From Acidimicrobiia bacterium (GTDB lineage: Bacteria; Acidobacteriota; Vicinamibacteria; Vicinamibacterales; CAVVIG01): a stretch of 64,000 bases of DNA. How positions within the stretch are numbered: position 1 is the stretch's first letter; the number at the start of each line of letters is the position of its first letter. Below the pieces are notes generated by a model. That model did no database searches. It saw only the letters and a list, made by a program, of their open reading frames with translations, and was not told the DNA's origin. Both the position numbers and the translations under genes were made by a program. Positions 1-64,000 of the stretch are shown piece after piece. The DNA lies in the NCBI GenBank assembly GCA_016871175.1, contig VFZL01000002.1:62001-126000 (forward strand), in the 5' to 3' direction.

Positions 1-891
1 GCGCTCTATCAGAGCCTGCTTGAGCAGGCCAAGAACGTCGGCATGTCGAGCGACCTACAGCGCAGCAACGTCCGCATCCTCGACCCGGCGACGCTGCTGC
101 GCTTCCCGATCAACCCGGTCGGTCGGCTCACTCTGCTGCTGGCGGTGATCGCCAGCCTGACCTTTGCCGTCGGCCTCGCTTTTGTCGTGGAGTACCTCGA
201 TCCACGGCTTCGGATTCCAGACGAGATCTCGAGTCAGCTCGGGATTCCGCTGCTGGGGGCGGTCGAGCAGCTGCCCAAGGCGAAGGACGGCGGCGGGCTG
301 CTCGTGACTCAGGGCGTTCCTCCTCGCTTTCGGGAAGCGATCGCTCATGTGCGCGCCAACATCGAAGCGAGCTCCGGAGCCAAGTCGGGAGTCGTGTTGG
401 TCACCAGCTCTGGTGCGAAAGAGGGCAAGACGCTTGTTGGCGGCAACCTCGCGCTGGAGTTCGCCCTCGCGGGCCGGCGCGTGCTCCTGATCGACTGCGA
501 TCTCCGCCGGTCCAGCGTCCATTCGCTTTTCAGCCTGCCCATCGAGCCCGGGCTGACCACGGTCCTCAATGCCCCGGGTCGCGAATCATTGGAGGTTGCC
601 CTCAGGACGGGGCCCTGCCCCTTGCTGTCGATTCTCACCGCCGGGCCGACGCCGGCCAGTCCAGCCGAAGCGCTGGGGCTGTCCCGACAGGCAGACCACG
701 TGGTGTTCGTCGTCGCTGCCGATATCACGCGTCGCCGCACAGCCAAGCTCGCGGCGGAACGGCTTCGGCGCGTCGGCGTGGCGTCGATCGGCGCCGTCCT
801 CAATCGGGTCGCCATCCCCAAGTGGGGAGGACTCTACTCCCCGTGCTACAGCGACTACGGGTCGTATTACAACACGTCGTCGCGCACGTAG
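1..891 (+). CDS. Wzz/BY-kinase type polysaccharide co-polymerase, 5' partial, Walker B segment missing
   Basis: The frame is open from base 1, so the gene starts upstream of the window. The visible part resembles the C-terminal half of a chain-length determinant fused to a CpsD/CapB bacterial tyrosine kinase, which controls exopolysaccharide polymerisation at the inner membrane. In order there is the end of a GNVR-like segment, one membrane helix (about bases 121-200), a Walker A-like SSGAKEGKT (bases 409-435), Walker A' VLLIDCDLRR (bases 481-510), and a C-terminal tyrosine cluster (bases 826-870) suited to autophosphorylation. In family members about 35 residues carrying the Walker B FDxPP motif lie between the AGPxPxxPxELL motif and the final LSRQADHVVFVV strand. 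Here the two are joined directly near base 680, still in frame. Catalytic activity is therefore doubtful. The gene opens a surface-polysaccharide locus. Confidence 0.85.
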   Translation, partial: ALYQSLLEQAKNVGMSSDLQRSNVRILDPATLLRFPINPVGRLTLLLAVIASLTFAVGLAFVVEYLDPRLRIPDEISSQLGIPLLGAVEQLPKAKDGGGLLVTQGVPPRFREAIAHVRANIEASSGAKSGVVLVTSSGAKEGKTLVGGNLALEFALAGRRVLLIDCDLRRSSVHSLFSLPIEPGLTTVLNAPGRESLEVALRTGPCPLLSILTAGPTPASPAEALGLSRQADHVVFVVAADITRRRTAKLAAERLRRVGVASIGAVLNRVAIPKWGGLYSPCYSDYGSYYNTSSRT

Positions 892-993
892 AGACGCCCG
901 TCGCCACTGCCCCTCGATGGTTGGTTGCGGGTTCCGTGCGCGCCTCGTCGCGGCGCCGCTTCCGTCGAAGAAGGGCACCAACGACCGAAGCCG

Positions 994-1572
994 CTATCCT
1001 CCGACGGATTGCTCGACGAGGTCGCAGATCACGTGCAGCAGAGTGCGGTGCACCTCCTGCACGCGGGGTGTGGATAGGGAAGGGACGTTGATGTGCACGT
1101 CGGCGGCCCGGCCGACGGCGCCTCCGTCGCAGCCGGTGAGCGCCACCGTGATCAATCCGAGTTCGCGCGCCCGTCCCAAGGCCGCCACGACATTCGGCGA
1201 TCTGCCGCTGGTGCTGATCCCGAGGGCCACGTCGCCGGAGCGGCCGAGCGCTTCAACCTGTCGGAGGAAGATGCGGTCGAAGCTGTAGTCGTTGCCGATG
1301 CTTGTCAGGATACTCGTATCGGTCGTCAGCGCCACGGCAGGCAGCGCCGAGCGCTCGCGGAGGAAGCGACCCACGAACTCCGCGGCGACGTGTTGAGCGT
1401 CCGAGGCACTGCCGCCGTTGCCGAAGATGAGCAACTTGTTGCTGGAGCGGAACGCCACGGCGATGGCCCGGGCCGCGTCCAGCACGGGCTGGCCGCCGCT
1501 GGCGGCCACCGCTTGATGGAGCGCCACGGTCTCAGCCAGCGTGGCGAGCAGAATGCTTCGGTTGTCATCCAT
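994..1572 (-). CDS. gmhA: Phosphoheptose (D-sedoheptulose 7-phosphate) isomerase, SIS domain
   Basis: A 192-residue single SIS-domain protein of the usual GmhA length. It converts sedoheptulose 7-phosphate to D-glycero-D-manno-heptose 7-phosphate, the first step of nucleotide-activated heptose synthesis, in the cytoplasm. Visible family motifs are FGNGGSASDAQH (sugar-phosphate loop), AAEFVGRF, the LTTDTSILTSIGNDY stretch and GISTSGRSPNV. It lies 21 bases downstream of the heptose kinase gene on the same strand, so the two probably form an operon for the GDP-D-alpha-D-heptose route. The sequence is intact. Confidence 0.93.
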   Translation of the reverse strand: MDDNRSILLATLAETVALHQAVAASGGQPVLDAARAIAVAFRSSNKLLIFGNGGSASDAQHVAAEFVGRFLRERSALPAVALTTDTSILTSIGNDYSFDRIFLRQVEALGRSGDVALGISTSGRSPNVVAALGRARELGLITVALTGCDGGAVGRAADVHINVPSLSTPRVQEVHRTLLHVICDLVEQSVGG

Positions 1573-1593
1573 CGGCAGGGTCAGCTCTCGTTG

Positions 1594-2610
1594 TTAAGCG
1601 GGGCCCGCGTCATCTCGGGTGGCGCTCCCCCCTACATAGATGATTTTACTTCCTTCAGGCTCGATGGCGAATGGTACCTCTGTCAGACCCGAGGCCAGCA
1701 TCGCCTTGCGCACGCGGGCCTACTGCCGTGGTTGCACGAAGAGCAGCAGGCACCCGCCACCACCGGCTCCGAGCACCTTGCCGCCCTCTGCGCCTGCCGC
1801 GATGGCTTTATTGTAGTAGGAGTCGAGAAGGCTGTTCGTCACCTTGGCGGCCATGTGCTTTTTCAGCTCCCACGCCCGCGCCAGGATGTGGCCGACCTGC
1901 GAAATCTCATTCCGGAGCAGCTGGCAGCGGAGCTCTTCTGAAAGCCATACCATCTGGTCCATGCTGGCTTTGACGTGTCCGTTGCCGTTGATCCGCTTTT
2001 TCGCGTCTCTGAGCACCGTGTCGGCCGAGCGCTGAGTCCCCGTGTAGAAGAGCATGAGGCGTCGGTGCAGGTTCTTACTTACTTCATGAGAGCAGATGAT
2101 CGGGTTCACCTCGACGCTCTCATCCGGATTGAAGCGCACGTGCTGAAATCCGCCGTACGCTGCCAGGTACTGGTCCTGTTTCCCAATCGGCTTGCCGAGG
2201 ACGTTGACCTCGATGCCGCAGGCGCGTTGAGCCAGTTCTTCGGCTGACACGTGGCGACCGACAAAGGCAAACAGCGCGTTGAGAGCGCCAACCGTCACCG
2301 TCGACGAGGAGGCCAGACCGATACCCGCAGGCAGGTCGGCGATGGTCGTGATTTCCACACCACCCTTTAGGCCTACAGAGTTCATCGCTTCACGGATGAT
2401 TTCGTGTTGGAGCTGCTTGACGTGGTCGACGATCTCCGTCTTGGTATACGAGACCCGGATCGTATTGTCGAACCGGCGGTTCACGGTCACGTACATGTAG
2501 CGTTTGATAGCCATCGCGACCACGCTACCCGGCCGGACCTGGTAGTACTGCCGAAGGTCCGAACCGCCGCCAGCGAGACTGACTCTGAATGGTGTTCTTG
2601 AGATAATCAC
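1594..2610 (-). pseudogene. hddA: D-glycero-D-manno-heptose 7-phosphate kinase, GHMP family, interrupted by one in-frame TAG
   Basis: This GHMP-family sugar kinase phosphorylates heptose 7-phosphate at C1 on the way to GDP-heptose. The start is at 2610, with the N-terminal ISRTPFRVSLAGGGSD, the ATP-binding PAGIGLASSSTVTVGALNA and the C-terminal GAGGGGCLLLF motifs. Translation meets TAG at 1720-1722 after VQPRQ. The same frame then continues ARVRKAMLASGL, TEVPFAIEPEGSKII and YVGG to TAA at 1594-1596. That tail is the normal C-terminus of HddA, giving 338 codons, the usual family length. No frameshift is needed, so a single base change explains the break. The frameless 296-residue product would lack the last helix and strand. 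The gene is upstream of gmhA in the same operon. Confidence 0.88.
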
Positions 2611-3112
2611 GCTGGTAATCTCAGCTAGTGCGATGCCTCTGGCGCAGACCTTCTGCGTCGCCGCAGCACAATTCCGCCCGACTCTGGCGCGTTGCGGCCC
2701 CGGTTCTCGATTTCACGAAAATCTCTTCCGGAGGCGACCTTTTACTGCCTTCCAGCTGTCCAATCAACCCGGTCTCCCCTAATTGGGCCGAAACTTTGGC
2801 TGGATGGCGGCGTTCGATAATGGCTGACACCGACGTCAGCAAACGTCGAGCCGGCCGGGATTCGAGCGAACTGGTGCGACGGCTCAGGCGGCGGTCCCAA
2901 GCCAACGGCCCCGTAGTCATCTCTGGCGCCGACTTTCGTCCGGGGTTCCTGAGCTGTCCGGGATGGGCCTGAGCGCAACGCCCTCTGCGGGTGCTTCCCT
3001 GGACTACACATCGAAGTGCCTGGTGAGCAATCGGTTCGCGTGGGCTCGGCCGGGCACTGGCCTTGCTAACCCTGTACAGATTCCCCCTGACATCACCCTG
3101 ACGGAGCACTCT
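2611..3112. other. Divergent intergenic region, no gene recognised
   Basis: About 500 bases separate the divergent heptose kinase and flippase-like genes. The open frame that runs into the latter from base 2963 has no hydrophobic or family-like character before base 3113, so it is treated as untranslated leader. Promoters for both directions are expected here, but none was identified with confidence. Confidence 0.5.
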
Positions 3113-4153
3113 GTGTCCTCTACCAACGCCTCGATCGTCGCGTCTCAACAGCCTCAGTCGCGGACGGGCTCAGCTGGCCTGGTGCTTGGCGCCAAGGCGG
3201 CGTTCAGTGCTGGCCTGCTCTGGCTGTTGTTCTCGCGGATTGACGGAGGAGCGTTCTGGGCCGCGGCGCGGCAGTCGTCGCTGCCGTGGCTGGTCCTCGC
3301 CCTTGCCTCGTATGCTGTGACCGTACTCGTGAGCAGTTGGCGGTGGCACCGTCTGCTGGCCATTCAGAACGCACGGATGTCGTTCAAGTCGGTGACCGCG
3401 TCGTTTCTCGTTTCGCTGTTCTTCAACAACTTTCTCCCCACCAACATCGGTGGCGATGTGATGGGAGTGCGGGATACCGCGCGGCCCATTGGATCGACGA
3501 CTCGCGCCATGATGGTTGTCGTGGCCGATCGCATCGCCGGCCTGATCGGCTTGTTCCTCTTTGAAGCGGCGGGTGGCGCTTTGATGGCTCAGGAGCAGCT
3601 CCCGTTCTCGGCTATCTGGATCTGGGTCGCGTTGCTCGGCGGGCTGGGCGCATCCGCTGCCGTGTTGTTCACACCGCCGCTGCTCACGGCGATCCTGGCC
3701 CAGTTCGGCGGGCGGAAGAGCGGTTGGTTGGGACGTCAGATTGAGACGCTTGGCTCCTCGCTCACGAGTTTCCGAGCGGCCCCAGGTGGCTTGCTCTCGG
3801 TTTTCGCGGCCTCCGTGCTGCTTCAGTGGACGTTCATCCTGTTTTACGCGGCCGTGGCCAAGGCCCTCGGCGTCCACGTGCCGTTCTTCCAATTGGCGGC
3901 GATCGTCCCGCTCGCCGGGCTGATTCAGCTCCTTCCCATTTCGGTCAACGGTTTCGGGATTCGCGAAGCCACCTTCACGGTGCTGTTCGGCCGGGTCGGC
4001 GTGTCGCCCGAATCGGCGCTCCTGATCTCGCTCGAGGCAACCGCTCTCATCTTGGCCTTCTCCGTGTCTGGCGCGGTGGCGTACCTGCTTCGCGGATCAT
4101 CGTCGGAACCCGACTCCGAGAAAGCCGCGGCAGAAGCGTGCACTCCGCACTGA
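3113..4153 (+). CDS. Flippase-like integral membrane protein (LPG synthase TM region/UPF0104 family)
   Basis: With the GTG at 3113 (GGAG about 8 bases upstream) the protein has 346 residues and several hydrophobic helices. It belongs to the lysylphosphatidylglycerol synthetase/glycosyltransferase AglD membrane family, recognisable from SWRWHRLL in the second helix region, the SLFFNNFLPTNIGGDV loop, the VVADRIAGL motif and the final LIQLLPISVNGFGIREA segment. Members transfer or flip lipid-linked substrates, and the exact substrate is unknown. It is followed after 32 bases by a glycosyltransferase on the same strand, which suggests lipid-linked sugar handling. The upstream in-frame ATG at 2963 would add 50 unconserved polar residues and is not favoured. 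Confidence 0.85.
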   Translation: MSSTNASIVASQQPQSRTGSAGLVLGAKAAFSAGLLWLLFSRIDGGAFWAAARQSSLPWLVLALASYAVTVLVSSWRWHRLLAIQNARMSFKSVTASFLVSLFFNNFLPTNIGGDVMGVRDTARPIGSTTRAMMVVVADRIAGLIGLFLFEAAGGALMAQEQLPFSAIWIWVALLGGLGASAAVLFTPPLLTAILAQFGGRKSGWLGRQIETLGSSLTSFRAAPGGLLSVFAASVLLQWTFILFYAAVAKALGVHVPFFQLAAIVPLAGLIQLLPISVNGFGIREATFTVLFGRVGVSPESALLISLEATALILAFSVSGAVAYLLRGSSSEPDSEKAAAEACTPH

Positions 4154-4185
4154 GGCGGGATGCCGATTCCCTTTCATGAACTGAG

Positions 4186-4959
4186 ATGTCCAGCACCATG
4201 AGCGCCCCCAATCCCTGCGACCTCTCGATCGTGATCCCCTGCTACAACGAGTCGGAAGGTCTCGAGGAGCTAACCCGCCAGCTGACACCGGTCGTCGAGC
4301 AGCTTCGCCGGAATCGCACCGTTGAATTGCTGTTCATCGATGACGGCAGCACTGACGAGACGTATCCGCTCCTCCGGCGCTCGTTTGGGCACGATCCGCA
4401 GGTGCGGATTGTGCAACAAGGCGTCAACCGCGGGCTCGGGGCCGCGCTGCGCACCGGTACGAAGGAGTCCCGCGGCCGCATCGTGTTGTTCACCGATAGC
4501 GATTGCACGTACCCGCCGGAGACCATTCCCGAGCTGCTCGAGCTGATGTCTCCTGATGTCCAGGTGGTTACCTCCTCCTATCATCCGTGCGGTGGAGTGG
4601 AGGGAGTACCGCCGTACTGCTTGGTGTTCAGCCGGGGCGCCTCGATGCTGTATCGCCTCCTGGTCGATCCGCGCGTCTACACCTGGACGGCCATGTACCG
4701 CGCGTATCGCCGAGAGGTACTCGAACGGGTGCAGACCCGGACTGCGGGCTACGTGGTGATTGCGGAGCTCCTCGTCGAGGCGCTGCTGGCGGGGTATCGG
4801 GTGGCGGAATACCCGACGGTTCTGCACGTTCGCCGCTCGGGCCAGTCGGAGGCGAAGGTCTGGAAGATCACACGCGAGTACCTGCGCTTTCAGGCACAGA
4901 TCCTCCGGCGGCGAATCGCTGCCCTCATGCCTTTTCGGTCGAAGGCGGTGGCTCGTTAA
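4186..4959 (+). CDS. Family 2 glycosyltransferase, polyprenyl-phosphate sugar transferase type
   Basis: A 257-residue GT-A fold enzyme that probably loads a sugar from a nucleotide donor onto undecaprenyl phosphate on the cytoplasmic face. Motifs in order are LSIVIPCYNESEGLEEL, FIDDGSTDET, NRGLGAALRTG and the metal-binding DSD in FTDSDCTYPPE. A later segment, TWTAMYRAYRRE, resembles dolichyl-phosphate-mannose synthase-like enzymes. The C-terminal tail is basic, with no predicted transmembrane segment, unlike GtrB. It lies 32 bases after the flippase-like gene, probably in one transcript. ATG codons at 4186 and 4198 are both possible starts. Confidence 0.87.
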   Translation: MSSTMSAPNPCDLSIVIPCYNESEGLEELTRQLTPVVEQLRRNRTVELLFIDDGSTDETYPLLRRSFGHDPQVRIVQQGVNRGLGAALRTGTKESRGRIVLFTDSDCTYPPETIPELLELMSPDVQVVTSSYHPCGGVEGVPPYCLVFSRGASMLYRLLVDPRVYTWTAMYRAYRREVLERVQTRTAGYVVIAELLVEALLAGYRVAEYPTVLHVRRSGQSEAKVWKITREYLRFQAQILRRRIAALMPFRSKAVAR

Positions 4960-5011
4960 GCCCAAGCCCCAGTTTTCGCCCCCGAGCGCCGATGAGGGAG
5001 CCTGGCCAACC

Positions 5012-5606
5012 TTAGAATTCCTTGAGTTCGAAGGAGACCTTCAAGGTCTCGCTGCACGTCTCGCAGCGGTACTGGCTCACGTAGTCGAGCGTCCCGTCCG
5101 CGCGCATTCGGTGACCGTGACGGCACAGGTAGCCGACGAGACGCGCGGGGCTGCCCATCACCAGCCCGTGTGGGGGGGGCGTCATTGGTGACCGTGGAGC
5201 CCGCCGCCACCATCGAGTAGGGACCGAGGGTCACGCCGCACACCACGGTCGCGTTCGCGCCGATTGAGGCACCGCGGCGGACCAAGGTCGACGTGATGTG
5301 CCAATCGTCGTTGAACGCGCGCGGGAACGCATCGTTCGTGAAACTCACGTTCGGTCCCACGAACACGTCATCCTCGAGCAGCACCCCTTTGTAAACTGAG
5401 ACGCCGTTCTGGATCTTGACGCGGTTGCCGATGCGGACCTCGGTGTCGATGTAAACGTCTTTGGAAATCGTGCAATCACCGCCGACGAACGCTCCGTCGC
5501 GCACGTGCTCACGGTGCCACACCCGCGTCCCGTCGCCGAGCACCGCCGTGGCTTCCACGTTCGCGGTCGGATGAATCATCACCTTTTCGGCAGTGCTCTT
5601 CAGCAT
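5012..5606 (-). pseudogene. Left-handed beta-helix N-acetyltransferase (WlbB/WbpD-like), frameshifted in a G8 run
   Basis: The N-terminal 140 residues are a hexapeptide-repeat acyltransferase (IHPTANVEATAVLGDGTRVW, then repeated I/V-G-x4 turns) of the kind that N-acetylates UDP-3-amino sugars. The start at 5606 is ATG, and a second ATG at 5579 begins at MIHPTANVE. After AGSTVTNDAPP the frame leaves the family. In the next frame HGLVMGSPARLVGYLCRHGH and YRCETCSETLKV continue to a TAA at 5012-5014. This restores a 197-residue protein with a cysteine-pair zinc-ribbon-like end. One extra base in the run of eight G at 5172-5179 explains the shift. It is divergent from the Gfo/Idh dehydrogenase, a common partner in amino-sugar synthesis. 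Confidence 0.85.
5172..5179 (+). repeat. G8 homopolymer at the acetyltransferase frameshift
   Basis: Eight consecutive G on the plus strand (C8 in the coding strand). Seven would keep the acetyltransferase in frame. The position exactly matches where homology changes frame. Confidence 0.9.
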
Positions 5607-6019
5607 CGATGGTCTCCTTGGATGACCTGTTGGTTCCGTCTGATGATCGTTGATGCCGTCTCCGGCTGGCCCGTTGCGACCCTCGCCCTCCGGTCGCCTG
5701 TCGCGCCCCCCGGGAAGGGGCCATACTCATCCGCCCGCCCTGCCAAAGCGGTACCACGTCGCAGAGGAAGCGGGCGGACGGTTTGTCCCGCAAACAGCTA
5801 GAACCCGAAGAATTCGCCGGCGAGGTGAGACGTCGAAGTCTCAGAAAATGTGAACAAAGGTAGGCGGAGAAGGCGAAAACGGGCTGGGTCGAGCCGGTTC
5901 CCACACCGAGCGTCCCCCCGAGGCCTGGCCCTCGGTTGGAATGGGATATCGAGCCGACACGTAGGCGACTGGCCCCATTTGGGGACCGGCGAACCCTCTT
6001 CTGTGATAGGACAATTGAT
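5607..6019. other. Divergent intergenic region
   Basis: About 410 bases between the divergent acetyltransferase and dehydrogenase genes. Open frames here lack family features. Promoters for both genes should lie here, but I could not assign them. Confidence 0.45.
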
Positions 6020-7018
6020 GTGATCTCTCCCCTGCGCACCGCAGCCATTGGCGTTGGTTACCTCGGGCGGCACCACGCACGAATCCTGTCGTCGCTTCCT
6101 GGCACGGCGCTCGTAGCCGTCGTCGACCGCAATGCGGCAAGAGCCGACGAAATCGCGGCCACTGTGGGGACCAAGGCGCTTACGAGGACTGATGACCTCA
6201 TGAATCAGGTCGACGCCGTCACCGTGGCGGTGCCCACCGAGGTTCATCATCAGCTCGCGATGCCGTTCCTCGAGGCTGGGATATCGGTCCTCGTGGAGAA
6301 GCCGATGGCGCGTACTCTGAGTGAGGCGGACGAGATGATCGCCATGGCCGCCCGGACAGGCGCTATCCTCGCGGTGGGGCACACGGAACGCTTCAACCCG
6401 GCCGTCGACGCGGCGCGGCGCGTCGTCACCGCCCCGCGGTTCATTGAAGTACACCGCCTCGGCACGTTTCCGGAGCGGAGCCTTGACATCGACGTCGTGT
6501 TCGACTTGATGATTCACGATCTCGACGTGGTGCTGTCACTGGTCAACGCAGATGTCGAATCGATCGAGGCTGTTGGCGTTCCGGTGCTGACCCCGCGCGT
6601 GGACATCGCAAACGCGCGGCTACGATTTGCCAATGGGTGCATCGCCAACTTGACTGCCAGCCGCATTAGCCGCGACCGGGTTCGGAAGATCCGCTTCTTC
6701 CAGCCGGCGTCGTACGTGTCAGTAGACTACGCGGCCCAGAAGGTGGAGATGTGGCAGCTCACGCTCGGCAACGGCGGGAAGCCGACCATCCAAGCCGGGG
6801 ACGTGTCGGTGACGCCGGATGAACCCCTCAAGCGAGAGCTTCAGGACTTCGTGGACGCGGTGGTTCAGCGGCGCCAGGCGGGCGTCACGGGGGAGCAGGG
6901 GCGGCGCGCACTTGCCCTCGCGCAGGCAATCACGGAGCGCATGCTTGGCCAGCCCCTCGGCCAGAGTGCGCTCACCCCGTCCTTGGCGCGTCCGATATCG
7001 ATATCGTCGATTGGCTAG
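6020..7018 (+). CDS. Gfo/Idh/MocA family NAD(P)-dependent sugar dehydrogenase
   Basis: With the GTG at 6020 (AGGA about 8 bases upstream) the protein has 332 residues. The N-terminal Rossmann motif is AAIGVGYLGRHHARIL. It is followed by VAVPTEVHH and the catalytic-lysine motif VLVEKPMA, then AVGHTERFNPA and the FDLMIHDLDVVLSL motif that carries the active-site histidine and aspartate. The closest recognisable type is the UDP-N-acetylglucosamine 3-dehydrogenase (GnnA-like) or related oxidoreductases of LPS amino-sugar routes. It probably oxidises a nucleotide sugar before amination and acetylation by the divergent hexapeptide enzyme. No aminotransferase is visible nearby, so the pathway is incomplete in this window. 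The substrate is inferred. Confidence 0.82.
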   Translation: MISPLRTAAIGVGYLGRHHARILSSLPGTALVAVVDRNAARADEIAATVGTKALTRTDDLMNQVDAVTVAVPTEVHHQLAMPFLEAGISVLVEKPMARTLSEADEMIAMAARTGAILAVGHTERFNPAVDAARRVVTAPRFIEVHRLGTFPERSLDIDVVFDLMIHDLDVVLSLVNADVESIEAVGVPVLTPRVDIANARLRFANGCIANLTASRISRDRVRKIRFFQPASYVSVDYAAQKVEMWQLTLGNGGKPTIQAGDVSVTPDEPLKRELQDFVDAVVQRRQAGVTGEQGRRALALAQAITERMLGQPLGQSALTPSLARPISISSIG

Positions 7019-7031
7019 GCACCCAGGCGCG

Positions 7032-7050
7032 ATGGTCCGATTCGGACCAT
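7032..7050 (+). terminator. Hairpin after the dehydrogenase gene
   Basis: ATGGTCCG, a 3-base loop and CGGACCAT form a perfect 8-bp stem 13 bases after the stop codon. There is no clear T-run, so this may be a terminator or an RNA-stabilising hairpin. Confidence 0.5.
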
Positions 7051-7200
7051 TCAGACCTTACCAGGCATCCTTGCGCAGGGTCGCGACAGCCCGCTCCAGG
7101 TCATCGTACGTTTCCTTGGGCAGCGGCTGGAAGAGGACTGCGTACCCCAGGGCCCTCGGAAAGTCGGCCTTACCTGAAACAACGAGAGGCGCGGCGTTAG

Positions 7201-7895
7201 AAAGCTGGATCTCCAGACATCAGCGGGACCGATTTCCCGCAGAAGCGTTACCTGGAGTTCGCCAAGGCCGGTGGCGGCGTGCTCGTCGATCATTTCCGGA
7301 TCGCCTTTCCGACGATCGATCCCCGGTGGCTTGACTTGCTCAGCGTGCGGTACTTGATCAGTAGCCTTCCGCTCGAACCGCGTCTGCAGGCGCTGGTGCC
7401 GGTGCGCAAGTCGAACGCCTACATCTACGAGAACCCAACGGCGTTGCCGCGCGCGCGCCTCGTACGTCGCATCGTCGTCGAGCGCGACTCGTCGTAGATC
7501 TTGGACCGACGCAAGGCCGAAACGTTCGACCCGCGTGACACCGTCGTGCTGGAATCCACGCCCGGCCGACTCTCAGCGGCGGCTTGCCGTCGACGGGCAA
7601 TCTCGTGACGATTCGCTACGCCGGAGGCTCGTACTTGGTGGTGGACGTGACGGCGGAGACCGACGCGTTGCTCGTTCTCGCGGACACTTACTATCCGGGG
7701 TGGTCGGCAACCGTCGATGGACGCGCGACTGAGATTCTCCGCGCCAACTATGCATTTCGGGCCATTGAGGTGCCAGCCGGACGCCACGAGGTAGCGCTCG
7801 TCTATCGGCCAAGCCACTGGCGCACGGGCCTTCTGCTCTCGTTGGCCGGCCTGCTGGGTGCGCTGGCCTGCTTGCTGATTCCCCAGTCCCGCTAG
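7201..7895 (+). pseudogene. YfhO-family membrane protein, C-terminal remnant
   Basis: Only the C-terminal third of a YfhO-type membrane protein (glycosylation/lipid-linked sugar-related, normally 700-900 residues) is left. The first part reads LDLLSVRYLISSLPLEPRL and YENPTALPRARLV, then meets TAG at 7495-7497. The frame continues with FDPRDTVVLE, shifts by one near 7560, and ends LLVLADTYYPGWSATVDG, RANYAFRAIEVPAGRHEV and a last membrane helix before the stop at 7893-7895. That end is typical for the family. The upstream 180 bases show no coding signature, so the 5' two-thirds were deleted. It is part of the decaying polysaccharide locus. Confidence 0.8.
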
Positions 7896-7971
7896 CGAGC
7901 TCGACGATGGCCCGCCCGCGCTGATTTGCCCGACCACCCTGCCGTTGGTCCGCTGACCCGCCGCGCGGCGG

Positions 7972-7986
7972 GCGGGCGAAGCCCGC
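7972..7986 (+). terminator. GCGGGC-GAA-GCCCGC hairpin
   Basis: A perfect 6-bp GC stem with a GAA loop, 77 bases after the YfhO remnant. The same hairpin type occurs at 62895-62909. It has no T-run. Confidence 0.4.
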
Positions 7987-8226
7987 GGATCTGGAGGGGG
8001 TCGTATAGGTCTGCCGGGTGTCTGAAGGTTCGAATCCAGGCAGAATAAAGGGTGGTATAAGGGAGACGATTCACCAGGGCAGGCGACCAAGGTGGTGATG
8101 CCGGATTCGCCCCGCGCGATAAGTGGCGGCGGCATTCTCAGTGCAAACAGCCTTTTTCCTCGCGGCGCCAGATTCCGGCGGTCGCTGGCAAGAGCGGCGC
8201 ATAACTTGAATCAAGGGGACGTCAAG

Positions 8227-8565
8227 GTGACGAGAGGAATTTTCGCCTGGCTGCTCGTCCTCACGCTCTGTGTCGGTGGCCTACCGGATGGCGCCGGTGC
8301 AGTGCTGGCGCAGAGCGGTGCGCCCGCGGCTTCACCCGATTACACAGTTGGCGCGAGGGACATCCTGGTGATCTCGGTCTGGAAGCAGAGTGACCTCAGC
8401 GGCAAGTTCCAGACTCAACGAAGAACTCGTGCTCGCGATCGAATTCTCCAAGCTCGACCGACTTCGAAGCTCGAGTTCTTGGTGCGTACGGCTGAGGTGT
8501 CATTTGCGCTAGCTCTGCGGCAGCTTCGAGTCAGCCAAAGAACTTCAATGGGCAAATCACGCTAA
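8227..8565 (+). pseudogene. Polysaccharide export protein (Wza/poly_export type), truncated
   Basis: From the GTG at 8227 (AAGGGG upstream) there is a signal peptide (IFAWLLVLTLCVGG) and then DYTVGARDILVISVWKQSDL, the start of the polysaccharide export domain of outer-membrane Wza-like proteins. Homology stops after SGKF near 8410. The rest of the frame is low-complexity and unlike the family, and it ends at a short direct repeat. A full protein would need at least 150 more residues. It was probably cut by a deletion. Confidence 0.75.
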
Positions 8566-8579
8566 TGGGCAAATCACGC
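8547..8579 (+). repeat. Direct repeat, 16-bp unit twice, period 17
   Basis: AATGGGCAAATCACGC occurs at 8547-8562 and again at 8564-8579. It lies at the end of the truncated export gene and may mark a deletion or insertion scar. Confidence 0.85.
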
Positions 8580-8596
8580 CGAGCCTGCCGGCGTGC

Positions 8597-9100
8597 TCAC
8601 AGCAGATGCCCCACCCACCGACCCGACAACATGACGCCGATCCACATGAACACCGAACACATGCCGGCAAACCGCGCGGCTGAGATCGGCTTGGGGGCCG
8701 TGTCCCAGGAGGCGATCGTGCGTGCCGTGCGGAGGTGATACCAGAGCATGTTCGTCGCGGCGAGCAGCAGCAACACGATCTTGATCTGAAACGCGATGTT
8801 GTGCGCGTAGTGCGTCGCGCGCGTCGAAAAGAGTGGGAAGCCAGTGAGCACCGCGAGCAGGGCGGCAGCAAGCGTCCAGGGGACGATTTCAGCGACGATG
8901 CGGCTGATCCGGTGCGACACCGACGCGCGCCCGAGCAAGCGGAGATCGAGCATCAGAATCGAGCCGAAGAGAAACGTCGACGCGACGACGTGGATCGATT
9001 CCAAGAAGGGAAACCAGGCCGATTCGCCGATGCGGGCCGACAGCGGCAGCGCCTCGAGCCACATCCACAAGCCGTCCAGGACGCCGACCGATTCGTCCAC
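8597..9100 (-). CDS. DUF6644-type integral membrane protein
   Basis: A 167-residue protein with four hydrophobic segments. It shows the pattern PFLESIHVVASTFLFGSILM-LDLRLLG near the N-terminus, then PWTLAAALLAVLTG, FQIKIVLLLLAATN and a final membrane helix GRWVGHLL, as in the DUF6644 family (function unknown). The GTG start at 9100 directly abuts the TGA of the upstream paralogue (9101-9103), so translation is probably coupled. Confidence 0.75.
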   Translation of the reverse strand: MDESVGVLDGLWMWLEALPLSARIGESAWFPFLESIHVVASTFLFGSILMLDLRLLGRASVSHRISRIVAEIVPWTLAAALLAVLTGFPLFSTRATHYAHNIAFQIKIVLLLLAATNMLWYHLRTARTIASWDTAPKPISAARFAGMCSVFMWIGVMLSGRWVGHLL

Positions 9101-9622
9101 TCATTCCTCCACCGGGATCAGGTAATCCGCGTACGCGATCCAACGACCGGCCATGACGACCCCGAGCCAGAGAACCAGCGATACGGCCGCGACGGCCTTT
9201 CCAAGTGCACGTCGTCCGGGCGACGTTTCCCAGAACTCGCGGTCTCGTATCGAGAAGAGGTGGAACGTCAACGTGACCAGTACCGCGGGCAAGAGCATCA
9301 GAAACTTGGCGCGAAACACCGGGTTCATGGCGTACCGCTGAGGCCTGGCCAACACGAAGACGATTCCCGACACGAACATCAACGGCAGGGCGGCCCAGGT
9401 CCACGGCAAGAGCCGGCCGATGAGCTCGGACACCCGGTGGCTCCTGAGCGCGACGCCCAACAGCCGCAAGTCGAGCAAGACCGTGGAGCCCATGATTGCC
9501 GTGACACCGAGGATGTGCACGGTCTGGATGATCGGCGGGAAGCCGCGGATCTGGCTCAGAAGGAAGAGGGCGCCGCGCTGGAGCGCGCTGCCGTCGATCA
9601 TGGTCACAAGTTCGGTCAGCAC
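9101..9622 (-). CDS. DUF6644-type integral membrane protein, upstream paralogue
   Basis: About 173 residues from a GTG at 9622; an ATG at 9601 is an alternative. It shares the whole layout of its downstream neighbour: IIQTVHILGVTAIMGS-TVLLDLRLLG, LLPWTWAALPLMFVSG, NPVFRAKFLMLLPAVL and a C-terminal GRWIAYADYLIP. It looks like a tandem duplication with strong divergence. Such pairs may form heteromeric membrane units, but no function is known. It is divergent from the monooxygenase operon. Confidence 0.72.
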   Translation of the reverse strand: MLTELVTMIDGSALQRGALFLLSQIRGFPPIIQTVHILGVTAIMGSTVLLDLRLLGVALRSHRVSELIGRLLPWTWAALPLMFVSGIVFVLARPQRYAMNPVFRAKFLMLLPAVLVTLTFHLFSIRDREFWETSPGRRALGKAVAAVSLVLWLGVVMAGRWIAYADYLIPVEE

Positions 9623-9897
9623 TTTGGGTCGCCCGCCTCGAACTCCACACACCCTCGCTCAGCCCGACCGGTGACGTGCGCGACGCCAGTGGTTGATGGG
9701 GCCGGATTCTATCCGATCGCCACTCCTGACACGGCAAGATCGGCCATCTCGGTTCCCTCCCTTGACACGCGGGAGGCGACTCAGGAGAATCGCTCGTTTC
9801 CCGGCGACTCGACGGGCCCGCCCGTCGAAGCTCACACGGCGACGTGTGTCGACATCGATCCGTGGGCTCGCGGTCTCACAACGGCAGAGGTAATCCT

Positions 9898-11607
9898 ATG
9901 GCAGCGGCAGCGACACACCGCCGAACCACCACGCCGGAGGCAGCGGTCACCGGCACCTACCACGTGCTCATTGTCGGGGCCGGCTTCGCCGGTCTGTACA
10001 TGCTCCACAAACTGCGCGGTCTTGGGTTCACCGCGCGCGTCTATGATGCGGCAGGCGGTGTCGGCGGTACTTGGTACTGGAACCGCTACCCAGGCGCGCG
10101 TTGCGACGTGCGGAGCGTCGACTACTCCTTCTCCTTCGACCGCGAGTTGCAACAAGAGTGGCAGTGGGAGGAGAAGTACGCCACGCAGCCTGAGATTCTG
10201 CGATACGCCAATCACGTCGCCGATCGCTTCGACCTGAGGCGAGACATACGGTTGAACGCGCGCGTCGAGTCCGCGCACTTCGACGAGCGCCTCGGCCGCT
10301 GGATCGTGCAGATGAGCCAGGGGGACGTGATCTCGGCGCAGCACGTCGTGATGGCCGTCGGCACGCTGTCGGCGCCAAAATTGCCTGAGATCCCCGGCAT
10401 CGAGACGTATCGAGGCGAGACGTACCAGACCCAGAAGTGGCCGCACCAGCCGGTCGATTTCTCAGGCAAACGGGTTGCGGTGATCGGTACTGGATCGTCT
10501 GCGATTCAATCGATTCCGATCATCGCCGAGCAGGCGGCGCACAGCACGGTCTTCCAACGAACCCCGAACTACAGCATGCCGGCCGGCAATCGTCCGAACG
10601 ATCCCGCGGCCGTTGCAGCGTTGAAGGCGAACTACCCGACGTACCGCCAGGCCGCGCGAGACTCGTTCTTCGGTGTGCCGATCGAGGGCCCAATCAAGAT
10701 GGCCGTCGAGGTGAGCGAGGCCGAACGGACCGCCGCCTATCAGGCTGGCTGGGACGCCGGTGATCTGGTGGCGCTGGTGGGCGCGTTCGGCGACGTGCTG
10801 TTCGACAAGGCCGCGAATGACACGGCCGCCGAGTTCATCCGCAACAAGATTCGTGCGATCGTGACGGATCCCGCCATTGCAGATGCGCTGTGCCCCTGCG
10901 ACTATCCCGTTGGCACGAAGCGGCCGTGCCTCGATACGCGCTATTACGAGACGTTCAACAAGCCGAACGTGCGCCTCGTCGATGTTCGGAAGACGCCGAT
11001 TGCCGCGATCGCGCCCGCGGGGATCCGTATCCGCCAGGGAGACGCCGACGAAGAGATCGCGGTCGACGCGATTGTGTTCGCGACGGGCTTCGATGCCATG
11101 ACCGGCTCGTTCACACGCATGGACATTCGCGGTGTCGGCGGGGTTGCGCTCAACGACGAGTGGGCGGGCGGAGCGCAAACGTATCTGGGGCTGGCAGTGG
11201 CAGGCTTTCCGAACCTGTTCACAGTGACCGGACCACAGAGCCCGTCCGTGCTGTCGAACATGATGGTCTCGATCGAGCAGCACGTTGAATGGATCGCGGA
11301 CTGCGTGGCGTACCTCCGCGACCACGGGTATTCGACCATCGAAGCGCGTCGCGAGGCGCAGACGGCGTGGGTCGCGCACTCCAACGAGCTGGGCGCGAGG
11401 ACGCTCTATCCGTTGGCGAACTCGTGGTACATGGGCGCGAACGTGCCCGGCAAGCCGCGTGTCTTTCTGCCGTATATCGGCGGCGTCGGTCCGTATCGAC
11501 AGAAGTGTGACGAAGTCGCCGCCAAGGGCTACGAGGGCTTCACGCTCACGCGATCGAGCCATCCGACAGACACGCCCACACGGGAGGTCAGCGCCCATGC
11601 CACTTGA
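9898..11607 (+). CDS. Flavin-binding monooxygenase, Baeyer-Villiger (cyclohexanone monooxygenase) type
   Basis: 569 residues from the ATG at 9898 (AGAGG upstream). It is an FAD/NADPH enzyme that inserts one oxygen into ketones to give esters or lactones. The FAD Rossmann motif GAGFAG is at residues 27-32. Then come GGTWYWNRYPGARCDV, the Baeyer-Villiger fingerprint region YRGETYQTQKWP (residues 171-182), the second nucleotide motif VIGTGSSAIQ and the ATGFDAMTG motif. The fingerprint normally reads FxGxxxHxxxW; here the histidine is glutamine (Q177) and the first position is tyrosine. The gene overlaps the following esterase gene by 11 bases, which fits the usual ketone-to-ester-to-hydrolysis sequence. 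Confidence 0.88.
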   Translation: MAAAATHRRTTTPEAAVTGTYHVLIVGAGFAGLYMLHKLRGLGFTARVYDAAGGVGGTWYWNRYPGARCDVRSVDYSFSFDRELQQEWQWEEKYATQPEILRYANHVADRFDLRRDIRLNARVESAHFDERLGRWIVQMSQGDVISAQHVVMAVGTLSAPKLPEIPGIETYRGETYQTQKWPHQPVDFSGKRVAVIGTGSSAIQSIPIIAEQAAHSTVFQRTPNYSMPAGNRPNDPAAVAALKANYPTYRQAARDSFFGVPIEGPIKMAVEVSEAERTAAYQAGWDAGDLVALVGAFGDVLFDKAANDTAAEFIRNKIRAIVTDPAIADALCPCDYPVGTKRPCLDTRYYETFNKPNVRLVDVRKTPIAAIAPAGIRIRQGDADEEIAVDAIVFATGFDAMTGSFTRMDIRGVGGVALNDEWAGGAQTYLGLAVAGFPNLFTVTGPQSPSVLSNMMVSIEQHVEWIADCVAYLRDHGYSTIEARREAQTAWVAHSNELGARTLYPLANSWYMGANVPGKPRVFLPYIGGVGPYRQKCDEVAAKGYEGFTLTRSSHPTDTPTREVSAHAT

Positions 11608-12532
11608 TCCCATTGCCGCCGGTCTGTTGAAGCAGCTGGCGGACGCCAACATGCCGCCGCTTAATCAGATGTCGCCGGTCGATGCTCGGGTCGCCGCCCA
11701 AGGGTTTCGCGCGCTGAGTGGGGATCCCGAGCCGGTCGCCGAAGTCGTTGATCTGACGATTCCCGGTCCTGGCGGGCCACTGCCCGCGCGCGTCTATACG
11801 CCGACGGGTGCCGCGGGCGGTCGACTGCCGTGTCTCGTCTACTACCACGGCGGCGGCTGGGTGTTCGGCGACATCGAAGGGGTCGACGCGATCAACCGCG
11901 CGGTGGCCAACCGAGCCGGCTGCAAGGTCCTGTCGATCGAGTATCGGCTCGCACCGGAGCACAAGTTCCCCGCTCCGCTCGACGACTGTTATGCGGCACT
12001 CACCTGGGTGGCGGCGAACGGACCGCAGGTGGGCGTGGACACCACGCGCCTCGCCGTCGGCGGCGACAGCGCGGGCGGCAATCTCGCGGCGGCGGTCACC
12101 CTGCGAGCGCGCGACGAGCGTGGCCCGGCGTTGCGATACCAAGTCCTCGTCTACCCTGTGACCGACCACGACTTCGGCACCGTCTCGTATAGAGAGAACG
12201 GGGACAATTACCTGCTGACGCGGGACATGATGCAGTGGTTTTGGAACCACTATCTGAGCGACGCGGCTGAGGGGCATCAGGCGTTGGCCAGTCCCCTGAA
12301 GGCGGGCAGTCTGGCGGGCTTGCCGCCAGCGCTTGTCATCACCGCTGAGTTCGATCCGCTCCGAGACGAGGGCGAGGCGTATGCCGCCCGCTTGAAGGAC
12401 GCCGGCGTCCGCGTGCGCCAGAAGCGCTTTGCCGGCCAAATACATGGGTTTTGGCAGATGGTCGGTGTCTTCCCAACAGCTCTGGAGGCGGCCGGCGATG
12501 TCGCGGCTGATCTCAAAGTCGCCTTCGCGTGA
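11597..12532 (+). CDS. Alpha/beta-hydrolase, hormone-sensitive-lipase (family IV) esterase
   Basis: 311 residues from the ATG at 11597, which lies inside the end of the monooxygenase gene. The oxyanion-hole motif HGGG is at residues 84-87, the nucleophile is S158 in GDSAGG, and D253 (EFDPLRDEG) and H283 (IHGF) complete the triad. EYRLAPEHKFPAPLDD is the typical family segment. It probably hydrolyses the ester or lactone made by the upstream monooxygenase. The 11-base overlap indicates coupled translation. Confidence 0.9.
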   Translation: MPLDPIAAGLLKQLADANMPPLNQMSPVDARVAAQGFRALSGDPEPVAEVVDLTIPGPGGPLPARVYTPTGAAGGRLPCLVYYHGGGWVFGDIEGVDAINRAVANRAGCKVLSIEYRLAPEHKFPAPLDDCYAALTWVAANGPQVGVDTTRLAVGGDSAGGNLAAAVTLRARDERGPALRYQVLVYPVTDHDFGTVSYRENGDNYLLTRDMMQWFWNHYLSDAAEGHQALASPLKAGSLAGLPPALVITAEFDPLRDEGEAYAARLKDAGVRVRQKRFAGQIHGFWQMVGVFPTALEAAGDVAADLKVAFA

Positions 12533-12676
12533 AGGTGGGAACAAACCGTCCACCTGGCGATGACTGGATGTTGCGGCTTGCGTGGACATCCGCTAGCCTA
12601 CGGCCGACTTGAGTGGTTGGCTGCCAAGTGCAGCCACCCTCGAGAGAATTTCGCGAGGATTTCGCAGGAGTGACCT

Positions 12677-15508
12677 ATGTGGAGTCGATACGCAAGGGCG
12701 GTTCTGAGCGTCACGTTGCTGGCGTCGGCGCCGAGGGCGTTGCTGGCCCAAGGCGTTGGCGGTATTGGCGGATCGGTCATCGACGAGTCCGGCGCCGCGC
12801 TGCCAGGCGTGACGGTCGGACTCGTGAACCCTGGCGTGATCGGTGGTGACCAGCAGGCTGTAACCGACGCTCGCGGGGCGTATCAGTTCACGCGCCTGGT
12901 GCCCGGAACCTATCAGGTCCGCGCGACGCTCGAAGGATTCCGCACCGCTATTCAGCAGGGGATCGTCGTCAATGCCGATACGACGGCTCGCGTCGATATC
13001 AAGCTCGAGATCGGCGCGCTGCAGGAATCGGTGACCGTGTCGGGACAGGCGCCGCTGCTGGATACCACGCGGACGCTGCGTCAGACCGTCATGACTCGCG
13101 AGACGCTCGAGGTCCTCCCAGCGCGCCAAGACATCTGGGCGATTGCACGCGCGGTGCCGGCCGTCGTCATGAACAAGTACGACGTCGGTGGATCCGAGAT
13201 GTTCTCGCAGTCGTTCGCCGAGGCGTATGGCACGACCCACGCCGAGCGCGGCTACACCATCGACGGCATGGACGTGACCTGGGCGGGTGGCGAAGGATTC
13301 GTCATCAGCTACCTCGACGCGCACATGTTCGAGGAGGTGAACTTCCAGACGGCCAGCGGATCCGCGGAGTCGGCCAAGGGCGGGCCGATCACGAACATGA
13401 TCACCAAGACCGGCACCAACCGGTTCACGGGGTCGTACAACTTCACGGGTGGTGGCAGCGGCACGCAATTCGACAATCTCTCGGGCCAACTGCTCACGGA
13501 TCTGCTTGCGGCTGTGCCGGCTCGCGCGCGGGCGGCCAACCCCAACCTCGTGCCGAGCGCCAAGACGCTTGGGATCTACGACAACTCCTTCTCGATCTCG
13601 GGGCCGATTGTGCAGGACCGCCTGTGGTTCGCGACGACGGCGTCGATCACCACGTTGCGGCAGTACCGTGTCGGGTCGTACAACCTGGACGGCACGCGAG
13701 CGCTCGACGAGAACTTGATGCGAAACATCTCGACCAAGGTCTCGTGGCAGGCGCGGAACACGCATCAATTCCACGTGCTCTACAACTTCAACAACAAAGG
13801 ACAGTTCAATCGCACCGAGAACACAGGGCCGATCACGGACTTCATCGACAACGCGGCGACGGCCCGTCAGGTGATCAACAGCAACATCGTGCAGGCGAAG
13901 TGGACGGCGGTCCTGCCGCGCAAGATGCTGCTCGACGTCTCGGGGAGCATGCTGCACGGCGACGAGCGCGGAAAGCCGCAGAGCGGGATCGCCTTGGACG
14001 CGATTCCGTCGTTCGACGTGGTGCTTCGCGAGCATCGCACCGCCGCGCCGAACTACCTGCATCGGCCGGCCACCCGTGTCAACGTCCTCTCGAGCCTGAG
14101 CCTGCTCGCGGGCTCGCACGACCTGAAGGCCGGCTACCAGTTGATATATCGGAAGGCGTCCGACGAATGGAACGGCCTCGTGTCGCCCTACGCGCCATCC
14201 GGCTTCCGCGCGCAGTTCCGGAACGGCGTGCCCGACTCCGTGAATACGTGGAACTCACCGACGGCGTTCGTGATGTACAGCCACGATCACGCGGGCTACA
14301 TCCAGGACCGCTGGACGCCCTTGCGCAAACTCACGCTCAATCTCGGTCTCCGCGTGGAGTCGACCTACGCATGGATGCCGGCACTTTGCCAGGAACAGAC
14401 GCTCTTCATCGCCGCGCAGTGCTTCTCGGAGCTGAAGGGCGTGCCGGATCTGGTCGCACTGTCGCCGCGATTCGGTGCCATCTACGATGTGATGGGCGAC
14501 GGTCGAACGGCCATCAAGGTGACCGCCAACCGCTACAACACGCCGATTGGCGTGAACAGTCTGCAGGTGGTCAATCCGCTACGGATTACGTTCGACACGC
14601 GTCCGTGGACCGATGCGAATGGCGATCGCGTCCCGCAACTGACCGAGCTGGGCGCTTCGTCAGGGTTCAACCTGGGGACCGCGAATCGCCTCGACGCCGA
14701 CATCAGCTGGCCGTTCGCGACGGAGTTCTCCGTGGGCCTTCAGCAGCAGGTTCCTGGGAACATCGTGCTCGGCGTGACCTATATCAACAGGCAGCGCAGG
14801 AACGAGTTCGGCTCGCGGAACCTGGCGGTCCCCAGGGACAGCTACATCCCGCGTGATGTCGTCGAATCCGTGAGCGGACGGGCTCTCACGGTCTTCGATC
14901 AGGCCCCGGCGCTGCGCGGTCGATTCGACAACCTCTGGGACAACCAACCGGACCTGAACACGGAGTTCAACGGCGTCGACTTCACGTTCAACAAGCGTCT
15001 CAGCAACCGCTGGATGGTGATGGGTGGGGCGTCGATTGGCAAGAACGTGGGCGACATCTACGGAACCCAGGATCTCAACGATCCGAACCTGACGTTCCGC
15101 CGCGGCCGCATCGGCAACGACATGCCGTTCTCGTTCAAGCTGTTCGGCATGTATCAGCTGCCGTACAAGATTTCGGTGAGTGGCACGTTCCAGCACTTCA
15201 GGGGCTTCCCGGAGCTGACGACAGTCCTGGTGACGAGCGCGACGGTCCCGCTGACGCGCGTGACGCAGTCGGTCGCCGTGCAACCGCGCGCGACGACCCG
15301 GCTGCCAGACGTGAACATGCTGGATCTGAGCCTGCGCCGGCCGATGCAGGTCGGCCGGTATTCGGTCGAGCCGGTGCTCGACGTCTTCAATATGACCAAC
15401 GGATCCGCGATCCGCGCGCGGTCGACCGTGCTAGGGCCGCTGTATTTCCGGGCCTCGGACGTCCAGCGCGGGCGGCTCATCAAGTTCGGTCTGAACGTGA
15501 GGTTCTGA
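12677..15508 (+). CDS. TonB-dependent receptor with carboxypeptidase-regulatory-like N-terminal domain
   Basis: A 943-residue outer-membrane protein starting at an ATG with a good GGAG site. A signal peptide (about residues 1-25) is followed by a regulatory-like beta-sandwich (GSVIDESGAALPGVTVGL, then GAYQFTRLVPGTYQVRATLEG), a plug domain (VTVSGQAPLLDTT, YTIDGMDV, GGPITNMITKTGTNRFTGS) and a long beta-barrel ending in NVRF. This architecture is greatly expanded in Acidobacteriota. The ligand is unknown. It stands first in a same-strand series with the ankyrin, DUF1592 and DUF1552 genes. Confidence 0.9.
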   Translation: MWSRYARAVLSVTLLASAPRALLAQGVGGIGGSVIDESGAALPGVTVGLVNPGVIGGDQQAVTDARGAYQFTRLVPGTYQVRATLEGFRTAIQQGIVVNADTTARVDIKLEIGALQESVTVSGQAPLLDTTRTLRQTVMTRETLEVLPARQDIWAIARAVPAVVMNKYDVGGSEMFSQSFAEAYGTTHAERGYTIDGMDVTWAGGEGFVISYLDAHMFEEVNFQTASGSAESAKGGPITNMITKTGTNRFTGSYNFTGGGSGTQFDNLSGQLLTDLLAAVPARARAANPNLVPSAKTLGIYDNSFSISGPIVQDRLWFATTASITTLRQYRVGSYNLDGTRALDENLMRNISTKVSWQARNTHQFHVLYNFNNKGQFNRTENTGPITDFIDNAATARQVINSNIVQAKWTAVLPRKMLLDVSGSMLHGDERGKPQSGIALDAIPSFDVVLREHRTAAPNYLHRPATRVNVLSSLSLLAGSHDLKAGYQLIYRKASDEWNGLVSPYAPSGFRAQFRNGVPDSVNTWNSPTAFVMYSHDHAGYIQDRWTPLRKLTLNLGLRVESTYAWMPALCQEQTLFIAAQCFSELKGVPDLVALSPRFGAIYDVMGDGRTAIKVTANRYNTPIGVNSLQVVNPLRITFDTRPWTDANGDRVPQLTELGASSGFNLGTANRLDADISWPFATEFSVGLQQQVPGNIVLGVTYINRQRRNEFGSRNLAVPRDSYIPRDVVESVSGRALTVFDQAPALRGRFDNLWDNQPDLNTEFNGVDFTFNKRLSNRWMVMGGASIGKNVGDIYGTQDLNDPNLTFRRGRIGNDMPFSFKLFGMYQLPYKISVSGTFQHFRGFPELTTVLVTSATVPLTRVTQSVAVQPRATTRLPDVNMLDLSLRRPMQVGRYSVEPVLDVFNMTNGSAIRARSTVLGPLYFRASDVQRGRLIKFGLNVRF

Positions 15509-15592
15509 CGCAGTCGCTGGTCGCCAGTCGTCAGTCGTCTACGAGTCGTTAGACGGCGGTTCTCACGCGTCCACGTCGGGCTAAGCTGTGGG

Positions 15593-17215
15593 GTGAGTCA
15601 AAAGGCGCCGATGATGTCTGCTCAGACATGCCGGGCCGGTGTGGGGATCCTCCTGTGGCTCGCGACCGCTCAGGCCGCGCTCGGGCAGACCGCGGTGCTC
15701 GATGCCGTCCGGCAGGGGGATGCGGCGGCGGTTCGGAAGCTCGCACAAGGAAACGACATCGTCAACCGCGCGGAGCCGGACGGGACGACGGCGCTGCAGT
15801 GGGCGGTCCGTCGTGGTGACGTGGCGATGGTGGAGACGCTGCTGGCGGCGGGCGCGGACGTGCAGCTCGTCAATCGCTACGGTGTGACGCCGCTCGCGAT
15901 TGCGTGCGCCAACGGATCCTCAGACATCGTTCGGCGGCTGCTCGACAAGGGCGCTGATCCGCATCGCGCCAACCCGGAAGGGGAAACGCCGCTCATGGCC
16001 GCGTCGCGCGCGGGCGCGCTCCCCGCCGTCCAGGCGCTGCTTGCGCGTGGGGCGGACGTCAACGCTCGCGAGAGCTGGCGCGGTCAGACCGCGCTGATGT
16101 GGGCCGCCGTCGAGGGGCACCCGACGGTGGTCCGCGCACTCCTCGACAGGGGCGCCGGCGTCTCCGCGCGATCGACCGCCGGCTTCACCGCGCTGTTGTT
16201 TGCCTCCCGGAGCGGCCATCGCGATATCGTCGGTCTCCTACTCGATCACAGCGCGGATCCCAACGACACGACTCGAGACGGAACGTCGGCGTTGATGCTC
16301 GCCACGATCAACGGGCGTTTCGAAACGGCCGCGCTGCTGCTGGATCGCGGCGCCAACCCGAACGCACCCGATGTCCGAGGGTCGGCGCTGCACGCCATCG
16401 CGTGGCTGCGGACGCCTGGGTGGCCACTGGGACTGCCGCCGCTGCTGCTCGACGATGGGATGGACACGCTCGAGTTGGCGAAGCGGCTGCTGGTACGAAG
16501 CGCCAATCCGAACGTGCGCATCGCGTGGAGAGAGCAGAAGCGGGGCGGCTTCGACCTGGGGATGGTGGTGAATAACCCGCCGAACATCTCCGTGGGCCGC
16601 AACTACCTCACGTTGGTCGGAGCCACGCCGTACTATCTGGCAGCCAAGCACAGCGACGTGGAGCTGATGCGCCTGCTAGCCGCACACGGTGCCGACACCC
16701 GGATCCCGAATGAACAAGGCGTGACGCCGCTGATGGCCGCGGCAGGCGTAGGGTTCTGGCAGGGCGAGAGCCCGGGACCGAACAACGGCGTGACCGAGCA
16801 ACGGACGCTCGAGGCCGTGAAGCTCGCGTGGGAGCTGAACGGCGACGCGGACATCAATGAGACGGCGCACTTCAATCACGTGCGCATCGAGGGCGACGGC
16901 ATCGTGCTGCTGCATCGATTGCCGCTGAACGTCCACGAGTTCGACGAGACCCGCCAGGGCGACATCCGGTGGGAGGGCGTGGCCGCCATTCACGGTGCAG
17001 CGGTGCGAGGCGTCAATTCGGTCGTCCAGTTCCTGGTCGAGAAGGGCGGGAACCTGACCGCACGAACGAAGTTGGGATGGACGCCGCTCATGTTGACCGA
17101 GGGGATGTACATCGGTCAGACGGAGAAGGAGGTCCCACAGACGGCCGCGTTCATCCGACGCCTACTGCAAGAGCGCGGCATCGATCCCGCGACCCAATTG
17201 GCGAGGCTGCCGTGA
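15593..17215 (+). CDS. Exported ankyrin-repeat protein
   Basis: Up to 540 residues from the GTG at 15593; ATG codons at 15611 and 15614 are alternatives. A signal peptide ends near TAQAALGQ. About eight ankyrin repeats follow, with recurring G-x-TAL-x-A and LL-x-x-GAD-x-N patterns, for example DGTTALQWAVRRGDVAMVE. They are interrupted by an insert around residues 260-350 and resume to the C-terminus. Exported ankyrin proteins are regular neighbours of DUF1592/DUF1552 genes in this phylum. Their role there is unknown, and binding or scaffolding is an inference. It ends 7 bases before the DUF1592 gene, so it is in one operon. Confidence 0.85.
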   Translation: MSQKAPMMSAQTCRAGVGILLWLATAQAALGQTAVLDAVRQGDAAAVRKLAQGNDIVNRAEPDGTTALQWAVRRGDVAMVETLLAAGADVQLVNRYGVTPLAIACANGSSDIVRRLLDKGADPHRANPEGETPLMAASRAGALPAVQALLARGADVNARESWRGQTALMWAAVEGHPTVVRALLDRGAGVSARSTAGFTALLFASRSGHRDIVGLLLDHSADPNDTTRDGTSALMLATINGRFETAALLLDRGANPNAPDVRGSALHAIAWLRTPGWPLGLPPLLLDDGMDTLELAKRLLVRSANPNVRIAWREQKRGGFDLGMVVNNPPNISVGRNYLTLVGATPYYLAAKHSDVELMRLLAAHGADTRIPNEQGVTPLMAAAGVGFWQGESPGPNNGVTEQRTLEAVKLAWELNGDADINETAHFNHVRIEGDGIVLLHRLPLNVHEFDETRQGDIRWEGVAAIHGAAVRGVNSVVQFLVEKGGNLTARTKLGWTPLMLTEGMYIGQTEKEVPQTAAFIRRLLQERGIDPATQLARLP

Positions 17216-17222
17216 GGGTGCG

Positions 17223-19667
17223 GTGACGACTCGGCCGGCCCGCGCGAAACGGCCTGCCAGAGGCGCGCGAGCGTCTGCGTTCGCAGTTCTGCTGCTCGCG
17301 ACGGTGTTCGCGGGACGCGAAGCCTCAGCCCAGTCGTCGACGACGAGTCGCACGGTGAGTGGCACCCCACCTCGAGCGCTGTTCGATCGCTACTGCGTCA
17401 CGTGTCACAACCAGCGAGCGAAGATTCCAGCGGCGCGACCGCTGGCTCTGGACACGGCCGATCTCGCGACTGTGGCCTCCGATCCGGATCTCTGGGAGAA
17501 CGTCGTCCGCAAGCTCCGGGCTGGCACGATGCCTCCTGCTGGTGCGGCCCGGCCTCCGGGCGATGAAGCCGATGCAGCCGCCACGTGGCTGGAGCGCGAG
17601 CTCGATCGTTCCGCCGACGCGCGGCCGGATCCCGGGCACGTTCCAGCGTTTCGCCGCCTCACGCGCACCGAATACCGGCACGCGGTTCGCGATCTCCTCG
17701 CGCTGGACGATCTACCCAAGGAGCTCGATATCGAGCTGTTGCTACCCGCCGACAACACCGTCGGGTTCGACACCATCGCCGACGCGCTGTTTGTCACGCC
17801 GACGCTGCTCGAGGGCTATCTGACCGCTGCGCGCAAGTTGGCGGCTATCGCCGTCGGCGACGCCTCCATGCCGCTCATCGTCGACACCTACCGGACCGCT
17901 CTCGAGCAACCGCAGGACGAGCAGTTCGCGGACCTGCCGGTCGGCACGCGGGGCGGCATGCGGATCCGGCGGTGGTTCCCGTTGACGGGCGAGTACCGGC
18001 TGCGCGTTGAGCTCGCGGGGCCGTTGCGCGAACGACACGAGCTCGAGGTGGCCGTTGACGGTGAGCGCGTCCAGCTGGTGCCGGTCGGCGGGCCCGCCGG
18101 TCAGCCACGTGCGTCCGCGTCCGGTGGCGAAGGTGACGGACTGGAGATCACTGTGCCGGTTCAAGCGGGGCAGCGCACCGTCGGTGTGTCGTTCGTGAAG
18201 CGAACGAGCGCCTATGCCGAGACATTGACGGTGCCGTTCAGGCGCGGTCGCGGGCTGGATCCGGCCGTCTCGGCGGTCACGATCAGCGGACCGTTCGGCA
18301 CGCGCAGCGCCGGAGACACCTCCAGTCGCCGTCGCGTGTTGAGGTGCGGTGCGACTGCTTCCGCGTCGAGTCGATCAGCAGGGGCGACCTCCGCGTCATC
18401 TCGCACAGTCGGGAGTGCGGACTGCGCGCGCCAGATCGTGCGATTGCTGGCGAAGCGCGCGTTCCGGCGGGCCGCCACGATCGAGGACGTGCACACGCTC
18501 ATGCCCTTCTTCGAAGCCGGGCGTCGCGGAGGGACGTTCGATGCGGGCATCCAACGCGTGATCGAACGCGTGCTCGTCAGCCCAGAGTTTCTCTTCCGCG
18601 TTGAGGGTGGGTCGAAGCGGCGCGATGGCGCCGCAGCGGCTCCGGTTTCCGACGTCGAGCTCGCGTCGCGCCTGTCATTCTTCCTCTGGAGCAGCATCCC
18701 AGACGATGAGCTGCTGGACGTCGCGATTGAGGGCCGACTGCGGGCGCCCGGCGTGTTCGAGGCGCAGGTGCGACGCATGCTCGCTGACCGGCGGTCCGAC
18801 GCGCTCGTCACGAACTTCGCGGCGCAGTGGCTGTATCTGTGGGACCTTCCGGCGAGGAGGCCCAACGATCGGTTGTTTCCCGACTTCGACGATGGGCTTC
18901 GCCAGGCCATGGTGCGCGAGACGGAGCTCTTCCTGGGCAGCGTCCTGCGCGAGAACCGTTCGGTCGTCGACCTGGTGTCGTCGCGCGATACCTTTCTCAA
19001 CGAGCGCTTGGCGCGCCACTACGGGATTCCCGGTATCTACGGCAGCGATTTCAGACGCATCACGTTGCCGGATGGCAGCGTCCGCGGTGGCCTACTTGGA
19101 CAGGGCAGCATCTTGACGTTGACCTCTTACGCCACGCGCACCTCGCCCGTCGTTCGTGGCAAGTGGATTCTCGAGAACATCCTGGGGTCGCCGCCACCAC
19201 CGCCGCCACCGAACGTGCCGGCATTGAAGACAGACGACAATCCGAAGCAGACGCGATCGATGCGCGAACGGATGACACAGCACCGCGCGAATCCGGTGTG
19301 CGCGAGCTGCCACGCGCGGATGGATCCGCTGGGGTTCGCGCTCGAGAACTTCGACGCCATTGGACGCTGGCGCGCGCAGGGCGATGGCGGGACCGCGATC
19401 GACGCGTCGGGGACGCTTCCCGATGGCACCGCGTTCAAGGATCCGCTGAGCCTGCGAGCGGCCCTGGTGCAGCGTCCCGAACGTTTCGTCACGACGTTCA
19501 CGGAAAAACTGTTGAACTACGCGATCGGCCGGAACCTGATCGCCGCCGACTCGGCCGCGGTCCGTGCTATCGTTCGGGAGGCGTTCCGAGACGGCTATCG
19601 GTTCGAGAAGCTGGTGCTCGGGATCGTGGCGAGCAGGCCATTTCAGCTGCGGAGGTCGGAGTCATGA
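17223..19667 (+). CDS. Exported c-type haem protein, DUF1587/DUF1592/DUF1588/DUF1585 family
   Basis: 814 residues from a GTG. After a signal peptide there is a cytochrome-like CVTCH site (residues 58-62). The DUF1587 region follows (FRRLTRTEYRHAVRDLLAL), then a carbohydrate-binding-like middle, the AKRAFRRAAT segment, DUF1592 (ASRLSFFLWSSIPDDELL), DUF1588 (RGGLLGQGSIL, TSPVVRGKWILENILG) with a second CASCH site at residues 693-697, and DUF1585 at the end. The family is typical of Planctomycetes and Acidobacteriota and is thought to oxidise polymers or sugars in the periplasm, but its reaction is unproven. The stop overlaps the DUF1552 start by four bases (ATGA). Confidence 0.9.
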   Translation: MTTRPARAKRPARGARASAFAVLLLATVFAGREASAQSSTTSRTVSGTPPRALFDRYCVTCHNQRAKIPAARPLALDTADLATVASDPDLWENVVRKLRAGTMPPAGAARPPGDEADAAATWLERELDRSADARPDPGHVPAFRRLTRTEYRHAVRDLLALDDLPKELDIELLLPADNTVGFDTIADALFVTPTLLEGYLTAARKLAAIAVGDASMPLIVDTYRTALEQPQDEQFADLPVGTRGGMRIRRWFPLTGEYRLRVELAGPLRERHELEVAVDGERVQLVPVGGPAGQPRASASGGEGDGLEITVPVQAGQRTVGVSFVKRTSAYAETLTVPFRRGRGLDPAVSAVTISGPFGTRSAGDTSSRRRVLRCGATASASSRSAGATSASSRTVGSADCARQIVRLLAKRAFRRAATIEDVHTLMPFFEAGRRGGTFDAGIQRVIERVLVSPEFLFRVEGGSKRRDGAAAAPVSDVELASRLSFFLWSSIPDDELLDVAIEGRLRAPGVFEAQVRRMLADRRSDALVTNFAAQWLYLWDLPARRPNDRLFPDFDDGLRQAMVRETELFLGSVLRENRSVVDLVSSRDTFLNERLARHYGIPGIYGSDFRRITLPDGSVRGGLLGQGSILTLTSYATRTSPVVRGKWILENILGSPPPPPPPNVPALKTDDNPKQTRSMRERMTQHRANPVCASCHARMDPLGFALENFDAIGRWRAQGDGGTAIDASGTLPDGTAFKDPLSLRAALVQRPERFVTTFTEKLLNYAIGRNLIAADSAAVRAIVREAFRDGYRFEKLVLGIVASRPFQLRRSES

Positions 19668-21016
19668 TCGTCACGCGACGGATGCTGCCACGTCGCACGT
19701 TCCTGCGCGGCACAGGGGCGACGCTGGCCCTACCACTGCTGGACGCTATGATTCCGGCGTTGACGGCTCAGAGCAGGACCGCGGCACGGCCGGTGCCCCG
19801 CCTTGGTTTCATCTACACGCCAAACGGCGTGATTCAGGCACAGTGGACGCCGGTCGACGATGGACGCCAGTTCACCTTCTCGCCAATTCTGAAGCCGCTC
19901 GAGCCGCTTCGCGATCGCGTGCTCATCGTGTCCGGGTTGGCGCATCGACAGGCCGAGTCGTTCGGCGACGGCAACGCGGATCACCATCGCGCCACCGCAG
20001 CGTGGCTCAGCGGCGTACACGCGTGGACGAGAACCACCGGGCTGGAGATCCGCCTCGACACGACTGCGGACCAGATTGCAGCCGCGGCCATCGGGCGCGA
20101 CACCCGGCTGCCGTCCCTCGAGCTGGCCCTCGAGAGCGCCACCTCGATCGCATGCGATAGCGGCGCCGATTGCTTCTACTCCAACACCGTGTCGTGGCGG
20201 ACGCCGACCAATCCGCTACCGGCTGAGATCCATCCTCGAGTGGTGTTCGAGCGCTTGTTCGGCGATGGAGGAACCCCTGCGCAGCGACGTGCCCAGATGC
20301 AGCGAAGCGCGAGCCTCCTCGATTCGCTGACAGACGAAGTTGCGCGTCTGACCCGTCGCGTGGGCACGGGCGACCGCGCGAAGATCGACGAGTATCTCGA
20401 GTCAGTCCGTTCGCTGGAGGTGCGCATCACGCGAACCGACGCCGAGAGCGCCATCGCCTCGGTGGAGTTGCCCGATCGTCCGTCCGACATGCCGGCGACC
20501 ATCGACGAGCACGCCCGATCGATGTTCGACCTCATCACGTTGGCGTTCCGGGCCGACCTCACGCGCGTGTTCACGCTGCTCGTCGGGCGCGAGCAGACCA
20601 ATCGCACGTACCCTGAGATCGGCGTCCCGGATGGGCACCACGCGGTGTCGCACCATCAGCACGATCCCCAGATCGTGTCCAAGAAGGCCAAGATCGACAC
20701 CTACCACGCGTCGCTGCTCGGACGGTTCCTGCGGCAGCTCGCGGACACGGCCGACGGGGATGGCTCGCTGCTCGACCGCTCGATGATTCTGTACGGGAGC
20801 GGTCTGGGTGATGGCGACCAGCACTCACACCATGACCTCCCGGTGCTCGTGGCCGGCGGTGGGGCCGGCCGTTCAGTCGGTGGCCAGCACCTGCGGCTCC
20901 GCGAAACACCGATGACCAACCTGCTCGTCACCCTGCTGAACAGAGCCGGCGTGCCCTTGGAGAAGCTCGGCGACAGCACGGGCCCACTGTCCATCGAGCC
21001 GTTGGCGTCGATCTAG
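19664..21016 (+). CDS. DUF1552 exported protein, Tat signal
   Basis: 450 residues from the ATG at 19664, which overlaps the DUF1592 stop. The N-terminus has a twin-arginine signal (RRTFLRGTGATLALPLLDAM). Family motifs follow: PRLGFIYTPNGVIQAQWTP, HHRATAAWLSG, FGDGDQHSHHDLPVLVAGG-like residues near the end, and a conserved GDxxxHxxHxxPxxxxGG pattern. It resembles DUF1501-like sulfatase-fold proteins in its C-terminus. DUF1552 genes almost always follow DUF1592 genes and probably act on the same unknown substrate. The Tat export implies a folded, possibly cofactor-containing protein. Confidence 0.9.
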   Translation: MIVTRRMLPRRTFLRGTGATLALPLLDAMIPALTAQSRTAARPVPRLGFIYTPNGVIQAQWTPVDDGRQFTFSPILKPLEPLRDRVLIVSGLAHRQAESFGDGNADHHRATAAWLSGVHAWTRTTGLEIRLDTTADQIAAAAIGRDTRLPSLELALESATSIACDSGADCFYSNTVSWRTPTNPLPAEIHPRVVFERLFGDGGTPAQRRAQMQRSASLLDSLTDEVARLTRRVGTGDRAKIDEYLESVRSLEVRITRTDAESAIASVELPDRPSDMPATIDEHARSMFDLITLAFRADLTRVFTLLVGREQTNRTYPEIGVPDGHHAVSHHQHDPQIVSKKAKIDTYHASLLGRFLRQLADTADGDGSLLDRSMILYGSGLGDGDQHSHHDLPVLVAGGGAGRSVGGQHLRLRETPMTNLLVTLLNRAGVPLEKLGDSTGPLSIEPLASI

Positions 21017-21049
21017 TCGGGGCTCGCGGTCCACTTCACGCATCCTCAG

Positions 21050-21072
21050 CGGCGGCGCCGTACGCGCCGCCG
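21050..21072. terminator. GC-rich hairpin between convergent genes
   Basis: CGGCGGCGC and GCGCCGCCG form a perfect 9-bp stem with a 5-base loop, between the stops of the DUF1552 and soxR genes. It is likely a bidirectional terminator, without a T-run. Confidence 0.55.
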
Positions 21073-21080
21073 TTGCGCGA

Positions 21081-21518
21081 TCACCCGTCGATCCATTTGC
21101 GCGGACCAGGCCCGCGCCGGCCCAAGCGATCTCGCGGGTTCGCAAGCGCGCATCGATCGAGCGACAGACAGCCGCAGCCGATGCACTGCGTCAAGCCGGC
21201 TCGAAGCCGTTCCAACTCGGCGATTCGTTCGTTGACGCGGGACTGCCATGCGGCGGACAGCCTCGCCCAGTGGGCGCGGTCTGGCGTCCGGTTCTGGGGC
21301 AGCATCGCCAGCTGCACGCGTATCTCCTCGAGCGACAGCCCCACCTTCTGCGCAAAGACGATGAACGCGACTCGGCGGAGTACTGCCCTCGAGAATCGGC
21401 GGTGGCCCGCGTTCGAGCGCTCCGAGTGAATCAGCCCAGCGGCCTCGTAGAACCGCAGAGCTGAAGCGGCGACGCCGCTTCGCTCTGCGAGCTCACCAAT
21501 GGTCAGGGCCTTGTCCAT
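21081..21518 (-). CDS. soxR: Redox-sensing MerR-family regulator SoxR
   Basis: 145 residues with a MerR helix-turn-helix (TIGELAERSGVAASALRFYE) and a dimerisation helix. The [2Fe-2S] cysteine set is at C112, C115, C117 and C123, spaced as in E. coli SoxR (CIGCGCLSLDRC). It is a cytoplasmic activator that responds to redox-active compounds through oxidation of the cluster. It is divergent from the SDR-queA-like operon, and the 9-2-9 inverted repeat between them is its likely operator. Confidence 0.93.
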   Translation of the reverse strand: MDKALTIGELAERSGVAASALRFYEAAGLIHSERSNAGHRRFSRAVLRRVAFIVFAQKVGLSLEEIRVQLAMLPQNRTPDRAHWARLSAAWQSRVNERIAELERLRAGLTQCIGCGCLSLDRCALANPRDRLGRRGPGPRKWIDG

Positions 21519-21542
21519 GACGCAGTGTGCCCAAGAAAGCTC

Positions 21543-21573
21543 TTGACTTCAAGTGAACTTGAAGTTCGACGCT
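21543..21573 (+). promoter_or_regulatory. SoxR-type promoter/operator with long spacer
   Basis: A perfect inverted repeat ACTTCAAGT-GA-ACTTGAAGT lies at 21546-21565, very close to the known SoxR box. It sits between a TTGACT -35 hexamer (21543-21548) and a weak -10-like GACGCT (21568-21573). This gives the 19-base spacer typical of MerR-family activated promoters. The orientation drives the SDR gene and probably also controls soxR. Confidence 0.85.
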
Positions 21574-21615
21574 GGACTGGACGCACTGAAGCGTCCACTC
21601 AGCGAGGGTCTTGCC

Positions 21616-22377
21616 ATGAGCACAGCGGCCGCGACATCCACACAATCCAGGTCCAACCCGAAACGTTCTCGGGTGGCGATCGTCACCGGCGCGAGCCGAG
21701 GCCTGGGCCTCGTGATCGCTCACGCGCTCGAGGCCCTTGGCCACCAGCTCGTGATCGGAGCCCGTGGGGAGCGGGCTCTCGAGGGCGCGCGCGAGGAGCT
21801 CCTTCAACACGGTTCTGACGTCGTCGCCATCCGCGGCGATGTGAGTGACGGCTCCGCTCGCGCGCGGTGGGTTGACGCCGCTCGCGGATGTGGAGGGCTA
21901 GATGTGCTCGTCAACAACGCGTCGATCCTCGGCGGCCTCGGAGCGCTGGCCGAGCTCGACGTCCAGCGCTTCGACCGCGTGCTCGCCGCCAACACGGTGG
22001 CGCCGATGGCGCTAACGCAGCTCGCGCTCCCGCTGCTCGAGGCGCGGCACGGCCTCATCGTCAACATCACGAGTGATGCCGCGCAAGGTGCGTTTCCCGG
22101 TTGGGGCGGTTACGGCGCCAGTAAAGCCGCGCTCGAGCTGATGACCCGAACGCTCGCCGAGGAGCTTCGCGAGCGCACGGTGTCGGCGGTGCTGGTCGAT
22201 CCAGGAGACCTGCGCACGGCGCTGCATCAAGAGGCCTTCCCGAACGAGGACATCTCGGATCGTCCGGTCCCTGAGGTGACGCGACCGTTCTGGGACTGGC
22301 TGTTTCAGCAGGACCTCGAGACGATCCACGGACGCCGGTTCGCAGCGCAACAGGAGGCTCTTCATGGCATCCGATAG
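21616..22377 (+). CDS. Short-chain dehydrogenase/reductase, probably SoxR-controlled
   Basis: 253 residues from the ATG at 21616; an earlier in-frame start at 21553 would lie inside the operator and is rejected. The cofactor motif TGASRGLG and NNAS motif are present, and the catalytic set is SD...YGASK (Ser in NITSD, Tyr and Lys in GYGASKAAL). It reduces or oxidises an unidentified small molecule, possibly a quinone or redox-active compound given its SoxR operator. It overlaps the downstream queA-like gene by 14 bases. Confidence 0.85.
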   Translation: MSTAAATSTQSRSNPKRSRVAIVTGASRGLGLVIAHALEALGHQLVIGARGERALEGAREELLQHGSDVVAIRGDVSDGSARARWVDAARGCGGLDVLVNNASILGGLGALAELDVQRFDRVLAANTVAPMALTQLALPLLEARHGLIVNITSDAAQGAFPGWGGYGASKAALELMTRTLAEELRERTVSAVLVDPGDLRTALHQEAFPNEDISDRPVPEVTRPFWDWLFQQDLETIHGRRFAAQQEALHGIR

Positions 22378-23484
22378 CCTCGCTCTTGCCCGTGAGACGC
22401 TCGACCCGTCACTCGAAGCGACCGAGCCGCCAGAGGCACGTGGATTGCGACGAGACGACGTCCGTCTCTTGGTTTCTGATCTCGAGCATGACGCGGTGGC
22501 GCACGCGCATTTTCGCGATCTCCCGGAGTGGCTCCATGCCGGGGACGTTCTCGTTGTGAACACGAGCGGCACACTGAACGCTGCTGTTCCGGCGCGGTTA
22601 CCGAGTGGGACCGAGCGTGTCGTCCATCTGTCGACGGCCCTGCCCGGCGGCTTCTGGACCCTCGAGGTCCGAGAGCCGTCATCGGTGGGGACGCGACTCA
22701 GTCGCGAGCCGCTTTCCGGAAGCGTCCTCGAGCTGCCGGCCGGTGGTCGCGCGACCGTTCTGGCACCGTATCCTCATGTGGGTCGGTCGGCTCATGCATC
22801 GCGCTTGTGGCTGGCGTCACTCGAGCTACCCGAGCCCGTGCGCGCCTATCTCGACCGGGTTGGCTCGCCGATCCGCTATGGATACGTTCCACGCGCGTGG
22901 CCGAACGCCATGTACCAAACGGTATTCGCCATCGAAGCCGGGAGCGCCGAGATGCCTTCGGCCGGCCGGCCGTTCACAGCGGAGCTGGTGACGCGCCTGG
23001 TCGCGCGCGGCGTGCAGGTCGCCCCCCTGCTGCTGCACACCGGCGTGGCGAGTCTGGAAGACCACGAACTGCCGTACGAGGAGTGGTATCGCGTGCCGGA
23101 GGAGATGGCCGCGCTGGTCAATGCCGCCGGACGGTCCGGTCGGCGCGTGATCGCGGTCGGGACAACGGTGGTCCGCGCACTGGAGACGGTGACGGACGCC
23201 AGGGGCCATACGGCGGCCGGGCAGGGTTGGACGACGCTCGTGATCACACGTGATCGCCCGCTCCGCGCAGTCACCGGACTCATCACAGGCTTTCACGAGC
23301 CCAAAGCGACGCATCTCGCGATACTCGACGCGTCTTCGCCAGCAGCGGTTCATCCGAGCGCGGCCGAACTGAACTCTGCCGCGCCTACGCCGTCGCACGC
23401 GATCGGGGTTACTTATGGCACGAGTTCGGAGACGTGCATTTGATCCTGCCGAGATCTCGATCCACCTCAGATCAAGTCCCGTGA
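22364..23484 (+). pseudogene. QueA-like S-adenosylmethionine:tRNA ribosyltransferase-isomerase, frameshifted near the 3' end
   Basis: The start is an ATG after AGGAGG inside the SDR end. The protein follows QueA: RRDDVRLLVSDLE, LHAGDVLVVNTSGTLNAAVPAR, AYLDRVGSPIRYGYVP, YQTVFA, GRPFTAELVTRL, LLLHTGVASLE and VGTTVVRALE. It makes epoxyqueuosine in tRNA in canonical members. After HLAILDA the frame fails and would end at 23443. One base inserted near 23331 restores VFASSGSSERGRTEL and then GYLWHEFGDVHLIL, the normal QueA end, stopping at 23482-23484 with about 373 residues. It is a divergent member, since the canonical N-terminal start motif is absent. The location in a SoxR operon is unusual for queA, so the substrate may differ. 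Confidence 0.8.
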
Positions 23485-23963
23485 CTATCGTCGCCGGAGC
23501 GAATCCTCGGCTCACACCGCAGCGTCGTTGTGACCGAGTTGGCGATGAAGCACTGCTCGTGAGCTTCGTGGTGCATCGCGTCGTGCTCGATCTGGGACGG
23601 TTGTCGTTCGCCGCCGAACCGGATGGCTGGTCGAAGGGTCACTTCGGTCATCGCGAGACGGCCGCCGCTGTTCTTCGCCAACACTCCCACGGCTTCATCG
23701 ACGTACTCATCCACCACGAACCCGCGTCTCGCCGCGATGGACAGGAACCAGAGCATGTGGCAGCTTGAGAGGGACGCGACGAACGCTTCCTCTGGATCGA
23801 CGGCGTTCGACACCGATAGCGGCAGCGGCACAACGTGCGGCGAGGACGACGCGGCGACCTCGACGCCGCCGTCAAACAACCAGCGGTGCGCCCGACTGTA
23901 GCGGTTGTCGGTAAACGCCTCGCCGTTCCGTCGCCACGTGACGGTTGCGGAGTATTTGCTCAA
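23472..23963 (-). CDS. OsmC/Ohr family peroxiredoxin-like protein
   Basis: 163 residues with the OsmC fold. The two redox cysteines are seen in SSCHMLWFL and EQCFIANSV, as required for thiol-dependent reduction of organic hydroperoxides. HRWLFDGGVEVAASSSP near the start is typical of the YhfA-like OsmC subgroup. It is convergent with the queA-like gene, and the two ends overlap by 13 bases if the frameshift is corrected. Its closeness to soxR suggests an oxidative-stress neighbourhood. Confidence 0.88.
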   Translation of the reverse strand: MSKYSATVTWRRNGEAFTDNRYSRAHRWLFDGGVEVAASSSPHVVPLPLSVSNAVDPEEAFVASLSSCHMLWFLSIAARRGFVVDEYVDEAVGVLAKNSGGRLAMTEVTLRPAIRFGGERQPSQIEHDAMHHEAHEQCFIANSVTTTLRCEPRIRSGDDSHGT

Positions 23964-24076
23964 AGCTCAGCGCTCCAGGCTCAGCACGACTTGTCGTCCT
24001 TCCGTAACCGCCAATGAGGTCGCTCAGGTGCTCCGCTGATGCGACCCGAGGCCAGCGAGGGCCGAGAGCTCAGCGG

Positions 24077-26512
24077 CTAGAAGTGCCGCGTGATCTTCAC
24101 GGCAACCGTTCTCGGCTGCACGAGGCGCGTGCCGACGAAGACGGACTGGAAGTTGTAGAGCGCCGTGCGATTCGTCAGGTTCGTCAACTGCGCTTGTACG
24201 CTCCAAGTGCGCCGACCTGCAGGGCGCAGGTCGTAGCCGACGACCACGTCCGCGATCGTTCGTGGTCGCACGCGGGGCACCGTCGCGGTCAGGTTCACGT
24301 ATGGCAGTAGGTCGTAGAAATCGGGATCCGCCGTCACTTCCTCCGAATCGGATGGGTTCGACACCAGGCCGCTGTCGTAGCGGACCGACCCGCCGAGCCA
24401 CAGACCCCACGCGTGGCTGTACTGCACGGTTCCATGCAGGCTCAGGCGCTGGTCGTGATCGATCCGGAACGGACCCGCGGACAGCAAGTCGATCGCATCC
24501 TGGCCGAGGAAGAGTCCACCGGTAAACGGCGGTGTCGACACGGCTCTCGCCATAGTGGCGCTCAACGACCCGGAGACCCCCGCTCGCTTCGGCAGGGTCA
24601 GCCGCATCTCAGCGCCTTCCGCCCGAATCGCGGCCAGCGTGGTCGGAAGGATGATGCCGGTGTCGAAGAAGTTGTTGTTGTCTTGCTGGTTCACCGAGTC
24701 TTTACGATAGACCGCTACGTCTAGGTGCGCGGCGCGGCCCAGGGCGCGTTGATAGCCGAGCTCGTAGACGTGCTGCTGCTCGGGATGAATCGGCCGATAG
24801 GCGCCGCCCAAGGCTGCGCGCACGCTCTCGGGCGCCAAGGCAGCCGCAGCCTGGGAGCTCGAGAGCAGCAGGTTCTCGTTGGGTGGCGTCTGGTAGTTCC
24901 GGTTATAAGAGGCGCGCATCACTCCGGCCGTACCCGGTAGCTCGTACGAGAGGCCGACGCGAGGTTGGAGCTGGCTACCGCGCACGACGAAGGCGTACGC
25001 GTCGTGGCGCAAACCGAGCGCCAGCGATGCGCGCCGCCAGCGAGTGGTGGCCTGGAGGAACGCGCTCATTTGCCAACCCGATCGACGGTCCTCGAAGCGG
25101 AACGGCGATCCGCCGCGTGTCAGGTCGTGCGGCAGCAGCGACGGATTGAAGCCTTGGGCGAACGGCTCGTTGAACGTCGGGCTCGTGATCGCCATCGAGA
25201 AGGTTTCTTCCACCGGGAACCGCTGCGCGTCGATGCCGGCCCGGAGCGTCTGGGCGCCGAACATCCTCGTGTAGCGCACGTTGGCGACGAGGTTCGAGAT
25301 GTGCCGATCCTGCGACGCGGTCACCGGCGTGTCACCCGGGCTGGGCAGCAGCTGGGCGCCCGTCCGGCGGAAGCCAGCAGTGGCTTCGAGCGTCGACTGG
25401 AGGTCGAGCGTGCGTCGATAGGTCCCCCACGCGGTGGCGTCAGCCAGACGCTGACGCTGATCCTGCCCAGCGGCATGCTGCGAACGCAGGTTCGCTAACT
25501 CGAAGGCCGACTGACCGCCCATCACGTTGACGCGAACGAGATCGCGGTCGGTCAGCGTGGAGTCGAGGCGGGCGTACATGCGCCCGAAGCCGCCGCTGTT
25601 GTGCAGGTTATCCAGCGAGACTTGATCGAGGAAGCGATCGGTTCGCATGCCGGTGGCCGACACGAAGTACCCGTTCCGGCGACCGCCGCCGCCGACGTTG
25701 AATCCCGTCTGCCACGTGTTGTACCCCGCCACCGAAAGCATCACGTCGCCAAGCGCAGTTCGACCCAGCCCGAGTCCGGTGCGGCTGGTGAGGATCGCGA
25801 CGCCCGAGACCTTGCTGCCGAACTCCGCGGGGACGTTACCGGTGATGAGCTCAGCCGACTGGATGATGCCCGAGTCGATGGAGTTGGCGAACGCGCCCGT
25901 CAACTGGTCGCTGATCGGCAGCCCATCGACGACAAACGTCATCTGGTTGTGCGCCCCCCGCGGATGGATCGCGCCGTTGGCGTTCTGTGCGAAGCCCGGA
26001 AACGATACGAGCACCGACTCGATCCCGCGGCTCCCGAGAGCCATCGGCATCATCGCCACACGTTCTTGGCTGATTTGCGTGCGCGTGCCCGCTGCGAGCA
26101 CGTCAACGAGCGGAGCGTCCGGGGTGACCGTGATCGTCTCGGACTGAGCCGCCAGGTCGAGGACCACCCGCAGATCGACGGGCACGTTGGCGGGGATAGG
26201 AACCGATTGCCCTTTCAATGCGAAGCCTGAGAGCTCGACGACCAACCCGTAGGTGTCCAATGGAAGGTTCGTGAACTCGAACCGGCCGTCCGGTCCGGCC
26301 GTCGTGGTCATCTCAAGGCCGGTCAGACGATTCGTGAGGGTCGCCGTCGCGCCGGGCAGCGCGCCGCCCTGAACGTCCTCGACGAGGCCGCGAAGGAGGC
26401 CGGTGGTCTGCGCGTGGGCCGTCGCGGAGGCAAGCAGCAACGACCCCGTCAGCACGACAAGGAGCAGGCGGACCGCGCTGGCGCGTTTCAAAGTCGAGGC
26501 GTCCTCACACAT
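24077..26512 (-). CDS. TonB-dependent receptor with carboxypeptidase-regulatory-like N-terminal domain
   Basis: About 811 residues from the ATG at 26512; an ATG at 26536 lies within a palindrome and is less likely. A signal peptide ends near SATAHAQ. Then come the beta-sandwich (GLVEDVQGGALPGATATLTN, DGRFEFTNLPLDTYGLVVEL), a plug with TVTPDAPLVD, MTFVVDGLPI and VPAEFGSKVSGVA, and a barrel ending in aromatic phenylalanine (KITRHF), as outer-membrane proteins do. The substrate is unknown. It has no same-strand partner. Confidence 0.88.
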   Translation of the reverse strand: MCEDASTLKRASAVRLLLVVLTGSLLLASATAHAQTTGLLRGLVEDVQGGALPGATATLTNRLTGLEMTTTAGPDGRFEFTNLPLDTYGLVVELSGFALKGQSVPIPANVPVDLRVVLDLAAQSETITVTPDAPLVDVLAAGTRTQISQERVAMMPMALGSRGIESVLVSFPGFAQNANGAIHPRGAHNQMTFVVDGLPISDQLTGAFANSIDSGIIQSAELITGNVPAEFGSKVSGVAILTSRTGLGLGRTALGDVMLSVAGYNTWQTGFNVGGGGRRNGYFVSATGMRTDRFLDQVSLDNLHNSGGFGRMYARLDSTLTDRDLVRVNVMGGQSAFELANLRSQHAAGQDQRQRLADATAWGTYRRTLDLQSTLEATAGFRRTGAQLLPSPGDTPVTASQDRHISNLVANVRYTRMFGAQTLRAGIDAQRFPVEETFSMAITSPTFNEPFAQGFNPSLLPHDLTRGGSPFRFEDRRSGWQMSAFLQATTRWRRASLALGLRHDAYAFVVRGSQLQPRVGLSYELPGTAGVMRASYNRNYQTPPNENLLLSSSQAAAALAPESVRAALGGAYRPIHPEQQHVYELGYQRALGRAAHLDVAVYRKDSVNQQDNNNFFDTGIILPTTLAAIRAEGAEMRLTLPKRAGVSGSLSATMARAVSTPPFTGGLFLGQDAIDLLSAGPFRIDHDQRLSLHGTVQYSHAWGLWLGGSVRYDSGLVSNPSDSEEVTADPDFYDLLPYVNLTATVPRVRPRTIADVVVGYDLRPAGRRTWSVQAQLTNLTNRTALYNFQSVFVGTRLVQPRTVAVKITRHF

Positions 26513-26526
26513 GCTCGAAACCAAAA

Positions 26527-26542
26527 TTTTGAGCACTCAAAA
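26527..26542. promoter_or_regulatory. Palindrome upstream of the TonB receptor
   Basis: TTTTGAG-CA-CTCAAAA is a perfect 7-2-7 inverted repeat, 15 bases before the preferred start of the receptor. It could be an operator or part of the leader RNA. Confidence 0.5.
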
Positions 26543-26647
26543 GATTACCCCGATTCCAGTGCGGGTGTCCAGTGGTGGATTCGCGCAAGGGGAGGCCCCA
26601 GATCAGCTGTCGGCTCGAGTGGCCCGAATCCTCAGCCAAGTGCGTCG

Positions 26648-26930
26648 TGGCTGGCGTCGGCGTTCGTCCAGAGCGCCTGTCGGCGCGGCTTCACGGCGAC
26701 CTATGTGCGGATGCCGCGGCTCCTCCACGAGCTCGCGGTCAGTCGCGGCGACGGCTCGTATGCGTGCCTGCTGGTGCGACTGGCCAAGCTCGATCTGCTC
26801 GCGATCGAGGATTGGCCGCTGGCGCTGCTCACCGCTGCCGAGCGGCGGGATCTGCTCGAGGTAATCGAGGATCGCAGCGAGCGGGCCGCGACGCTCATCG
26901 CCAGTCAGCTGCCGGCGTACTCGTCTTCAG
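26648..26930 (+). pseudogene. istB: IS21-family IstB ATPase fragment
   Basis: The reading frame gives SACRRGFTATYVRMPRLLHE, SRGDGSYACLLVRLAKLDLL, AIEDWPLALLTAAERRDLLE and ATLIASQLPA. This is the middle of the IstB transposition helper ATPase, including the Walker B-like AIEDW. The Walker A half and the C-terminal end are missing. It is followed in the same frame by an istA-like fragment, an order opposite to that of an intact IS21, so two damaged copies or a rearrangement are present. Confidence 0.78.
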
Positions 26931-27004
26931 CCGTCATCACCAGGTTGCTCTCGAATTGGAACTGCTGCTCGGGCGTGGCGTCCCTGGGGCAGGCGTCGGA
27001 CGGA

Positions 27005-27314
27005 TCAACTCGACTCTTCGAGATGGTGAAGGGACGGGGCTATCCCTGCTCGGTCGTGCAGCTGCGGCGCGCGGTCCGTCTAATCCGCCGCGCGGCCCCC
27101 CCCCGACGGTCTATCGCCGTCTGACCATGCTGGCGGGGGAAGAAGCGCAAGTCGCCTGGGGCGCGTTGGCTCGATGCGCATCGGGCACGGCGTGCGCCCG
27201 CTGTCGGGCTTTGTGATGGTGCTAGCGTATTCGCGCGCCGTCGTTGCGCTCTTCATCCTCGACCAGACGCTCGAAAGTTTTCTCCACGGCCACGTCGAGG
27301 CGTTTGCCGCCTAG
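27005..27314 (+). pseudogene. istA: IS21-family IstA transposase, N-terminal fragment
   Basis: Three frames carry consecutive IstA pieces: LFEMVKGRGYPCSVVQLRRA, then VYRRLTMLAGEEAQVAWGAL, then RIGHGVRPLSGFVMVLAYSR and LDQTLESFLHGHVEAFAA. The GEEAQVxWG motif carries the first catalytic position in this family, where aspartate is usual; here it is alanine (VAWG). The last piece ends at TAG (27312-27314), where tryptophan is normal in IstA. Confidence 0.75.
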
Positions 27315-27600
27315 CCGGGCGTCGCCCGCCTCCTAGCGTTCGCGGAACGCGTTCTGCCGCGCGCGGTCGACCTCTGGGTGCAGGCGTCGCTCGAACAACG
27401 CCAGCGGTTCCAACAACTGTTCTTTCCGGACGGAATTGCGTTCGACGGAACGGCTTTGTTCGAACCGCCGTAAGCGCACCGGCCTTCAACTACTTGCAGC
27501 CGATTGAGACTGGGAATGAAGGTGTGGTGGACCAGGAACCGCGCCAGTTGGAACCACATCGCCCGCTGGTTGCGCTCCCTGGACGAACTGCGATCCGCTG
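27315..27600 (+). pseudogene. Serine site-specific recombinase, C-terminal fragment
   Basis: The frame reads RAVDLWVQASLEQRQRFQQL and FFPDGIAFDGTALF, then after a one-base shift near 27470 VSAPAFNYLQPIETGNEG. This is the characteristic C-terminal end of large serine recombinases (DLWxxAxxEQrxRLQxxLFPxGxxFDG). The catalytic N-terminal resolvase domain is absent. It is joined directly to the istA fragment. Confidence 0.7.
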
Positions 27601-27620
27601 GCCCCGCCTAGCCGCTCGAC

Positions 27621-28032
27621 TCAGTCGTCCTTTGGCAGCCGGTCCCGAGGTCCCGGTGACTTCGCCTTCCAGCTTCGGCCGGGGCCTTCCTCACAGGCCA
27701 GCAGGTAGCCGTCGTCCATCAACTCGAGCCGACGCTCGGGCCTCGGATTCTTGAGCAGGTCGAGCACGGCCCGCCGCCATACCTCCACTCGCTCGGCCAG
27801 CCGGCGTGACTGTCGCACCCGGGAAACCACGACAGTGGCCTCGGTCGGCCTGTCGAAGAGGAAGTCCTCGTCATGAGTCAGGAACAACACGCCCCTGTCG
27901 AGGAGACGCTCCCTGATGTGCTGATCCGACGTCCCGCGCAAGCCGAGCGTGATGATGTGTTCAACGCTCTCGCCATCCGTCGAGAGCGCGGAACAGCGCG
28001 AGGGGGAAGTTCTCGTCGAGCAGGATCTTCAA
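27621..28032 (-). pseudogene. DUF5615 PIN-like toxin, frameshifted
   Basis: The gene would start at TTG (28030-28032), overlapping the DUF433 stop as TTGA. It reads LKILLDENFPLALFRAL, the metal-binding N-terminus of DUF5615 PIN-like nucleases, then runs into a stop. One base less near 27990 restores DGESVEHIITLGLRGTSDQ and LLDRGVLFLTHDEDFLF, the rest of the domain with its acidic residues. About 136 residues would be restored. It is the toxin partner of the DUF433 protein and is presumably inactive as read. Confidence 0.8.
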
Positions 28033-28271
28033 GACGCCTGGCGAACGGCGGGTGGCAAGTGCGCGGCGACGTATGCCGCGTAGGCCAGCGCAGCACGCAC
28101 TTGTTCGACTGAGAGCTGGTACTCACTCGCGACGGTCTCGACCGTTTCGCCCGCTGCGACAAGTCCGACCACGGTGGCGACATCCATCCTGGTTCCCGCG
28201 ATACAGGGCTTCCCGAACCGCACGTCGGGGTTCATCGTGATACCGGGGAACACCTCCATTGAGCCAGCCAT
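28029..28271 (-). CDS. DUF433 antitoxin
   Basis: 80 residues with the DUF433 pattern ITMNPDVRFGKPCIAGTRMD, then TVETVASEYQLSVEQVRAAL. This is a small helix-turn-helix-like protein. DUF433 and DUF5615 genes form type II toxin-antitoxin-like pairs (VapB/VapC-related). The overlapping TTGA junction with the downstream toxin gene supports that arrangement. The antitoxin is intact, while the toxin is shifted. Confidence 0.85.
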   Translation of the reverse strand: MAGSMEVFPGITMNPDVRFGKPCIAGTRMDVATVVGLVAAGETVETVASEYQLSVEQVRAALAYAAYVAAHLPPAVRQAS

Positions 28272-28357
28272 GTTGAGTCGACTCTAGCATACGCATCCGC
28301 GCGGGATCCGCTATTCTATTCGGGCGGTCTGGAGGCAGCTACCGCATGCGGGACGAC

Positions 28358-28558
28358 ATGGCAAAGGTGGTGACCGAACGGCCTCGGCGCGGGCACCGCA
28401 ACGCGAGCAAGAAGACGTCGGGTCCACGCATCTGGCGGTTCGATCCGGAGAGCGAGTACGACGAGCCCACTCGTCTCCCTGTTGCTCGCGGTCGCCAGTA
28501 CGGCTACGACGCGAAAGCGTTCTCGGACCTGGTCAACCCGCACATGCGGGTTCCGTAA
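28358..28558 (+). pseudogene. Conserved short protein, N-terminal fragment
   Basis: A 66-residue frame starting MAKVVTERPRRGHRNASKKT and ending YGYDAKAFSDLVNP then HMRVP. The opening matches a recurrent uncharacterised family whose members continue with a region like LRRFLRKQVGRPWDKVxSE. Here that region is missing and the frame ends at IS21-like repeats, so the gene was cut by an insertion. The family recognition is from memory and moderate. Confidence 0.5.
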
Positions 28559-28595
28559 ATTCTGACCGTTCCTTTTCCGGAAATTCTGGCCGCTC
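28551..28595 (+). repeat. Pair of imperfect 21-bp direct repeats, probable IS21 end
   Basis: TTCCGTAAATTCTGACCGTTC (21 bases, 28551-28571) and TTCCGGAAATTCTGGCCGCTC (28575-28595), written here only to locate the two copies, match at 18 of 21 positions with period 24. IS21-family ends carry such multiple repeats, and an istA tail follows immediately. They probably mark the terminus of a deleted element. Confidence 0.6.
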
Positions 28596-28598
28596 TAT

Positions 28599-28760
28599 CG
28601 CGCCGAGTACGTGGCCGCCGTGTCCGGCAAGCGCGCCAAGCGGTATCTCCAGCGCGAGCACTTGCTCGCGCTGAGGCGTCCGGCGTTGGAGTACTCGTCT
28701 GCGGCCCGCCGTCCCGACCGGCGTCCCTGTCAACGTGAGGCGCCACGTATCGGTGGACGT
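28599..28760 (+). pseudogene. istA: IS21-family IstA, C-terminal fragment
   Basis: The frame AEYVAAVSGKRAKRYLQREH, LLALRRPALEY, then after a shift PVNVRRHVS resembles the C-terminus of IS21 transposases (GKRAxRYLQREHLLxLGPxAxxYLxxLxxRRP). It abuts the PD40 pseudogene on one side and the repeats on the other. Confidence 0.55.
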
Positions 28761-28764
28761 TTTG

Positions 28765-29884
28765 GCACGGAGAAAATCAGCCGTCTCGTCGACGCCGACC
28801 AGATGCCTGCGGCCGTGGCCGCCGACCACCTGCTCTTCATCCGAAGCGGCAGCCTGCATGCCCAGGCGCTCGACCTCCAGAAACGCGAGTTGGGTCAGCG
28901 ACAGGTGCTGGTCGTCCGAGGCAGCGCAGGGGTGCTCTTCTCGGCATCCACCTCGGGAGCCATCGTCTATCGCAGCCGACTCGCGCCTGCAAAGCAGCAG
29001 TTCATCTGGATGAACCGGACCGGCGGAGAGATCACGCGGTTCGGCGAGGCGTCGATCGGGGGCAACAGTCCGAGTCTCTCGCCTGATGGCCGCCTGGTCG
29101 CAATGGGGCGCACTGTTGACGGGAATCTGGATATCTGGCTCCTGGATGCAAGAGGCGGCACGATCCGGCTCACCTCAGCGCCGGCGATTGACAACTCCCC
29201 GGTGTGGTCACCGGACGGTCGACGCATCGCTTTCGAGTCGTACGCCGATGGGCGAACCGCGACCTCTATCAGAAGGCCGCCGACGGCTCTGCGAACCAGA
29301 AGCTGCTACTCTCGACGGCGTATCCGAAATTCCCCACCGACTGGTCGCGAGACGGCAGGTTCGTTCTCTATCATGAAAGCCATCCCCAATCTGGTATGGA
29401 CGTGTGGGCCCTTCCGATGAGCGGGGAACCGAAGCCGTTCCCGGCTGTTCGGACAGACGCTGACGAGCAAGATGCCCAACTATCGCCCGATGGGAGATGG
29501 ATCGCGTATGCGTCCAACGAAACCGGGCGGATGGAAGTGTACGTGCAAGCGTTTCCCGGCCCTGGCGCCAAGACGGCGATTTCGACGGCAGGCGGCACGC
29601 AACCTCGATGGCGCGGCGATGCCCAGGAGCTCTTCTACATTGCCGCCGATCGGAGCTTGACGTCGGTGCCCATCCGCACGTCGCCTGATGGACGCGTGCT
29701 CGAGGCCGGTGCCAAGACGCCGCTCTTCCCATCGCGGACGCCGATGGCGGAGCCGTTCAGTGGCATCCAGTATTCCGTCTCACCCGACGGCCAACGCTTC
29801 CTCGTGAACGCACTCATCGAAGACAGCCCGGCGCCCCCGCTCGGGGTGATCCTCAACTGGCGGCCGAAGCGTCCGCCGAACTGA
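28765..29884 (+). pseudogene. TolB/PD40 beta-propeller protein, 5'-truncated and frameshifted
   Basis: The first part reads LVDADQMPAAVAADHLLFIR, SPSLSPDGRLVAMGRT, DIWLLDARGG and SPVWSPDGRRIAFES. After a one-base loss in a G run near 29250 the next frame continues RDLYQKAADGSANQKLLLST, DAQLSPDGRWIAYASNETGR and FSGIQYSVSPDGQRFLVN to a TGA at 29882. Repeated SPDGRxIA blades define a TolB-like propeller. In this phylum such propellers are usually the C-terminal half of serine/threonine kinases or of adenylate-cyclase/transcription-factor fusions. The N-terminal catalytic part is missing, probably removed by the IS21 element. Confidence 0.78.
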
Positions 29885-29988
29885 GATCGAGGCGCGAGGG
29901 CCGCGCCGCCGTGAGCCGCGCAGTCGGCCGCTCACACATCGCGCCATGACGACGCAACGCGCGGAGCCGTGTTACCCTCGCAAAGAAC

Positions 29989-30549
29989 ATGCGCCCTGAA
30001 CGGACGCGACAGCCGGCAACCTACGCCGACCTGCTGAAGGTGCCCGACCACCTCGTGGCGGAGATTCTCGATGAAACGCTCTACGTCAACCCGAGGTCGG
30101 CGCCCCGACACGCCGGCGCGAGCTCCGGGATTGGCGGGTTGCTGTGGGGCCCCTTCGATCGCGGAAGAGGCGGTCCCGGAGGCTGGCGCATCCTCTTCGA
30201 GCCCGAGCTTCACCTGGCGTCCGACGTGCTGGTGCCCGATCTGGCCGGCTGGCGACGCGACCGGCTGCCTTCCCTTCCAGTCGAGGCCTTCTTCGTCCTC
30301 GCTCCAGATTGGGTCTGCGAAGTGTTCTCTCCCGCCACCGCCTCGATGGACCGCGTGAAGAAGCTGGCGATCTACGCCCGCGAACAGGTGCGTCACGCGT
30401 GGCTGGTCGATCCGCTGGCGCGCACACTCGAGGTGCTGCGGCTCGAGAACGATCGCTGGTCGATCGTGACCACGTGCGCCGACCAGGACGTCGTGCGCGC
30501 CGAGCCCTTCGCGGCTCTCGAGCTCGACCTCTCGCTGCTCTGGGAGTGA
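29989..30549 (+). CDS. Uma2-family (DUF820) putative endonuclease
   Basis: 186 residues from the ATG at 29989. The PD-(D/E)xK-like pattern of Uma2 proteins is seen in EPELHLASDVLVPDLAGW, followed by PDWVCEVFSPATASMDRVKK and YARE. The rest has HAWLVDPLARTLEVLRL, as usual. The biochemical role is unknown; Uma2 genes are very common in mobile-rich regions. It is the only intact gene between 28.3 and 32.6 kb. Confidence 0.85.
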   Translation: MRPERTRQPATYADLLKVPDHLVAEILDETLYVNPRSAPRHAGASSGIGGLLWGPFDRGRGGPGGWRILFEPELHLASDVLVPDLAGWRRDRLPSLPVEAFFVLAPDWVCEVFSPATASMDRVKKLAIYAREQVRHAWLVDPLARTLEVLRLENDRWSIVTTCADQDVVRAEPFAALELDLSLLWE

Positions 30550-30667
30550 CACACGCGTCGGCGGCAGGACGCCGCCACCACGAAGCGACTGCTCGGCCGA
30601 TTGCTTGACCGAGTCCCGGACGATGAAGACCCTGATCGACAGGTCAGCAGGTTCGAGCCGATTCCCG

Positions 30668-32140
30668 CTACAGCCCGAACACCCAGACCGCCGCGCCGCC
30701 GGTCGGCGTCTCGGCGGCGAGGCCCCGCCGCTTGCGGAACGCGTTGCAGGTGCGCGACAAGTCGCTCACGTGGTTGTTGCGCAGCCCGACGACCACGGCG
30801 ACGTACTGCGCGCGGCCCACGCGGTAGGTGACGGTGCTCGAGCTGGGCAGGTCGTCGAGCGGCGCCTGCCAGAGCAGTTCGCCCGGTGCGTCGTCGAAGG
30901 CCTTGAGCGCCGGATCGAGGTCGCCCGAGAACACGACGCCGCCCGCCGTGGCCAGCAGCGACGTCGAGGGCGGCGCCGCCTGATGGTGCACCCACCCGAG
31001 CGTGCGGCCCTTGACGTCCTTCGCCTGCAGGCGTCCTATCTTGCCGTCCGCGGCATCGGGGTGCTCGGCCGAGCTGATCCCCACGCCCGAGGTGAGCAGC
31101 TTCGTGCCCTCCGGACCCATGCGGTTGCACTACTCCGTCAGCGGCAGATACAGAAGGCCGGTTCGCGGACTGTACGAAGTCGGCGGCCAGGCCCGCGCGC
31201 CTGACACGCCCGGGCACATGATCGTCGGCCGCTCGGGACTCGGCAGCCTCTCGGGATCGATCGTTTTCGCGCCGGTCTTGCGGTCGATGTCGGTGACGAT
31301 GTTCTGCGTGCCCGCGTCGATCGAGAAGAGGTACTCGCCCGTGGCGGCGTCGAGCGCGTCGAGAATGGCCATCTTCCCGACGTTCATCACGACGCGGCGC
31401 GGGCGGCCGCCGACGTCCAGCGTGAGGAGCTGCCGCTCGAAGACCCAGTCGAGATCCCACTGGTCGTTCGCGAGGTGCTGGTAGTACCAGACCAGCTTGC
31501 CCGTGTCGGGATTGAGCGCGATCGTGCAGTTCGTGTAGAGCGCGTCGCGCGACGTGTCCGCCTCGCCCGAGGGGTGAAGCAGCGGTCCGGTGTCGTAGGT
31601 CGGCGCGACGCCGTAGTAGATCAGGTGCAGCCGCCGGTCGTACGTGCCTTGATGCCACACCGACCCGCCGCTGCGCTTGTCGAGCGGCAGCCCGTTCCAG
31701 CGGTTCCCTCCGCCCTCCTCCGGCCGGGCAATCGTGTGGAACCGCCAGACTTCACGCCCCGTCCTCCGGTGGATGCCGACGATGAACCCGCCGCCTGGCG
31801 CAAAGCTCGCGGTGACGCCCTGGATCACCTTGTCGCCGACCACGAACGGGGCGCTCCGCAGTTGAAAGCGCGCGCGCGCCTCGGAAGACCCCGGCGTGTC
31901 GATGCGGTGGCTCCAGATCCGCTCGCCGGTCCGCGCGTTGAGCGCCAGCACCTCGAGATCCGAGGTCGGCACGATCACCTGATCGCCGGCGAGGGCCAGG
32001 CCCATTTTCCGGCTCGAGGGCCCGGCCGGCCTGTGGCGGTAGCGCCAGAGCTCGCGTCCGCTCGTGCCGTCGAGCGCGAGCACGGTGTCGGGAATCGTCT
32101 GCAGGAACAGGACGCCGTCGTGCAGACGATCGCCGACATT
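30668..32140 (-). pseudogene. PQQ-dependent dehydrogenase (quinoprotein alcohol/glucose type), 5'-truncated, with an in-frame TAG
   Basis: An eight-bladed quinoprotein propeller, periplasmic, that would oxidise an alcohol or sugar. Typical motifs are TVLALDGTSGRELWRYRHRP, GGSVWHQGTYD, TNCTIALNPDTGKLVWYYQH, DWDLDW-like DQWDLDWVFE, and at the end ATAGGVVFSGDLD and GGAAVWVFGL. The 5' end is lost, starting abruptly at VGDRLHDGVLFLQ. Within the gene TAG at 31130-31132 follows LLYLPLTE, and the same frame continues CNRMGPEGTKLLTSGVGIS to the proper end. Without the TAG there would be 490 codons; about 100 N-terminal residues are missing. Confidence 0.85.
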
Positions 32141-32309
32141 AGAGGCCTCTCGATGGTGGGGTCCGTCGCGGAGGCACACCGATGCCCGCCGATCGGACAC
32201 GCCCGGCTCCCGCCACAGCGCAGGTTGGCCCAAGCACGCTGCGGTGCGCGGGCCGAAGCCTGTCGTGACCAAAAGGCAACGCCGGTCCTAAGCCGGGACG
32301 GATCGGCGA

Positions 32310-32640
32310 GGAGTCGGATACAGCGTCGGGCGCAAGCTCGCGCAGACCGGCCACGAGAAGGAACGCTTGCCGCAGTTCGATCGGATTCCGAGCTCGAAGG
32401 TCCAGGTCCTTCCGCTGATCGTGAAGTTCGGTGTCGCAGGCCGGTCGGTGGCCGTCTTCACGGAAGCGCTCGGGGCGCAGCGCCATCACGGACGCGTCGT
32501 CATGCTTGTGAACGAGCACTCGTCCAGCGCTGCGGAGATGGTTGCGGGCGTTCGTGGCGCGACGAACCCCAGAGTCATGGTCACGAGATGCCGACCCGCA
32601 CGCCATCGGCTCCGTCGTCACGGAGTTCGTGACGGCGCCT
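32310..32640 (+). pseudogene. S41-family peptidase fragment
   Basis: GVGYSVGRKLAQTGHEKERL, PQFDRIPSSKV, SVAVFTEALGAQRHHGRVVM and LVNEHSSSAAEMVAG are the C-terminal catalytic segment of S41 (C-terminal processing/tricorn-like) proteases, with the nucleophile serine in SSSAAEM. Both flanks are lost. It lies head-to-head with the truncated quinoprotein gene, so the junction near 32150-32300 is a rearrangement point. Confidence 0.65.
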
Positions 32641-32660
32641 GGCACCTCATCAAACAGCTT

Positions 32661-33302
32661 CTACTTCGCCTCGCCTTTGCGCAGGAGCTCCATGTGTTGT
32701 TGCGCCTGCTGCAGCCCGCCTTCAGGGGCATCCCAGTTGATGCGGCCGTCCTTGTTGGCGTCGACGCCCGCGGTCAGCTGCTCGACCGAGGCGCTCGCTT
32801 CGGTCATCAGCTTGTGGGCCTCTGCGGCCGATGTCGCCGCGCGCACCTTCTGTGCCAACGCGACGATTTCATCGGTCTTCTTCGCCACGTTGTTGGCGGC
32901 GGCCGCGACGTGCCCTGCATGCGTTTTCACGCTCGCCGACGCGCTCTCGACTTTGGCCGCAAACTGGATGTGCTGCGCCACGCCGGTGGCGGCTCGCTTG
33001 ACGCCGTAGCCCTGTCCGGGCCCTTTCATTTCGACCGACGGGTCGAGCGCGTGGATCACGTGACCGGCATGCAGCTTGAGTCCGTCGAGGTTGTCTGGAG
33101 CCTTGAGCGCCAACATCGCGTGCTGCGACGCGACTTTCGCCTCGGCGAACGCGGTAGGTAAGAGCCCCTGGCTGTTCGGCGTGCCCTGCATGCTGTCCAT
33201 GACATGCCCGATGTGCGCCTGAATCATGTCCCCCTGTTGCGCTAGCGACGCGGCGCCGGCCAGCAGGACGAGCCCGAACGTGACACATGTTGCCTTTCGC
33301 AT
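32661..33302 (-). CDS. Exported histidine-motif protein with a calcium-loop-like end
   Basis: 213 residues from the ATG at 33302 (GGGGG purine-rich site upstream). A signal peptide ends near residue 22. The mature part is helical and repeats H-x-GHV at residues 30-34, 78-82 and 128-132, with further histidines at 61, 84, 111 and 163. A DxNxDGxIN loop (residues 181-189) precedes the C-terminus. The pattern suggests metal binding in the periplasm, perhaps like small metal-binding helical proteins, but I do not recognise a named family. A TAGAAT element lies 35 bases upstream. Confidence 0.75.
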   Translation of the reverse strand: MRKATCVTFGLVLLAGAASLAQQGDMIQAHIGHVMDSMQGTPNSQGLLPTAFAEAKVASQHAMLALKAPDNLDGLKLHAGHVIHALDPSVEMKGPGQGYGVKRAATGVAQHIQFAAKVESASASVKTHAGHVAAAANNVAKKTDEIVALAQKVRAATSAAEAHKLMTEASASVEQLTAGVDANKDGRINWDAPEGGLQQAQQHMELLRKGEAK

Positions 33303-33470
33303 GTCGCCCCCTTCACATGATGTGTGTGAACGCCGTATTCTAGACCGACCCCGCGAAGGTTCACCGAACAACCCCCCACCAGGCGGCCCGGAGCGCCGCC
33401 ACCACGACGGCGGCGACGTGGACGCTGGAGTACAACTGGCGGCGATTGCTGTCGTCGGGGGAAGCGGACG

Positions 33471-33590
33471 TGAAGGGTCAGCGATCTTGAACTCGCCGGC
33501 GGCGTGCTCGACCGGATCGACCCACACGAGCGCATCGTGGGAGCGATCGGGCGCGTAGATCCTGCCGTGGAGGGTTGGCGATCGACGAGC
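33471..33590 (-). pseudogene. Fragment related to the haem-propeller proteins
   Basis: On the minus strand the frame reads RSPTLHGRIYAPDRSHDALV then WVDPVEHAAGEFKIADPSRP. It aligns with the blade around RNPTLYPNGPVYGVGGAGLV and ITDPVTHRSEQLNM of the neighbouring plus-strand haem-propeller gene. Only this piece remains, and the flanks do not continue the match. It is probably a relic of a third copy. Confidence 0.45.
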
Positions 33591-33942
33591 GACGGTCAGA
33601 CCCGCGTGCGTGTGGCTGACCCTTGCTCCGCATGGCTGTCCCCCGTTCTCTGTGCCAGGTATTGACGGTCCGTGATCCGGTCCTCATCTCGACCCACAGA
33701 CGCGTGGGCGGCAGCCAGCGCGCTACGCGCTGCGGCCTCTTGCCGTGACGCCAGCCGACCCGCGTGACCGGCGGCGCGCCCGCCGATAGTGACACCATCG
33801 CTTCGGCCGCCGCGCTGGAGCCACGTGTGCCCGCGCCATCGAGCCGGAGGGCCGGGGCGCACTACCGAACTGAAAACGCCCTGCCGCCGAGGCCTGTCCG
33901 GCCTTGATCGTCTCGCTTGTGGTCCAGACCGATGTTCCCTGG

Positions 33943-33948
33943 TAGAAT
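33943..33948 (+). promoter_or_regulatory. Candidate -10 element TAGAAT of the haem-propeller gene
   Basis: GGTAGAATCC lies 55 bases upstream of the ATG at 34003. The same TAGAATC occurs upstream of both sugar-dehydrogenase genes at comparable distances. No convincing -35 is seen. Confidence 0.4.
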
Positions 33949-34002
33949 CCCCGTTTGATTGGATTTCAGGTTCCCGCGGAAGCCTCAGCAAGGGAGGATT
34001 CG

Positions 34003-36204
34003 ATGATGACTCGCCGCGCGATTCGCCTCTTCGGAATGACGGCCATGGCTGGCTCCGTGGCGGCTGTCCTGGTATCGACGACCGGACGTCCCGTGGCAGC
34101 TGCCGCCAACGACATCGCTGGTGTCGTGACCGGCGCGAAGGGTCCGGAGCCTGGGGTCTGGGTGATCGCCGAGACCAAGGACCTGCCGACCAGCTTCCGC
34201 AAGATTGTCGTGACTGACGATGCGGGCCGGTTTCTCGTTCCCGAGCTGCCGGCTGCAAGCTACGAGGTGTGGGTTCGCGGCTACGGCCTGACCGACTCCC
34301 GCAAGACTCGGGCGAAGCCGGGTGCTGACGTGCGGATTCGGGTCAACCAGGCGGCAACGCCCCTGGAGGCCGCCGAGATCTATCCCTCCAACTACTGGTA
34401 CTCGCTCCTGCGAATTCCCGAGGCGTCCGACTTCCCTGGGACCGGTCCCAGGGGGAACGGCATCAGCCCCAATATGCGCACGCAGGCTGACTGGATCGAT
34501 CGGATGAAGGATGGCTGCCAGCTCTGCCACCAGATCGGGAACAAGGCGACGCGAGAGCTGCCGATGGTCAACATGAAGGACCACGCCGACTCGAAAGCGG
34601 CGTGGCTGCACCGGATCAGGGCAGGGGGCAGCGGCCCTGCGATGCTCACCGAGGCCAGCCGCATCGGGAGCGACCAACTCCTGGAGCTGTACGCGGAGTG
34701 GACCGATCGCATCAAGGCGGGCGCGGTGCCTCCGGCACCGCCACGACCACGCGGGCAGGAACGCAACGTGGTGCTGACGATGTGGGGTTGGGCGACGCCA
34801 CAGGGGATGGTCCACGACGAGGTGGTCACCGACAAACGCAACCCGACACTCTATCCGAACGGCCCTGTGTACGGAGTGGGAGGTGCCGGCCTCGTCATCA
34901 CGGACCCGGTCACCCATCGGTCGGAGCAGTTGAACATGACCACTCGTACGGCGATGCGGCCGCCTCAGACGGCCTCCATCGTCACGTCGGCGCCCTCGAG
35001 CGCGACGCCGTCGCTCTATTGGGGCACGCAGCGCGGAGACACCGAAGGGTACAACTCGCACAACCCGATGATGGACGACAAGGGCCGCGTGTGGGTGACC
35101 CAGGGCATTCGGGCGGGAACCGACAACCACGCGTGGTGCAAGGAGGGATCGAGTCATCCATCGGCGAAGTACTTCGCGATCGATCGGAACACGACGGCCC
35201 GCCAGATTTCGTACTACGACACGAAATCCAAGCAGTTCGTGCTAATCGACTCGTGTTACGCGACGCACCACCTGCAGTTCGACAAGAACGACGTGCTGTG
35301 GCTCAGCGGCTCGACCGAGGTCGTGGGCTGGCTGGATACCAAGAAGTTCGACGCCACGAAAGACGAGCAGGCGTCGTCGGGCTGGTGTCCTACGGTGGTT
35401 GACACCAACGGTGACGGGAAGATCACCAAGCCGTGGAACGAACCGGGCGCTGCCGTCGACCCGGCCAGGGACACGCGGTTCGGCAGCACTGATGAACAGA
35501 AGCGGGGCTACGGTGTGATTCCGCATCCCGACGGTTCCGTCTGGACGTCGCGCCGTTATCCGGTTCCCGGGCAGTTGGTGCGACTGGATCCAGGCAGCAA
35601 CCCGCCGGAAACGTGCCGGTCTGAAGTGTACGAGCCGCCGTTTCAGAACGACCAGATCGATCGGAAGCTGTGGGGCTACGGTCCTCGCGGGATCGACGTC
35701 GATGTCAACGGCGTGATCTGGACCGCGCTCGGCGGGAGCGGCCACATGGCCAGCTTCGACCGTCGCAAGTGCAAGGTGCTGAGCGGCGCGACCGCGACCG
35801 GACAGCACTGCGTCGAAGGGTGGACGCTCTATCCGGCGCCCGGGCCAAACTTCCGTGGCGCCGCCACATCCGTCAACGCCGATTACTACTATTACAGCTG
35901 GGTGGACCAGTTCAACACGCTGGGCCTTGGCGCCAACGTCCCGCTGGCAACCGGCACCAGCTCCGACGCCATTCTGGCGTTGCTTCCACAGAGTCGCGAA
36001 TGGATCACCATGCGCGTGCCGTATCCCCTGGGCTTCTACAGCCGAGGGTTGGATGGCCGCATCGATAATCCGAACGCAGGTTGGAAGGGGCGCGGCGTCT
36101 GGGCCACGTTCGGCACGGGTTCGCCTTGGCACATCGAAGGTGGGAAGGGAAAGACGAGCGAGATCGTCCGATTCCAGATCCGCCCGAATCCGTTGGCGAA
36201 CTGA
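34003..36204 (+). CDS. Exported haem-binding propeller protein with regulatory-like domain (copy 1)
   Basis: 733 residues from the ATG at 34003 (GGGAGG upstream). There is a signal peptide to about residue 35. A carboxypeptidase-regulatory-like beta-sandwich (IAGVVTGAKGPEPGVWVIAE, GRFLVPELPAASYEVWVRGY) spans residues 37-115. A c-type haem site CQLCH is at 172-176, followed by a long streptogramin-lyase-like beta-propeller with blades such as NPMMDDKGRVWVTQGI, YGPRGIDVDVNGVIWTALGG and VPYPLGFYSRGLDGR. A calcium-loop-like DTNGDGKI starts at residue 467. A lyase or electron-transfer role is inferred only from fold and neighbours. Copy 2 at 57983 has the same layout. Confidence 0.8.
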   Translation: MMTRRAIRLFGMTAMAGSVAAVLVSTTGRPVAAAANDIAGVVTGAKGPEPGVWVIAETKDLPTSFRKIVVTDDAGRFLVPELPAASYEVWVRGYGLTDSRKTRAKPGADVRIRVNQAATPLEAAEIYPSNYWYSLLRIPEASDFPGTGPRGNGISPNMRTQADWIDRMKDGCQLCHQIGNKATRELPMVNMKDHADSKAAWLHRIRAGGSGPAMLTEASRIGSDQLLELYAEWTDRIKAGAVPPAPPRPRGQERNVVLTMWGWATPQGMVHDEVVTDKRNPTLYPNGPVYGVGGAGLVITDPVTHRSEQLNMTTRTAMRPPQTASIVTSAPSSATPSLYWGTQRGDTEGYNSHNPMMDDKGRVWVTQGIRAGTDNHAWCKEGSSHPSAKYFAIDRNTTARQISYYDTKSKQFVLIDSCYATHHLQFDKNDVLWLSGSTEVVGWLDTKKFDATKDEQASSGWCPTVVDTNGDGKITKPWNEPGAAVDPARDTRFGSTDEQKRGYGVIPHPDGSVWTSRRYPVPGQLVRLDPGSNPPETCRSEVYEPPFQNDQIDRKLWGYGPRGIDVDVNGVIWTALGGSGHMASFDRRKCKVLSGATATGQHCVEGWTLYPAPGPNFRGAATSVNADYYYYSWVDQFNTLGLGANVPLATGTSSDAILALLPQSREWITMRVPYPLGFYSRGLDGRIDNPNAGWKGRGVWATFGTGSPWHIEGGKGKTSEIVRFQIRPNPLAN

Positions 36205-36260
36205 CCGTGCACGATCGCCCGTGCGAGACGAATCACGTCTCTTCGGGCAGCAGACCACGA

Positions 36261-36284
36261 GCGGGGGACGCCAACATCCCCCGC
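36261..36284 (+). terminator. Hairpin terminator after the haem-propeller gene
   Basis: GCGGGGGA and TCCCCCGC form a perfect 8-bp stem with an 8-base loop, 57 bases after the stop. No T-run is present. Confidence 0.55.
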
Positions 36285-36500
36285 CCGTCCCATGAGCGCT
36301 ACGCTCGTCGTAGTCGCCGGTTGGTACGGCGCGGACCCAAGCCCGCCACTCGTCAACGTGGCTGAGTTTAGAAGGTGGCGCGCGACGTAGTTCGGTGCGG
36401 ATCGAGGTGAGAGAGATTGAACGCATTCTGAACCGAACTCGCATGACTCTCCCCGCGGTTCTTTCTAAAGTGAGCCTCGAGTGCTGAAAAGGAGGCCTTT

Positions 36501-37220
36501 ATGAAGGAACGGGATCTGGTTCTCTCCATCGTTCGGCAGAAACACGCGCAACCGCTGCTCGTCGACCGCTCGCGTACGGCACTGCTCGTGATCGACGTTC
36601 AGCGCTACTTCGTCCATTCTCACTACAGTTTCGCGCGTGTCCTCGAATCGCTCGCCCCAGGGGTCACGACGGGCTACTTCGAGCGGGTGCGGTCTCGCGT
36701 CGTTCCGAACGTGCGGCGGCTTCAGGAAGCCTACCGGACCGCCGGGGCGCCCATCTTCTACACAGCGACTGGTACGACGACGGGAGATGGGCGTGACCTG
36801 CCAGGCTGGCTGCGGGCGTTCGATCGTCTGGGCCTGACGCTTGTCGGCAGCCGCGTGTGGCCTCCCAGCACTGACGAGAGCTGGTGCGTTGATGCCGCCG
36901 TCGAACCGGGCCCTGGCGAACCTGTGCTGCTTAAGGGCTCGAGCGGGGCGTTCGCGTCAACGGGCCTGGAGGCGATGCTGCGTCACCTCGGACCGACGAC
37001 TCTCGTGGTCACCGGGCTGACAACTGATGTCTGCGTGACGCAAACCGCGCGAGAAGCCGCAGATGCAGGCTTCGAAGTCGTGGTGGCTGAAGATGCGTGC
37101 ACGACCCTGAGCGAGGAGATGCATCGTGGCGCGCTCGATGCGTTTGCCCTGGCATTCGGATCGGTGCGAAGCACCGAGGAGATTGTCGGGGCGCTCGCAC
37201 CAGCCGCCAAGGTGGCCTAG
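36501..37220 (+). CDS. Isochorismatase-family cysteine hydrolase
   Basis: 239 residues from an ATG with a strong AAAGGAGG site. The triad of the family is visible: D in LLVIDVQRYF, K in VLLKGSSGAF and C in VTGLTTDVCVTQTA. Such enzymes hydrolyse amides or vinyl ethers (N-carbamoyl compounds, nicotinamide, isochorismate). VVAEDACTTLSEEMHRGAL is typical near the end. The substrate cannot be assigned. It is convergent with the ATPase remnant, with 8 bases between the stops. Confidence 0.87.
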   Translation: MKERDLVLSIVRQKHAQPLLVDRSRTALLVIDVQRYFVHSHYSFARVLESLAPGVTTGYFERVRSRVVPNVRRLQEAYRTAGAPIFYTATGTTTGDGRDLPGWLRAFDRLGLTLVGSRVWPPSTDESWCVDAAVEPGPGEPVLLKGSSGAFASTGLEAMLRHLGPTTLVVTGLTTDVCVTQTAREAADAGFEVVVAEDACTTLSEEMHRGALDAFALAFGSVRSTEEIVGALAPAAKVA

Positions 37221-37228
37221 ATCACGGA

Positions 37229-39430
37229 TCACGCAGACCCCTCCGTCCGCCCGATCCCGAAGCCGACCAGCTCGGATGCCGCGGTGATGTCCGGCGACGC
37301 GTCCGGCTCAGGCAAACCGCGTAGGCAAGCCCCGACCCGCGCGAGTGCCGGCTCAAAGCCGGTTCTGTCGCGGCGATCGGAAAGACGGGTCAGATCGACC
37401 GCCGCCCGCAACTCGAACATGCGGGCGCCGTGGCTCTGCGCTGTCGCGAGCGCCTCTTCGAGCAGCGCGGCCGCGGTTGCCTGCGGATTCCGCTGGTTCG
37501 ACCGACCGGAAAGACCGACGGCGGCCCGCAGGCGCAGAAGCTCCGGAAGATAGTACACCTCCCCGGTGCGACGGGCGATGGCGATCGCCTCGTCAAGGAT
37601 GGTGAGCGCCAGACGCGACTCGCCTTGTGACGCCACCAGTTCCGCGTGCAGGCCAAGGAAGTGAGGCCGCGAAATTTCCGCGCCGGTCTCTCGATAGCGG
37701 CTCAGAGCACTTGCGAGCTCCTCGACGCCTGCCGATCGTGGATCCAGGACGCCACGCGCCCAGCCGCGCAGTATGCCGCCGAACGCCAGCCACTGCGCCA
37801 GCGCATGTTCCTCGCCGACGGCAACGGTACGCTGCGCCCATTCCAGCGTGGGCTGCGCTTCACGCCGCAGACTGTAGACGAAGGCGGCAAAGAAGTACGC
37901 GAACGCAAGGGTGTGCGGATGCCTCAACGCTTCCGCGAGCGTGACGGCCTCCAGGGCGACTTCGCGAGATCGGCGCAGGGATCCTTCCAGCCAGAGCGCC
38001 CACGCGGAGAAGCCGCGACATGTGACGTGAGCATCGTGGCCGAAATGCTCGATCTGCGTTGCGGCATCCGTTGCTGGTGCCGCGGTGATCGCCAGGTTGG
38101 AGTGCGCCAGCGCTGCGGCGACATCGCCGCGATTGACCGCTGTAACTTCGGCCGTCCAGTGCGCCTGCATGCGTTCGATGGCGTCGAGTCCATCCTGCGC
38201 GAGCCGCACGAGAGTTTCGGCCTGATCGGCAGCTCGCTCCAGTTTTGCGCCGACCAGAGCGCTTACCCACAGCCCCACATGTGCGCGAAATCGCTGATGC
38301 TCGTCCCCCACCCGTTCGGACAGCTGCTGTGCGCATGCGTAACAGCGTACCGTCTCCTGCGCGGCGTGACCGCGTGTCGCTGCCAGGTCGACACCCTCGA
38401 GCAGCCGCAGCCGAAGTTCATGTTCTTCGCGTGTTCGGCGCTCGGCAACCGTCGGCAGCAGCGCCAGCGCGCGCTGAAGCTGAGTATCGGCCTCTCGAGT
38501 GGCATAGCGATGCATCGACTGCGCGGCGCCGGCCGTGTAGTGGGCGATGGCACGGTCTCCGTGGCCGCCTTGCTCGAAGTGACGGGCCAGCTCTCCAGGC
38601 GCGTACCCACGGATTCGCTGATCGCGGTCGAGCGTGTCCGCCACGCGCGCATGCAGCCATTGCCGTCGAGCGCTGGAAAGGCGTTGATACAGCGCGTCCT
38701 GGAAGATCGCATGCTGAAACACGAAGCGTGAAGGCCGTAACTCGCCACCCTCGCTCACGCATTCACGAATGAAAACCTGCCTGGCCGTTAGCGACTCGGC
38801 TCGACGATCGACATCGGCAGGTTCGGCGCCCAGAACCCCTGCGACGATATCGCTGTCCCATTCGTGTTCGACGACCGCCGCGATCTCGAGCAGCGGTTGC
38901 TCGTCCTGGTCGAGCCGCTCGAACTGACGATCGACGAAGTGTCGCAGCGACTCGGGCAACAGCCGTCGTTGAACAGCTGCCGAGCGCAATCGAAGCCGCC
39001 CATCGACGTCGAACAACAAGTCCTGCGCCCGCAACTCGTGGAGAAGGCTGATGATGAACAGCGGATTGCCTTCCGTCGACCGATACAGCAGATTGGCACG
39101 CGGACCGACGTCGCTCGCCGATGCCACGGCGGAGATGTAGGCCGCCAGATTCGCCTCGGTCAGAAGGGTGAGCCTCCGTTCTTCACAGCAGCGGCGCGCC
39201 TGCAGCTCCTGGAGCACCGCCCGAAGCGCTTGCCGTCGATCCGCCGCCTCGGTCGAACGGTAAAGGCCGATCAGCATCAAGCGGGCGACATCGGGTCGAC
39301 GGGCGACGTAGGCGAACAGATCGAGGCTGGAGGGATCACTCCAGTGAAGATCGTCGAGCACGATGACTAGCAGCGTGTCACGGGAAAGCGCTTCGAGGGC
39401 ATCTGCAGCCCGAGTTCTTTGTGTTCTCGC
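37229..39430 (-). pseudogene. Large AAA-type regulatory ATPase with TPR-like repeats, N-terminally truncated
   Basis: The recognisable part begins RAADALEALSRDTLLVIVLD and DLHWSDPSSLDLFAYVARRP, the Walker B region of the predicted-ATPase family found in SARP/LuxR/adenylate-cyclase-type regulators. RSTEGNPLFIISLLHELR and the FVFQHAIFQDALYQRLSSAR motif follow, then about 400 residues of helical TPR-like repeats to the stop at 37229. The Walker A region and any N-terminal DNA-binding or cyclase domain are missing. Upstream of about 39430 the same DNA encodes, in another frame, the tail of an unrelated acyl-CoA-dehydrogenase-like protein. The frame is open to 39538, but those first 35 residues are not family-like. 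Confidence 0.75.
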
Positions 39431-39925
39431 GTCCCGTGCCACCGTTCTCCACGGCCTGCTGGAAATGCAGGAACGGCCAGTTCGGATCGAGACCGAAGCG
39501 AACCTGCCCGACCGCTTCCATGCGGCTCTCGCAGACAAACGCGTGCTGGGTAATGACGTGGACGTCGCGAAAATGGCGCTGGAACGCCTGGTCGTTCCGA
39601 ATGCCGGCCGTACCGGCGACCGAGTGAATCAGGTCGACGGCCTCGGCCGCCGCGATCGGCGCGTGGCTCGACGCGAGCAGCAGGCGGGCCCTGCCGGCCA
39701 GGTCGAGGGACCGTCCGTCTAGGGCGCCTTGCCACGCGGCGTCGAAGACCTCGTGCAGATAGGCTCGTGCGGATTCGACCTTAGCGACCGCCGTGGCGAA
39801 GCGAAGCTGGACGATCGAGCGGTCCTTCAGCATCGTGGCCGAAAACGATGGAGTCTTCCTCGTTGCTCGTTCGGCGAACTCGTCGATCGCGGCCTGCGCG
39901 ATGCCGAGCGTGTCCCGAGTTCCAT
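39378..39925 (-). pseudogene. Acyl-CoA-dehydrogenase-like flavoprotein monooxygenase, C-terminal fragment
   Basis: The frame reads LGIAQAAIDEFAERATRKTP, then LRFATAVAKVESARAYLHEV, HSVAGTAGIRNDQAFQRHFR, DVHVITQHAFVCESRMEAVG and ends near FGLDPNWPFLHF. This is the C-terminal helical bundle of the acyl-CoA-dehydrogenase/HpaB/DszC-like two-component monooxygenases. The N-terminal two-thirds are gone; upstream is the IS1380-like fragment. It overlaps the start of the ATPase remnant in another frame. Confidence 0.72.
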
Positions 39926-39989
39926 GGTGGGCTGCTCGGACTTGTTGAACTCTTGGAGCAAGCGCACGACAGAAACAAGGCGAGCAGGA

Positions 39990-40370
39990 CGACCAGCCTC
40001 AGACTTGAAGGCGTTGGAGGCACGCGGCGTCCAGTACGCCATCCGCATCCCGGCCAACAGTAACTTGGAGCTGGCGATCGAGGACCTCCTGTTTCGGTCG
40101 CCGGGTCGGCCCAGTCGCACGCCGCTCGTCCGGTACAAGAGCTTCCACTATCAGGCGGACAGCTGGACCACGCCGCGACGGGTCGTGGCCAAAGTCGAGC
40201 ACCACCTTGGCGAGCTGTTCCCGCGCGTCGGTTTCATCGTGACCAATCTCCAGGTCCCGAGTCGCGCGGTCGTGCGGTTTTACAACAAGCGCGGCACCGC
40301 AGAACAGTGGATCAAGGAAGGCAAGCAGGCAGCGCAACGGATCTGGGCGCTGCCCGTGCCAACCGGCTGA
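39990..40370 (+). pseudogene. IS1380-family transposase, C-terminal fragment
   Basis: KALEARGVQYAIRIPANSNL, ELAIEDLLFRSPGRPS, RRVVAKVEHHLGELFPRVGF, IVTNLQVPSRAVVRFYNKRG and TAEQWIKEGKQA form the last third of a DDE transposase of the IS1380 type, including the YxxRGTxEQxIKEGK motif with its catalytic glutamate. The normal final helix, which starts after EGK, is replaced by an unrelated short tail. The N-terminal part is missing. Confidence 0.75.
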
Positions 40371-40944
40371 GCGACGTGCTTTGCCGCAGACTGTGGACGA
40401 AGAGAGGACGGAAGGCAGGCGACGTGTCCGTAAGAACGTCGGGGGCGTCGTGCCGCACGGCACAATCCGAGCGGCCGACGGGGTGTTTCGATGCGAGATC
40501 GATACGGGGAGGAATCCGGACCCGAACGCGCTCTGTTGGTGTAGGATGTGGCCGATCAACGGTCGTCAAATCGGAAATGTCGGATGGTCCGTTCGAGCTG
40601 AGGGCGGCAACCGAGGATCACGAGTTAGAACCGGCTGCTGCGCACGCATCGGGTAGTTCGCGCAGGTGGTGAGTGCGCTCGGGACGGCCGGGCACGCGGA
40701 GCCAGCGGCGCGCGGGGAGCGTCAGGGCGATCGCGTTCGCGATGGGGTCAGCCTGGCGGATCGTGGCGCTTCGGGAGGTCGGGGCGCGGTTGATTCGCCT
40801 GCGGTACTTTGATCCGTCGGTGTTGGCATCCGAGCCACGCCGCCTTGGCGTGTATCGTCAGGCTTGGCGCCCGCCCGTCGACATGTGGGCACCGGTTGTT
40901 TCGAACATCACCCGTAGGAGCCCCAATGATGAAAAGTCACTTCC
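40371..40944. other. No recognisable gene
   Basis: About 570 bases between the transposase fragment and the peroxidase gene. The open frames here show no family features, signal peptides or biased composition that would support coding. It is probably relic DNA plus the peroxidase promoter. Confidence 0.5.
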
Positions 40945-42117
40945 GTGAATTTTTGTTCGAAGCGAAACCCTTTTACCGTACTGCTGGTCGCAGCAGCGAC
41001 GGTCGCCGTACTCCTTTACATGGAAGTTGGCGCCGCTGGACAAAGTGTGCTATCGGCGCTGCCGTCGGCTCCGCAGGCGCCGGCAGATAACCCCACGACC
41101 CCGGCAAAAGTTGCGCTGGGAAGGCTGCTGTTCTGGGACCCGCTCTTATCGGGACCCGAAGACGTAGCCTGCGCGACGTGCCATCATCCCCAAAACGGCT
41201 GGGCGGAGAACCGCGACGTTTCGGTCGGCGTGACGGGCATCGGCCTGGGCAGCAGCCGGCGGCTCGCGCCTGGCAGTACAATCCCGCTCGTCAAACGCAA
41301 CAGCCCGACGGTTCTGAACATTGCTTTCAGCGGCAGCGATGAATCGGGCCGCTATGACCCGGCGAACGCACCGATGTTCTGGGACCTGCGAAAAAAGAGC
41401 CTCGAATCGCAGGCGCTCGAACCGCTCAAGTCGCATGAGGAAATGCGGGGGAACACCTACCCGCGGGGTGTGGCTGTCGCGAGAGTGGTGGAGAAGCTCC
41501 GGGCCAACGCCGAGTACCGGAGCCTGTTCGCCGGGGCCTTCGGCGGTGAACAGCCGGTCAACGCGCAAAACCTAGCCAGGGCGATAGCGGCGTTCGAGCG
41601 GACGCTGCTGGCCAACAACTCGCCGTTCGACCGCTACATGCGCGGCGACCGCAGCGCCATGACGGAGGAACAGGTCAGGGGAATGCAGCGCTTCGAGGAA
41701 GTCGGGTGCATCAAGTGCCACAAGGGGCCCATGTTCTCCGATTACAAACTGCATGTCATGGGCGTGCCCGACAACCCCGTTCTGCCCGCCTCCGACGAGG
41801 GCGCGCAGAACGACACCTATGCGTTTCGCACGGCGTCGCTGCGAAACCTCACCTTTACCGCCCCATACTCGCACAATGGCATGTTCCGGACGCTGGTCGA
41901 CGTCGTGGGGTTCTATGAAGACACCCGCGGCGGGCGCGCCCGGAACCCGAACGTCAGCAGCGAGGAGCTCGATCCGCTGGTTCGCGAGTTGGGGGAAGTG
42001 GAAGCCGACGACTCGGATCTGATCGAGTTTTTAAGGGCTCTGAGCGATGACTCGTTCGACCGGACGATTCCCGAGCGCGTACCGAGCGGCCTGCCCGTCG
42101 GCGGAAAAATTCAATAG
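40945..42117 (+). CDS. Di-haem cytochrome c peroxidase/MauG-family protein
   Basis: 390 residues from a GTG. A signal peptide covers about residues 10-32. Two haem sites are seen, CATCH (76-80) and CIKCH (255-259). They sit in the typical two-domain layout with LGRLLFWDPLLSGPEDVACA, NSPTVLNIAF, MFWDLRKKSLESQALEPL, RYMRGDRSAMTEEQVRGMQR and ASLRNLTFTAPYSHNGMF. It is periplasmic and reduces peroxide or carries out MauG-like oxidation of a partner. The two small exported genes that follow may be in the same transcript. Confidence 0.9.
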   Translation: MNFCSKRNPFTVLLVAAATVAVLLYMEVGAAGQSVLSALPSAPQAPADNPTTPAKVALGRLLFWDPLLSGPEDVACATCHHPQNGWAENRDVSVGVTGIGLGSSRRLAPGSTIPLVKRNSPTVLNIAFSGSDESGRYDPANAPMFWDLRKKSLESQALEPLKSHEEMRGNTYPRGVAVARVVEKLRANAEYRSLFAGAFGGEQPVNAQNLARAIAAFERTLLANNSPFDRYMRGDRSAMTEEQVRGMQRFEEVGCIKCHKGPMFSDYKLHVMGVPDNPVLPASDEGAQNDTYAFRTASLRNLTFTAPYSHNGMFRTLVDVVGFYEDTRGGRARNPNVSSEELDPLVRELGEVEADDSDLIEFLRALSDDSFDRTIPERVPSGLPVGGKIQ

Positions 42118-42196
42118 AGCAGAGTGCGCGCCGTCGTGGTAGCTGCTACTGGCTTTTGGAGACCCAAATTTGCGGCATAGCAATTGGAGGACGCAC

Positions 42197-42802
42197 ATGA
42201 AACTGATTTCTCTGTTTGTACTCGGCGTAATGGCGGTTGCGATGAGCGCGTCGGCGCAGGCGCCGACCACAGACACCATCGCAAAGGAGACCACAGACCC
42301 CATCGAAAAGGCGTTGCTCGCCGCTCCGGACTCGGCTATGGCCAAGGACGCCATGGTCATTAAGTGGAATTCCGACTTTACGTATGAAACGTTGAAGAAA
42401 GGCACCAACCGTATGGTCTGCTACGACCTGAGCGGCTGGCCCGGAGAGCGGGGGCCGTTCTCGGTGGAGTGCACCACCAGCGAGGCCAACCTGCCGCGCA
42501 TCGCGCAGAATCGACAGTTCGCGAAGTTGGGGGGGGGCGACCCGAAAAAGATTGAGGAGCTGGTTGCGGCCGCCGGGAGAGACGGAACGCGCATAATGTC
42601 CGAAGTCGGGTCCATATGGTTTAACCTCTTTGGCAAAAACGAGGCGACCGCCCTCCGGCACTGGTTCGTCGCCATGCCGAACCTCCGGGGGAACCAGGTC
42701 GGACTGCCGGAGGTCCGTGACGCAGGCGGCGCTTGGCTGATGCTTGCGGGCACGCCCGAGGCCCACATCATGCTGCCCACTGGGACCGGGCCGGGACGAT
42801 AA
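42197..42802 (+). CDS. Exported protein of unknown function
   Basis: 201 residues from the ATG at 42197 (GGAGG, 8 bases upstream). A signal peptide (MKLISLFVLGVMAVAMSASA) precedes a mature domain with a central conserved-looking NRMVCYDLSGWPGERGPF. It lies 79 bases after the di-haem peroxidase. I do not recognise the family. The protein ends in a glycine-rich TGTGPGR. It could be a periplasmic partner of the peroxidase, which is inference from position only. Confidence 0.75.
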   Translation: MKLISLFVLGVMAVAMSASAQAPTTDTIAKETTDPIEKALLAAPDSAMAKDAMVIKWNSDFTYETLKKGTNRMVCYDLSGWPGERGPFSVECTTSEANLPRIAQNRQFAKLGGGDPKKIEELVAAAGRDGTRIMSEVGSIWFNLFGKNEATALRHWFVAMPNLRGNQVGLPEVRDAGGAWLMLAGTPEAHIMLPTGTGPGR

Positions 42803-42842
42803 CCGGCAGAGAGTTTCTCGGCCTCGGGGTTTTCGACAACGA

Positions 42843-42875
42843 ATCAGGGGGAGGTGTGTGACACCTTCCCCCGAT
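42843..42875 (+). terminator. Strong hairpin terminator
   Basis: GGGGGAGGTGT and ACACCTTCCCCC pair over 11 base pairs with one bulged T and a 3-base loop (42847-42872). Outer ATC/GAT pairs extend the stem. It starts 41 bases after the stop of the exported-protein gene. Confidence 0.7.
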
Positions 42876-42915
42876 TTCCCGCAGGTTGCGAATGACTTCG
42901 CTTTGCGTGAGCTTT

Positions 42916-43242
42916 ATGAAATATCTACTGACATGTCTTCTTGCCTCCGCCGCGATGTTTGCAACCCAGAGCAGACAGACCTTCTCAGGCACGATCACCG
43001 ATGACGAGTGCTCCACAGCCGATCATTCCCGAATGCGGATGGGGTCGACCGACACTTCCTGCGCCATCGCTTGCGCCGAGGTCCACGGCGGCCAGTTCGT
43101 TTTGTTTGACGGCAAAGAAATCTATCAGTTGAGCGACCAGGACAAATCAAAAGAGTTTGCCGGAAAGAAAGTAACAGTCGTCGGCACGCTGGACTCCAAG
43201 ACCAAGACGATCCAGGTCAATTCAGTGGCCGCGGCTAAGTGA
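42916..43242 (+). CDS. DUF5818-type exported protein
   Basis: 108 residues from the ATG at 42916. A signal peptide to about residue 20 is followed by QTFSGTITDDECS, a cysteine pair in DTSCAIACAEVHGG, then QFVLFDGKEIYQLSDQDKSK and FAGKKVTVVGTLDSKTKTIQ. This is the OB-like pattern of DUF5818, abundant in Acidobacteriota and of unknown function. An in-frame ATG at 42886 would add ten residues before the signal peptide and is less likely. It follows a strong terminator, so it probably has its own promoter. Confidence 0.85.
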   Translation: MKYLLTCLLASAAMFATQSRQTFSGTITDDECSTADHSRMRMGSTDTSCAIACAEVHGGQFVLFDGKEIYQLSDQDKSKEFAGKKVTVVGTLDSKTKTIQVNSVAAAK

Positions 43243-43291
43243 CCCCTCGATCCTCCCGGCATCCACACGGCTTTTCGAATATTTCCTCATC

Positions 43292-43700
43292 CTACCGGGT
43301 CGCACGCGTGCGTTTCGCCGGCGCGGCTCGCCGGCGCCGCGATCGGGAGCGTACCGGCCGCAGCTCGGCTGCGAGGTGGAGATCGAGCACTGACTCCAGA
43401 TCGTGGCGCATCCACGCATCCGCGGGGCCGTCCCGGTAGCACGCCCACGTCATCAGCGATCCGTTGACCACTACCTCGATGGTGCGGGCCAACCGTTGAG
43501 GGTCCACATCCTGGCGCAACGCGCCCTCGGCGATCGCCGCACGCACGAGGGTTTCGAGTTCCCGCCGCGCGGCTCGCGCATTGTGCAGAAGGTACCTCCG
43601 GAACGCAGGATCGGTGAGGTCGATCTGCATCTTGGCGAGGTGATCGCAGATGTCCGCGCCGCTATCGCCTTTGCCGCAGCCTCGGCGCAGGAGGGTCTGC
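43292..43700 (-). pseudogene. TetR-family regulator, C-terminal fragment
   Basis: Only the ligand-binding half remains: GADICDHLAKMQIDLTDPAF, RRELETLVRAAIAEGALRQD, VDPQRLARTIEVVVNGSLMT and WMRHDLESVLDLHL. The N-terminal helix-turn-helix is missing, since the frame opens at 43717 without any DNA-binding motif. The neighbouring DNA contains other unrelated fragments. Confidence 0.75.
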
Positions 43701-43722
43701 CAGTCGCGCCGGCCCACGTGCG

Positions 43723-43764
43723 GTGAGGATCAAACTCGACGAGAATCTGCCGGTCGCGTTCGCG
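43723..43764 (+). pseudogene. DUF5615 toxin, N-terminal scrap
   Basis: A GTG followed by RIKLDENLPVAFA is the characteristic first strand of DUF5615 PIN-like proteins. Nothing further of the domain follows. It is 15 kb away from the other DUF5615 gene. Confidence 0.55.
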
Positions 43765-43769
43765 CCTGG

Positions 43770-44000
43770 GACCTGCAGACGGCGCTTGTCCATGAGGTCT
43801 ACACACCAGTCGTCCGGAATCTGCAGGCCGTACGACTGGAGCAGCCGCGTCCGCACGACGCCCGGGTGCACGGCGAATACGCGAACGCAGTGGGCGGCCA
43901 GCTGTCCGGCCAGCCCCTCGCTGAATCGAATCAGCGCCGTTTTGGCGACGGTCCTTCGTTCGTGGCCATCGCCTTCCTCGAGGGCCACCTCATCGACGGC
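43770..44000 (-). pseudogene. Short-chain dehydrogenase, internal fragment
   Basis: VAKTALIRFSEGLAGQLAAH, CVRVFAVHPGVVRTRLLQSY and GLQIPDDWCVDL match the C-terminal third of SDR enzymes (xSKAALxRFxEGLAxEL, VHPGxVxT). The cofactor motif and the C-terminal end are missing; the catalytic tyrosine segment is lost. Confidence 0.7.
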
Positions 44001-44098
44001 ACCCGCTGGCGGCAACCAGCGCTGTGCGCGTCATGGGGATCTCCTCGATCGAGTAGCGATGAGCTATGAGCCGTGAGCCGACAGCTAAAGCCTCCCTA

Positions 44099-45145
44099 TC
44101 AATTCGTCCGCTTCCTCGGCGCCTTTCCGCTCTTCGCCTGCCGCTCTTCGTATCGGTGTCCACGCAGGACGTTCGCCAGCCCGATGTTCCCTTCATGGCA
44201 GGCGTACTCGTAGATCGGACCCTCCGACTTGACGAGCGGGAGGATCGCCGTGAACGAACTCGTATACATGGTCGGGTTCTCGACGGTGAACTTGTAGTCG
44301 ATGGCGTCGGCCGAGGTGCGCGTGAAGCGCTCAATCACTTTGAGCGAGCGGTGGTCGGCGTGGAAGCGGAACGTTGCCTTGTCGTTGTAGTCGGTGGTCT
44401 CGACCACCAGCGTGTCGCCCTCCCAGCGTCCACGGGAGTTGCCCATCCACTGGGGGACTTTCGGGCCGAAGTGCGGACGGCCGTCGAGCGGGATCATGCG
44501 CGTCTCGGCCAGCATCTCGTAGCGGATCGCGACGTGTGTCGGCGTCTGCACGATCTGGTAGTTGTTGTTGTACCCGGTCGGGAACGGCGGCACGCCGTGA
44601 TAGAGGAGGCAGCGCTCCTGCAGCGGCCGATCGGTGTACGAATCCGCGTACCCGCGCTTCGCCCGAGCCGCGGCGCGTTCGTCCACGACCTTCTTCCCCT
44701 CGGGCGTGAGCGCCGGGAGCTTGCCGTTGGGTGGATCGACGATGAGTGAGGTTCGCAGCAGCGGTGTCCCACGATCCCACCACTCGTTGTCATAGGCGAG
44801 TGCCAGGTCGTTGTCGGGATCGTCCGGTCGGTTGGTCGCGCGATTCGCCGACTCCTTGGCGCGTGTCGCCCATTCCTCCTTGGAGAGGAACTCGCGATCC
44901 GCGAGGTCGGCCGGCCGCTCGAGCGGTGTCGTCGTGCCGTTGTTCCAGATGCCCTGGATGTCTGGGTGTCCCCACGGCGTTTTCGGCATCTTCCAATTCT
45001 TGTCGACGGCCTTCGCCGCCTCGTCTGGGGCGGCGGGACCCGAGCGCGCGCTAGTGGTCGCCGGCGGCTGCGTCTGCCCCGCCAGCGGCGTCAACGCCGT
45101 GAGCACCGCAAGCACGAGCCCTCCACCGATTCTGTCGAGGCGCAT
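44099..45145 (-). CDS. Exported protein of an uncharacterised Acidobacteriota-type family (RWEGDTLVVET)
   Basis: 348 residues with a signal peptide (LVLAVLTALTPLAG). The mature part has TPWGHPDIQGIWNNGTTTPL, LYHGVPPFPTGYNNNYQIVQ, MIPLDGRPHF, GNSRGRWEGDTLVVETTDYN, LKVIERFTRTSADAIDYKFT and VENPTMYTSSF. The same order of motifs appears in the downstream-oriented paralogue at 45180. Family members are frequent in this phylum in many copies and are unnamed. A periplasmic location is implied and the reaction is unknown. It is separated from the upstream paralogue by 34 bases. Confidence 0.78.
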   Translation of the reverse strand: MRLDRIGGGLVLAVLTALTPLAGQTQPPATTSARSGPAAPDEAAKAVDKNWKMPKTPWGHPDIQGIWNNGTTTPLERPADLADREFLSKEEWATRAKESANRATNRPDDPDNDLALAYDNEWWDRGTPLLRTSLIVDPPNGKLPALTPEGKKVVDERAAARAKRGYADSYTDRPLQERCLLYHGVPPFPTGYNNNYQIVQTPTHVAIRYEMLAETRMIPLDGRPHFGPKVPQWMGNSRGRWEGDTLVVETTDYNDKATFRFHADHRSLKVIERFTRTSADAIDYKFTVENPTMYTSSFTAILPLVKSEGPIYEYACHEGNIGLANVLRGHRYEERQAKSGKAPRKRTN

Positions 45146-45179
45146 CTTGATCTCTCCTTCTGCCTACTGGCTACCCGCT

Positions 45180-46016
45180 CTACTGCTGAGTCGTTTCCTT
45201 GACGAGATGCCCGTACATCAACTCTTCGGCGAACTCGACGCACTTGAACTCCAGCAGTTGCGCGTGCTGTTCGACGCGGCGATACAGTGGCATCTGGATC
45301 TTCCAGGGGCGTGTGAACACCTTCGGATCTTCGATCGTCGCCTCGTACATCAGGTGATCCGGACCCGTCCGCGTGTAGCGCTCGACGACCGTGAGGGCCT
45401 CGCTATGGAAGTTGCCGGCAGCGTCGAACCACGTCTGATCGTTGAAGCCGGAAGCATCCACCACCAGCGTGTCACCTTCCCAACGGCCGTTGGACCAGCC
45501 CATCCACGACTCGAGCGGACTCGAATCCTTCCCGTTCACGAACACGGTGCGGCTTGCCTGAGCGAATTCATACGCGAGCAGAATCTGGTCCGCGCCCTGC
45601 ACGATTTGGAAGGGGAACGGCATGTAGGTGGCGCGTGGCACGCCCGGCAGGTAGCACTTCACCGCGGGGTCGAGCTCGAGCCACTTCGCGGCGTTCTGCT
45701 TCTTCTTCTCGAGCGCCCACGGCTGATACGGGATCTCGCCGCCCTCGACCACGGACATACCGCCCGGGATCCCCCCGAACGCGCCCAGCTGTGCCACCGG
45801 TCCCTTCCGCGCCGGGTGTCCTTCGAGGTCCCAATGCGCCGTGTTGACCGCCTGCCAGATGCCATTCAGATCAGGCTTGCCGTCGGCCGTGAGCGGAGCG
45901 CGGTATTCGGCTTGGGCCTGACCGGATGTGCTGGCGGAACAGCCGCTCAGAGCGGCCGCGGTGACCGTCAGTGCGGCCGTCAACTTCGACAACGCGGACA
46001 ACCGAGACGAGCGCAT
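45180..46016 (-). CDS. Lipoprotein paralogue of the same family
   Basis: 278 residues from the ATG at 46016. A lipoprotein signal ends in the lipobox ALSGC. KPDLNGIWQAVNTAHWDLEG, PFPFQIVQGADQILLAYEFA, MGWSNGRWEGDTLVVDASGF, ALTVVERYTRTGPDHLMYEA and IEDPKVFTRPWKIQMPLYRR follow the same motif order as the 44099-45145 protein. It is shorter, without the long N-terminal insert. The two are in tandem and probably co-transcribed. A membrane-anchored and a soluble member together suggest cooperation, which is an inference. Confidence 0.78.
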   Translation of the reverse strand: MRSSRLSALSKLTAALTVTAAALSGCSASTSGQAQAEYRAPLTADGKPDLNGIWQAVNTAHWDLEGHPARKGPVAQLGAFGGIPGGMSVVEGGEIPYQPWALEKKKQNAAKWLELDPAVKCYLPGVPRATYMPFPFQIVQGADQILLAYEFAQASRTVFVNGKDSSPLESWMGWSNGRWEGDTLVVDASGFNDQTWFDAAGNFHSEALTVVERYTRTGPDHLMYEATIEDPKVFTRPWKIQMPLYRRVEQHAQLLEFKCVEFAEELMYGHLVKETTQQ

Positions 46017-46171
46017 CTGCGAATCCTCCTGTCGCCGAATGGCAGTGCCATGCGGCGCGGGGCCCGGCGGGGGGCACAAAGCGGCACAAATCTAGCACAC
46101 GGCCCAGGCCGGGGCGCACAGGATTGTGTCGGCCTGCCTGGCCCACCTGAAGTCGAGGCGCCGTCCCGTTG

Positions 46172-47410
46172 CTACTTTCGAAAGAGCTCGAGCTGGCCCT
46201 TCAGCAGCCTCTTCTCGCCGGGGACCCGCGGGGCTCGTGGGCGGATGTCGTCGAACACGGTCCGCCCTCCCAGTGTGGGTGACTCGATGCGTTCGTGCGC
46301 GATCACCTGGTCAACGTCCGCGTGCGGATGAGCTCGCGCCTCGATGGCTCTCGCAAACCCATCGAGCCGCTTGAACCCCTGCAGTTTGTCGGCGTGCCCG
46401 ACGCGCGCGGCGTCGAGCGCCCGACGGAGTACGGCGATCGATTCGTCGTAGACCTTCAGCGGCACCGGAAACGGATGGCCGTCCTTGCCGCCGTGCGCGA
46501 ACGAGAACCGCGCGGGATCCTCGAAACGCGTTGGCGCGCCGTGCACGACCTCGGCGACCAGCGCGAGCGACTGCAGCGTGCGCGGACCGAGTTGCTCGAG
46601 CAGCAGAAAGTTCGCGAAATCCCTCAGGTCACGCTCGTGCGCCAGCGCCAGCACCGCGCCGAGGCGGCGCTCGTTGACGTCCTGCCTTCGCACGTCGTGA
46701 TGGGCGGGCATTTCGAGCCGCCGCACCGTCGCGAGCACCTCGGACGGATCGCTCCGCGCGATGGTCAGCAGCGCGTCGCGAGCTGCCGATGCGCGTCCGT
46801 CGACGAGGTTGCGGATCACACCAGCAGATTCGCCGACGATGGCCGCGTGCGGATCGGCCATGAAGTCGCGGACGGTTGCCGAGTGCCAGTGGTACCGCCG
46901 CGCCAGACGGCGATCGGTGTTCAGGCCCTGCTGCACGACGGCCCATTCACCCTCAGCCGTCAGGACGAACGCATGCAGGTAGATCTGAAACCCATCGTCG
47001 ACCGCGTTGTTGTCGATGCGCGCGGTCAATCGGCTCGTGCGGGCGAGCGCGTCGCCGTCGAGGCCGACCCGCTCCGCGACGCGCCGCAGTTCATCCGGCG
47101 TTTGGCGAGAGTGCTGCCCTCGACCTCCGCAGACGTGGATGCCTAGCTCCTGTGCGCGCGGATTCAGACCGCTTTTCAGCGCGCCCATCACCGACGTGGT
47201 GATGCCGGAGGAGTGCCAGTCCATCCCCATGACCGAGCCGAGCGCCTGGAACCAGAAGGGATCGCTCAATCGCGTCAGCAACGCGCCGCGCCCGTAGTGA
47301 TGGACCACGCTCTCGACGATCGCCATCCCCATCGTCGTCATGCGCGTGGCCAGCCACTGCGGGACGCGTCCGCTGTGGAGCGGCAAATCCGCGACGCCAG
47401 AGCGTTTCAT
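46172..47410 (-). CDS. DUF763 protein
   Basis: 412 residues starting MKRSGVADLPLHSGRVPQWL, the invariant opening of DUF763. Other family blocks are GMAIVESVVHHYGRGALLTR, FWFQALGSVMGMDWHSSGIT, ALKSGLNPRAQELGIHVCGG, SRLTARIDNNAVDDGFQIYL and GADKxG-like HGGKDGHPFPVPLKVYDESI. The family is widespread in archaea and bacteria and is thought to bind nucleic acid, without proven function. The gene is intact and stands alone. Confidence 0.88.
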   Translation of the reverse strand: MKRSGVADLPLHSGRVPQWLATRMTTMGMAIVESVVHHYGRGALLTRLSDPFWFQALGSVMGMDWHSSGITTSVMGALKSGLNPRAQELGIHVCGGRGQHSRQTPDELRRVAERVGLDGDALARTSRLTARIDNNAVDDGFQIYLHAFVLTAEGEWAVVQQGLNTDRRLARRYHWHSATVRDFMADPHAAIVGESAGVIRNLVDGRASAARDALLTIARSDPSEVLATVRRLEMPAHHDVRRQDVNERRLGAVLALAHERDLRDFANFLLLEQLGPRTLQSLALVAEVVHGAPTRFEDPARFSFAHGGKDGHPFPVPLKVYDESIAVLRRALDAARVGHADKLQGFKRLDGFARAIEARAHPHADVDQVIAHERIESPTLGGRTVFDDIRPRAPRVPGEKRLLKGQLELFRK

Positions 47411-47424
47411 GCCCGTATTGTCTC

Positions 47425-47457
47425 AGTCACAAGTCGCGAGTCACAAGTCGCCAGTCG
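47425..47457 (+). repeat. Tandem 14-bp repeat AGTCACAAGTCGCG
   Basis: Two units (47425-47438 and 47439-47452, one mismatch) followed by a partial third. Similar AGTCGCCAGTCGT words occur at 15512-15537 after the TonB receptor gene, so this is an intergenic repeat type. Confidence 0.7.
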
Positions 47458-47516
47458 TGTCGAAGATGTTCGAGGTCGATGTGAAGTAGGATGGCCGCTC
47501 ACGTGGGGACTGGTTC

Positions 47517-48653
47517 ATGACGCCGATATGGATGACTCGCCGTCAGGCGCTTGGTGTAGTCGGGGGCGGGCTCGCCGCGGCGACGGGGCTCCGGTGGTCC
47601 GAGCAGCAGCTGCGCGCACAGCCGCCAGGCTGGTTCACAGCGAAGCCCCCCGGAGCAGTCAGTTTTCCACAGGGCGCGGTTATCCGGACGGTCCTCAAGG
47701 ACGTGCCGCCGTCCGCGCTCGATGGCGGCGCGACGATGTTCCATGAGCACCTCATCGGCGTTGGCAGCTACAGCACACCGCCTCCTGCCAGCGCCTGCCC
47801 GATGCCCTGTTCGCCGCCTGTTGGTCCACCCGAGCGTCAAGGAGTCCATCTGCTGGTCGACGAACTCAGGGCGACCGCGGCCGACGGCGTCACCTGCATC
47901 GTCAACTCCACCATCGCGCGACCGACGGATCAGCAAGTGAGCGACCTTCGCGATCTCGCGACACGTTCCGGCATGCACATCGTCGCGGCGGGTGGTTACT
48001 TCCGGCAGAACTACCCGGCCGATTTCGCGAAGATGTCAGACGATGCGTTTGGGGAGCGCTTGGTCCGCGACGCCCAAGCGCAGCGATGGGGTGCGTTCGG
48101 AGAAATCGGCACCTCCATGCGGTTGGAGGACGACGAGCGGAAGTGTTTGTCGGCAATCGCCAAGGCGCACACCCGTACGAATCTGCCGATCTTCACGCAC
48201 ACACCGCATCAGAGCTGCCCGAGTTGCGCGATCGAGCAAGTGGAGTGGCTGACGTCACGTGGCGTGAATCCGCGGAGCCTGTGCATCGGCCACATGTCGA
48301 CCATCACGTTCTCGGACGATCGGTTGGCGGACTCGTTCAAGGCCGTGGTGAACGCAGGTGCGTTCATCGGGTTCGACACGGTCGGTCATCAGATGGCGCA
48401 GTCGCACATCCCCGAGCGTCAGAAGGTGTCGCGCGTCCTCCAGCTGCTCGAGGCGGGATTCGAAGATCATCTGTTGCTTTCAGGCGACTTCGCGCAGAGC
48501 CACAACCTGAAAGCGAACTGGGGCAACGGCTTCTCGTCCGTCGTCATCCAGTTCGTCCCCAAGCTGCGGCATGCCGGCGTGTCAGACGCCACGCTGCACA
48601 AGATCCTCGTGGACAACCCGCGCCGATTCCTCGCGTTCACGCCGAAACGTTAA
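47517..48653 (+). CDS. Phosphotriesterase-family metallohydrolase, exported
   Basis: 378 residues from the ATG at 47517; an ATG at 47532 is possible. A Tat-like signal, TRRQALGVVGGGLAAATG, precedes the TIM-barrel. The metal ligands of the family appear in order: H76 and H78 in FHEHLIG, E196 in FGEIGTS (glutamate in place of carboxylated lysine, as in E. coli Php), a histidine in FTHTPHQS, one in CIGHMS and an aspartate in LLLSGDFAQ. It hydrolyses phosphotriesters or lactones in known members. Natural substrates are unknown. The gene stands alone. Confidence 0.85.
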   Translation: MTPIWMTRRQALGVVGGGLAAATGLRWSEQQLRAQPPGWFTAKPPGAVSFPQGAVIRTVLKDVPPSALDGGATMFHEHLIGVGSYSTPPPASACPMPCSPPVGPPERQGVHLLVDELRATAADGVTCIVNSTIARPTDQQVSDLRDLATRSGMHIVAAGGYFRQNYPADFAKMSDDAFGERLVRDAQAQRWGAFGEIGTSMRLEDDERKCLSAIAKAHTRTNLPIFTHTPHQSCPSCAIEQVEWLTSRGVNPRSLCIGHMSTITFSDDRLADSFKAVVNAGAFIGFDTVGHQMAQSHIPERQKVSRVLQLLEAGFEDHLLLSGDFAQSHNLKANWGNGFSSVVIQFVPKLRHAGVSDATLHKILVDNPRRFLAFTPKR

Positions 48654-48720
48654 GGGCAACGGACGCTCGGTTGGCACGCTGCCCGTTGGAGGTTGGACCC
48701 GCCGGAATGGTGCCGCCGTT

Positions 48721-50142
48721 TCACGCCCCCCACGAGACCAGCTCGTCGGGAGCGGCGTGAATCTGACCCGACTGCGCGGCGCGCTGGAGCACATCGAAGT
48801 CCTGTTCCACGTGATCGGCGTACGCGACGGCAAACGCGCCCAGCGCCTGGTCGAACGCGTCCGACTTCCCGAGGTACCCGGCGATCGGTATCGCATCGCC
48901 AGCCTTGGCGTGCGCGCGAGCCAGTGCCCAGGCGCAGAGTCGCACGAAGTCCTCGAGATCCGCGATGGACAATTCGTCGATTTTCACCGAGAGCTTCATG
49001 TCCCGCAGCTGCCGGAAGTAGTAGTGACGGCCTGCGTATCCTGTCGCCCAGCCGAGGAACACATCACTCGCCGCCTGCATGACACGCTGACCGTGGACGA
49101 CACGTTGGCCGTGATGGGTGCGGCGGCTGGGTCCTACGAACGGTTCGAGCACGCTGGCGCGAGCCTCCTTCACCTGCAGGACCAACGCTCCATCGTCCGC
49201 ATCACGTAGCAGGAGCATGCCGCAGCGGAGGCCGACGCTGCCGATCCCGACCACTTTATAGACGACGTCGGCAAGTCGATAGCGATTGAGCAGCTGCCGC
49301 CGATCGTCCGGCAACGACTCCTGATAGGAGTCCATCAGTTCCCTGACTTCTGCTCGGTACTACGCGGTGCGACGTGGATGAAAGAAGAGCGGCGGCTGTT
49401 CTTTGATCCGCCAGCGGCGCCCGTCTCGATCGACGAGATCCGGCAGAAGGCGCTCGATTGTCCGACGCCGCGCCGCATCGATCGTGTGCTGCATCAGACG
49501 CCTGGCGGAGGCACCGCGCGCGTGATCCATGACGGCGTTCGAGTCGAGGCGTTCGTACCACATCGCCAACGGCTCGAGCGTCGAGTAGTCGGCCAGGCGC
49601 TCACGATACTCTCTCACCACCGTGTGGACGAGATCCTGCTGCCGTACGCGGTCCGCCTCGAGCTCACGCGCCGCCAGCGTCACGCTGACGACCAGTCTCT
49701 TGATGTCCCAATCCCACGACGCGTTCCGCGTCTCGTCGAAGTCGGTGATGTCGAACACGAGGTTGCGCTCTGGAGAGGCGAACCACCCAAAGTTCTGCAG
49801 GTGGCAGTCGCCGCACGTCTGGAGCCGAATGTCGGTGGTCGGCAGACGTGCCAAATCGTGCGCCATCATGCTTGGCAGCCCGCGAAAGGCCGCGAGCGGC
49901 GACTTCAACATGCGCGAGTGCCGAATCGGAATCAGCTCCGGCAGCCGTTCTCGGTTCGACACCTCCAGGAGCTGGATGAGGTCGGCGCGATCCGCTGGTG
50001 GGCGCCACGCCGCGTGGGCGGACCGCGGGACGGTCTGTCGGAGCGACTTCCCGAACGCCTTGCGCTCCTCGCGTCGGCGCCGAGGCGCGGTGCCACTCGT
50101 GCGTCGGGTCATTCGCCTATTCTCGTCGATGTGCCGAGTCAC
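48721..50142 (-). pseudogene. DUF2252 protein interrupted by one in-frame TAG
   Basis: The start is the ATG at 50142, or 50112. DUF2252 blocks are SRMLKSPLAAFRGLPSMMAH, CGDCHLQNFGWFASPERNLV, FDITDFDETRNASWDWDIKR and EQPPLFFHPRR. TAG at 49360-49362 follows HPRRTA, and the same frame goes on YRAEVRELMDSYQESLPDDR, RYRLADVVYKVVGIGSVGLR, LVLQVKEARASVLEP, YYFRQLRDMKLSVKID and a helical end at 48721. The two halves together give 473 codons, the usual length. No shift is involved. DUF2252 proteins have a kinase-like (aminoglycoside-phosphotransferase-like) fold with unknown substrate. It is divergent from the deacetylase gene. Confidence 0.87.
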
Positions 50143-50171
50143 GCGGTATGCTGCCTCGAGGCGAGGCGCGG

Positions 50172-50883
50172 ATGTGGGTGTTCGTCGTCATCGGATTCGG
50201 CATCATGGCGCTCCTGCACACCGCGCCGGCTCCACTTCTGCTCGATGCGGCGGCTGGCGATCGAGCCGTGTGGCACATGCCGCGGGACGCGTCCACCGTC
50301 TACTTCACCTTCGATGACGGGCCGAACCCGACCACGACGCCGGATCTCCTCGACGTTCTGGCCGAGGCGGGCGTCCCCGCCACGTTCTTCCTGATCGACG
50401 AACACATCACGGACGAGACCGCACCCATCGTCCGACGGATGTTCGACGAAGGCCACTCCGTTGCGCTGCACTCAGGCTCAAGGGCCGACATGTTGCGCTC
50501 TCCCAAGCGACTCGCCTGTGCGCTGACGGCGAGGGCTGAGCGCATCGAGGCCCTGGCAGGTTCTCGGCCGTGCCGCGCCTTCAGGCCGCATGCCGGCTGG
50601 CGCGGCGGCGAGTTGTACAACGGCCTTCGCGAGATCGACTATCGGCTGGTGGGCTGGGGATGGATGCTCTGGGATTTCAACTGGTTCCGTCCACGCCAAG
50701 CCGCCGCGACGATCAAGCGGGTGTCCTCACGCCTGCGGGCCGGTGACATCGTCGTGATGCACGACGGCGACGAATCAGCCCCCCCGCAGGGATCAGCGGC
50801 AAACGGTCGAGGCGACACGGCAGCTGATTCCCGCGGTGCGTGAGCGTGGTTTCACATTCGGCACCGTGTGCCAGAATGGCTAG
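50172..50883 (+). pseudogene. Polysaccharide deacetylase (NodB domain), frameshifted in a C7 run
   Basis: From the ATG at 50172 there is one N-terminal hydrophobic segment, then STVYFTFDDGPNPTTTPDLL with the catalytic and metal aspartates, VPATFFLIDEHI, GHSVALHSGS (metal histidines), FRPHAGWRGGELY and GDIVVMHDGDES. The frame then departs. With one C fewer in the run 50779-50785 it continues RRDQRQTVEATRQLIPAVRE and RGFTFGTVCQNG to TAG at 50881-50883, a complete 236-residue NodB protein. The enzyme would remove acetyl groups from a surface polysaccharide. Confidence 0.85.
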
Positions 50884-50901
50884 TTCTTAGGGTGCATCCG
50901 C

Positions 50902-53223
50902 TTGTTCAACAGACTTCCAATTGCGGCTGGGTTGGTGATCGTCACCGCCAGCGTCTGCGTCGGTCAGGCATCGCCCGAGATACTGCCACGTGCGGCCGGT
51001 GTGGCTGGACTGCCGCCTGGGTTCGACGGCCCGCCGCCGCCTGTGGCGCCGGCGACCGTCACACGAGACGAGGCCGGGCGGGCGACGATCCGTGCGGTCC
51101 GCGTGCAGGCGCCGCTCAAGATCGACGGCCGTCTCGAGGAACCGCTCTACACCTCAGCGCTGCCAATCTCGGACTTCATCCAACTCGAGCCGCAAAGCGG
51201 TCTACCGGCGTCCGAGAAGACCGATGCGTGGCTGTCGTTCGATAACCGCAATCTGTACCTGTCGTTCAAGTGTTGGGATACCTCGCCAGAGCGCCGCGTG
51301 ACCACCGAGATGCGCCGCGACAGCCCGACGACGTGGCTGGGGAACGATCTGATCTCGATCTTCCTCGATCCGTACTACGACCGCCGGAATGGGGTCAGCT
51401 TCACGATCAACGCGATCGGCGGCCGGAACGACGGCCAGGTGACCAACGAGCGCCAGTACTCGCCTGATTGGAACCCGGTATGGAACTTCGCGACCGGGGA
51501 ATTCGAGGGCGGCTGGGCGGTGGAGATCGCGATTCCGTTCAAGTCGTTGCGCTATCAGGCGGGCATGTCACAGGCGTGGGGCTTCAACGCGCTGCGAACC
51601 AACCGGTGGAAGAACGAGCTGTCGACGATCACGCGTCTGCCTCAGGGGCGCGGTCAGCAGGCGGTGCAGCAGGCGTCGCTCGCGGCCACGGTGGTCGGTC
51701 TCGAGGTGCCAGCGGCCTCTCGGAACCTCGACATCAAGCCGTACACCACGGTGAGCCGGGCCACCGACGCCACGCGCCCGACGGGTCGCATCAACGACAC
51801 GACGCGTGATGTCGGCGTCGACGTCCGCTACGGGCTGACGCAGACCCTAAGCGCGGATCTCACCTACAACACGGACTTCGCGCAGGTGGAGGCCGACGAG
51901 GCGCAGGTGAATCTGACGCGATTCAGTCTATTCTTCCCAGAGAAGCGCGAGTTCTTTCTCGAGAACCAGGGGATGTTCGCGTTTGGCGGCGCGGTGACGT
52001 CCGGGTTGAACGCCGGCTCTGGTGACACGCCCATCCTTTTCTATAGTCGCCGGATCGGTCTGACCGGCAATCGCGTGGTGCCGATCGTGGCGGGCGGACG
52101 GGCGACGGGACGGACGGGACGCTACAGCCTCGGTCTGCTCAACATCGAGACCGACGAAGCGAGCGACCCATTGGGCAACCGCATCAACGCCTCGAACTTC
52201 TCCGCGGTCCGCGTGAAGCGCGACATCCTTCGCCGTAGCAGCGTCGGCGTGCTCGCAACTGGCCGAGCGGATCGCCGAAGCGCCGCAGACGTGAGCACGA
52301 CGATCGGCGTCGATGGGACGTTCGGCTTCTTCAACAACCTCTTCATCAACACCTACTGGGCGCGGACCTCCAACGACGGCATCACGAGTGACGACACGAG
52401 CTATCGCGCGCAGCTCGATTACACCGGCGATCGGTACGGCGTGCAGCTCGAGCACATGCTCGTCGGCGACAACTTCAACCCGACGCTCGGGTTCATTCGG
52501 CGAGACGACATGCGACGGAGCTACGGCCAGTTCCGCTTCAGCCCGCGCCCGCGACACCCGAGGATCAGTCGAGCGATTCGCCGTCTATCGTGGATGGGAT
52601 CGGTCGCCTACATCGAGAACACGCGCGGCCGGCTCGAGACGCGCGAGCAGCTGGGCGAATTCGCCGTGGAGTTCCAGAACAGCGACCGCGTCAGCGCCGC
52701 ATATCAGTCGCAGTACGAGTACCTGCCGCGACCGTTCCCGATTGCGGGGGGCGTGACGCTGCCCATCCGCTCCTATGGATTCGACTTCATGAGGCTCGGG
52801 TGGGAGATGGGGGCTCAACGTCGCACGTCCGCGAACCTGCTGTTCGAGCGCGGCACGTTCTACGATGGCCGCAGGACGGCGTTGACCGCGAGCCGCGGCC
52901 GACTGAATCTCAACCCACGACTCGCCGTCGAGCCGACCTACTCGGTGAACTGGGTATCGCTTCCCATCGGTGAGTTCATCGCGCAGGTCGCCGGCGCGCG
53001 CATCACCTACACGATGACGCCGCGCATGTTCACGAGCGGCCTCGTGCAGTACAGCTCGAGCCTTCGCACCGTCTCAGCGAACCTGCGATTCCGATGGGAG
53101 TACCAGCCTGGTAGCGAGCTCTTCGTCGTCTACAACGAGGAGCGGGACACGCGATCCGTCACCTTTCCGATGCTCGCTACGCGCTCGATCATCTTCAAGG
53201 TGAACCGTCTGTTCCGCTGGTGA
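50902..53223 (+). CDS. DUF5916 protein with N-terminal family 9 carbohydrate-binding-like domain
   Basis: 773 residues from a TTG at 50902. A signal peptide to about residue 22 and a proline-rich linker are followed by the CBM9-like region (APLKIDGRLEEPLYTSALPI, LGNDLISIFLDPYYDRRNGV, GWAVEIAIPFKSLRY). A large DUF5916 part predicted to be an outer-membrane beta-barrel follows (TFNTDFAQ-like TYNTDFAQVEADEAQVNLTR, FFPEKREFFLENQGMFAFGG, ILFYSRRIG) and ends in the aromatic VNRLFRW. The family is common in Acidobacteriota and Bacteroidota, and its function is unknown. The start codon is uncertain because no ATG lies near. Confidence 0.87.
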   Translation: MFNRLPIAAGLVIVTASVCVGQASPEILPRAAGVAGLPPGFDGPPPPVAPATVTRDEAGRATIRAVRVQAPLKIDGRLEEPLYTSALPISDFIQLEPQSGLPASEKTDAWLSFDNRNLYLSFKCWDTSPERRVTTEMRRDSPTTWLGNDLISIFLDPYYDRRNGVSFTINAIGGRNDGQVTNERQYSPDWNPVWNFATGEFEGGWAVEIAIPFKSLRYQAGMSQAWGFNALRTNRWKNELSTITRLPQGRGQQAVQQASLAATVVGLEVPAASRNLDIKPYTTVSRATDATRPTGRINDTTRDVGVDVRYGLTQTLSADLTYNTDFAQVEADEAQVNLTRFSLFFPEKREFFLENQGMFAFGGAVTSGLNAGSGDTPILFYSRRIGLTGNRVVPIVAGGRATGRTGRYSLGLLNIETDEASDPLGNRINASNFSAVRVKRDILRRSSVGVLATGRADRRSAADVSTTIGVDGTFGFFNNLFINTYWARTSNDGITSDDTSYRAQLDYTGDRYGVQLEHMLVGDNFNPTLGFIRRDDMRRSYGQFRFSPRPRHPRISRAIRRLSWMGSVAYIENTRGRLETREQLGEFAVEFQNSDRVSAAYQSQYEYLPRPFPIAGGVTLPIRSYGFDFMRLGWEMGAQRRTSANLLFERGTFYDGRRTALTASRGRLNLNPRLAVEPTYSVNWVSLPIGEFIAQVAGARITYTMTPRMFTSGLVQYSSSLRTVSANLRFRWEYQPGSELFVVYNEERDTRSVTFPMLATRSIIFKVNRLFRW

Positions 53224-53325
53224 GATTCACAATGTGACCGAACGCCACGTTCCACAGACGTCGTGGCATGACTGGCGCGAGCGTTTCGCGATTCTCGTGA
53301 CCATTTCGATCAACGGCTACAATCG

Positions 53326-55046
53326 ATGGTCATGGACGTGCGCGCGTGGGTCGCTGCGTGGTTCGCGTTAGCCTTAATCGCGCCAGCGCCTCAGCCACCA
53401 GCCCCAGCGCCAGCCGCCGATCTCGTCTTTCGCGGTGGAATCGTCTATACCGCCGATCCCGCTCGCCCCACTGCGCGCGCGGTCGCCGTGAAGGACGGCC
53501 GCATCGTGTACGTGGGGGACGAGACCGGTGTCCAACCGTTCATTGGTCGGTCGACACGCCTCATGGGGATCGCCGGCGACATGTTGCTGCCCGGCCTTCA
53601 CGACGCGTACGTGCATCTCGCCCCGGGGGGATCCGACTGATCGAGTGTGATCTGTCCAAGAACGATTCCACGCAGGCCGTGCTCGCCCACATCACCCGTT
53701 GCGCCCACGAGCGGCCCAAGGCTGCCTGGATCGCCGGAGGGGGATGGCAGCCGTCGGCCTTTTCCGACGGTCCGCGGACCCGTGTGCAACTGGACGCGGT
53801 CGTCAAGGATCGACCGGCGTTCTTCGCGTCCGCCGATGGACGTGCGCTCTGGGCGAACAGCCGAGCGCTCGACGCCGCCGGCATTGCGGCAGCCACGCCG
53901 GATCCGCCTGGCGGTCGCATCGAGCGAGACCCCCTGACGCGCGAGCCCACGGGTCTGCTCCGCGATCTGGCGGGAGCGCTCATACGACGCGCAGCGCCTC
54001 GCCCGACGCAGCAGGACTATGAGGAAGCGATTCGCCGAGCCCTCACGGTCGCGAATTCATTCGGAATCACGTCCGTGCATGACGCGATGACGGACGAGGA
54101 CGCCATCCCGGCTTTTCTGGCTCTCGACCGACGGAGCGCGCTGACGGCGCGTGTGACCGCGGCCGCCGCGCTCAGCCCGACGGTCCAGCTGGGGCAGGAC
54201 GTGCCTGGCGAGGTCGCGCGCCTCGAGCGCCTACGAGCGGACGCGCTGGGGACGCGTTTTCGTATCGTCGGGACCAAGGTTGGCGTCGACGGGGCGCTCG
54301 AGGGAAGGACGGCTGCTCTGCTGGAGCCCTACGTTGGGACCACAGATCGAGGGCCGACGCTCGTGTCGCCCGAGGTGCTTCAAGCGCTCGTTGTCGCGCT
54401 GGATCGTGCGAGGCTGTCCGTCCACGTGCACGCAATCGGCGATCGCGCCACGCGGATATCGCTCGATGCCATCGCCGCGGCGCGAGCCCGGAACGGCCCC
54501 GATGGCCCGACCCATCAGATCGCCCATCTTCCACTGGTGCGCCCGGCCGACATCCTGAGATTTCCCTCCCTCTGCGTAGCCGCCAACGTCCAGGGGCTCT
54601 GGGCCCATCGCGATCCGCAGACCGAGATGGTGATCGAGCCAAGTCTGGGACCGGAACGCGCTCGCCGCCTGTATGCGCTGGGGAGCTTGGCGCGCGCCGG
54701 TGCGCTGATCGTGGCGGGAAGCGACTGCTTATTCGCGTCGATGAACCCCTTCGAGGCGATTCAGGTCGCGCTGACACGACGTGGTCCGTCAGCCGCCGCC
54801 GGACCGGCGTGGTTACCCGACGAAGTGCTGACGCTCGACGCCATGCTTGCCGCGTACACGATCAACGGAGCACGCATCCAGCTGCAGGACGATCACGTCG
54901 GGTCGATCACTGTGGGGAAGGCAGCCGATCTGGTGGTCGTCGACCGAGACTTGACAGCCATCCCAGCAGCAGGCATCGCCGCCGCGCGCGTGCGCTTCAC
55001 GTTCATCGAAGGCCGCCAGGTCCACCCCATCGTCGGAAACCGCTAG
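53326..55046 (+). pseudogene. Amidohydrolase (YtcJ-like), frameshifted at a G6 run
   Basis: The first frame carries a signal peptide and DLVFRGGIVYTADPARPTAR, then DMLLPGLHDAYVHLAPGG and a stop at 53638. One missing base in the G run at 53625-53630 would join it to RLIECDLSKND, AWIAGGGWQPSAF, VGVDGALEGRTAALLEPYVG, LSVHVHAIGDRATRISLD, IVAGSDCLFASMNPFEAIQV and ADLVVVDRDL to TAG at 55044. The restored 573-residue protein is an exported YtcJ/AMPD-like amidohydrolase. The first metal motif, normally HxH, reads YVH, so one ligand is changed too. Confidence 0.85.
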
Positions 55047-55183
55047 AGCGCGCAGTAGCCGGGGCTGCTGCTGAACGCAGACGTCGTCGAGCCAGCCGAT
55101 TGCAGTTTGTCAACGCGATTGTCGTTTCGACTCGAGGTCGGCCGCCGATCGGCCCCGATGTGGGCATCACAGCTACGCGTGCC

Positions 55184-57679
55184 TCAAGGCGCGGTGGGTC
55201 TGCCCGCGGGCTCAATCCGTAGCAGCGCTGTCTCGCCTCCGCTCTCGCCGTCCGCATCGTCCTCGACCAGGAGGTAGATCAATCCATCGGCGCCCTGGCG
55301 CACGTCACGCACGCGCTTCGCGAGCTCCGTGAGGAGCGACTCGCGGCGGATCTCCTCGCCTCGGCTGTTGAAGACGACGCGATCCAGCCGACCGGTGCGT
55401 GAAATGCGTCCGCGTTGCAGGCCGCCGACGAACATGTTCCCTTTCCACGCAGAGAAGCGCTCACCGGTGTAGAACATGATGCCGGTGATCCCGATCGATG
55501 GCACCCAGATCACCTGGGGCGGTTCGAAGCCGTCCTGCCACGGGCGCGTCGAGGTCGGCACGCCGTCGTAGTCGCGTCCGTAACTGACGACCGGCCAGCC
55601 GTAGTTGCGCCCAGGCAGAATGAGATTGACCTCATCACCGCCCTGGCGTCCGTGCTCGGTCGACCAGACCGCGCCGGTGACCGGATGCACGGTCAGCCCG
55701 ACCTGGCTGCGATGACCCAGCGAGTAAATTTCCGGCTTGTATCCAGGCTTGTTCACGAATGGATTGTCCGCAGGCACCTTCCCATCGTCGTGCAGGCGGA
55801 GGATCTTGCCACCGTACTCAGAAGGATCCTGGGCGCGCATATCGTCCGCGGTCGTCGTGATGTAGAGCATGCCGTCGTGCCCGAACGCCAGGCGGGTGGC
55901 GGCCGTGGACCGCGGCGACGCGACGAAGATCTCCTCGATGTTCGAGAGTGCATGACCGTCGAATCGTCCACGGCTCACGGCAAGCGTCGCGCGACTGTCA
56001 GCGGCCGGCTTCATGTAACTGAGATAGATGAGTCGATTCTCAGCGAACTTCGGATGGAGGACGACGTCCATCAGGCCCCACATGCTGAGCACTTGCACGG
56101 GGGGTACACCGGCGATCGGCTGTGGGTCGAGCTTTCCTTGATGAATCAGACGCAGTCGTCCAGCGCGTTCCGTGACCAGGATGTCACCGTCGGGCAAAAG
56201 CGCGAAGCTCCACGGATGTGCGAAGCCCTTCGCCACGGTCGTCACGCGGATCCGCTCGTACTCCGCGGTGTCGTACGTACTCGGCGCGTCCGCGAGCGCG
56301 ACGCGATCCACGCCCATCGCGCCAGCCGGCCCTGGGTTGCGACGCGGCACGGCAGGAGCGCCACCTTCCGCAGCGCGCGCTACGACGGCCACGGAGCCGG
56401 CAGCGGGCTCGATGCGTAACACAGCGCCTTCACCATCCTCGCCGGTCATCTCGTCCTCAGCCGCCAGGTAGAGGAATCCGTCGGGTCCCTGCTTGACGTC
56501 GCGGACGCGCTTCTTCAACTCGGTGAGCAGCGCCTCGCGCCGCATCTCCTCGCCGCGCCCGTTGAACACGACGCGCTCGAGCAGTCCGGTGCGATTGACT
56601 TCGCCAGTCCGCATGCCGCCCACGAATACGTTGCCCTTCCACGCGGGAAACCGATCGCCCGTATAGAAGACGATGCCGGAGGCGGCGATTGAGGGGCTCC
56701 AGAAGACCAGCGGTTGCTCCATGGACGCGCGCCACTGCACTGGGGTCACCCACGGACCTGGATACGTGCGGCCGTAGCTGACGACGGGCCAGCCGTAGTT
56801 CTTCCCAGCGGCGAGCACGTTGATCTCGTCGCCGCCGTTCGGTCCGTTCTCGGTCGTCCAGATCGCCCCGCTCTCTGGATGGACCGCAATTCCCACGTTG
56901 CTGCGATGACCGAGCGTGAAGACCTCAGGGCGATGCCCCGGTCGTCCGACGAACGGATTGTCGGGTGGCACCGTCCCGTCGTCTCGAAGCCGGAGGACCT
57001 TGCCGGCGATGTCGTTCGGATCCTGTGCGCGGTTGCGACCGGCACCTTGGATGGTCATGTAGATCATCCCGTCGCGCCCGAAGACGATGCGCGTCGTGCC
57101 GCTGGCATTGGGTTGCGCGACGAAGATGTCCTGAACGTCGTAAAGAGACGATCCCTCGAGACGTCCTCTCGCAAGCGCGGCGGTCGAGACCTTCTCGCCA
57201 ACAGGCGCCGAGTAGGTGAGGTATACGAGCTTGTTCTGTGCGAACTGCGGATGCACGGCCACGTCCATCAAGCCGAACAGCCCCACCGCGTGAACCGCCG
57301 GCACACCGCTCACAGGCGTGGGATCGAGCTTGCCATCCCTGACGATCCGCAATCGACCCGGACGCTCGGCCACGAGCAGACGCCCATCAGGCAGGAACGC
57401 CAGGCTCCACGGATGGACCAACCCCTTCGCCACCGTGACGACGCGGATCGCCGAGTGCTCAGCAGTCGGAAGCGTCGCTGGCATGTCGGAGAGTGGACGA
57501 CGAGGCACGCCGAGTTGCCGACAGGTCGGGTCAAGCGCGCCGCCGGAACACGGACGATTTGCGGCGGTGGTCGTCGACGGAGGCTGTTGGCCGACGATGA
57601 CGCCGGCATTCGAGAGTGCTGCCAGGAACACGAGGGTACGTGGCCCGACTTCTCGAACAGCTGACAACGGCAACCTCAT
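55184..57679 (-). CDS. Two-propeller PQQ-dependent sugar dehydrogenase (sGDH/YliI type duplicated in one chain)
   Basis: 831 residues from the ATG at 57679 with a signal peptide. Two complete soluble-glucose-dehydrogenase-type six-bladed propellers follow one another without a stop. The first has VTVAKGLVHPWSLAFLPDGR, RIVFGRDGMIYMTI, VFTLGHRSNVGIAVHPESGA and GGDEINVLAAGKNYGWPVVS. The second has VTTVAKGFAHPWSFALLPDG, RLAFGHDGMLYITTT, YSLGHRSQVGLTVHPVTGA and GGDEVNLILPGRNYGWPVVS. HPxSGxxW, PQQ-site LGHRS and calcium-site motifs are kept in both halves. It probably oxidises aldoses in the periplasm. The gene is divergent from haem-propeller copy 2. Confidence 0.87.
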   Translation of the reverse strand: MRLPLSAVREVGPRTLVFLAALSNAGVIVGQQPPSTTTAANRPCSGGALDPTCRQLGVPRRPLSDMPATLPTAEHSAIRVVTVAKGLVHPWSLAFLPDGRLLVAERPGRLRIVRDGKLDPTPVSGVPAVHAVGLFGLMDVAVHPQFAQNKLVYLTYSAPVGEKVSTAALARGRLEGSSLYDVQDIFVAQPNASGTTRIVFGRDGMIYMTIQGAGRNRAQDPNDIAGKVLRLRDDGTVPPDNPFVGRPGHRPEVFTLGHRSNVGIAVHPESGAIWTTENGPNGGDEINVLAAGKNYGWPVVSYGRTYPGPWVTPVQWRASMEQPLVFWSPSIAASGIVFYTGDRFPAWKGNVFVGGMRTGEVNRTGLLERVVFNGRGEEMRREALLTELKKRVRDVKQGPDGFLYLAAEDEMTGEDGEGAVLRIEPAAGSVAVVARAAEGGAPAVPRRNPGPAGAMGVDRVALADAPSTYDTAEYERIRVTTVAKGFAHPWSFALLPDGDILVTERAGRLRLIHQGKLDPQPIAGVPPVQVLSMWGLMDVVLHPKFAENRLIYLSYMKPAADSRATLAVSRGRFDGHALSNIEEIFVASPRSTAATRLAFGHDGMLYITTTADDMRAQDPSEYGGKILRLHDDGKVPADNPFVNKPGYKPEIYSLGHRSQVGLTVHPVTGAVWSTEHGRQGGDEVNLILPGRNYGWPVVSYGRDYDGVPTSTRPWQDGFEPPQVIWVPSIGITGIMFYTGERFSAWKGNMFVGGLQRGRISRTGRLDRVVFNSRGEEIRRESLLTELAKRVRDVRQGADGLIYLLVEDDADGESGGETALLRIEPAGRPTAP

Positions 57680-57982
57680 AACGACTCCATTCGAGGAACG
57701 AGGCGCACGGTTAGAAACGGTCGCTCGCGCTGATTCTACTGCTGGGGCAAGCGGGCGGCCAGGCTGCTGCCATCCGACGCTGGAGTGACCATCCCACAGT
57801 GGCGAGGACAATCCATCGGACGGTGGGAGGGGGGCCTTCGTGATCGAATCTCGGCACTGGGCCGCCGCTCGTCCGAGCGCACCCGCGACATCTCGCGACA
57901 TTTCTCGGTCTGAAAGCGCCACACACTGACCGCAAGGGTTGGCTCGTTCCGGTCGTATCAACTTGCATCGCAGGGGTGGAAT
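57680..57982. promoter_or_regulatory. Divergent promoter region of the two-propeller dehydrogenase and haem-propeller copy 2
   Basis: Three hundred bases between divergent starts. On the minus strand TAGAATC (57738 to 57732) lies 54 bases before the dehydrogenase start. The plus-strand promoter was not identified. Confidence 0.4.
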
Positions 57983-60154
57983 ATGTCCCGCGCACGTCGT
58001 TTTCTTGGAGTGCTCGTCGTCGCGTGTGTTGCCCCGACGGCCATGTGGCTGACCGGACCCACGGTCCGCGCGGGGAGTGACGACATCGCGGGCACGGTCC
58101 GAGGACCGCAGGGGCCTGAGGCTGGCGTCTGGGTCATCGCCGAGACGACGAATCTGCCCAGCAAGCTGACCAAGATCGTCGTCACCGACGCCGGCGGGAA
58201 GTATGTACTGCCGGACCTGCCGTCGGCGGGCTATGACGTGTGGGTGCGCGGCTACGGCCTCGCTGACTCCGAGAAGAAGCGGGCGAAGCCCGGCGACACC
58301 CTCGCATTCACCGTGAAACAACCCGCCAGCCCACAGGAGGCCGCGTCGATTTACCCGTCCAACTACTGGTACTCGCTTCTACAGATTCCCGAGGCGGGCG
58401 AGTTCCCCGGGACCGGGCAGGGCGGCAATGGCATCGCCCCGGGTATGCGGACGCAGGCGCACTGGATCGATCGATTGAAGGATGGCTGCGAGCTGTGTCA
58501 TCAGATGGGCAACAAGGCGACCCGCGAGATGCCGATGCTCGACCTCGGGAAGTTCCCGTCGGCCAAGGATGCGTGGGAGCTGCGGATCAACGCAGGCACC
58601 AGCGGTCCGCTGATGATGAGCGCCTTGAATCGCCTCGGCCCGAAGCGCGCAATCGACATGTACGCCGGTTGGTCTGACCTGATCAAGGGCGGCGCGCTTC
58701 CGCTCGCACCACCTCGCCCCCAAGGCAAGGAGCGGAACGTGGTGATCACGATGTGGAATTGGGGCAACCCTCGGACCGTGGTTCACGACGAGATCGTCAC
58801 CGACAAGCGAAATCCGACCCTGTATGCGAATGGCCCGGTCTACGGCCTCGGCGGAAGTGCCTTCGTCGTCTTGGATCCCAAGACGCACACGAGCAAGATG
58901 ATCGACATGAAGACGCGCGTGCCGATGCGGTTCGAGGGCGATTCGTATCAGTCGGCGAACGCCCAAGTGCCATCACTGTATTGGGGACACGAGCGTGCGC
59001 CGGGTACGCCGGTCAGTGGACACAACCCGATGATGGACGACAAGGGGCGGGTGTGGATCACGCAGGTCGTACGTCCGGGCGCCGCCAATCCTGACTGGTG
59101 CAAAGAGGGATCGACGCACGCCTCCGCGACGTACTTCCCGATTCCTCAGAACGCGATTCGCCGGCAGCTCTCCTACTTCGACTCCAAGAGCGGGTCGTTC
59201 GAGCTCATCGACACCTGCTACGGCACGCACCATCTGCAGTTCGGAAGAGACGACACGCTGTGGTTGAGTGGCGACAGCAACGTGATCGGCTGGCTCGACA
59301 CGAAGCAGTACGACAAGACCAAAGACGAGCGTGCGTCGCAAGCCTGGTGCCCGACGGTCATCGACACCAACGGGGACGGCAAGATCACCAAGCCGTGGAA
59401 CGAGCCGAACGCGACGACGATCGATCCCACCAAGGACACGCGGATCGCCAGCTTCAACTACGGGATCATTCCGAATCCGAAGGATGGATCGGTGTGGGTC
59501 GGCAAACCTGGGCCGATGCCCGGGAGCCTCGTGCGTCTGGAGCTGGGCAGCAATCCGCCCGAGACCTGCCGGACCGAGGTGTTCGAGCCGCCGTTCCAGA
59601 ACGCGGCCGTGGATCAGAAGCAGTGGGGATTTGGTCCGCGTGGCATCGACATCGACACGAGCGGACTCATCTGGACCGCGCTCGGCGGGAGCGGTCACAT
59701 TGCGAGCTTCGACCGCAGCAAGTGCAAGGTCCTGAACGGTCCGAAGGCCACCGGCCAGCACTGTCCGCAAGGCTGGACGTTGTATCCGACGCCTGGCCCG
59801 AGCTTCCGCGGTGTCTCAGGCGCGATCACCACCGATTTCCACTATTACAATTGGGTCGATCAGTTCAACACGCTGGGGCTGGGTGAAAACATCCCGATCG
59901 CGAACGGCACCGGATCGGACTCGCTCATCGCGCTCGATCCGAAGACGCGCGAGATGATCACGATGCGCGTACCGTATCCGCTCGGCTTCTACACGCGTGG
60001 CCTCGATGGCCGCATCGACGATCCGAAGGCGGGGTGGAAGGGCCGCGGCGTGTGGGCGAGTTACGACTCGTTCAACTGGCACAACGAGGGCGGGAGGGGC
60101 ACGCTCGGCGCTGCGGTGCGATTCCAGATGCGACCGAATCCGCTCGCCGAGTAG
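57983..60154 (+). CDS. Exported haem-binding propeller protein with regulatory-like domain (copy 2)
   Basis: 723 residues. It matches copy 1 at 34003 over its length: signal peptide, beta-sandwich (IAGTVRGPQGPEAGVWVIAE, GKYVLPDLPSAGYDVWVRGY), YPSNYWYSLLQIPEAGEFPG, CELCH haem site (residues 169-173), RNPTLYANGPVYGLGG, NPMMDDKGRVWITQVV, DTNGDGKITKPWNE from residue 461, FGPRGIDIDTSGLIWTALGG and VPYPLGFYTRGLDGRIDDPK. One haem and a lyase-like propeller suggest an electron-transfer or sensing role with the neighbouring dehydrogenases, but this is unproven. Confidence 0.82.
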   Translation: MSRARRFLGVLVVACVAPTAMWLTGPTVRAGSDDIAGTVRGPQGPEAGVWVIAETTNLPSKLTKIVVTDAGGKYVLPDLPSAGYDVWVRGYGLADSEKKRAKPGDTLAFTVKQPASPQEAASIYPSNYWYSLLQIPEAGEFPGTGQGGNGIAPGMRTQAHWIDRLKDGCELCHQMGNKATREMPMLDLGKFPSAKDAWELRINAGTSGPLMMSALNRLGPKRAIDMYAGWSDLIKGGALPLAPPRPQGKERNVVITMWNWGNPRTVVHDEIVTDKRNPTLYANGPVYGLGGSAFVVLDPKTHTSKMIDMKTRVPMRFEGDSYQSANAQVPSLYWGHERAPGTPVSGHNPMMDDKGRVWITQVVRPGAANPDWCKEGSTHASATYFPIPQNAIRRQLSYFDSKSGSFELIDTCYGTHHLQFGRDDTLWLSGDSNVIGWLDTKQYDKTKDERASQAWCPTVIDTNGDGKITKPWNEPNATTIDPTKDTRIASFNYGIIPNPKDGSVWVGKPGPMPGSLVRLELGSNPPETCRTEVFEPPFQNAAVDQKQWGFGPRGIDIDTSGLIWTALGGSGHIASFDRSKCKVLNGPKATGQHCPQGWTLYPTPGPSFRGVSGAITTDFHYYNWVDQFNTLGLGENIPIANGTGSDSLIALDPKTREMITMRVPYPLGFYTRGLDGRIDDPKAGWKGRGVWASYDSFNWHNEGGRGTLGAAVRFQMRPNPLAE

Positions 60155-60161
60155 AAGCCGA

Positions 60162-60686
60162 TCAGAATGTCGCGTTGAATGCTCCGCTGGTCACCGTCTT
60201 GGTCCCGGTGGCTCCTGCTCCGGAGGCACCCGGCGCCGGGACTGCCGTAAAGAAGAATGTCCCCGACACGCTCGAGGACGTCAGCGTCGCGATGGTGAGC
60301 GAACCGCTGCCGCCAGGGCCCGATGCGGCCCAACTCCCTGTGACGGTGCTCCCGTTTGTCGTGATCACATTCATCACGGTCGTGCTCGAGGAGTTGATGG
60401 TGGTCGTGCCCACAACGGCACGCGCGGCGAAGGTGATCGAAAGCGTCAGAGCGGCATTGTTGGAGGCGACGTTCAGGTTCCCCGATGGATTGACGCTGGC
60501 CGCATTGACGGTGCCCGTGTAGGCGACGCCGTCGATGATGGCTGTCACTATTCCCCGATTCGATGAACCGCCGGAACCGCCAGAACCTGACCCTGAGCTG
60601 CTTCCGCCGCTGGGAGTTCCCGGGTTGCGGCCGCCTCAGGCCATTGTCAGGATGACAAACGTCAGAAGTCCCAAGCGCAGATGCAT
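60162..60686 (-). pseudogene. Putative lipoprotein with an in-frame TGA at the lipobox cysteine position
   Basis: From an ATG at 60684-60686 the frame reads HLRLGLLTFVILTMA, then TGA (60636-60638), then GGRNPGTPSGGSSSGSGSGG, a serine/glycine linker typical of lipoproteins, and a beta-rich domain (TAIIDGVAYTGTVNAASV, LSITFAARAVVGTTTINSSS, GTKTVTSGAFNATF) to the TAA near 60162. The TGA is exactly where the lipidated cysteine of L-T-M-A-C would be. If translation starts at the GTG at 60548 instead, a domain without any export signal results. The domain resembles DUF6252-like proteins. It ends 7 bases from the convergent haem-propeller gene. Confidence 0.65.
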
Positions 60687-60747
60687 CACGTCTCCCATCG
60701 AGGCTTCCTGAGCCGACTCGGTCTGGCCGACGACCCGGCGTTCGGCC

Positions 60748-62040
60748 CTACTTTCCGACAGGCTCCAGCTTCAGAAGGGCCCCGTGGTTCTCATCGGTCA
60801 GCAAGTAGATGAGACCATCGGGGCTCTGCCTGATGTCGCGGATGCGCTGCTTGAGATCGGTGAGCATGGACTCACGCGCGACCGGCTGTCCTTTCGGGTT
60901 CAGTACGATGCGCTGAAACACCATCCCGCGCATACCGCCGACGAAGAGGTTCCCTTTCCAACTCTCGAACTTCTCGCCCGTGTAGAACAGGAAGCCTGAC
61001 GGGGCAATCGAAGGAACCCAGAAGAGAAACGGCGATTCCATGCCCGGCGCGCCGTGCTCCGGCGTGAGCGGACCTGAGGTGTCGCCGGTCAGGTCGCCGC
61101 TGTAGGCACGGCCGTACGAGACCACCGGCCAGCCGTAGTTCTTGCCAGCTCTGATGATGTTGATCTCGTCGCCACCCATCGGTCCGTTCTCGTGCTCCCA
61201 GAGCTCCCCCGTCTGTGGATGCACGAAGAGGCCCAGGCTGTTGCGAATGCCAAGCGCATAGATCTCCGGCTTGTAGCCCTCCCGTCCGACGAACGGATTG
61301 TCGGCTGGCACGCTCCCGTCATCGTTCAAGCGAAGGATCTTGCCCGCGTGATTGGAGGGATTCTGCGAGTCTTCGGGCTGCGCCGTGCCGGGGCGATTCA
61401 ACCGGATCGGGACGCCGATCGCGAGGTAGAGCGTTCGGCCGTCGCGGTCGAAGGCAATGCGCGCGGCCGACGGCGTCGCACACCACGCATCCGAGACGAA
61501 GACGTCCTTCACATCAGTCAGGGAGGCGCCGCCGTCCCAGCGGGCGCGGCCGAGCACGGCCGTGGCGACATCCTTCTCTCCGGGCTTCAGCTTGTAATAG
61601 GTGAAGTAGATCAGACGGTTTTCGGAGAACCGCGGGTGGAGCGCGATGTCCTGAAGCCCTTTGAGCCGCGTGTCGAGCACGTCGGGTATGCCGGCAATGG
61701 GCTTTGGATCGAGAACACCATTACGGACGACGCGCAGGCGACCGGCGCGCTCGGTCACGAGAATACTGCCATCGGGGACAAACGCCATTGAGAAAGGTCG
61801 GCTGAGCCCCTTGATCGGCGTCACTTTGAACGTGTGGCCGATGCTCGTCACCGGAGGCACCGAGTCCGGCATGCGATCGACATCGGTTGGCTGCGGCTGT
61901 GCACCCAGTTCGCGTCCTGGCTGTGGGGCGGCCGTCGCAGGCGATCCCGCCTGCTGGGCGAGGCTCACGCCGGCAGTAGAGCCGCACGCCAGCATCACCA
62001 GTGAGAGCGTCAACGTCACCTTTCGCCAGTCATCGACCAT
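60748..62040 (-). CDS. PQQ-dependent sugar dehydrogenase (sGDH/YliI type, single propeller)
   Basis: 430 residues from the ATG at 62040 (AAGGTGAGG upstream). The signal peptide ends near VSLAQQ. Family motifs are GLSRPFSMAFVPDGSILVTE, LHPRFSENRLIYFTYYKLKP, RIAFDRDGRTLYLAI, YALGIRNSLGLFVHPQTGEL and GGDEINIIRAGKNYGWPVVS. The HR of the PQQ-site LGHRS in other members is LGIRN here. It is a periplasmic aldose or related dehydrogenase, a divergent cousin of the two halves of the gene at 55184. A TAGAATC element lies 69 bases upstream. Confidence 0.88.
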   Translation of the reverse strand: MVDDWRKVTLTLSLVMLACGSTAGVSLAQQAGSPATAAPQPGRELGAQPQPTDVDRMPDSVPPVTSIGHTFKVTPIKGLSRPFSMAFVPDGSILVTERAGRLRVVRNGVLDPKPIAGIPDVLDTRLKGLQDIALHPRFSENRLIYFTYYKLKPGEKDVATAVLGRARWDGGASLTDVKDVFVSDAWCATPSAARIAFDRDGRTLYLAIGVPIRLNRPGTAQPEDSQNPSNHAGKILRLNDDGSVPADNPFVGREGYKPEIYALGIRNSLGLFVHPQTGELWEHENGPMGGDEINIIRAGKNYGWPVVSYGRAYSGDLTGDTSGPLTPEHGAPGMESPFLFWVPSIAPSGFLFYTGEKFESWKGNLFVGGMRGMVFQRIVLNPKGQPVARESMLTDLKQRIRDIRQSPDGLIYLLTDENHGALLKLEPVGK

Positions 62041-62108
62041 AGCCTCACCTTGGCGCGCTCCGCGGCGCGGCGGGATGCGGTCCGCCGCCCGGCCGCGAGA
62101 CTGCGGTG

Positions 62109-62114
62109 ATTCTA
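62109..62114 (-). promoter_or_regulatory. Candidate -10 element TAGAAT of the single-propeller dehydrogenase
   Basis: On the minus strand GGTAGAATCACC, 69 bases before the ATG at 62040. It matches elements at 33943 and 57738. Confidence 0.4.
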
Positions 62115-62259
62115 CCGATCCCGCAGCGAACGAGGCGCAGAAAATCAACAGCTCGAGCCGCAGCCTCCCTCTCGGCTTCGGCACGGCCACGCGGGACGCC
62201 CTGTGCTTGCGCGGGCTGCCGGGGTCGCACGACAATGGGCCGCGTGAAAGGACATCATC

Positions 62260-62859
62260 ATGCTGAACGCTCGTTTCCTCATGTTCGTCGCGTGTTCGCT
62301 CGGCGCGTGGCTGTGGGCCGCGCCGCTCGCAGCTCAGCAACCCACGGCCGCACCGCCGATGACGATGACCATCACCGGGTTCCCGGACGGAGGGCAGATT
62401 CCAGTGAAGTTCAGCCAGGCCGCACCCGGGGCTGCCCCTGGTGAGGGGACGTCACCGGCGATCACCTGGGCCAATGTCCCTGCTGGCACCCAGAGCTTCG
62501 TGATCAACATGCGCGACATGGACGTGGCCCGGAACAAGACCACCGAGGATCAGGCGCACTGGGTGGTGTGGAACATTCCTGCCGCCACGAAAGGGTTGCC
62601 CGAAGGCGTCGCCAAGGGCTCACAGTTGCCGGACGGCAGCTATCAGATCAGCGCCACGGGTCCGGTGTACCGAGGCCCGGGTGCGCCAGCGACCGGTCCG
62701 ATGCACCACTACATGTTCGAGCTGTTCGCGCTCGACACGAAGCTGGACGTCAGGCCCACGGCCGACGCATTCGAGACGCGCGCGGCCGTCATGAAGGCGA
62801 TGCAGGGGCACGTCCTCGGAAAGGCTGTCTACGGCGGGCTGTTCAAGCGTCCGCAGTAG
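62260..62859 (+). CDS. YbhB/YbcL family (PEBP-like) exported protein
   Basis: 199 residues from the ATG at 62260. A signal peptide (FLMFVACSLGAWLWAAPLAA) precedes a phosphatidylethanolamine-binding-protein fold: GTSPAITWANVPAGTQSFVI, MRDMDVARNKTTEDQAHWVV, WNIPAATKGLPEGV, PMHHYMFELFALD and HVLGKAVYGGLF. The conserved DxD/HW and GPxxxxHxYxF motifs of the ligand pocket are present. The ligand and role are unknown; it is periplasmic by its signal. It is convergent with the FMN-binding gene. Confidence 0.88.
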   Translation: MLNARFLMFVACSLGAWLWAAPLAAQQPTAAPPMTMTITGFPDGGQIPVKFSQAAPGAAPGEGTSPAITWANVPAGTQSFVINMRDMDVARNKTTEDQAHWVVWNIPAATKGLPEGVAKGSQLPDGSYQISATGPVYRGPGAPATGPMHHYMFELFALDTKLDVRPTADAFETRAAVMKAMQGHVLGKAVYGGLFKRPQ

Positions 62860-62894
62860 AGAGCCTGACGCGTCGACGAGACCGCGATGCCGCC

Positions 62895-62909
62895 CGGGGC
62901 GAAGCCCCG
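62895..62909. terminator. CGGGGC-GAA-GCCCCG hairpin between convergent genes
   Basis: A perfect 6-bp GC stem with a GAA loop, between the stops at 62859 and 62915. It is probably a bidirectional terminator. It resembles the hairpin at 7972-7986. Confidence 0.5.
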
Positions 62910-62914
62910 ACTGA

Positions 62915-63454
62915 TTAACGCGCGGCGGCGTCGGGTGGTGTCAGGAGCGCGCGCGCGATCTTGCGCGCGCCGTTACGTATGCTGCGAGTCGCGCTGTTCA
63001 CCGTGATCGTCGCGCGCGAGATCGCCTCGACGTCCGCGCCGACCTTGAACGGCGATCGGACGTCCTTGCCGACGAACTGCTTCGCGAACTCCGGCTTGTC
63101 CACCGAGAAATACCCGTACGGTTCGCGGTGCGCGGTGACGACAACCCCAGTCAGCATGCCTTTGACATCGATGCCGACGAGCATCTGAATCGGACCGTCG
63201 TAGCCGCGCTCGAGCGGTTCGAGGTCGATCGTCCAGAAGGCGTAGCCGACCGGCGCCTTCTGTGCGTCCGAGCCGTAGACGGTGAAGTGGGGCGGGTTGC
63301 CTTCCTTGGCCGAGAACGTGGCCGCCGTCGGAAAGAGCCGCTTGAGCCGTTGCTCTAGGAGTCCGCTCTCTGATCCCTGCCCGCCGATCACGAGACTGCC
63401 AGCTGTGAATGTGTGGACGACGCACGCGAAGAACGGCAGATGGCGAACGCGCAT
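62915..63454 (-). CDS. Exported FMN-binding-domain protein
   Basis: 179 residues with a signal peptide (FACVVHTFTAGSLVIG). The FMN-binding domain (as in RnfG and the NosR N-terminus) is shown by APVGYAFWTIDLEPLERGYD, GPIQMLVGIDVKGMLTGVVV, HREPYGYF and the flavinylation site region VEAISRATITVNSATRSI. In ApbE targets the motif is S/T-G-A-T-x-T; here it is SRATIT, with arginine in place of glycine. A periplasmic electron-transfer role is likely, perhaps linked to the dehydrogenases nearby. No ApbE gene is in the window. Confidence 0.8.
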   Translation of the reverse strand: MRVRHLPFFACVVHTFTAGSLVIGGQGSESGLLEQRLKRLFPTAATFSAKEGNPPHFTVYGSDAQKAPVGYAFWTIDLEPLERGYDGPIQMLVGIDVKGMLTGVVVTAHREPYGYFSVDKPEFAKQFVGKDVRSPFKVGADVEAISRATITVNSATRSIRNGARKIARALLTPPDAAAR

Positions 63455-63548
63455 GTCCTCGCATTATGGCGTCTCTCGAAAGATCCGATCAAGGAATCAC
63501 CCGGCAAGCGCCTTGAACTGACTACAATTGCGCGATGCGGAGGACGGG

Positions 63549-64000
63549 ATGACGACACGAGGCGGGATCGCCGTTGGTGTGAGTTGCTGTGCCCTGCTTG
63601 CGAGCGTCGCCGCGCAGGGCCCAGGGCCGTCACTGAGTGCCGTCAAGACGCTCCAATGCGCGCTCACGCTTCAGACTGCCGGGAGTTGGAAGAGTACGGA
63701 GCCGCAGTCTGAGACCAAGCCGATCCGAATGGCGCTCCGCTACGAGGAGGTCGACACGGACGATGGGACGGCACGCTTCGTCGGGTCGTCCGGCCGTACT
63801 GATGTCGCGGCGCGCTTCGTGAGGGACGCGCTGACCTTCATTCACTCGGGTACCGACGGCTCCGTCGCGCTCACCACCGTGTCCCGATCCGCCCCAGACG
63901 GTAAGTGGCTCGCGGTCCACACCCGCCACGAGTTCAGCGAGACCTCGTCAACGGGTGTCACGCTCGGACCTGCGCAGTACTACGGGACCTGCACGATCGA
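63549..64000 (+). CDS. Exported protein of unknown function, 3' partial
   Basis: The frame from the ATG at 63549 stays open to the window end (150 codons). A signal peptide (GIAVGVSCCALLASVAAQ) is followed by LSAVKTLQCALTLQTAGSWK, RYEEVDTDDGTARFVGSSGR and LGPAQYYGTCTI. I do not recognise the family. It is divergent from the FMN-binding gene, with 94 bases between the starts. Confidence 0.65.
   Translation, partial: MTTRGGIAVGVSCCALLASVAAQGPGPSLSAVKTLQCALTLQTAGSWKSTEPQSETKPIRMALRYEEVDTDDGTARFVGSSGRTDVAARFVRDALTFIHSGTDGSVALTTVSRSAPDGKWLAVHTRHEFSETSSTGVTLGPAQYYGTCTI

Follow-up and report, generated by a model that had tools for sequence, protein, structure and literature searches.

Why should a SoxR-type promoter precede a gene of the QueA family? 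The question is raised by a locus in a 64,000-nucleotide stretch of DNA (the window) from the 4.44-Mb genome of a soil bacterium, where an SDR gene and a queA-like gene form an operon on the forward strand (21616-23443) and soxR lies divergent from it. In the searchable literature QueA has a single role, queuosine synthesis; our search found no paper on a QueA paralog outside queuosine, and H1 (Nonomuraea) was without annotation. The occurrence of a common protein family with this fold where TGT and QueG are lacking would give an unusual S-adenosylmethionine (SAM) chemistry a second use. A first-pass annotation of the sequence left a choice between tRNA modification under redox control and a QueA subgroup that acts on another substrate. 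We favor the latter, since the window genome has canonical QueA, TGT, and QueG, and eight other genomes carry the QueA-like protein with no TGT match, no QueG above the cut-off, and no full canonical QueA.

A SoxR-type promoter and a frameshifted queA-like gene

The protein encoded at 21081-21518 on the reverse strand, divergent from the operon, scored 189.9 bits against the SoxR equivalog model TIGR01950 (cut-off, 116.9) and contains the cysteine cluster CIGCGCLSLDRC, of the form CX2CXCX5C; both hallmarks of SoxR are thus present. Direct reading of the forward strand located a -35 element, TTGACT, at 21543-21548, kept in all six soxR-linked loci described below, and a -10-like element, GACGCT, at 21568-21573, 19 bp past the -35 element and spaced alike in the relatives. 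The 20-base SoxR box, ACTTCAAGTGAACTTGAAGT, occupies 21546-21565 within this 19-bp spacer, as expected of a SoxR promoter, and is kept in the Vicinamibacteria loci. It is the sole match in the window at three mismatches or fewer (none in 100 shuffles), and its perfect core, TCAAGTNNACTTGA, occurs once in the whole 4.44-Mb genome, in this box; one-mismatch sites elsewhere in the genome were close in number to the control count. The near-ideal box with a 19-base spacer reported in the first-pass annotation is therefore confirmed, the box being perfect and unique in the window, and these sequence features suggest control of the operon by SoxR.

The SDR gene starts at the ATG at 21616 and runs to 22377 on the forward strand (253 residues; PF00106, 149.6 bits). 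The queA-like gene follows on the same strand from the ATG at 22364 to 23443 (359 residues as read, with the C terminus out of frame; PF02547, 208 bits). From these open reading frame (ORF) coordinates the two frames overlap by 14 bases (22364-22377, forward strand), as the earlier description of the pair had it. Large ORFs at 17223-21016 adjoin the locus. An OsmC-like gene of a peroxidase family (PF02566; 23472-23963, reverse strand) overlaps the end of the queA-like region; it was ruled out as an operon member, being convergent and on the opposite strand.

The last residues of the window queA-like protein, as read up to the stop at 23443, are unlike those of its relatives. The ending common to the relatives, GYLWHEFGDVHLIL, is coded in the window by another frame, in a conserved C-terminal segment (ELCRAYAVARDRGYLWHEFGDVHLIL...) at 23371-23484 on the forward strand, which is intact in the relatives L037 and L038, both of which carry an intact queA-like gene. 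The end at 23484 assigned in the first-pass annotation thus crosses a frameshift that went unremarked. The copy represents either a real disruption or a mis-assembly. That it is decaying or mis-assembled, so that the shift deletes the conserved C terminus, leaving the SDR as the operon's sole product, is a serious possibility to which we give somewhat less than even weight: the WHEFGD motif, invariant across a 58-member alignment, is out of frame here, the shift sits near a short (5-base) tandem repeat, and the cassette is sporadic within its class. Against decay, the frame is free of stops ahead of the shift, the main part of the protein is conserved, and, the genome being a draft, an assembly error is equally likely. 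Both possibilities are compatible with the family-level conclusion, which is unaffected. Because the window copy is frameshifted, the functional argument rests on the family.

The QueA-like proteins and canonical QueA

The window protein belongs to the QueA superfamily (208 bits against PF02547, with a gathering score of 25) but falls far under the cut-offs of the QueA equivalog models TIGR00113 (113.5 of 267 bits) and NF001140 (141 of 324 bits). The intact relative L037 also scored under both, at 134 and 165 bits. Apart from these sub-cut-off matches to the QueA models, no NCBIfam model matches the QueA-like proteins, so they are easily misread as queuosine genes. When 80 QueA-like and 31 canonical proteins were placed in one tree, the two formed separate groups with a support of 100. 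None of the marks of canonical QueA, namely, an equivalog score, clustering in the tree, and occurrence only with TGT or QueG, was found for the family.

The structure predicted for L037 (pLDDT 91) has the QueA fold, with 1vky, 1yy3, and 1wdi as its best matches in the PDB. With QueA, the S-adenosylmethionine:tRNA ribosyltransferase-isomerase (PF02547, TIGR00113), the family shares fold, length, and some 46 positions conserved in both families, including residues of the GS, P, AG, LHxG, GTT, R, LE, and GD motifs; it differs from QueA as a separate clade with changed motif residues and an SDR partner, found also without TGT and QueG. Some 20 positions are fixed differently between the two, among them glutamate and histidine changes within the most conserved motifs: E196, E235, E312, H317, E346, and a C-terminal histidine, all specific to the QueA-like family, supplant residues fixed in canonical QueA. 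The placement of these residues would fit a family that has abandoned SAM ribosyl transfer for a different reaction, in which the new glutamates and histidines would perhaps bind a metal. We consider such a change of chemistry unlikely, as the metal site is putative and the roughly 46 shared positions have been retained. The use of SAM by the QueA-like enzyme is inferred from homology, in a protein that departs from canonical QueA at many of the positions fixed there, and the most economical guess at its reaction is transfer of the ribosyl part of SAM.

Two further sets of PF02547 proteins were seen. One Bacteroidetes metagenome-assembled genome (MAG) encodes a third such protein (G229:C36:52147-53379; 302 bits), in score between a canonical copy (435 bits) and a QueA-like copy (236 bits), and this protein may perhaps represent a further subgroup. 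Second PF02547 copies in five genomes from one family of the class (G001, G002, G003, G005, and G009) share 35 to 39% identity with the window protein and by that measure appear to fall outside the SDR-paired group.

Queuosine genes in genomes that carry the family

The first-pass annotation had proposed looking for a canonical queA elsewhere in the genome, together with tgt and other queuosine genes. The window genome proved to encode canonical QueA (428 bits), TGT (512 bits), and QueG (316 bits). No TGT match was found in 8 of the 50 genomes with a QueA-like protein (G216, G225, G226, G227, G232, G234, G236, and G242), whereas all 14 control genomes yielded TGT. QueG was above the cut-off in none of the eight, with weak matches in G226 (21.7 bits) and G232 (54.2 bits), in a search directed at QueG, to which QueH is an alternative. 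A full canonical QueA was likewise found in none of them; seven have one PF02547 match each, the QueA-like protein, and G234 has, where a contig ends, an additional PF02547 fragment (67 bits). G232 is a cultured strain, Phytohabitans maris, and the other seven are MAGs, as are most of the genomes surveyed; the absence of a gene is weak evidence in any single one.

Two MAGs, G217 and G221, show another pattern, in which TGT and QueG are present and the only PF02547 copy is QueA-like. On paper they combine a complete pathway with only this form of the enzyme, which the first-pass annotation had named as grounds for abandoning its proposal. In the family to which G217 belongs, however, 36 of 39 sampled genomes have a match above 400 bits, and because nearly all sampled relatives possess canonical QueA, its lack in G217 is likely a gap in the MAG, the simpler explanation.

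These distributions bear on the proposal that redox stress induces the QueA-like enzyme and that tRNA is what it modifies, whether preQ1-tRNA or some other position. The proposal draws on homology to a tRNA enzyme of like fold, on the two MAGs just described, and on the perturbed metal and oxidative-stress homeostasis of Escherichia coli without queuosine (PMC9508795). The eight genomes that carry the family with neither TGT detected nor QueG above the cut-off, the canonical set in the window genome, and the canonical QueA of the relatives of G217 all argue against it, as does the strict association with an SDR. To our knowledge, no SDR has a role in queuosine synthesis. We regard the proposal as improbable, though some tRNA besides preQ1-tRNA may be a substrate, and a reaction on a substrate outside the queuosine pathway as the better account of these genomes.

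SDR pairing and linkage to putative redox regulators

In a survey of the class, 154 of 193 genomes were matched, almost all via canonical QueA. Among the matches listed, relatives with at least 60% identity occurred in G127, G033, and G064, with a fragment in G042; the first three have soxR, the box, the SDR, and the QueA-like gene in identical order. A scan of GTDB contigs, from which 80 loci were kept, extended the family to Chloroflexota, Actinomycetota, Gemmatimonadota, Deinococcota, Bacteroidota, and other phyla. Neighborhoods were derived by simple ORF scoring for 79 of these loci (one near-duplicate was left out). An SDR lies directly upstream, on the same strand, in 75 of the 79, and the remaining 4 end at a contig edge; the pairing therefore holds wherever enough sequence is available on the upstream side (75 of 75 loci). 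The window SDR has the features of a classical SDR (TGASRGLG, S153, Y166, and K170), the last three residues being invariant across 30 homologues. In several lineages the SDR bears a C-terminal VOC (glyoxalase-type) domain, a fusion confirmed by Pfam in four proteins; 12 of the SDRs are long, and an automatic count gave 6 VOC tails but missed variants.

Conservation of the linkage to soxR, which the first-pass annotation had proposed to examine, proved mixed. The linkage occurs in six loci (the window, L037, L038, L096, L115, and L100); in each, soxR is divergent and the 19-bp spacer holds a SoxR-type box, degenerate in L100. These are a minority overall, which rules out SoxR as a universal partner, and the conserved feature is the pairing with the SDR; nevertheless, of the 8 among 50 surveyed genomes with a true SoxR (above the cut-off), 5 have it adjacent to the QueA-like pair. 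The tree hinted that three lineages had recruited SoxR independently; this idea was dropped, as grouping the six soxR-linked rows gave a better likelihood (p-AU, 0.65). The arrangement resembles that in non-enteric bacteria such as Streptomyces coelicolor, where SoxR acts directly before redox enzymes with no soxS, on a regulon described as six genes for a transporter and redox enzymes (PMC4146615). The targets named in the part of that account drawn on here include no gene of the QueA family; in the window, by contrast, soxR is adjacent and divergent.

Other regulators adjoin the family in other genomes. A SufR-like protein is next to the QueA-like gene in 12 loci, 9 identified from gene calls and 3 by coordinates. 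Two that were tested scored 104 to 112 bits against the SufR model TIGR02702, under its cut-off of 178.8, and have the conserved C-terminal Cys/His pattern of SufR; the window has no such protein. A GAF kinase with the motif C-x-C-x(17-20)-C, usually accompanied by a response regulator, is linked in 14 loci and lies within 10 kb in 5 more genomes (about 19). Among 24 scored genomes, 15 have a GAF kinase within 10 kb of the QueA-like gene, mostly as one close copy per genome. The spacing of its cysteines resembles the AirS motif, C-X7-C-X-C-X17-C, of the GAF/[2Fe-2S] kinase system AirSR (PMC4601167), but the first cysteine is missing, the last spacing is 17 to 20 residues, and the kinase occurs in lineages other than that of the window. 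From these patterns we infer that the SufR-like protein and the GAF kinase may each hold an Fe-S cluster. Regulator adjacency is far above chance, with probabilities of 1e-9 to 1e-27 under independence, which are too small because the genomes are related. A function in stress physiology is suggested by the variety of putative redox regulators linked to the family.

Since the two enzymes occur together in many phyla, some of the genomes being without the tRNA pathway, the QueA-like family probably does something other than queuosine synthesis during redox stress, most likely acting on a non-queuosine substrate in a redox-induced reaction. For the window, we put at roughly 60% the reading that a SoxR-controlled two-gene operon encodes an enzyme pair whose substrate, either a metabolite or a xenobiotic, is not part of the queuosine pathway. 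Redox-active compounds would oxidize the [2Fe-2S] cluster of SoxR, which, seated in the overlong 19-bp spacer, would remodel the promoter and switch on the SDR and the QueA-like enzyme together. The latter, having kept the QueA fold and core, would probably transfer or isomerize the ribosyl part of SAM with a different acceptor, and the SDR, VOC-fused in some lineages, would oxidize or reduce the same molecule. A broader version we advance tentatively, at a little under even odds: a QueA-derived family that places the ribosyl part of SAM on a metabolite or xenobiotic other than tRNA, that invariably has an SDR as partner, and that is wired to SoxR, SufR-like, or GAF Fe-S-type sensors according to phylum, as a redox-stress pathway.

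Two minor observations concern individual neighborhoods. A Thermomicrobiales MAG has two QueA-like loci (L045 and L047, G200:C41) 7.3 kb apart with identical scores, either a tandem duplication or an assembly artifact. In L040, L043, and L085, a gene of the LysE-type exporter family lies downstream of the queA-like gene; the Pfam check of this assignment covered L040.

Follow-up and report, generated by a model that had tools for sequence, protein, structure and literature searches.

Does a reading frame that matches a sugar dehydrogenase domain twice encode a double sugar dehydrogenase? The question is raised by a gene on the minus strand of the window (the whole stretch of 64,000 nucleotides analysed here), whose product, P0001, had been described in an earlier note as one polypeptide with two propellers, two sets of cofactor motifs and a single signal peptide, and hence as a tandem enzyme with two active sites or as a chain with one catalytic and one structural half. 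The explanation that we consider best, at a probability of roughly 0.55, is that two non-canonical propellers of the GSDH type (PF07995) were fused in frame in this lineage; they would bind a ligand or a quinone and carry out an altered chemistry.

One frame with two propeller domains

The 831 codons of the gene form a single uninterrupted frame, from an ATG at position 57679 to a stop ending at 55184. The mechanically called open reading frame begins further upstream, at 58321; the ATG at 57679 is preceded by GGAG and followed by a signal-peptide-like stretch, both read from the sequence by eye, and on the strength of this start P0001 is probably exported. Its match to PF07995 (E-value 4.8e-218, 723.4 bits, curated cut-off 25) falls into two stretches, placed by the whole-genome scan at 118450-119418 and 117247-118224 of contig C2, i.e. 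at 56450-57418 and 55247-56224 of the window. Against the NCBIfam model TIGR03606 (glucose/sorbosone PQQ dehydrogenase) it scores 206 bits, under the curated cut-off of 434.55. The two halves share 57% identity (213 of 372 columns) and 67% as DNA. The earlier description of one chain with two propellers behind one signal-peptide-like start is thus borne out by the frame and its two PF07995 stretches. The linker, put at about 45 residues, has this length from strand to strand; some 17 of these residues make up the pre-propeller segment of half 2, which leaves about 29 for the linker proper (Table 1).

Structural models of the halves, built separately with AlphaFold2 from alignments of 66 rows, reached a mean pLDDT of 88.6 and a pTM of 0.86 for half 1, and 92.0 and 0.91 for half 2, with pLDDT falling to low values on the linker side of each model, where half 1 ends and half 2 begins. 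Foldseek ranks 7CDY and 2G8S as their best matches, at 0.91-0.92 in TM-score when scaled by target length (0.91 for either half against 7CDY), and both models have the six-bladed propeller fold of the soluble glucose/aldose sugar dehydrogenase group. Given these matches, each half is, as modelled, a complete propeller, and not a propeller plus a remnant, which is the outcome of the structure prediction that the earlier note had proposed, made here on the halves apart.

A mis-assembled or decaying gene, with no real double protein behind it, could also give such a frame. The double frame occurs in only one genome among the matches listed, and the reading frame of the amidohydrolase gene next to it is broken, which leaves room for sequence errors or gene decay in this region. 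Against this, the longest run of identical DNA between the halves is 14 bases, and confusion of the halves by an assembler, with collapse at the junction, is therefore unlikely. Moreover, the frame stays open over 831 codons with a coding-type base composition in both halves, and both keep most of the conserved positions: at 71 columns that are at least 95% conserved in the other rows, half 1 deviates twice and half 2 five times (for comparison, 119 rows have a median of 0 deviations, and counts of 5 to 7 occur elsewhere among the rows). Between the halves, dN is 0.39 and dS, which is near saturation, 1.29 over 398 codons, a difference that points to purifying selection. Taken together, these observations make an artefact highly improbable.

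The amidohydrolase gene (PF07969) lies at 53326-55046 on the plus strand, and its start is in a different frame from the remainder, with the break near position 53,630; this is either a sequence error or the mark of a decaying gene. On the other side of the double gene, the divergent plus-strand gene of P0003 (57983-60154) encodes a possible heme protein, which begins with a signal-peptide-like stretch and contains a CxxCH motif; its only match, carboxypeptidase-regulatory, is under the cut-off. No open reading frame similar to P0003 or to the amidohydrolase was found in the compared loci besides those of the window itself. Since the flanking sequence of many of these loci extends over only 1.5 kb, an electron-transfer partner is neither claimed nor excluded.

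Table 1. Features of the double gene, with a paralogue and the related fusion loci (positions are those of the window unless locus names are given)
Feature	Position or loci	Strand	Basis
Gene of the 831-residue double-GSDH protein P0001	55184..57679	-	frame and PF07995
Signal-peptide-like N terminus, residues 1-31	57587..57679	-	by eye from sequence
Half 1 conserved pre-propeller segment, residues 56-77	57449..57514	-	start of half-to-half alignment
Predicted propeller 1, residues 78-427	56399..57448	-	PF07995, AlphaFold2, Foldseek
Half 1 Ser193, at the His144 place	57101..57103	-	sequence alignment
Half 1 Arg259, Arg228 equivalent, kept	56903..56905	-	sequence alignment
Linker, residues 428-456, without a stop and without a second signal peptide	56312..56398	-	sequence; low pLDDT flanking
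Half 2 conserved pre-propeller segment, residues 457-473	56261..56311	-	half-to-half alignment
Predicted propeller 2, residues 474-826	55202..56260	-	PF07995, AlphaFold2, Foldseek
Half 2 Thr592, at the His144 place	55904..55906	-	sequence alignment
Half 2 Arg657, Arg228 equivalent, kept	55709..55711	-	sequence alignment
Single-domain paralogue P0002, 430 residues, also without the His	60748..62040	-	sequence comparison, PF07995
GSDH-CMD-CMD loci, family f14	L160-L173, L177-L189, L191, L193

Active-site residues and cofactor supply

In the soluble glucose dehydrogenase of Acinetobacter, His144 is described as the best candidate base, aided by calcium and Arg228, with Asn229 adjacent (PMC6881810, in excerpt), while Gln76 is counted among the substrate residues and Arg408 is located at the PQQ site (PMC6881789, in excerpt). 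The numbering was checked by aligning the family profile to the Acinetobacter chain, and positions 76, 144, 228, 229, 406 and 408 fall on scored columns. In the same enzyme, Arg406 is likewise a PQQ-site arginine, Arg228 and Asn229 form a pair at the PQQ ketones, and the loop that contains Gly247 is the calcium loop.

Both halves of P0001 keep the equivalents of Arg228 (Table 1) and of Arg406/Arg408 (Arg391/393 and Arg789/791), together with the calcium-loop Gly247, after which Pro is replaced by Arg in half 2. The place of the catalytic His144, which was assigned from the sequence alignment and lies in a loop whose length varies, is taken by a serine in half 1 and a threonine in half 2; that of Gln76 is occupied by Leu134 and Met533, and that of Asn229 by Ser260 and Ser658. 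Among the 12 residues that precede the conserved Arg, both halves are free of histidine. The two sets of cofactor motifs reported earlier therefore hold for the arginines and the calcium-loop glycine, and fail for the equivalents of His144, Gln76 and Asn229. Since both halves lack the same residues, neither looks canonically catalytic, and a tandem enzyme with two active sites is not supported. The division into one catalytic and one structural half fares no better: neither half is clearly degenerate by the conserved-column count given above, and no clear split of this kind is apparent between them. As the key catalytic histidine is absent from both, the label ‘double sugar dehydrogenase’ is not justified for P0001.

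The E. coli protein YliI/Asd (2G8S), for which an absorption shift with PQQ and calcium is reported (PMC13088180, in excerpt), and the glucose dehydrogenase 7CDY/7CGZ, presumably from P. aeruginosa, are six-bladed propellers of the PF07995 type, with 34-41% identity in structural alignments and TM-scores of 0.90-0.92 by target, and they share with the halves of P0001 the arginines of the cofactor site and the Gly of the calcium loop; they are, however, single propellers with equivalents of His144 and Gln76, whereas P0001 has two propellers and lacks both residues. The Acinetobacter enzyme (1C9U/1CQ1) belongs to the same fold superfamily, and its Arg228, Arg406 and Arg408 are kept, but identity is only 21-24%, and His144, Gln76 and Asn229 are not kept in either half. 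We know of no double propeller among the fungal AA12 pyranose dehydrogenases, to which identity is limited to 13-15%. These enzymes likewise form a family of six-bladed PQQ propellers, in which the histidine is not strictly conserved and is missing from more than 25% of the sequences (PMC6881810, in excerpt).

The AA12 figure suggests that loss of the histidine alone need not end the use of PQQ, and P0001 might on this ground still be a PQQ-dependent aldose sugar dehydrogenase of the canonical type, both of whose sites work within one chain. Its PF07995 domains, its nearest solved structures, which are glucose/aldose sugar dehydrogenases, and the retention of Arg228, Arg406, Arg408 and the calcium-loop Gly in both halves would agree with such an enzyme. 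The equivalents of His144, Gln76 and Asn229 that both halves lack are, however, kept in two sequences from the same order (L207 and L227), and PqqC was not found in the genome, so that a canonical enzyme is improbable.

The search for pqqC works in this order, where 19 of 162 genomes were over the cut-off (positive control); it gave no match in the source genome and none in 14 control genomes. A search for PqqE returned five matches, all under the cut-off. Some PQQ users take PQQ from outside, and the missing PqqC therefore lowers the likelihood that P0001 uses PQQ without excluding it; the ligand may be something else. Co-occurrence with pqqC was considered as a marker (pqqC over the cut-off in 17 of the 71 strongly matching genomes versus 2 of the 91 others) and was not used as evidence, because kinship confounds it: a single family, f14, accounts for 14 of these 17 genomes.

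A clade without the catalytic histidine

A tree of 92 rows, built with a quick method, places both halves in a clade of 74 rows (SH-aLRT 97), none of which has a histidine at the His144 place; the missing His and Gln are a property of the clade and not of the fusion. The next larger clade (77 rows, SH-aLRT 99) adds one further row without the histidine, L004, and the sequences L207 and L227, in which alone the histidine is present at this place. These two are sister sequences from the same order and keep the full canonical residue set. Over the whole tree, the state of the histidine changes at least four times. Its loss looks old and shared, and would not have followed the fusion. In six rows of the clade, a histidine lies 8 to 12 residues ahead of the conserved Arg at a place other than that of His144, and in these six a histidine from elsewhere in the loop might serve.

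A wider set of 154 rows, collected by similarity to P0001, contains 136 without the His/Gln-or-Glu pair, including two distant planctomycete rows in which the His is present and another residue stands at the Gln76 place. Arg228 is kept in all 136; Arg406 is found in 124 of 129 rows and Arg408 in 123 of 129, with 4 gaps. A count of histidine-less sequences among 122 core rows was discarded as circular, the rows having been picked for lacking the His/Gln-or-Glu pair, and was replaced by the tree count. The clade of the halves, which is rich in Acidobacteriota, seems to have lost the catalytic His and the substrate Gln while keeping the cofactor arginines and most of the calcium loop.

Such a pattern also bears on a non-catalytic pair of ligand-binding propellers, with a fold like that of Hedgehog-interacting protein, serving for binding or scaffolding. 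The absence of His from the catalytic place across the clade would be expected of such a pair, the predicted half models resemble Hedgehog-interacting protein with TM-scores of 0.53-0.69, and duplication might raise avidity. The near invariance of the cofactor-site arginines and the calcium-loop Gly in the clade goes, however, beyond what a scaffold would seem to need, and the clade has been fused repeatedly to enzyme-like domains. A purely binding function is for these reasons rather unlikely.

The fusions are of several kinds. In the sister family f14, 29 loci in 22 of 28 genomes encode a histidine-less GSDH domain that continues into a tail some 385 residues long, which is itself duplicated (36% identity between the tail halves) and matched PF02627 (carboxymuconolactone-decarboxylase-like, CMD) in 7 of 7 tailed proteins scanned. 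These GSDH-CMD-CMD proteins (for example those of L163, L165 and L177) resemble P0001 as single-chain fusions from the same histidine-less clade; their partner is a duplicated CMD-like tail, whereas that of P0001 is a second GSDH domain. Proteins of about 800 residues in the sister family were considered as further double GSDH proteins, and those examined turned out to be GSDH with the duplicated CMD-like tail and, once, RidA with GSDH. The latter arrangement is seen at L199 (G130:C68), where three Ribonuc_L-PSP (RidA-type) domains precede a GSDH domain in a single frame. With GSDH-CMD-CMD at 29 loci and the RidA-GSDH fusion, the clade fuses readily, and the double propeller is one case among several. 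It is conceivable, if doubtful, that this large clade of exported propellers abandoned the His mechanism for another base or substrate and uses its fusions (GSDH-GSDH, GSDH-CMD-CMD and triple RidA-GSDH) as modules, for instance by oxidation to a lactone followed by processing of the lactone in the same chain.

In the source genome, which is 96.8% complete at 4.44 Mb in 85 contigs, PF07995 is matched 16 times, in part by fragments of one gene, and five places match P0001 at E ≤ 1e-30, the double gene counted. Besides P0002 (Table 1), the contig of the double gene carries a fourth GSDH paralogue, the L004 of the tree, at 134159-135442 of contig C2 (L123, 8159-9442), about 10 kb past the third; it is long-branched and also lacks the catalytic His. 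Elsewhere, a GSDH-like gene occurs on a public MAG contig titled Klebsiella pneumoniae (L118); it is one of a set of weak matches that are otherwise mostly planctomycetal and verrucomicrobial, and the title may be wrong.

Rarity and origin of the double gene

The search of other genomes for the double architecture, also proposed in the earlier note, covered 27 genomes of the family (all candidates scored), 162 of the order (up to 6 candidates each), 193 of the class (up to 5 each) and a phylum sample of 396 (up to 2 each), in overlapping sets and with E-value limits from 1e-30 to 1e-140. Among the matches listed for these sets, only the source genome has one that spans both halves. A check of the open reading frames in loci L001-L230, including 73 loci from a scan of named genomes, found two full domains in one frame only in copies of the P0001 gene. 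In the open-licence literature, no paper among the matches listed deals with a protein of two GSDH domains or with the joining of GSDH to CMD.

Unfused neighbouring pairs are found in relatives. At G014:C212 and at G151:C69, two such genes adjoin in the same frame, and between them lie a stop and another start that resembles a signal peptide; at G130:C104 the neighbouring genes share a frame that is interrupted by more than one stop, and at G152:C63 the two genes are in different frames. In P0001, the conserved segment with which the mature half 2 starts follows immediately on the linker.

The relationship of the halves to each other was examined in three trees. They are sisters in the careful tree (support 63/96) and in the second quick tree of 92 rows (88), and were not joined in an earlier quick tree. 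A serine at the Asn229 place is found only in both halves and in L130 among the 154 rows. Half 1 is closer to a sequence from genome G020 (65% identity) than to half 2 (57%); the latter sequence, however, is cut off by the edge of its contig and may come from a double gene too. The proximity of half 1 to the G020 sequence and the unjoined halves of the one quick tree would fit a fusion between paralogues of older date, which is the less favoured route. Duplication followed by fusion is the favoured route, although it is not proven.

The in-frame fusion that we prefer would have started from two neighbouring copies of a gene for a secreted six-bladed propeller of the GSDH type. Once the first copy had lost its stop codon and the second its signal peptide, the product would have been a single exported chain of two complete propellers joined by a flexible linker of about 29 residues, in effect a covalent pseudo-dimer. 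Each chain would carry two comparable sites, which most likely bind PQQ, or a ligand like it, and have an altered chemistry.

The passage from a tandem gene pair to a single two-domain chain would be a clean case of its kind, since relatives still show the two genes before fusion. The histidine-less clade is nevertheless a more useful lead than the double protein. Its members match the glucose/sorbosone dehydrogenase domain strongly, yet without the catalytic residue, and the annotation that they would probably receive automatically is corrected by this finding. If the clade has another chemistry, its fusions to decarboxylase-like and RidA domains would be a direct hint as to what should be assayed.
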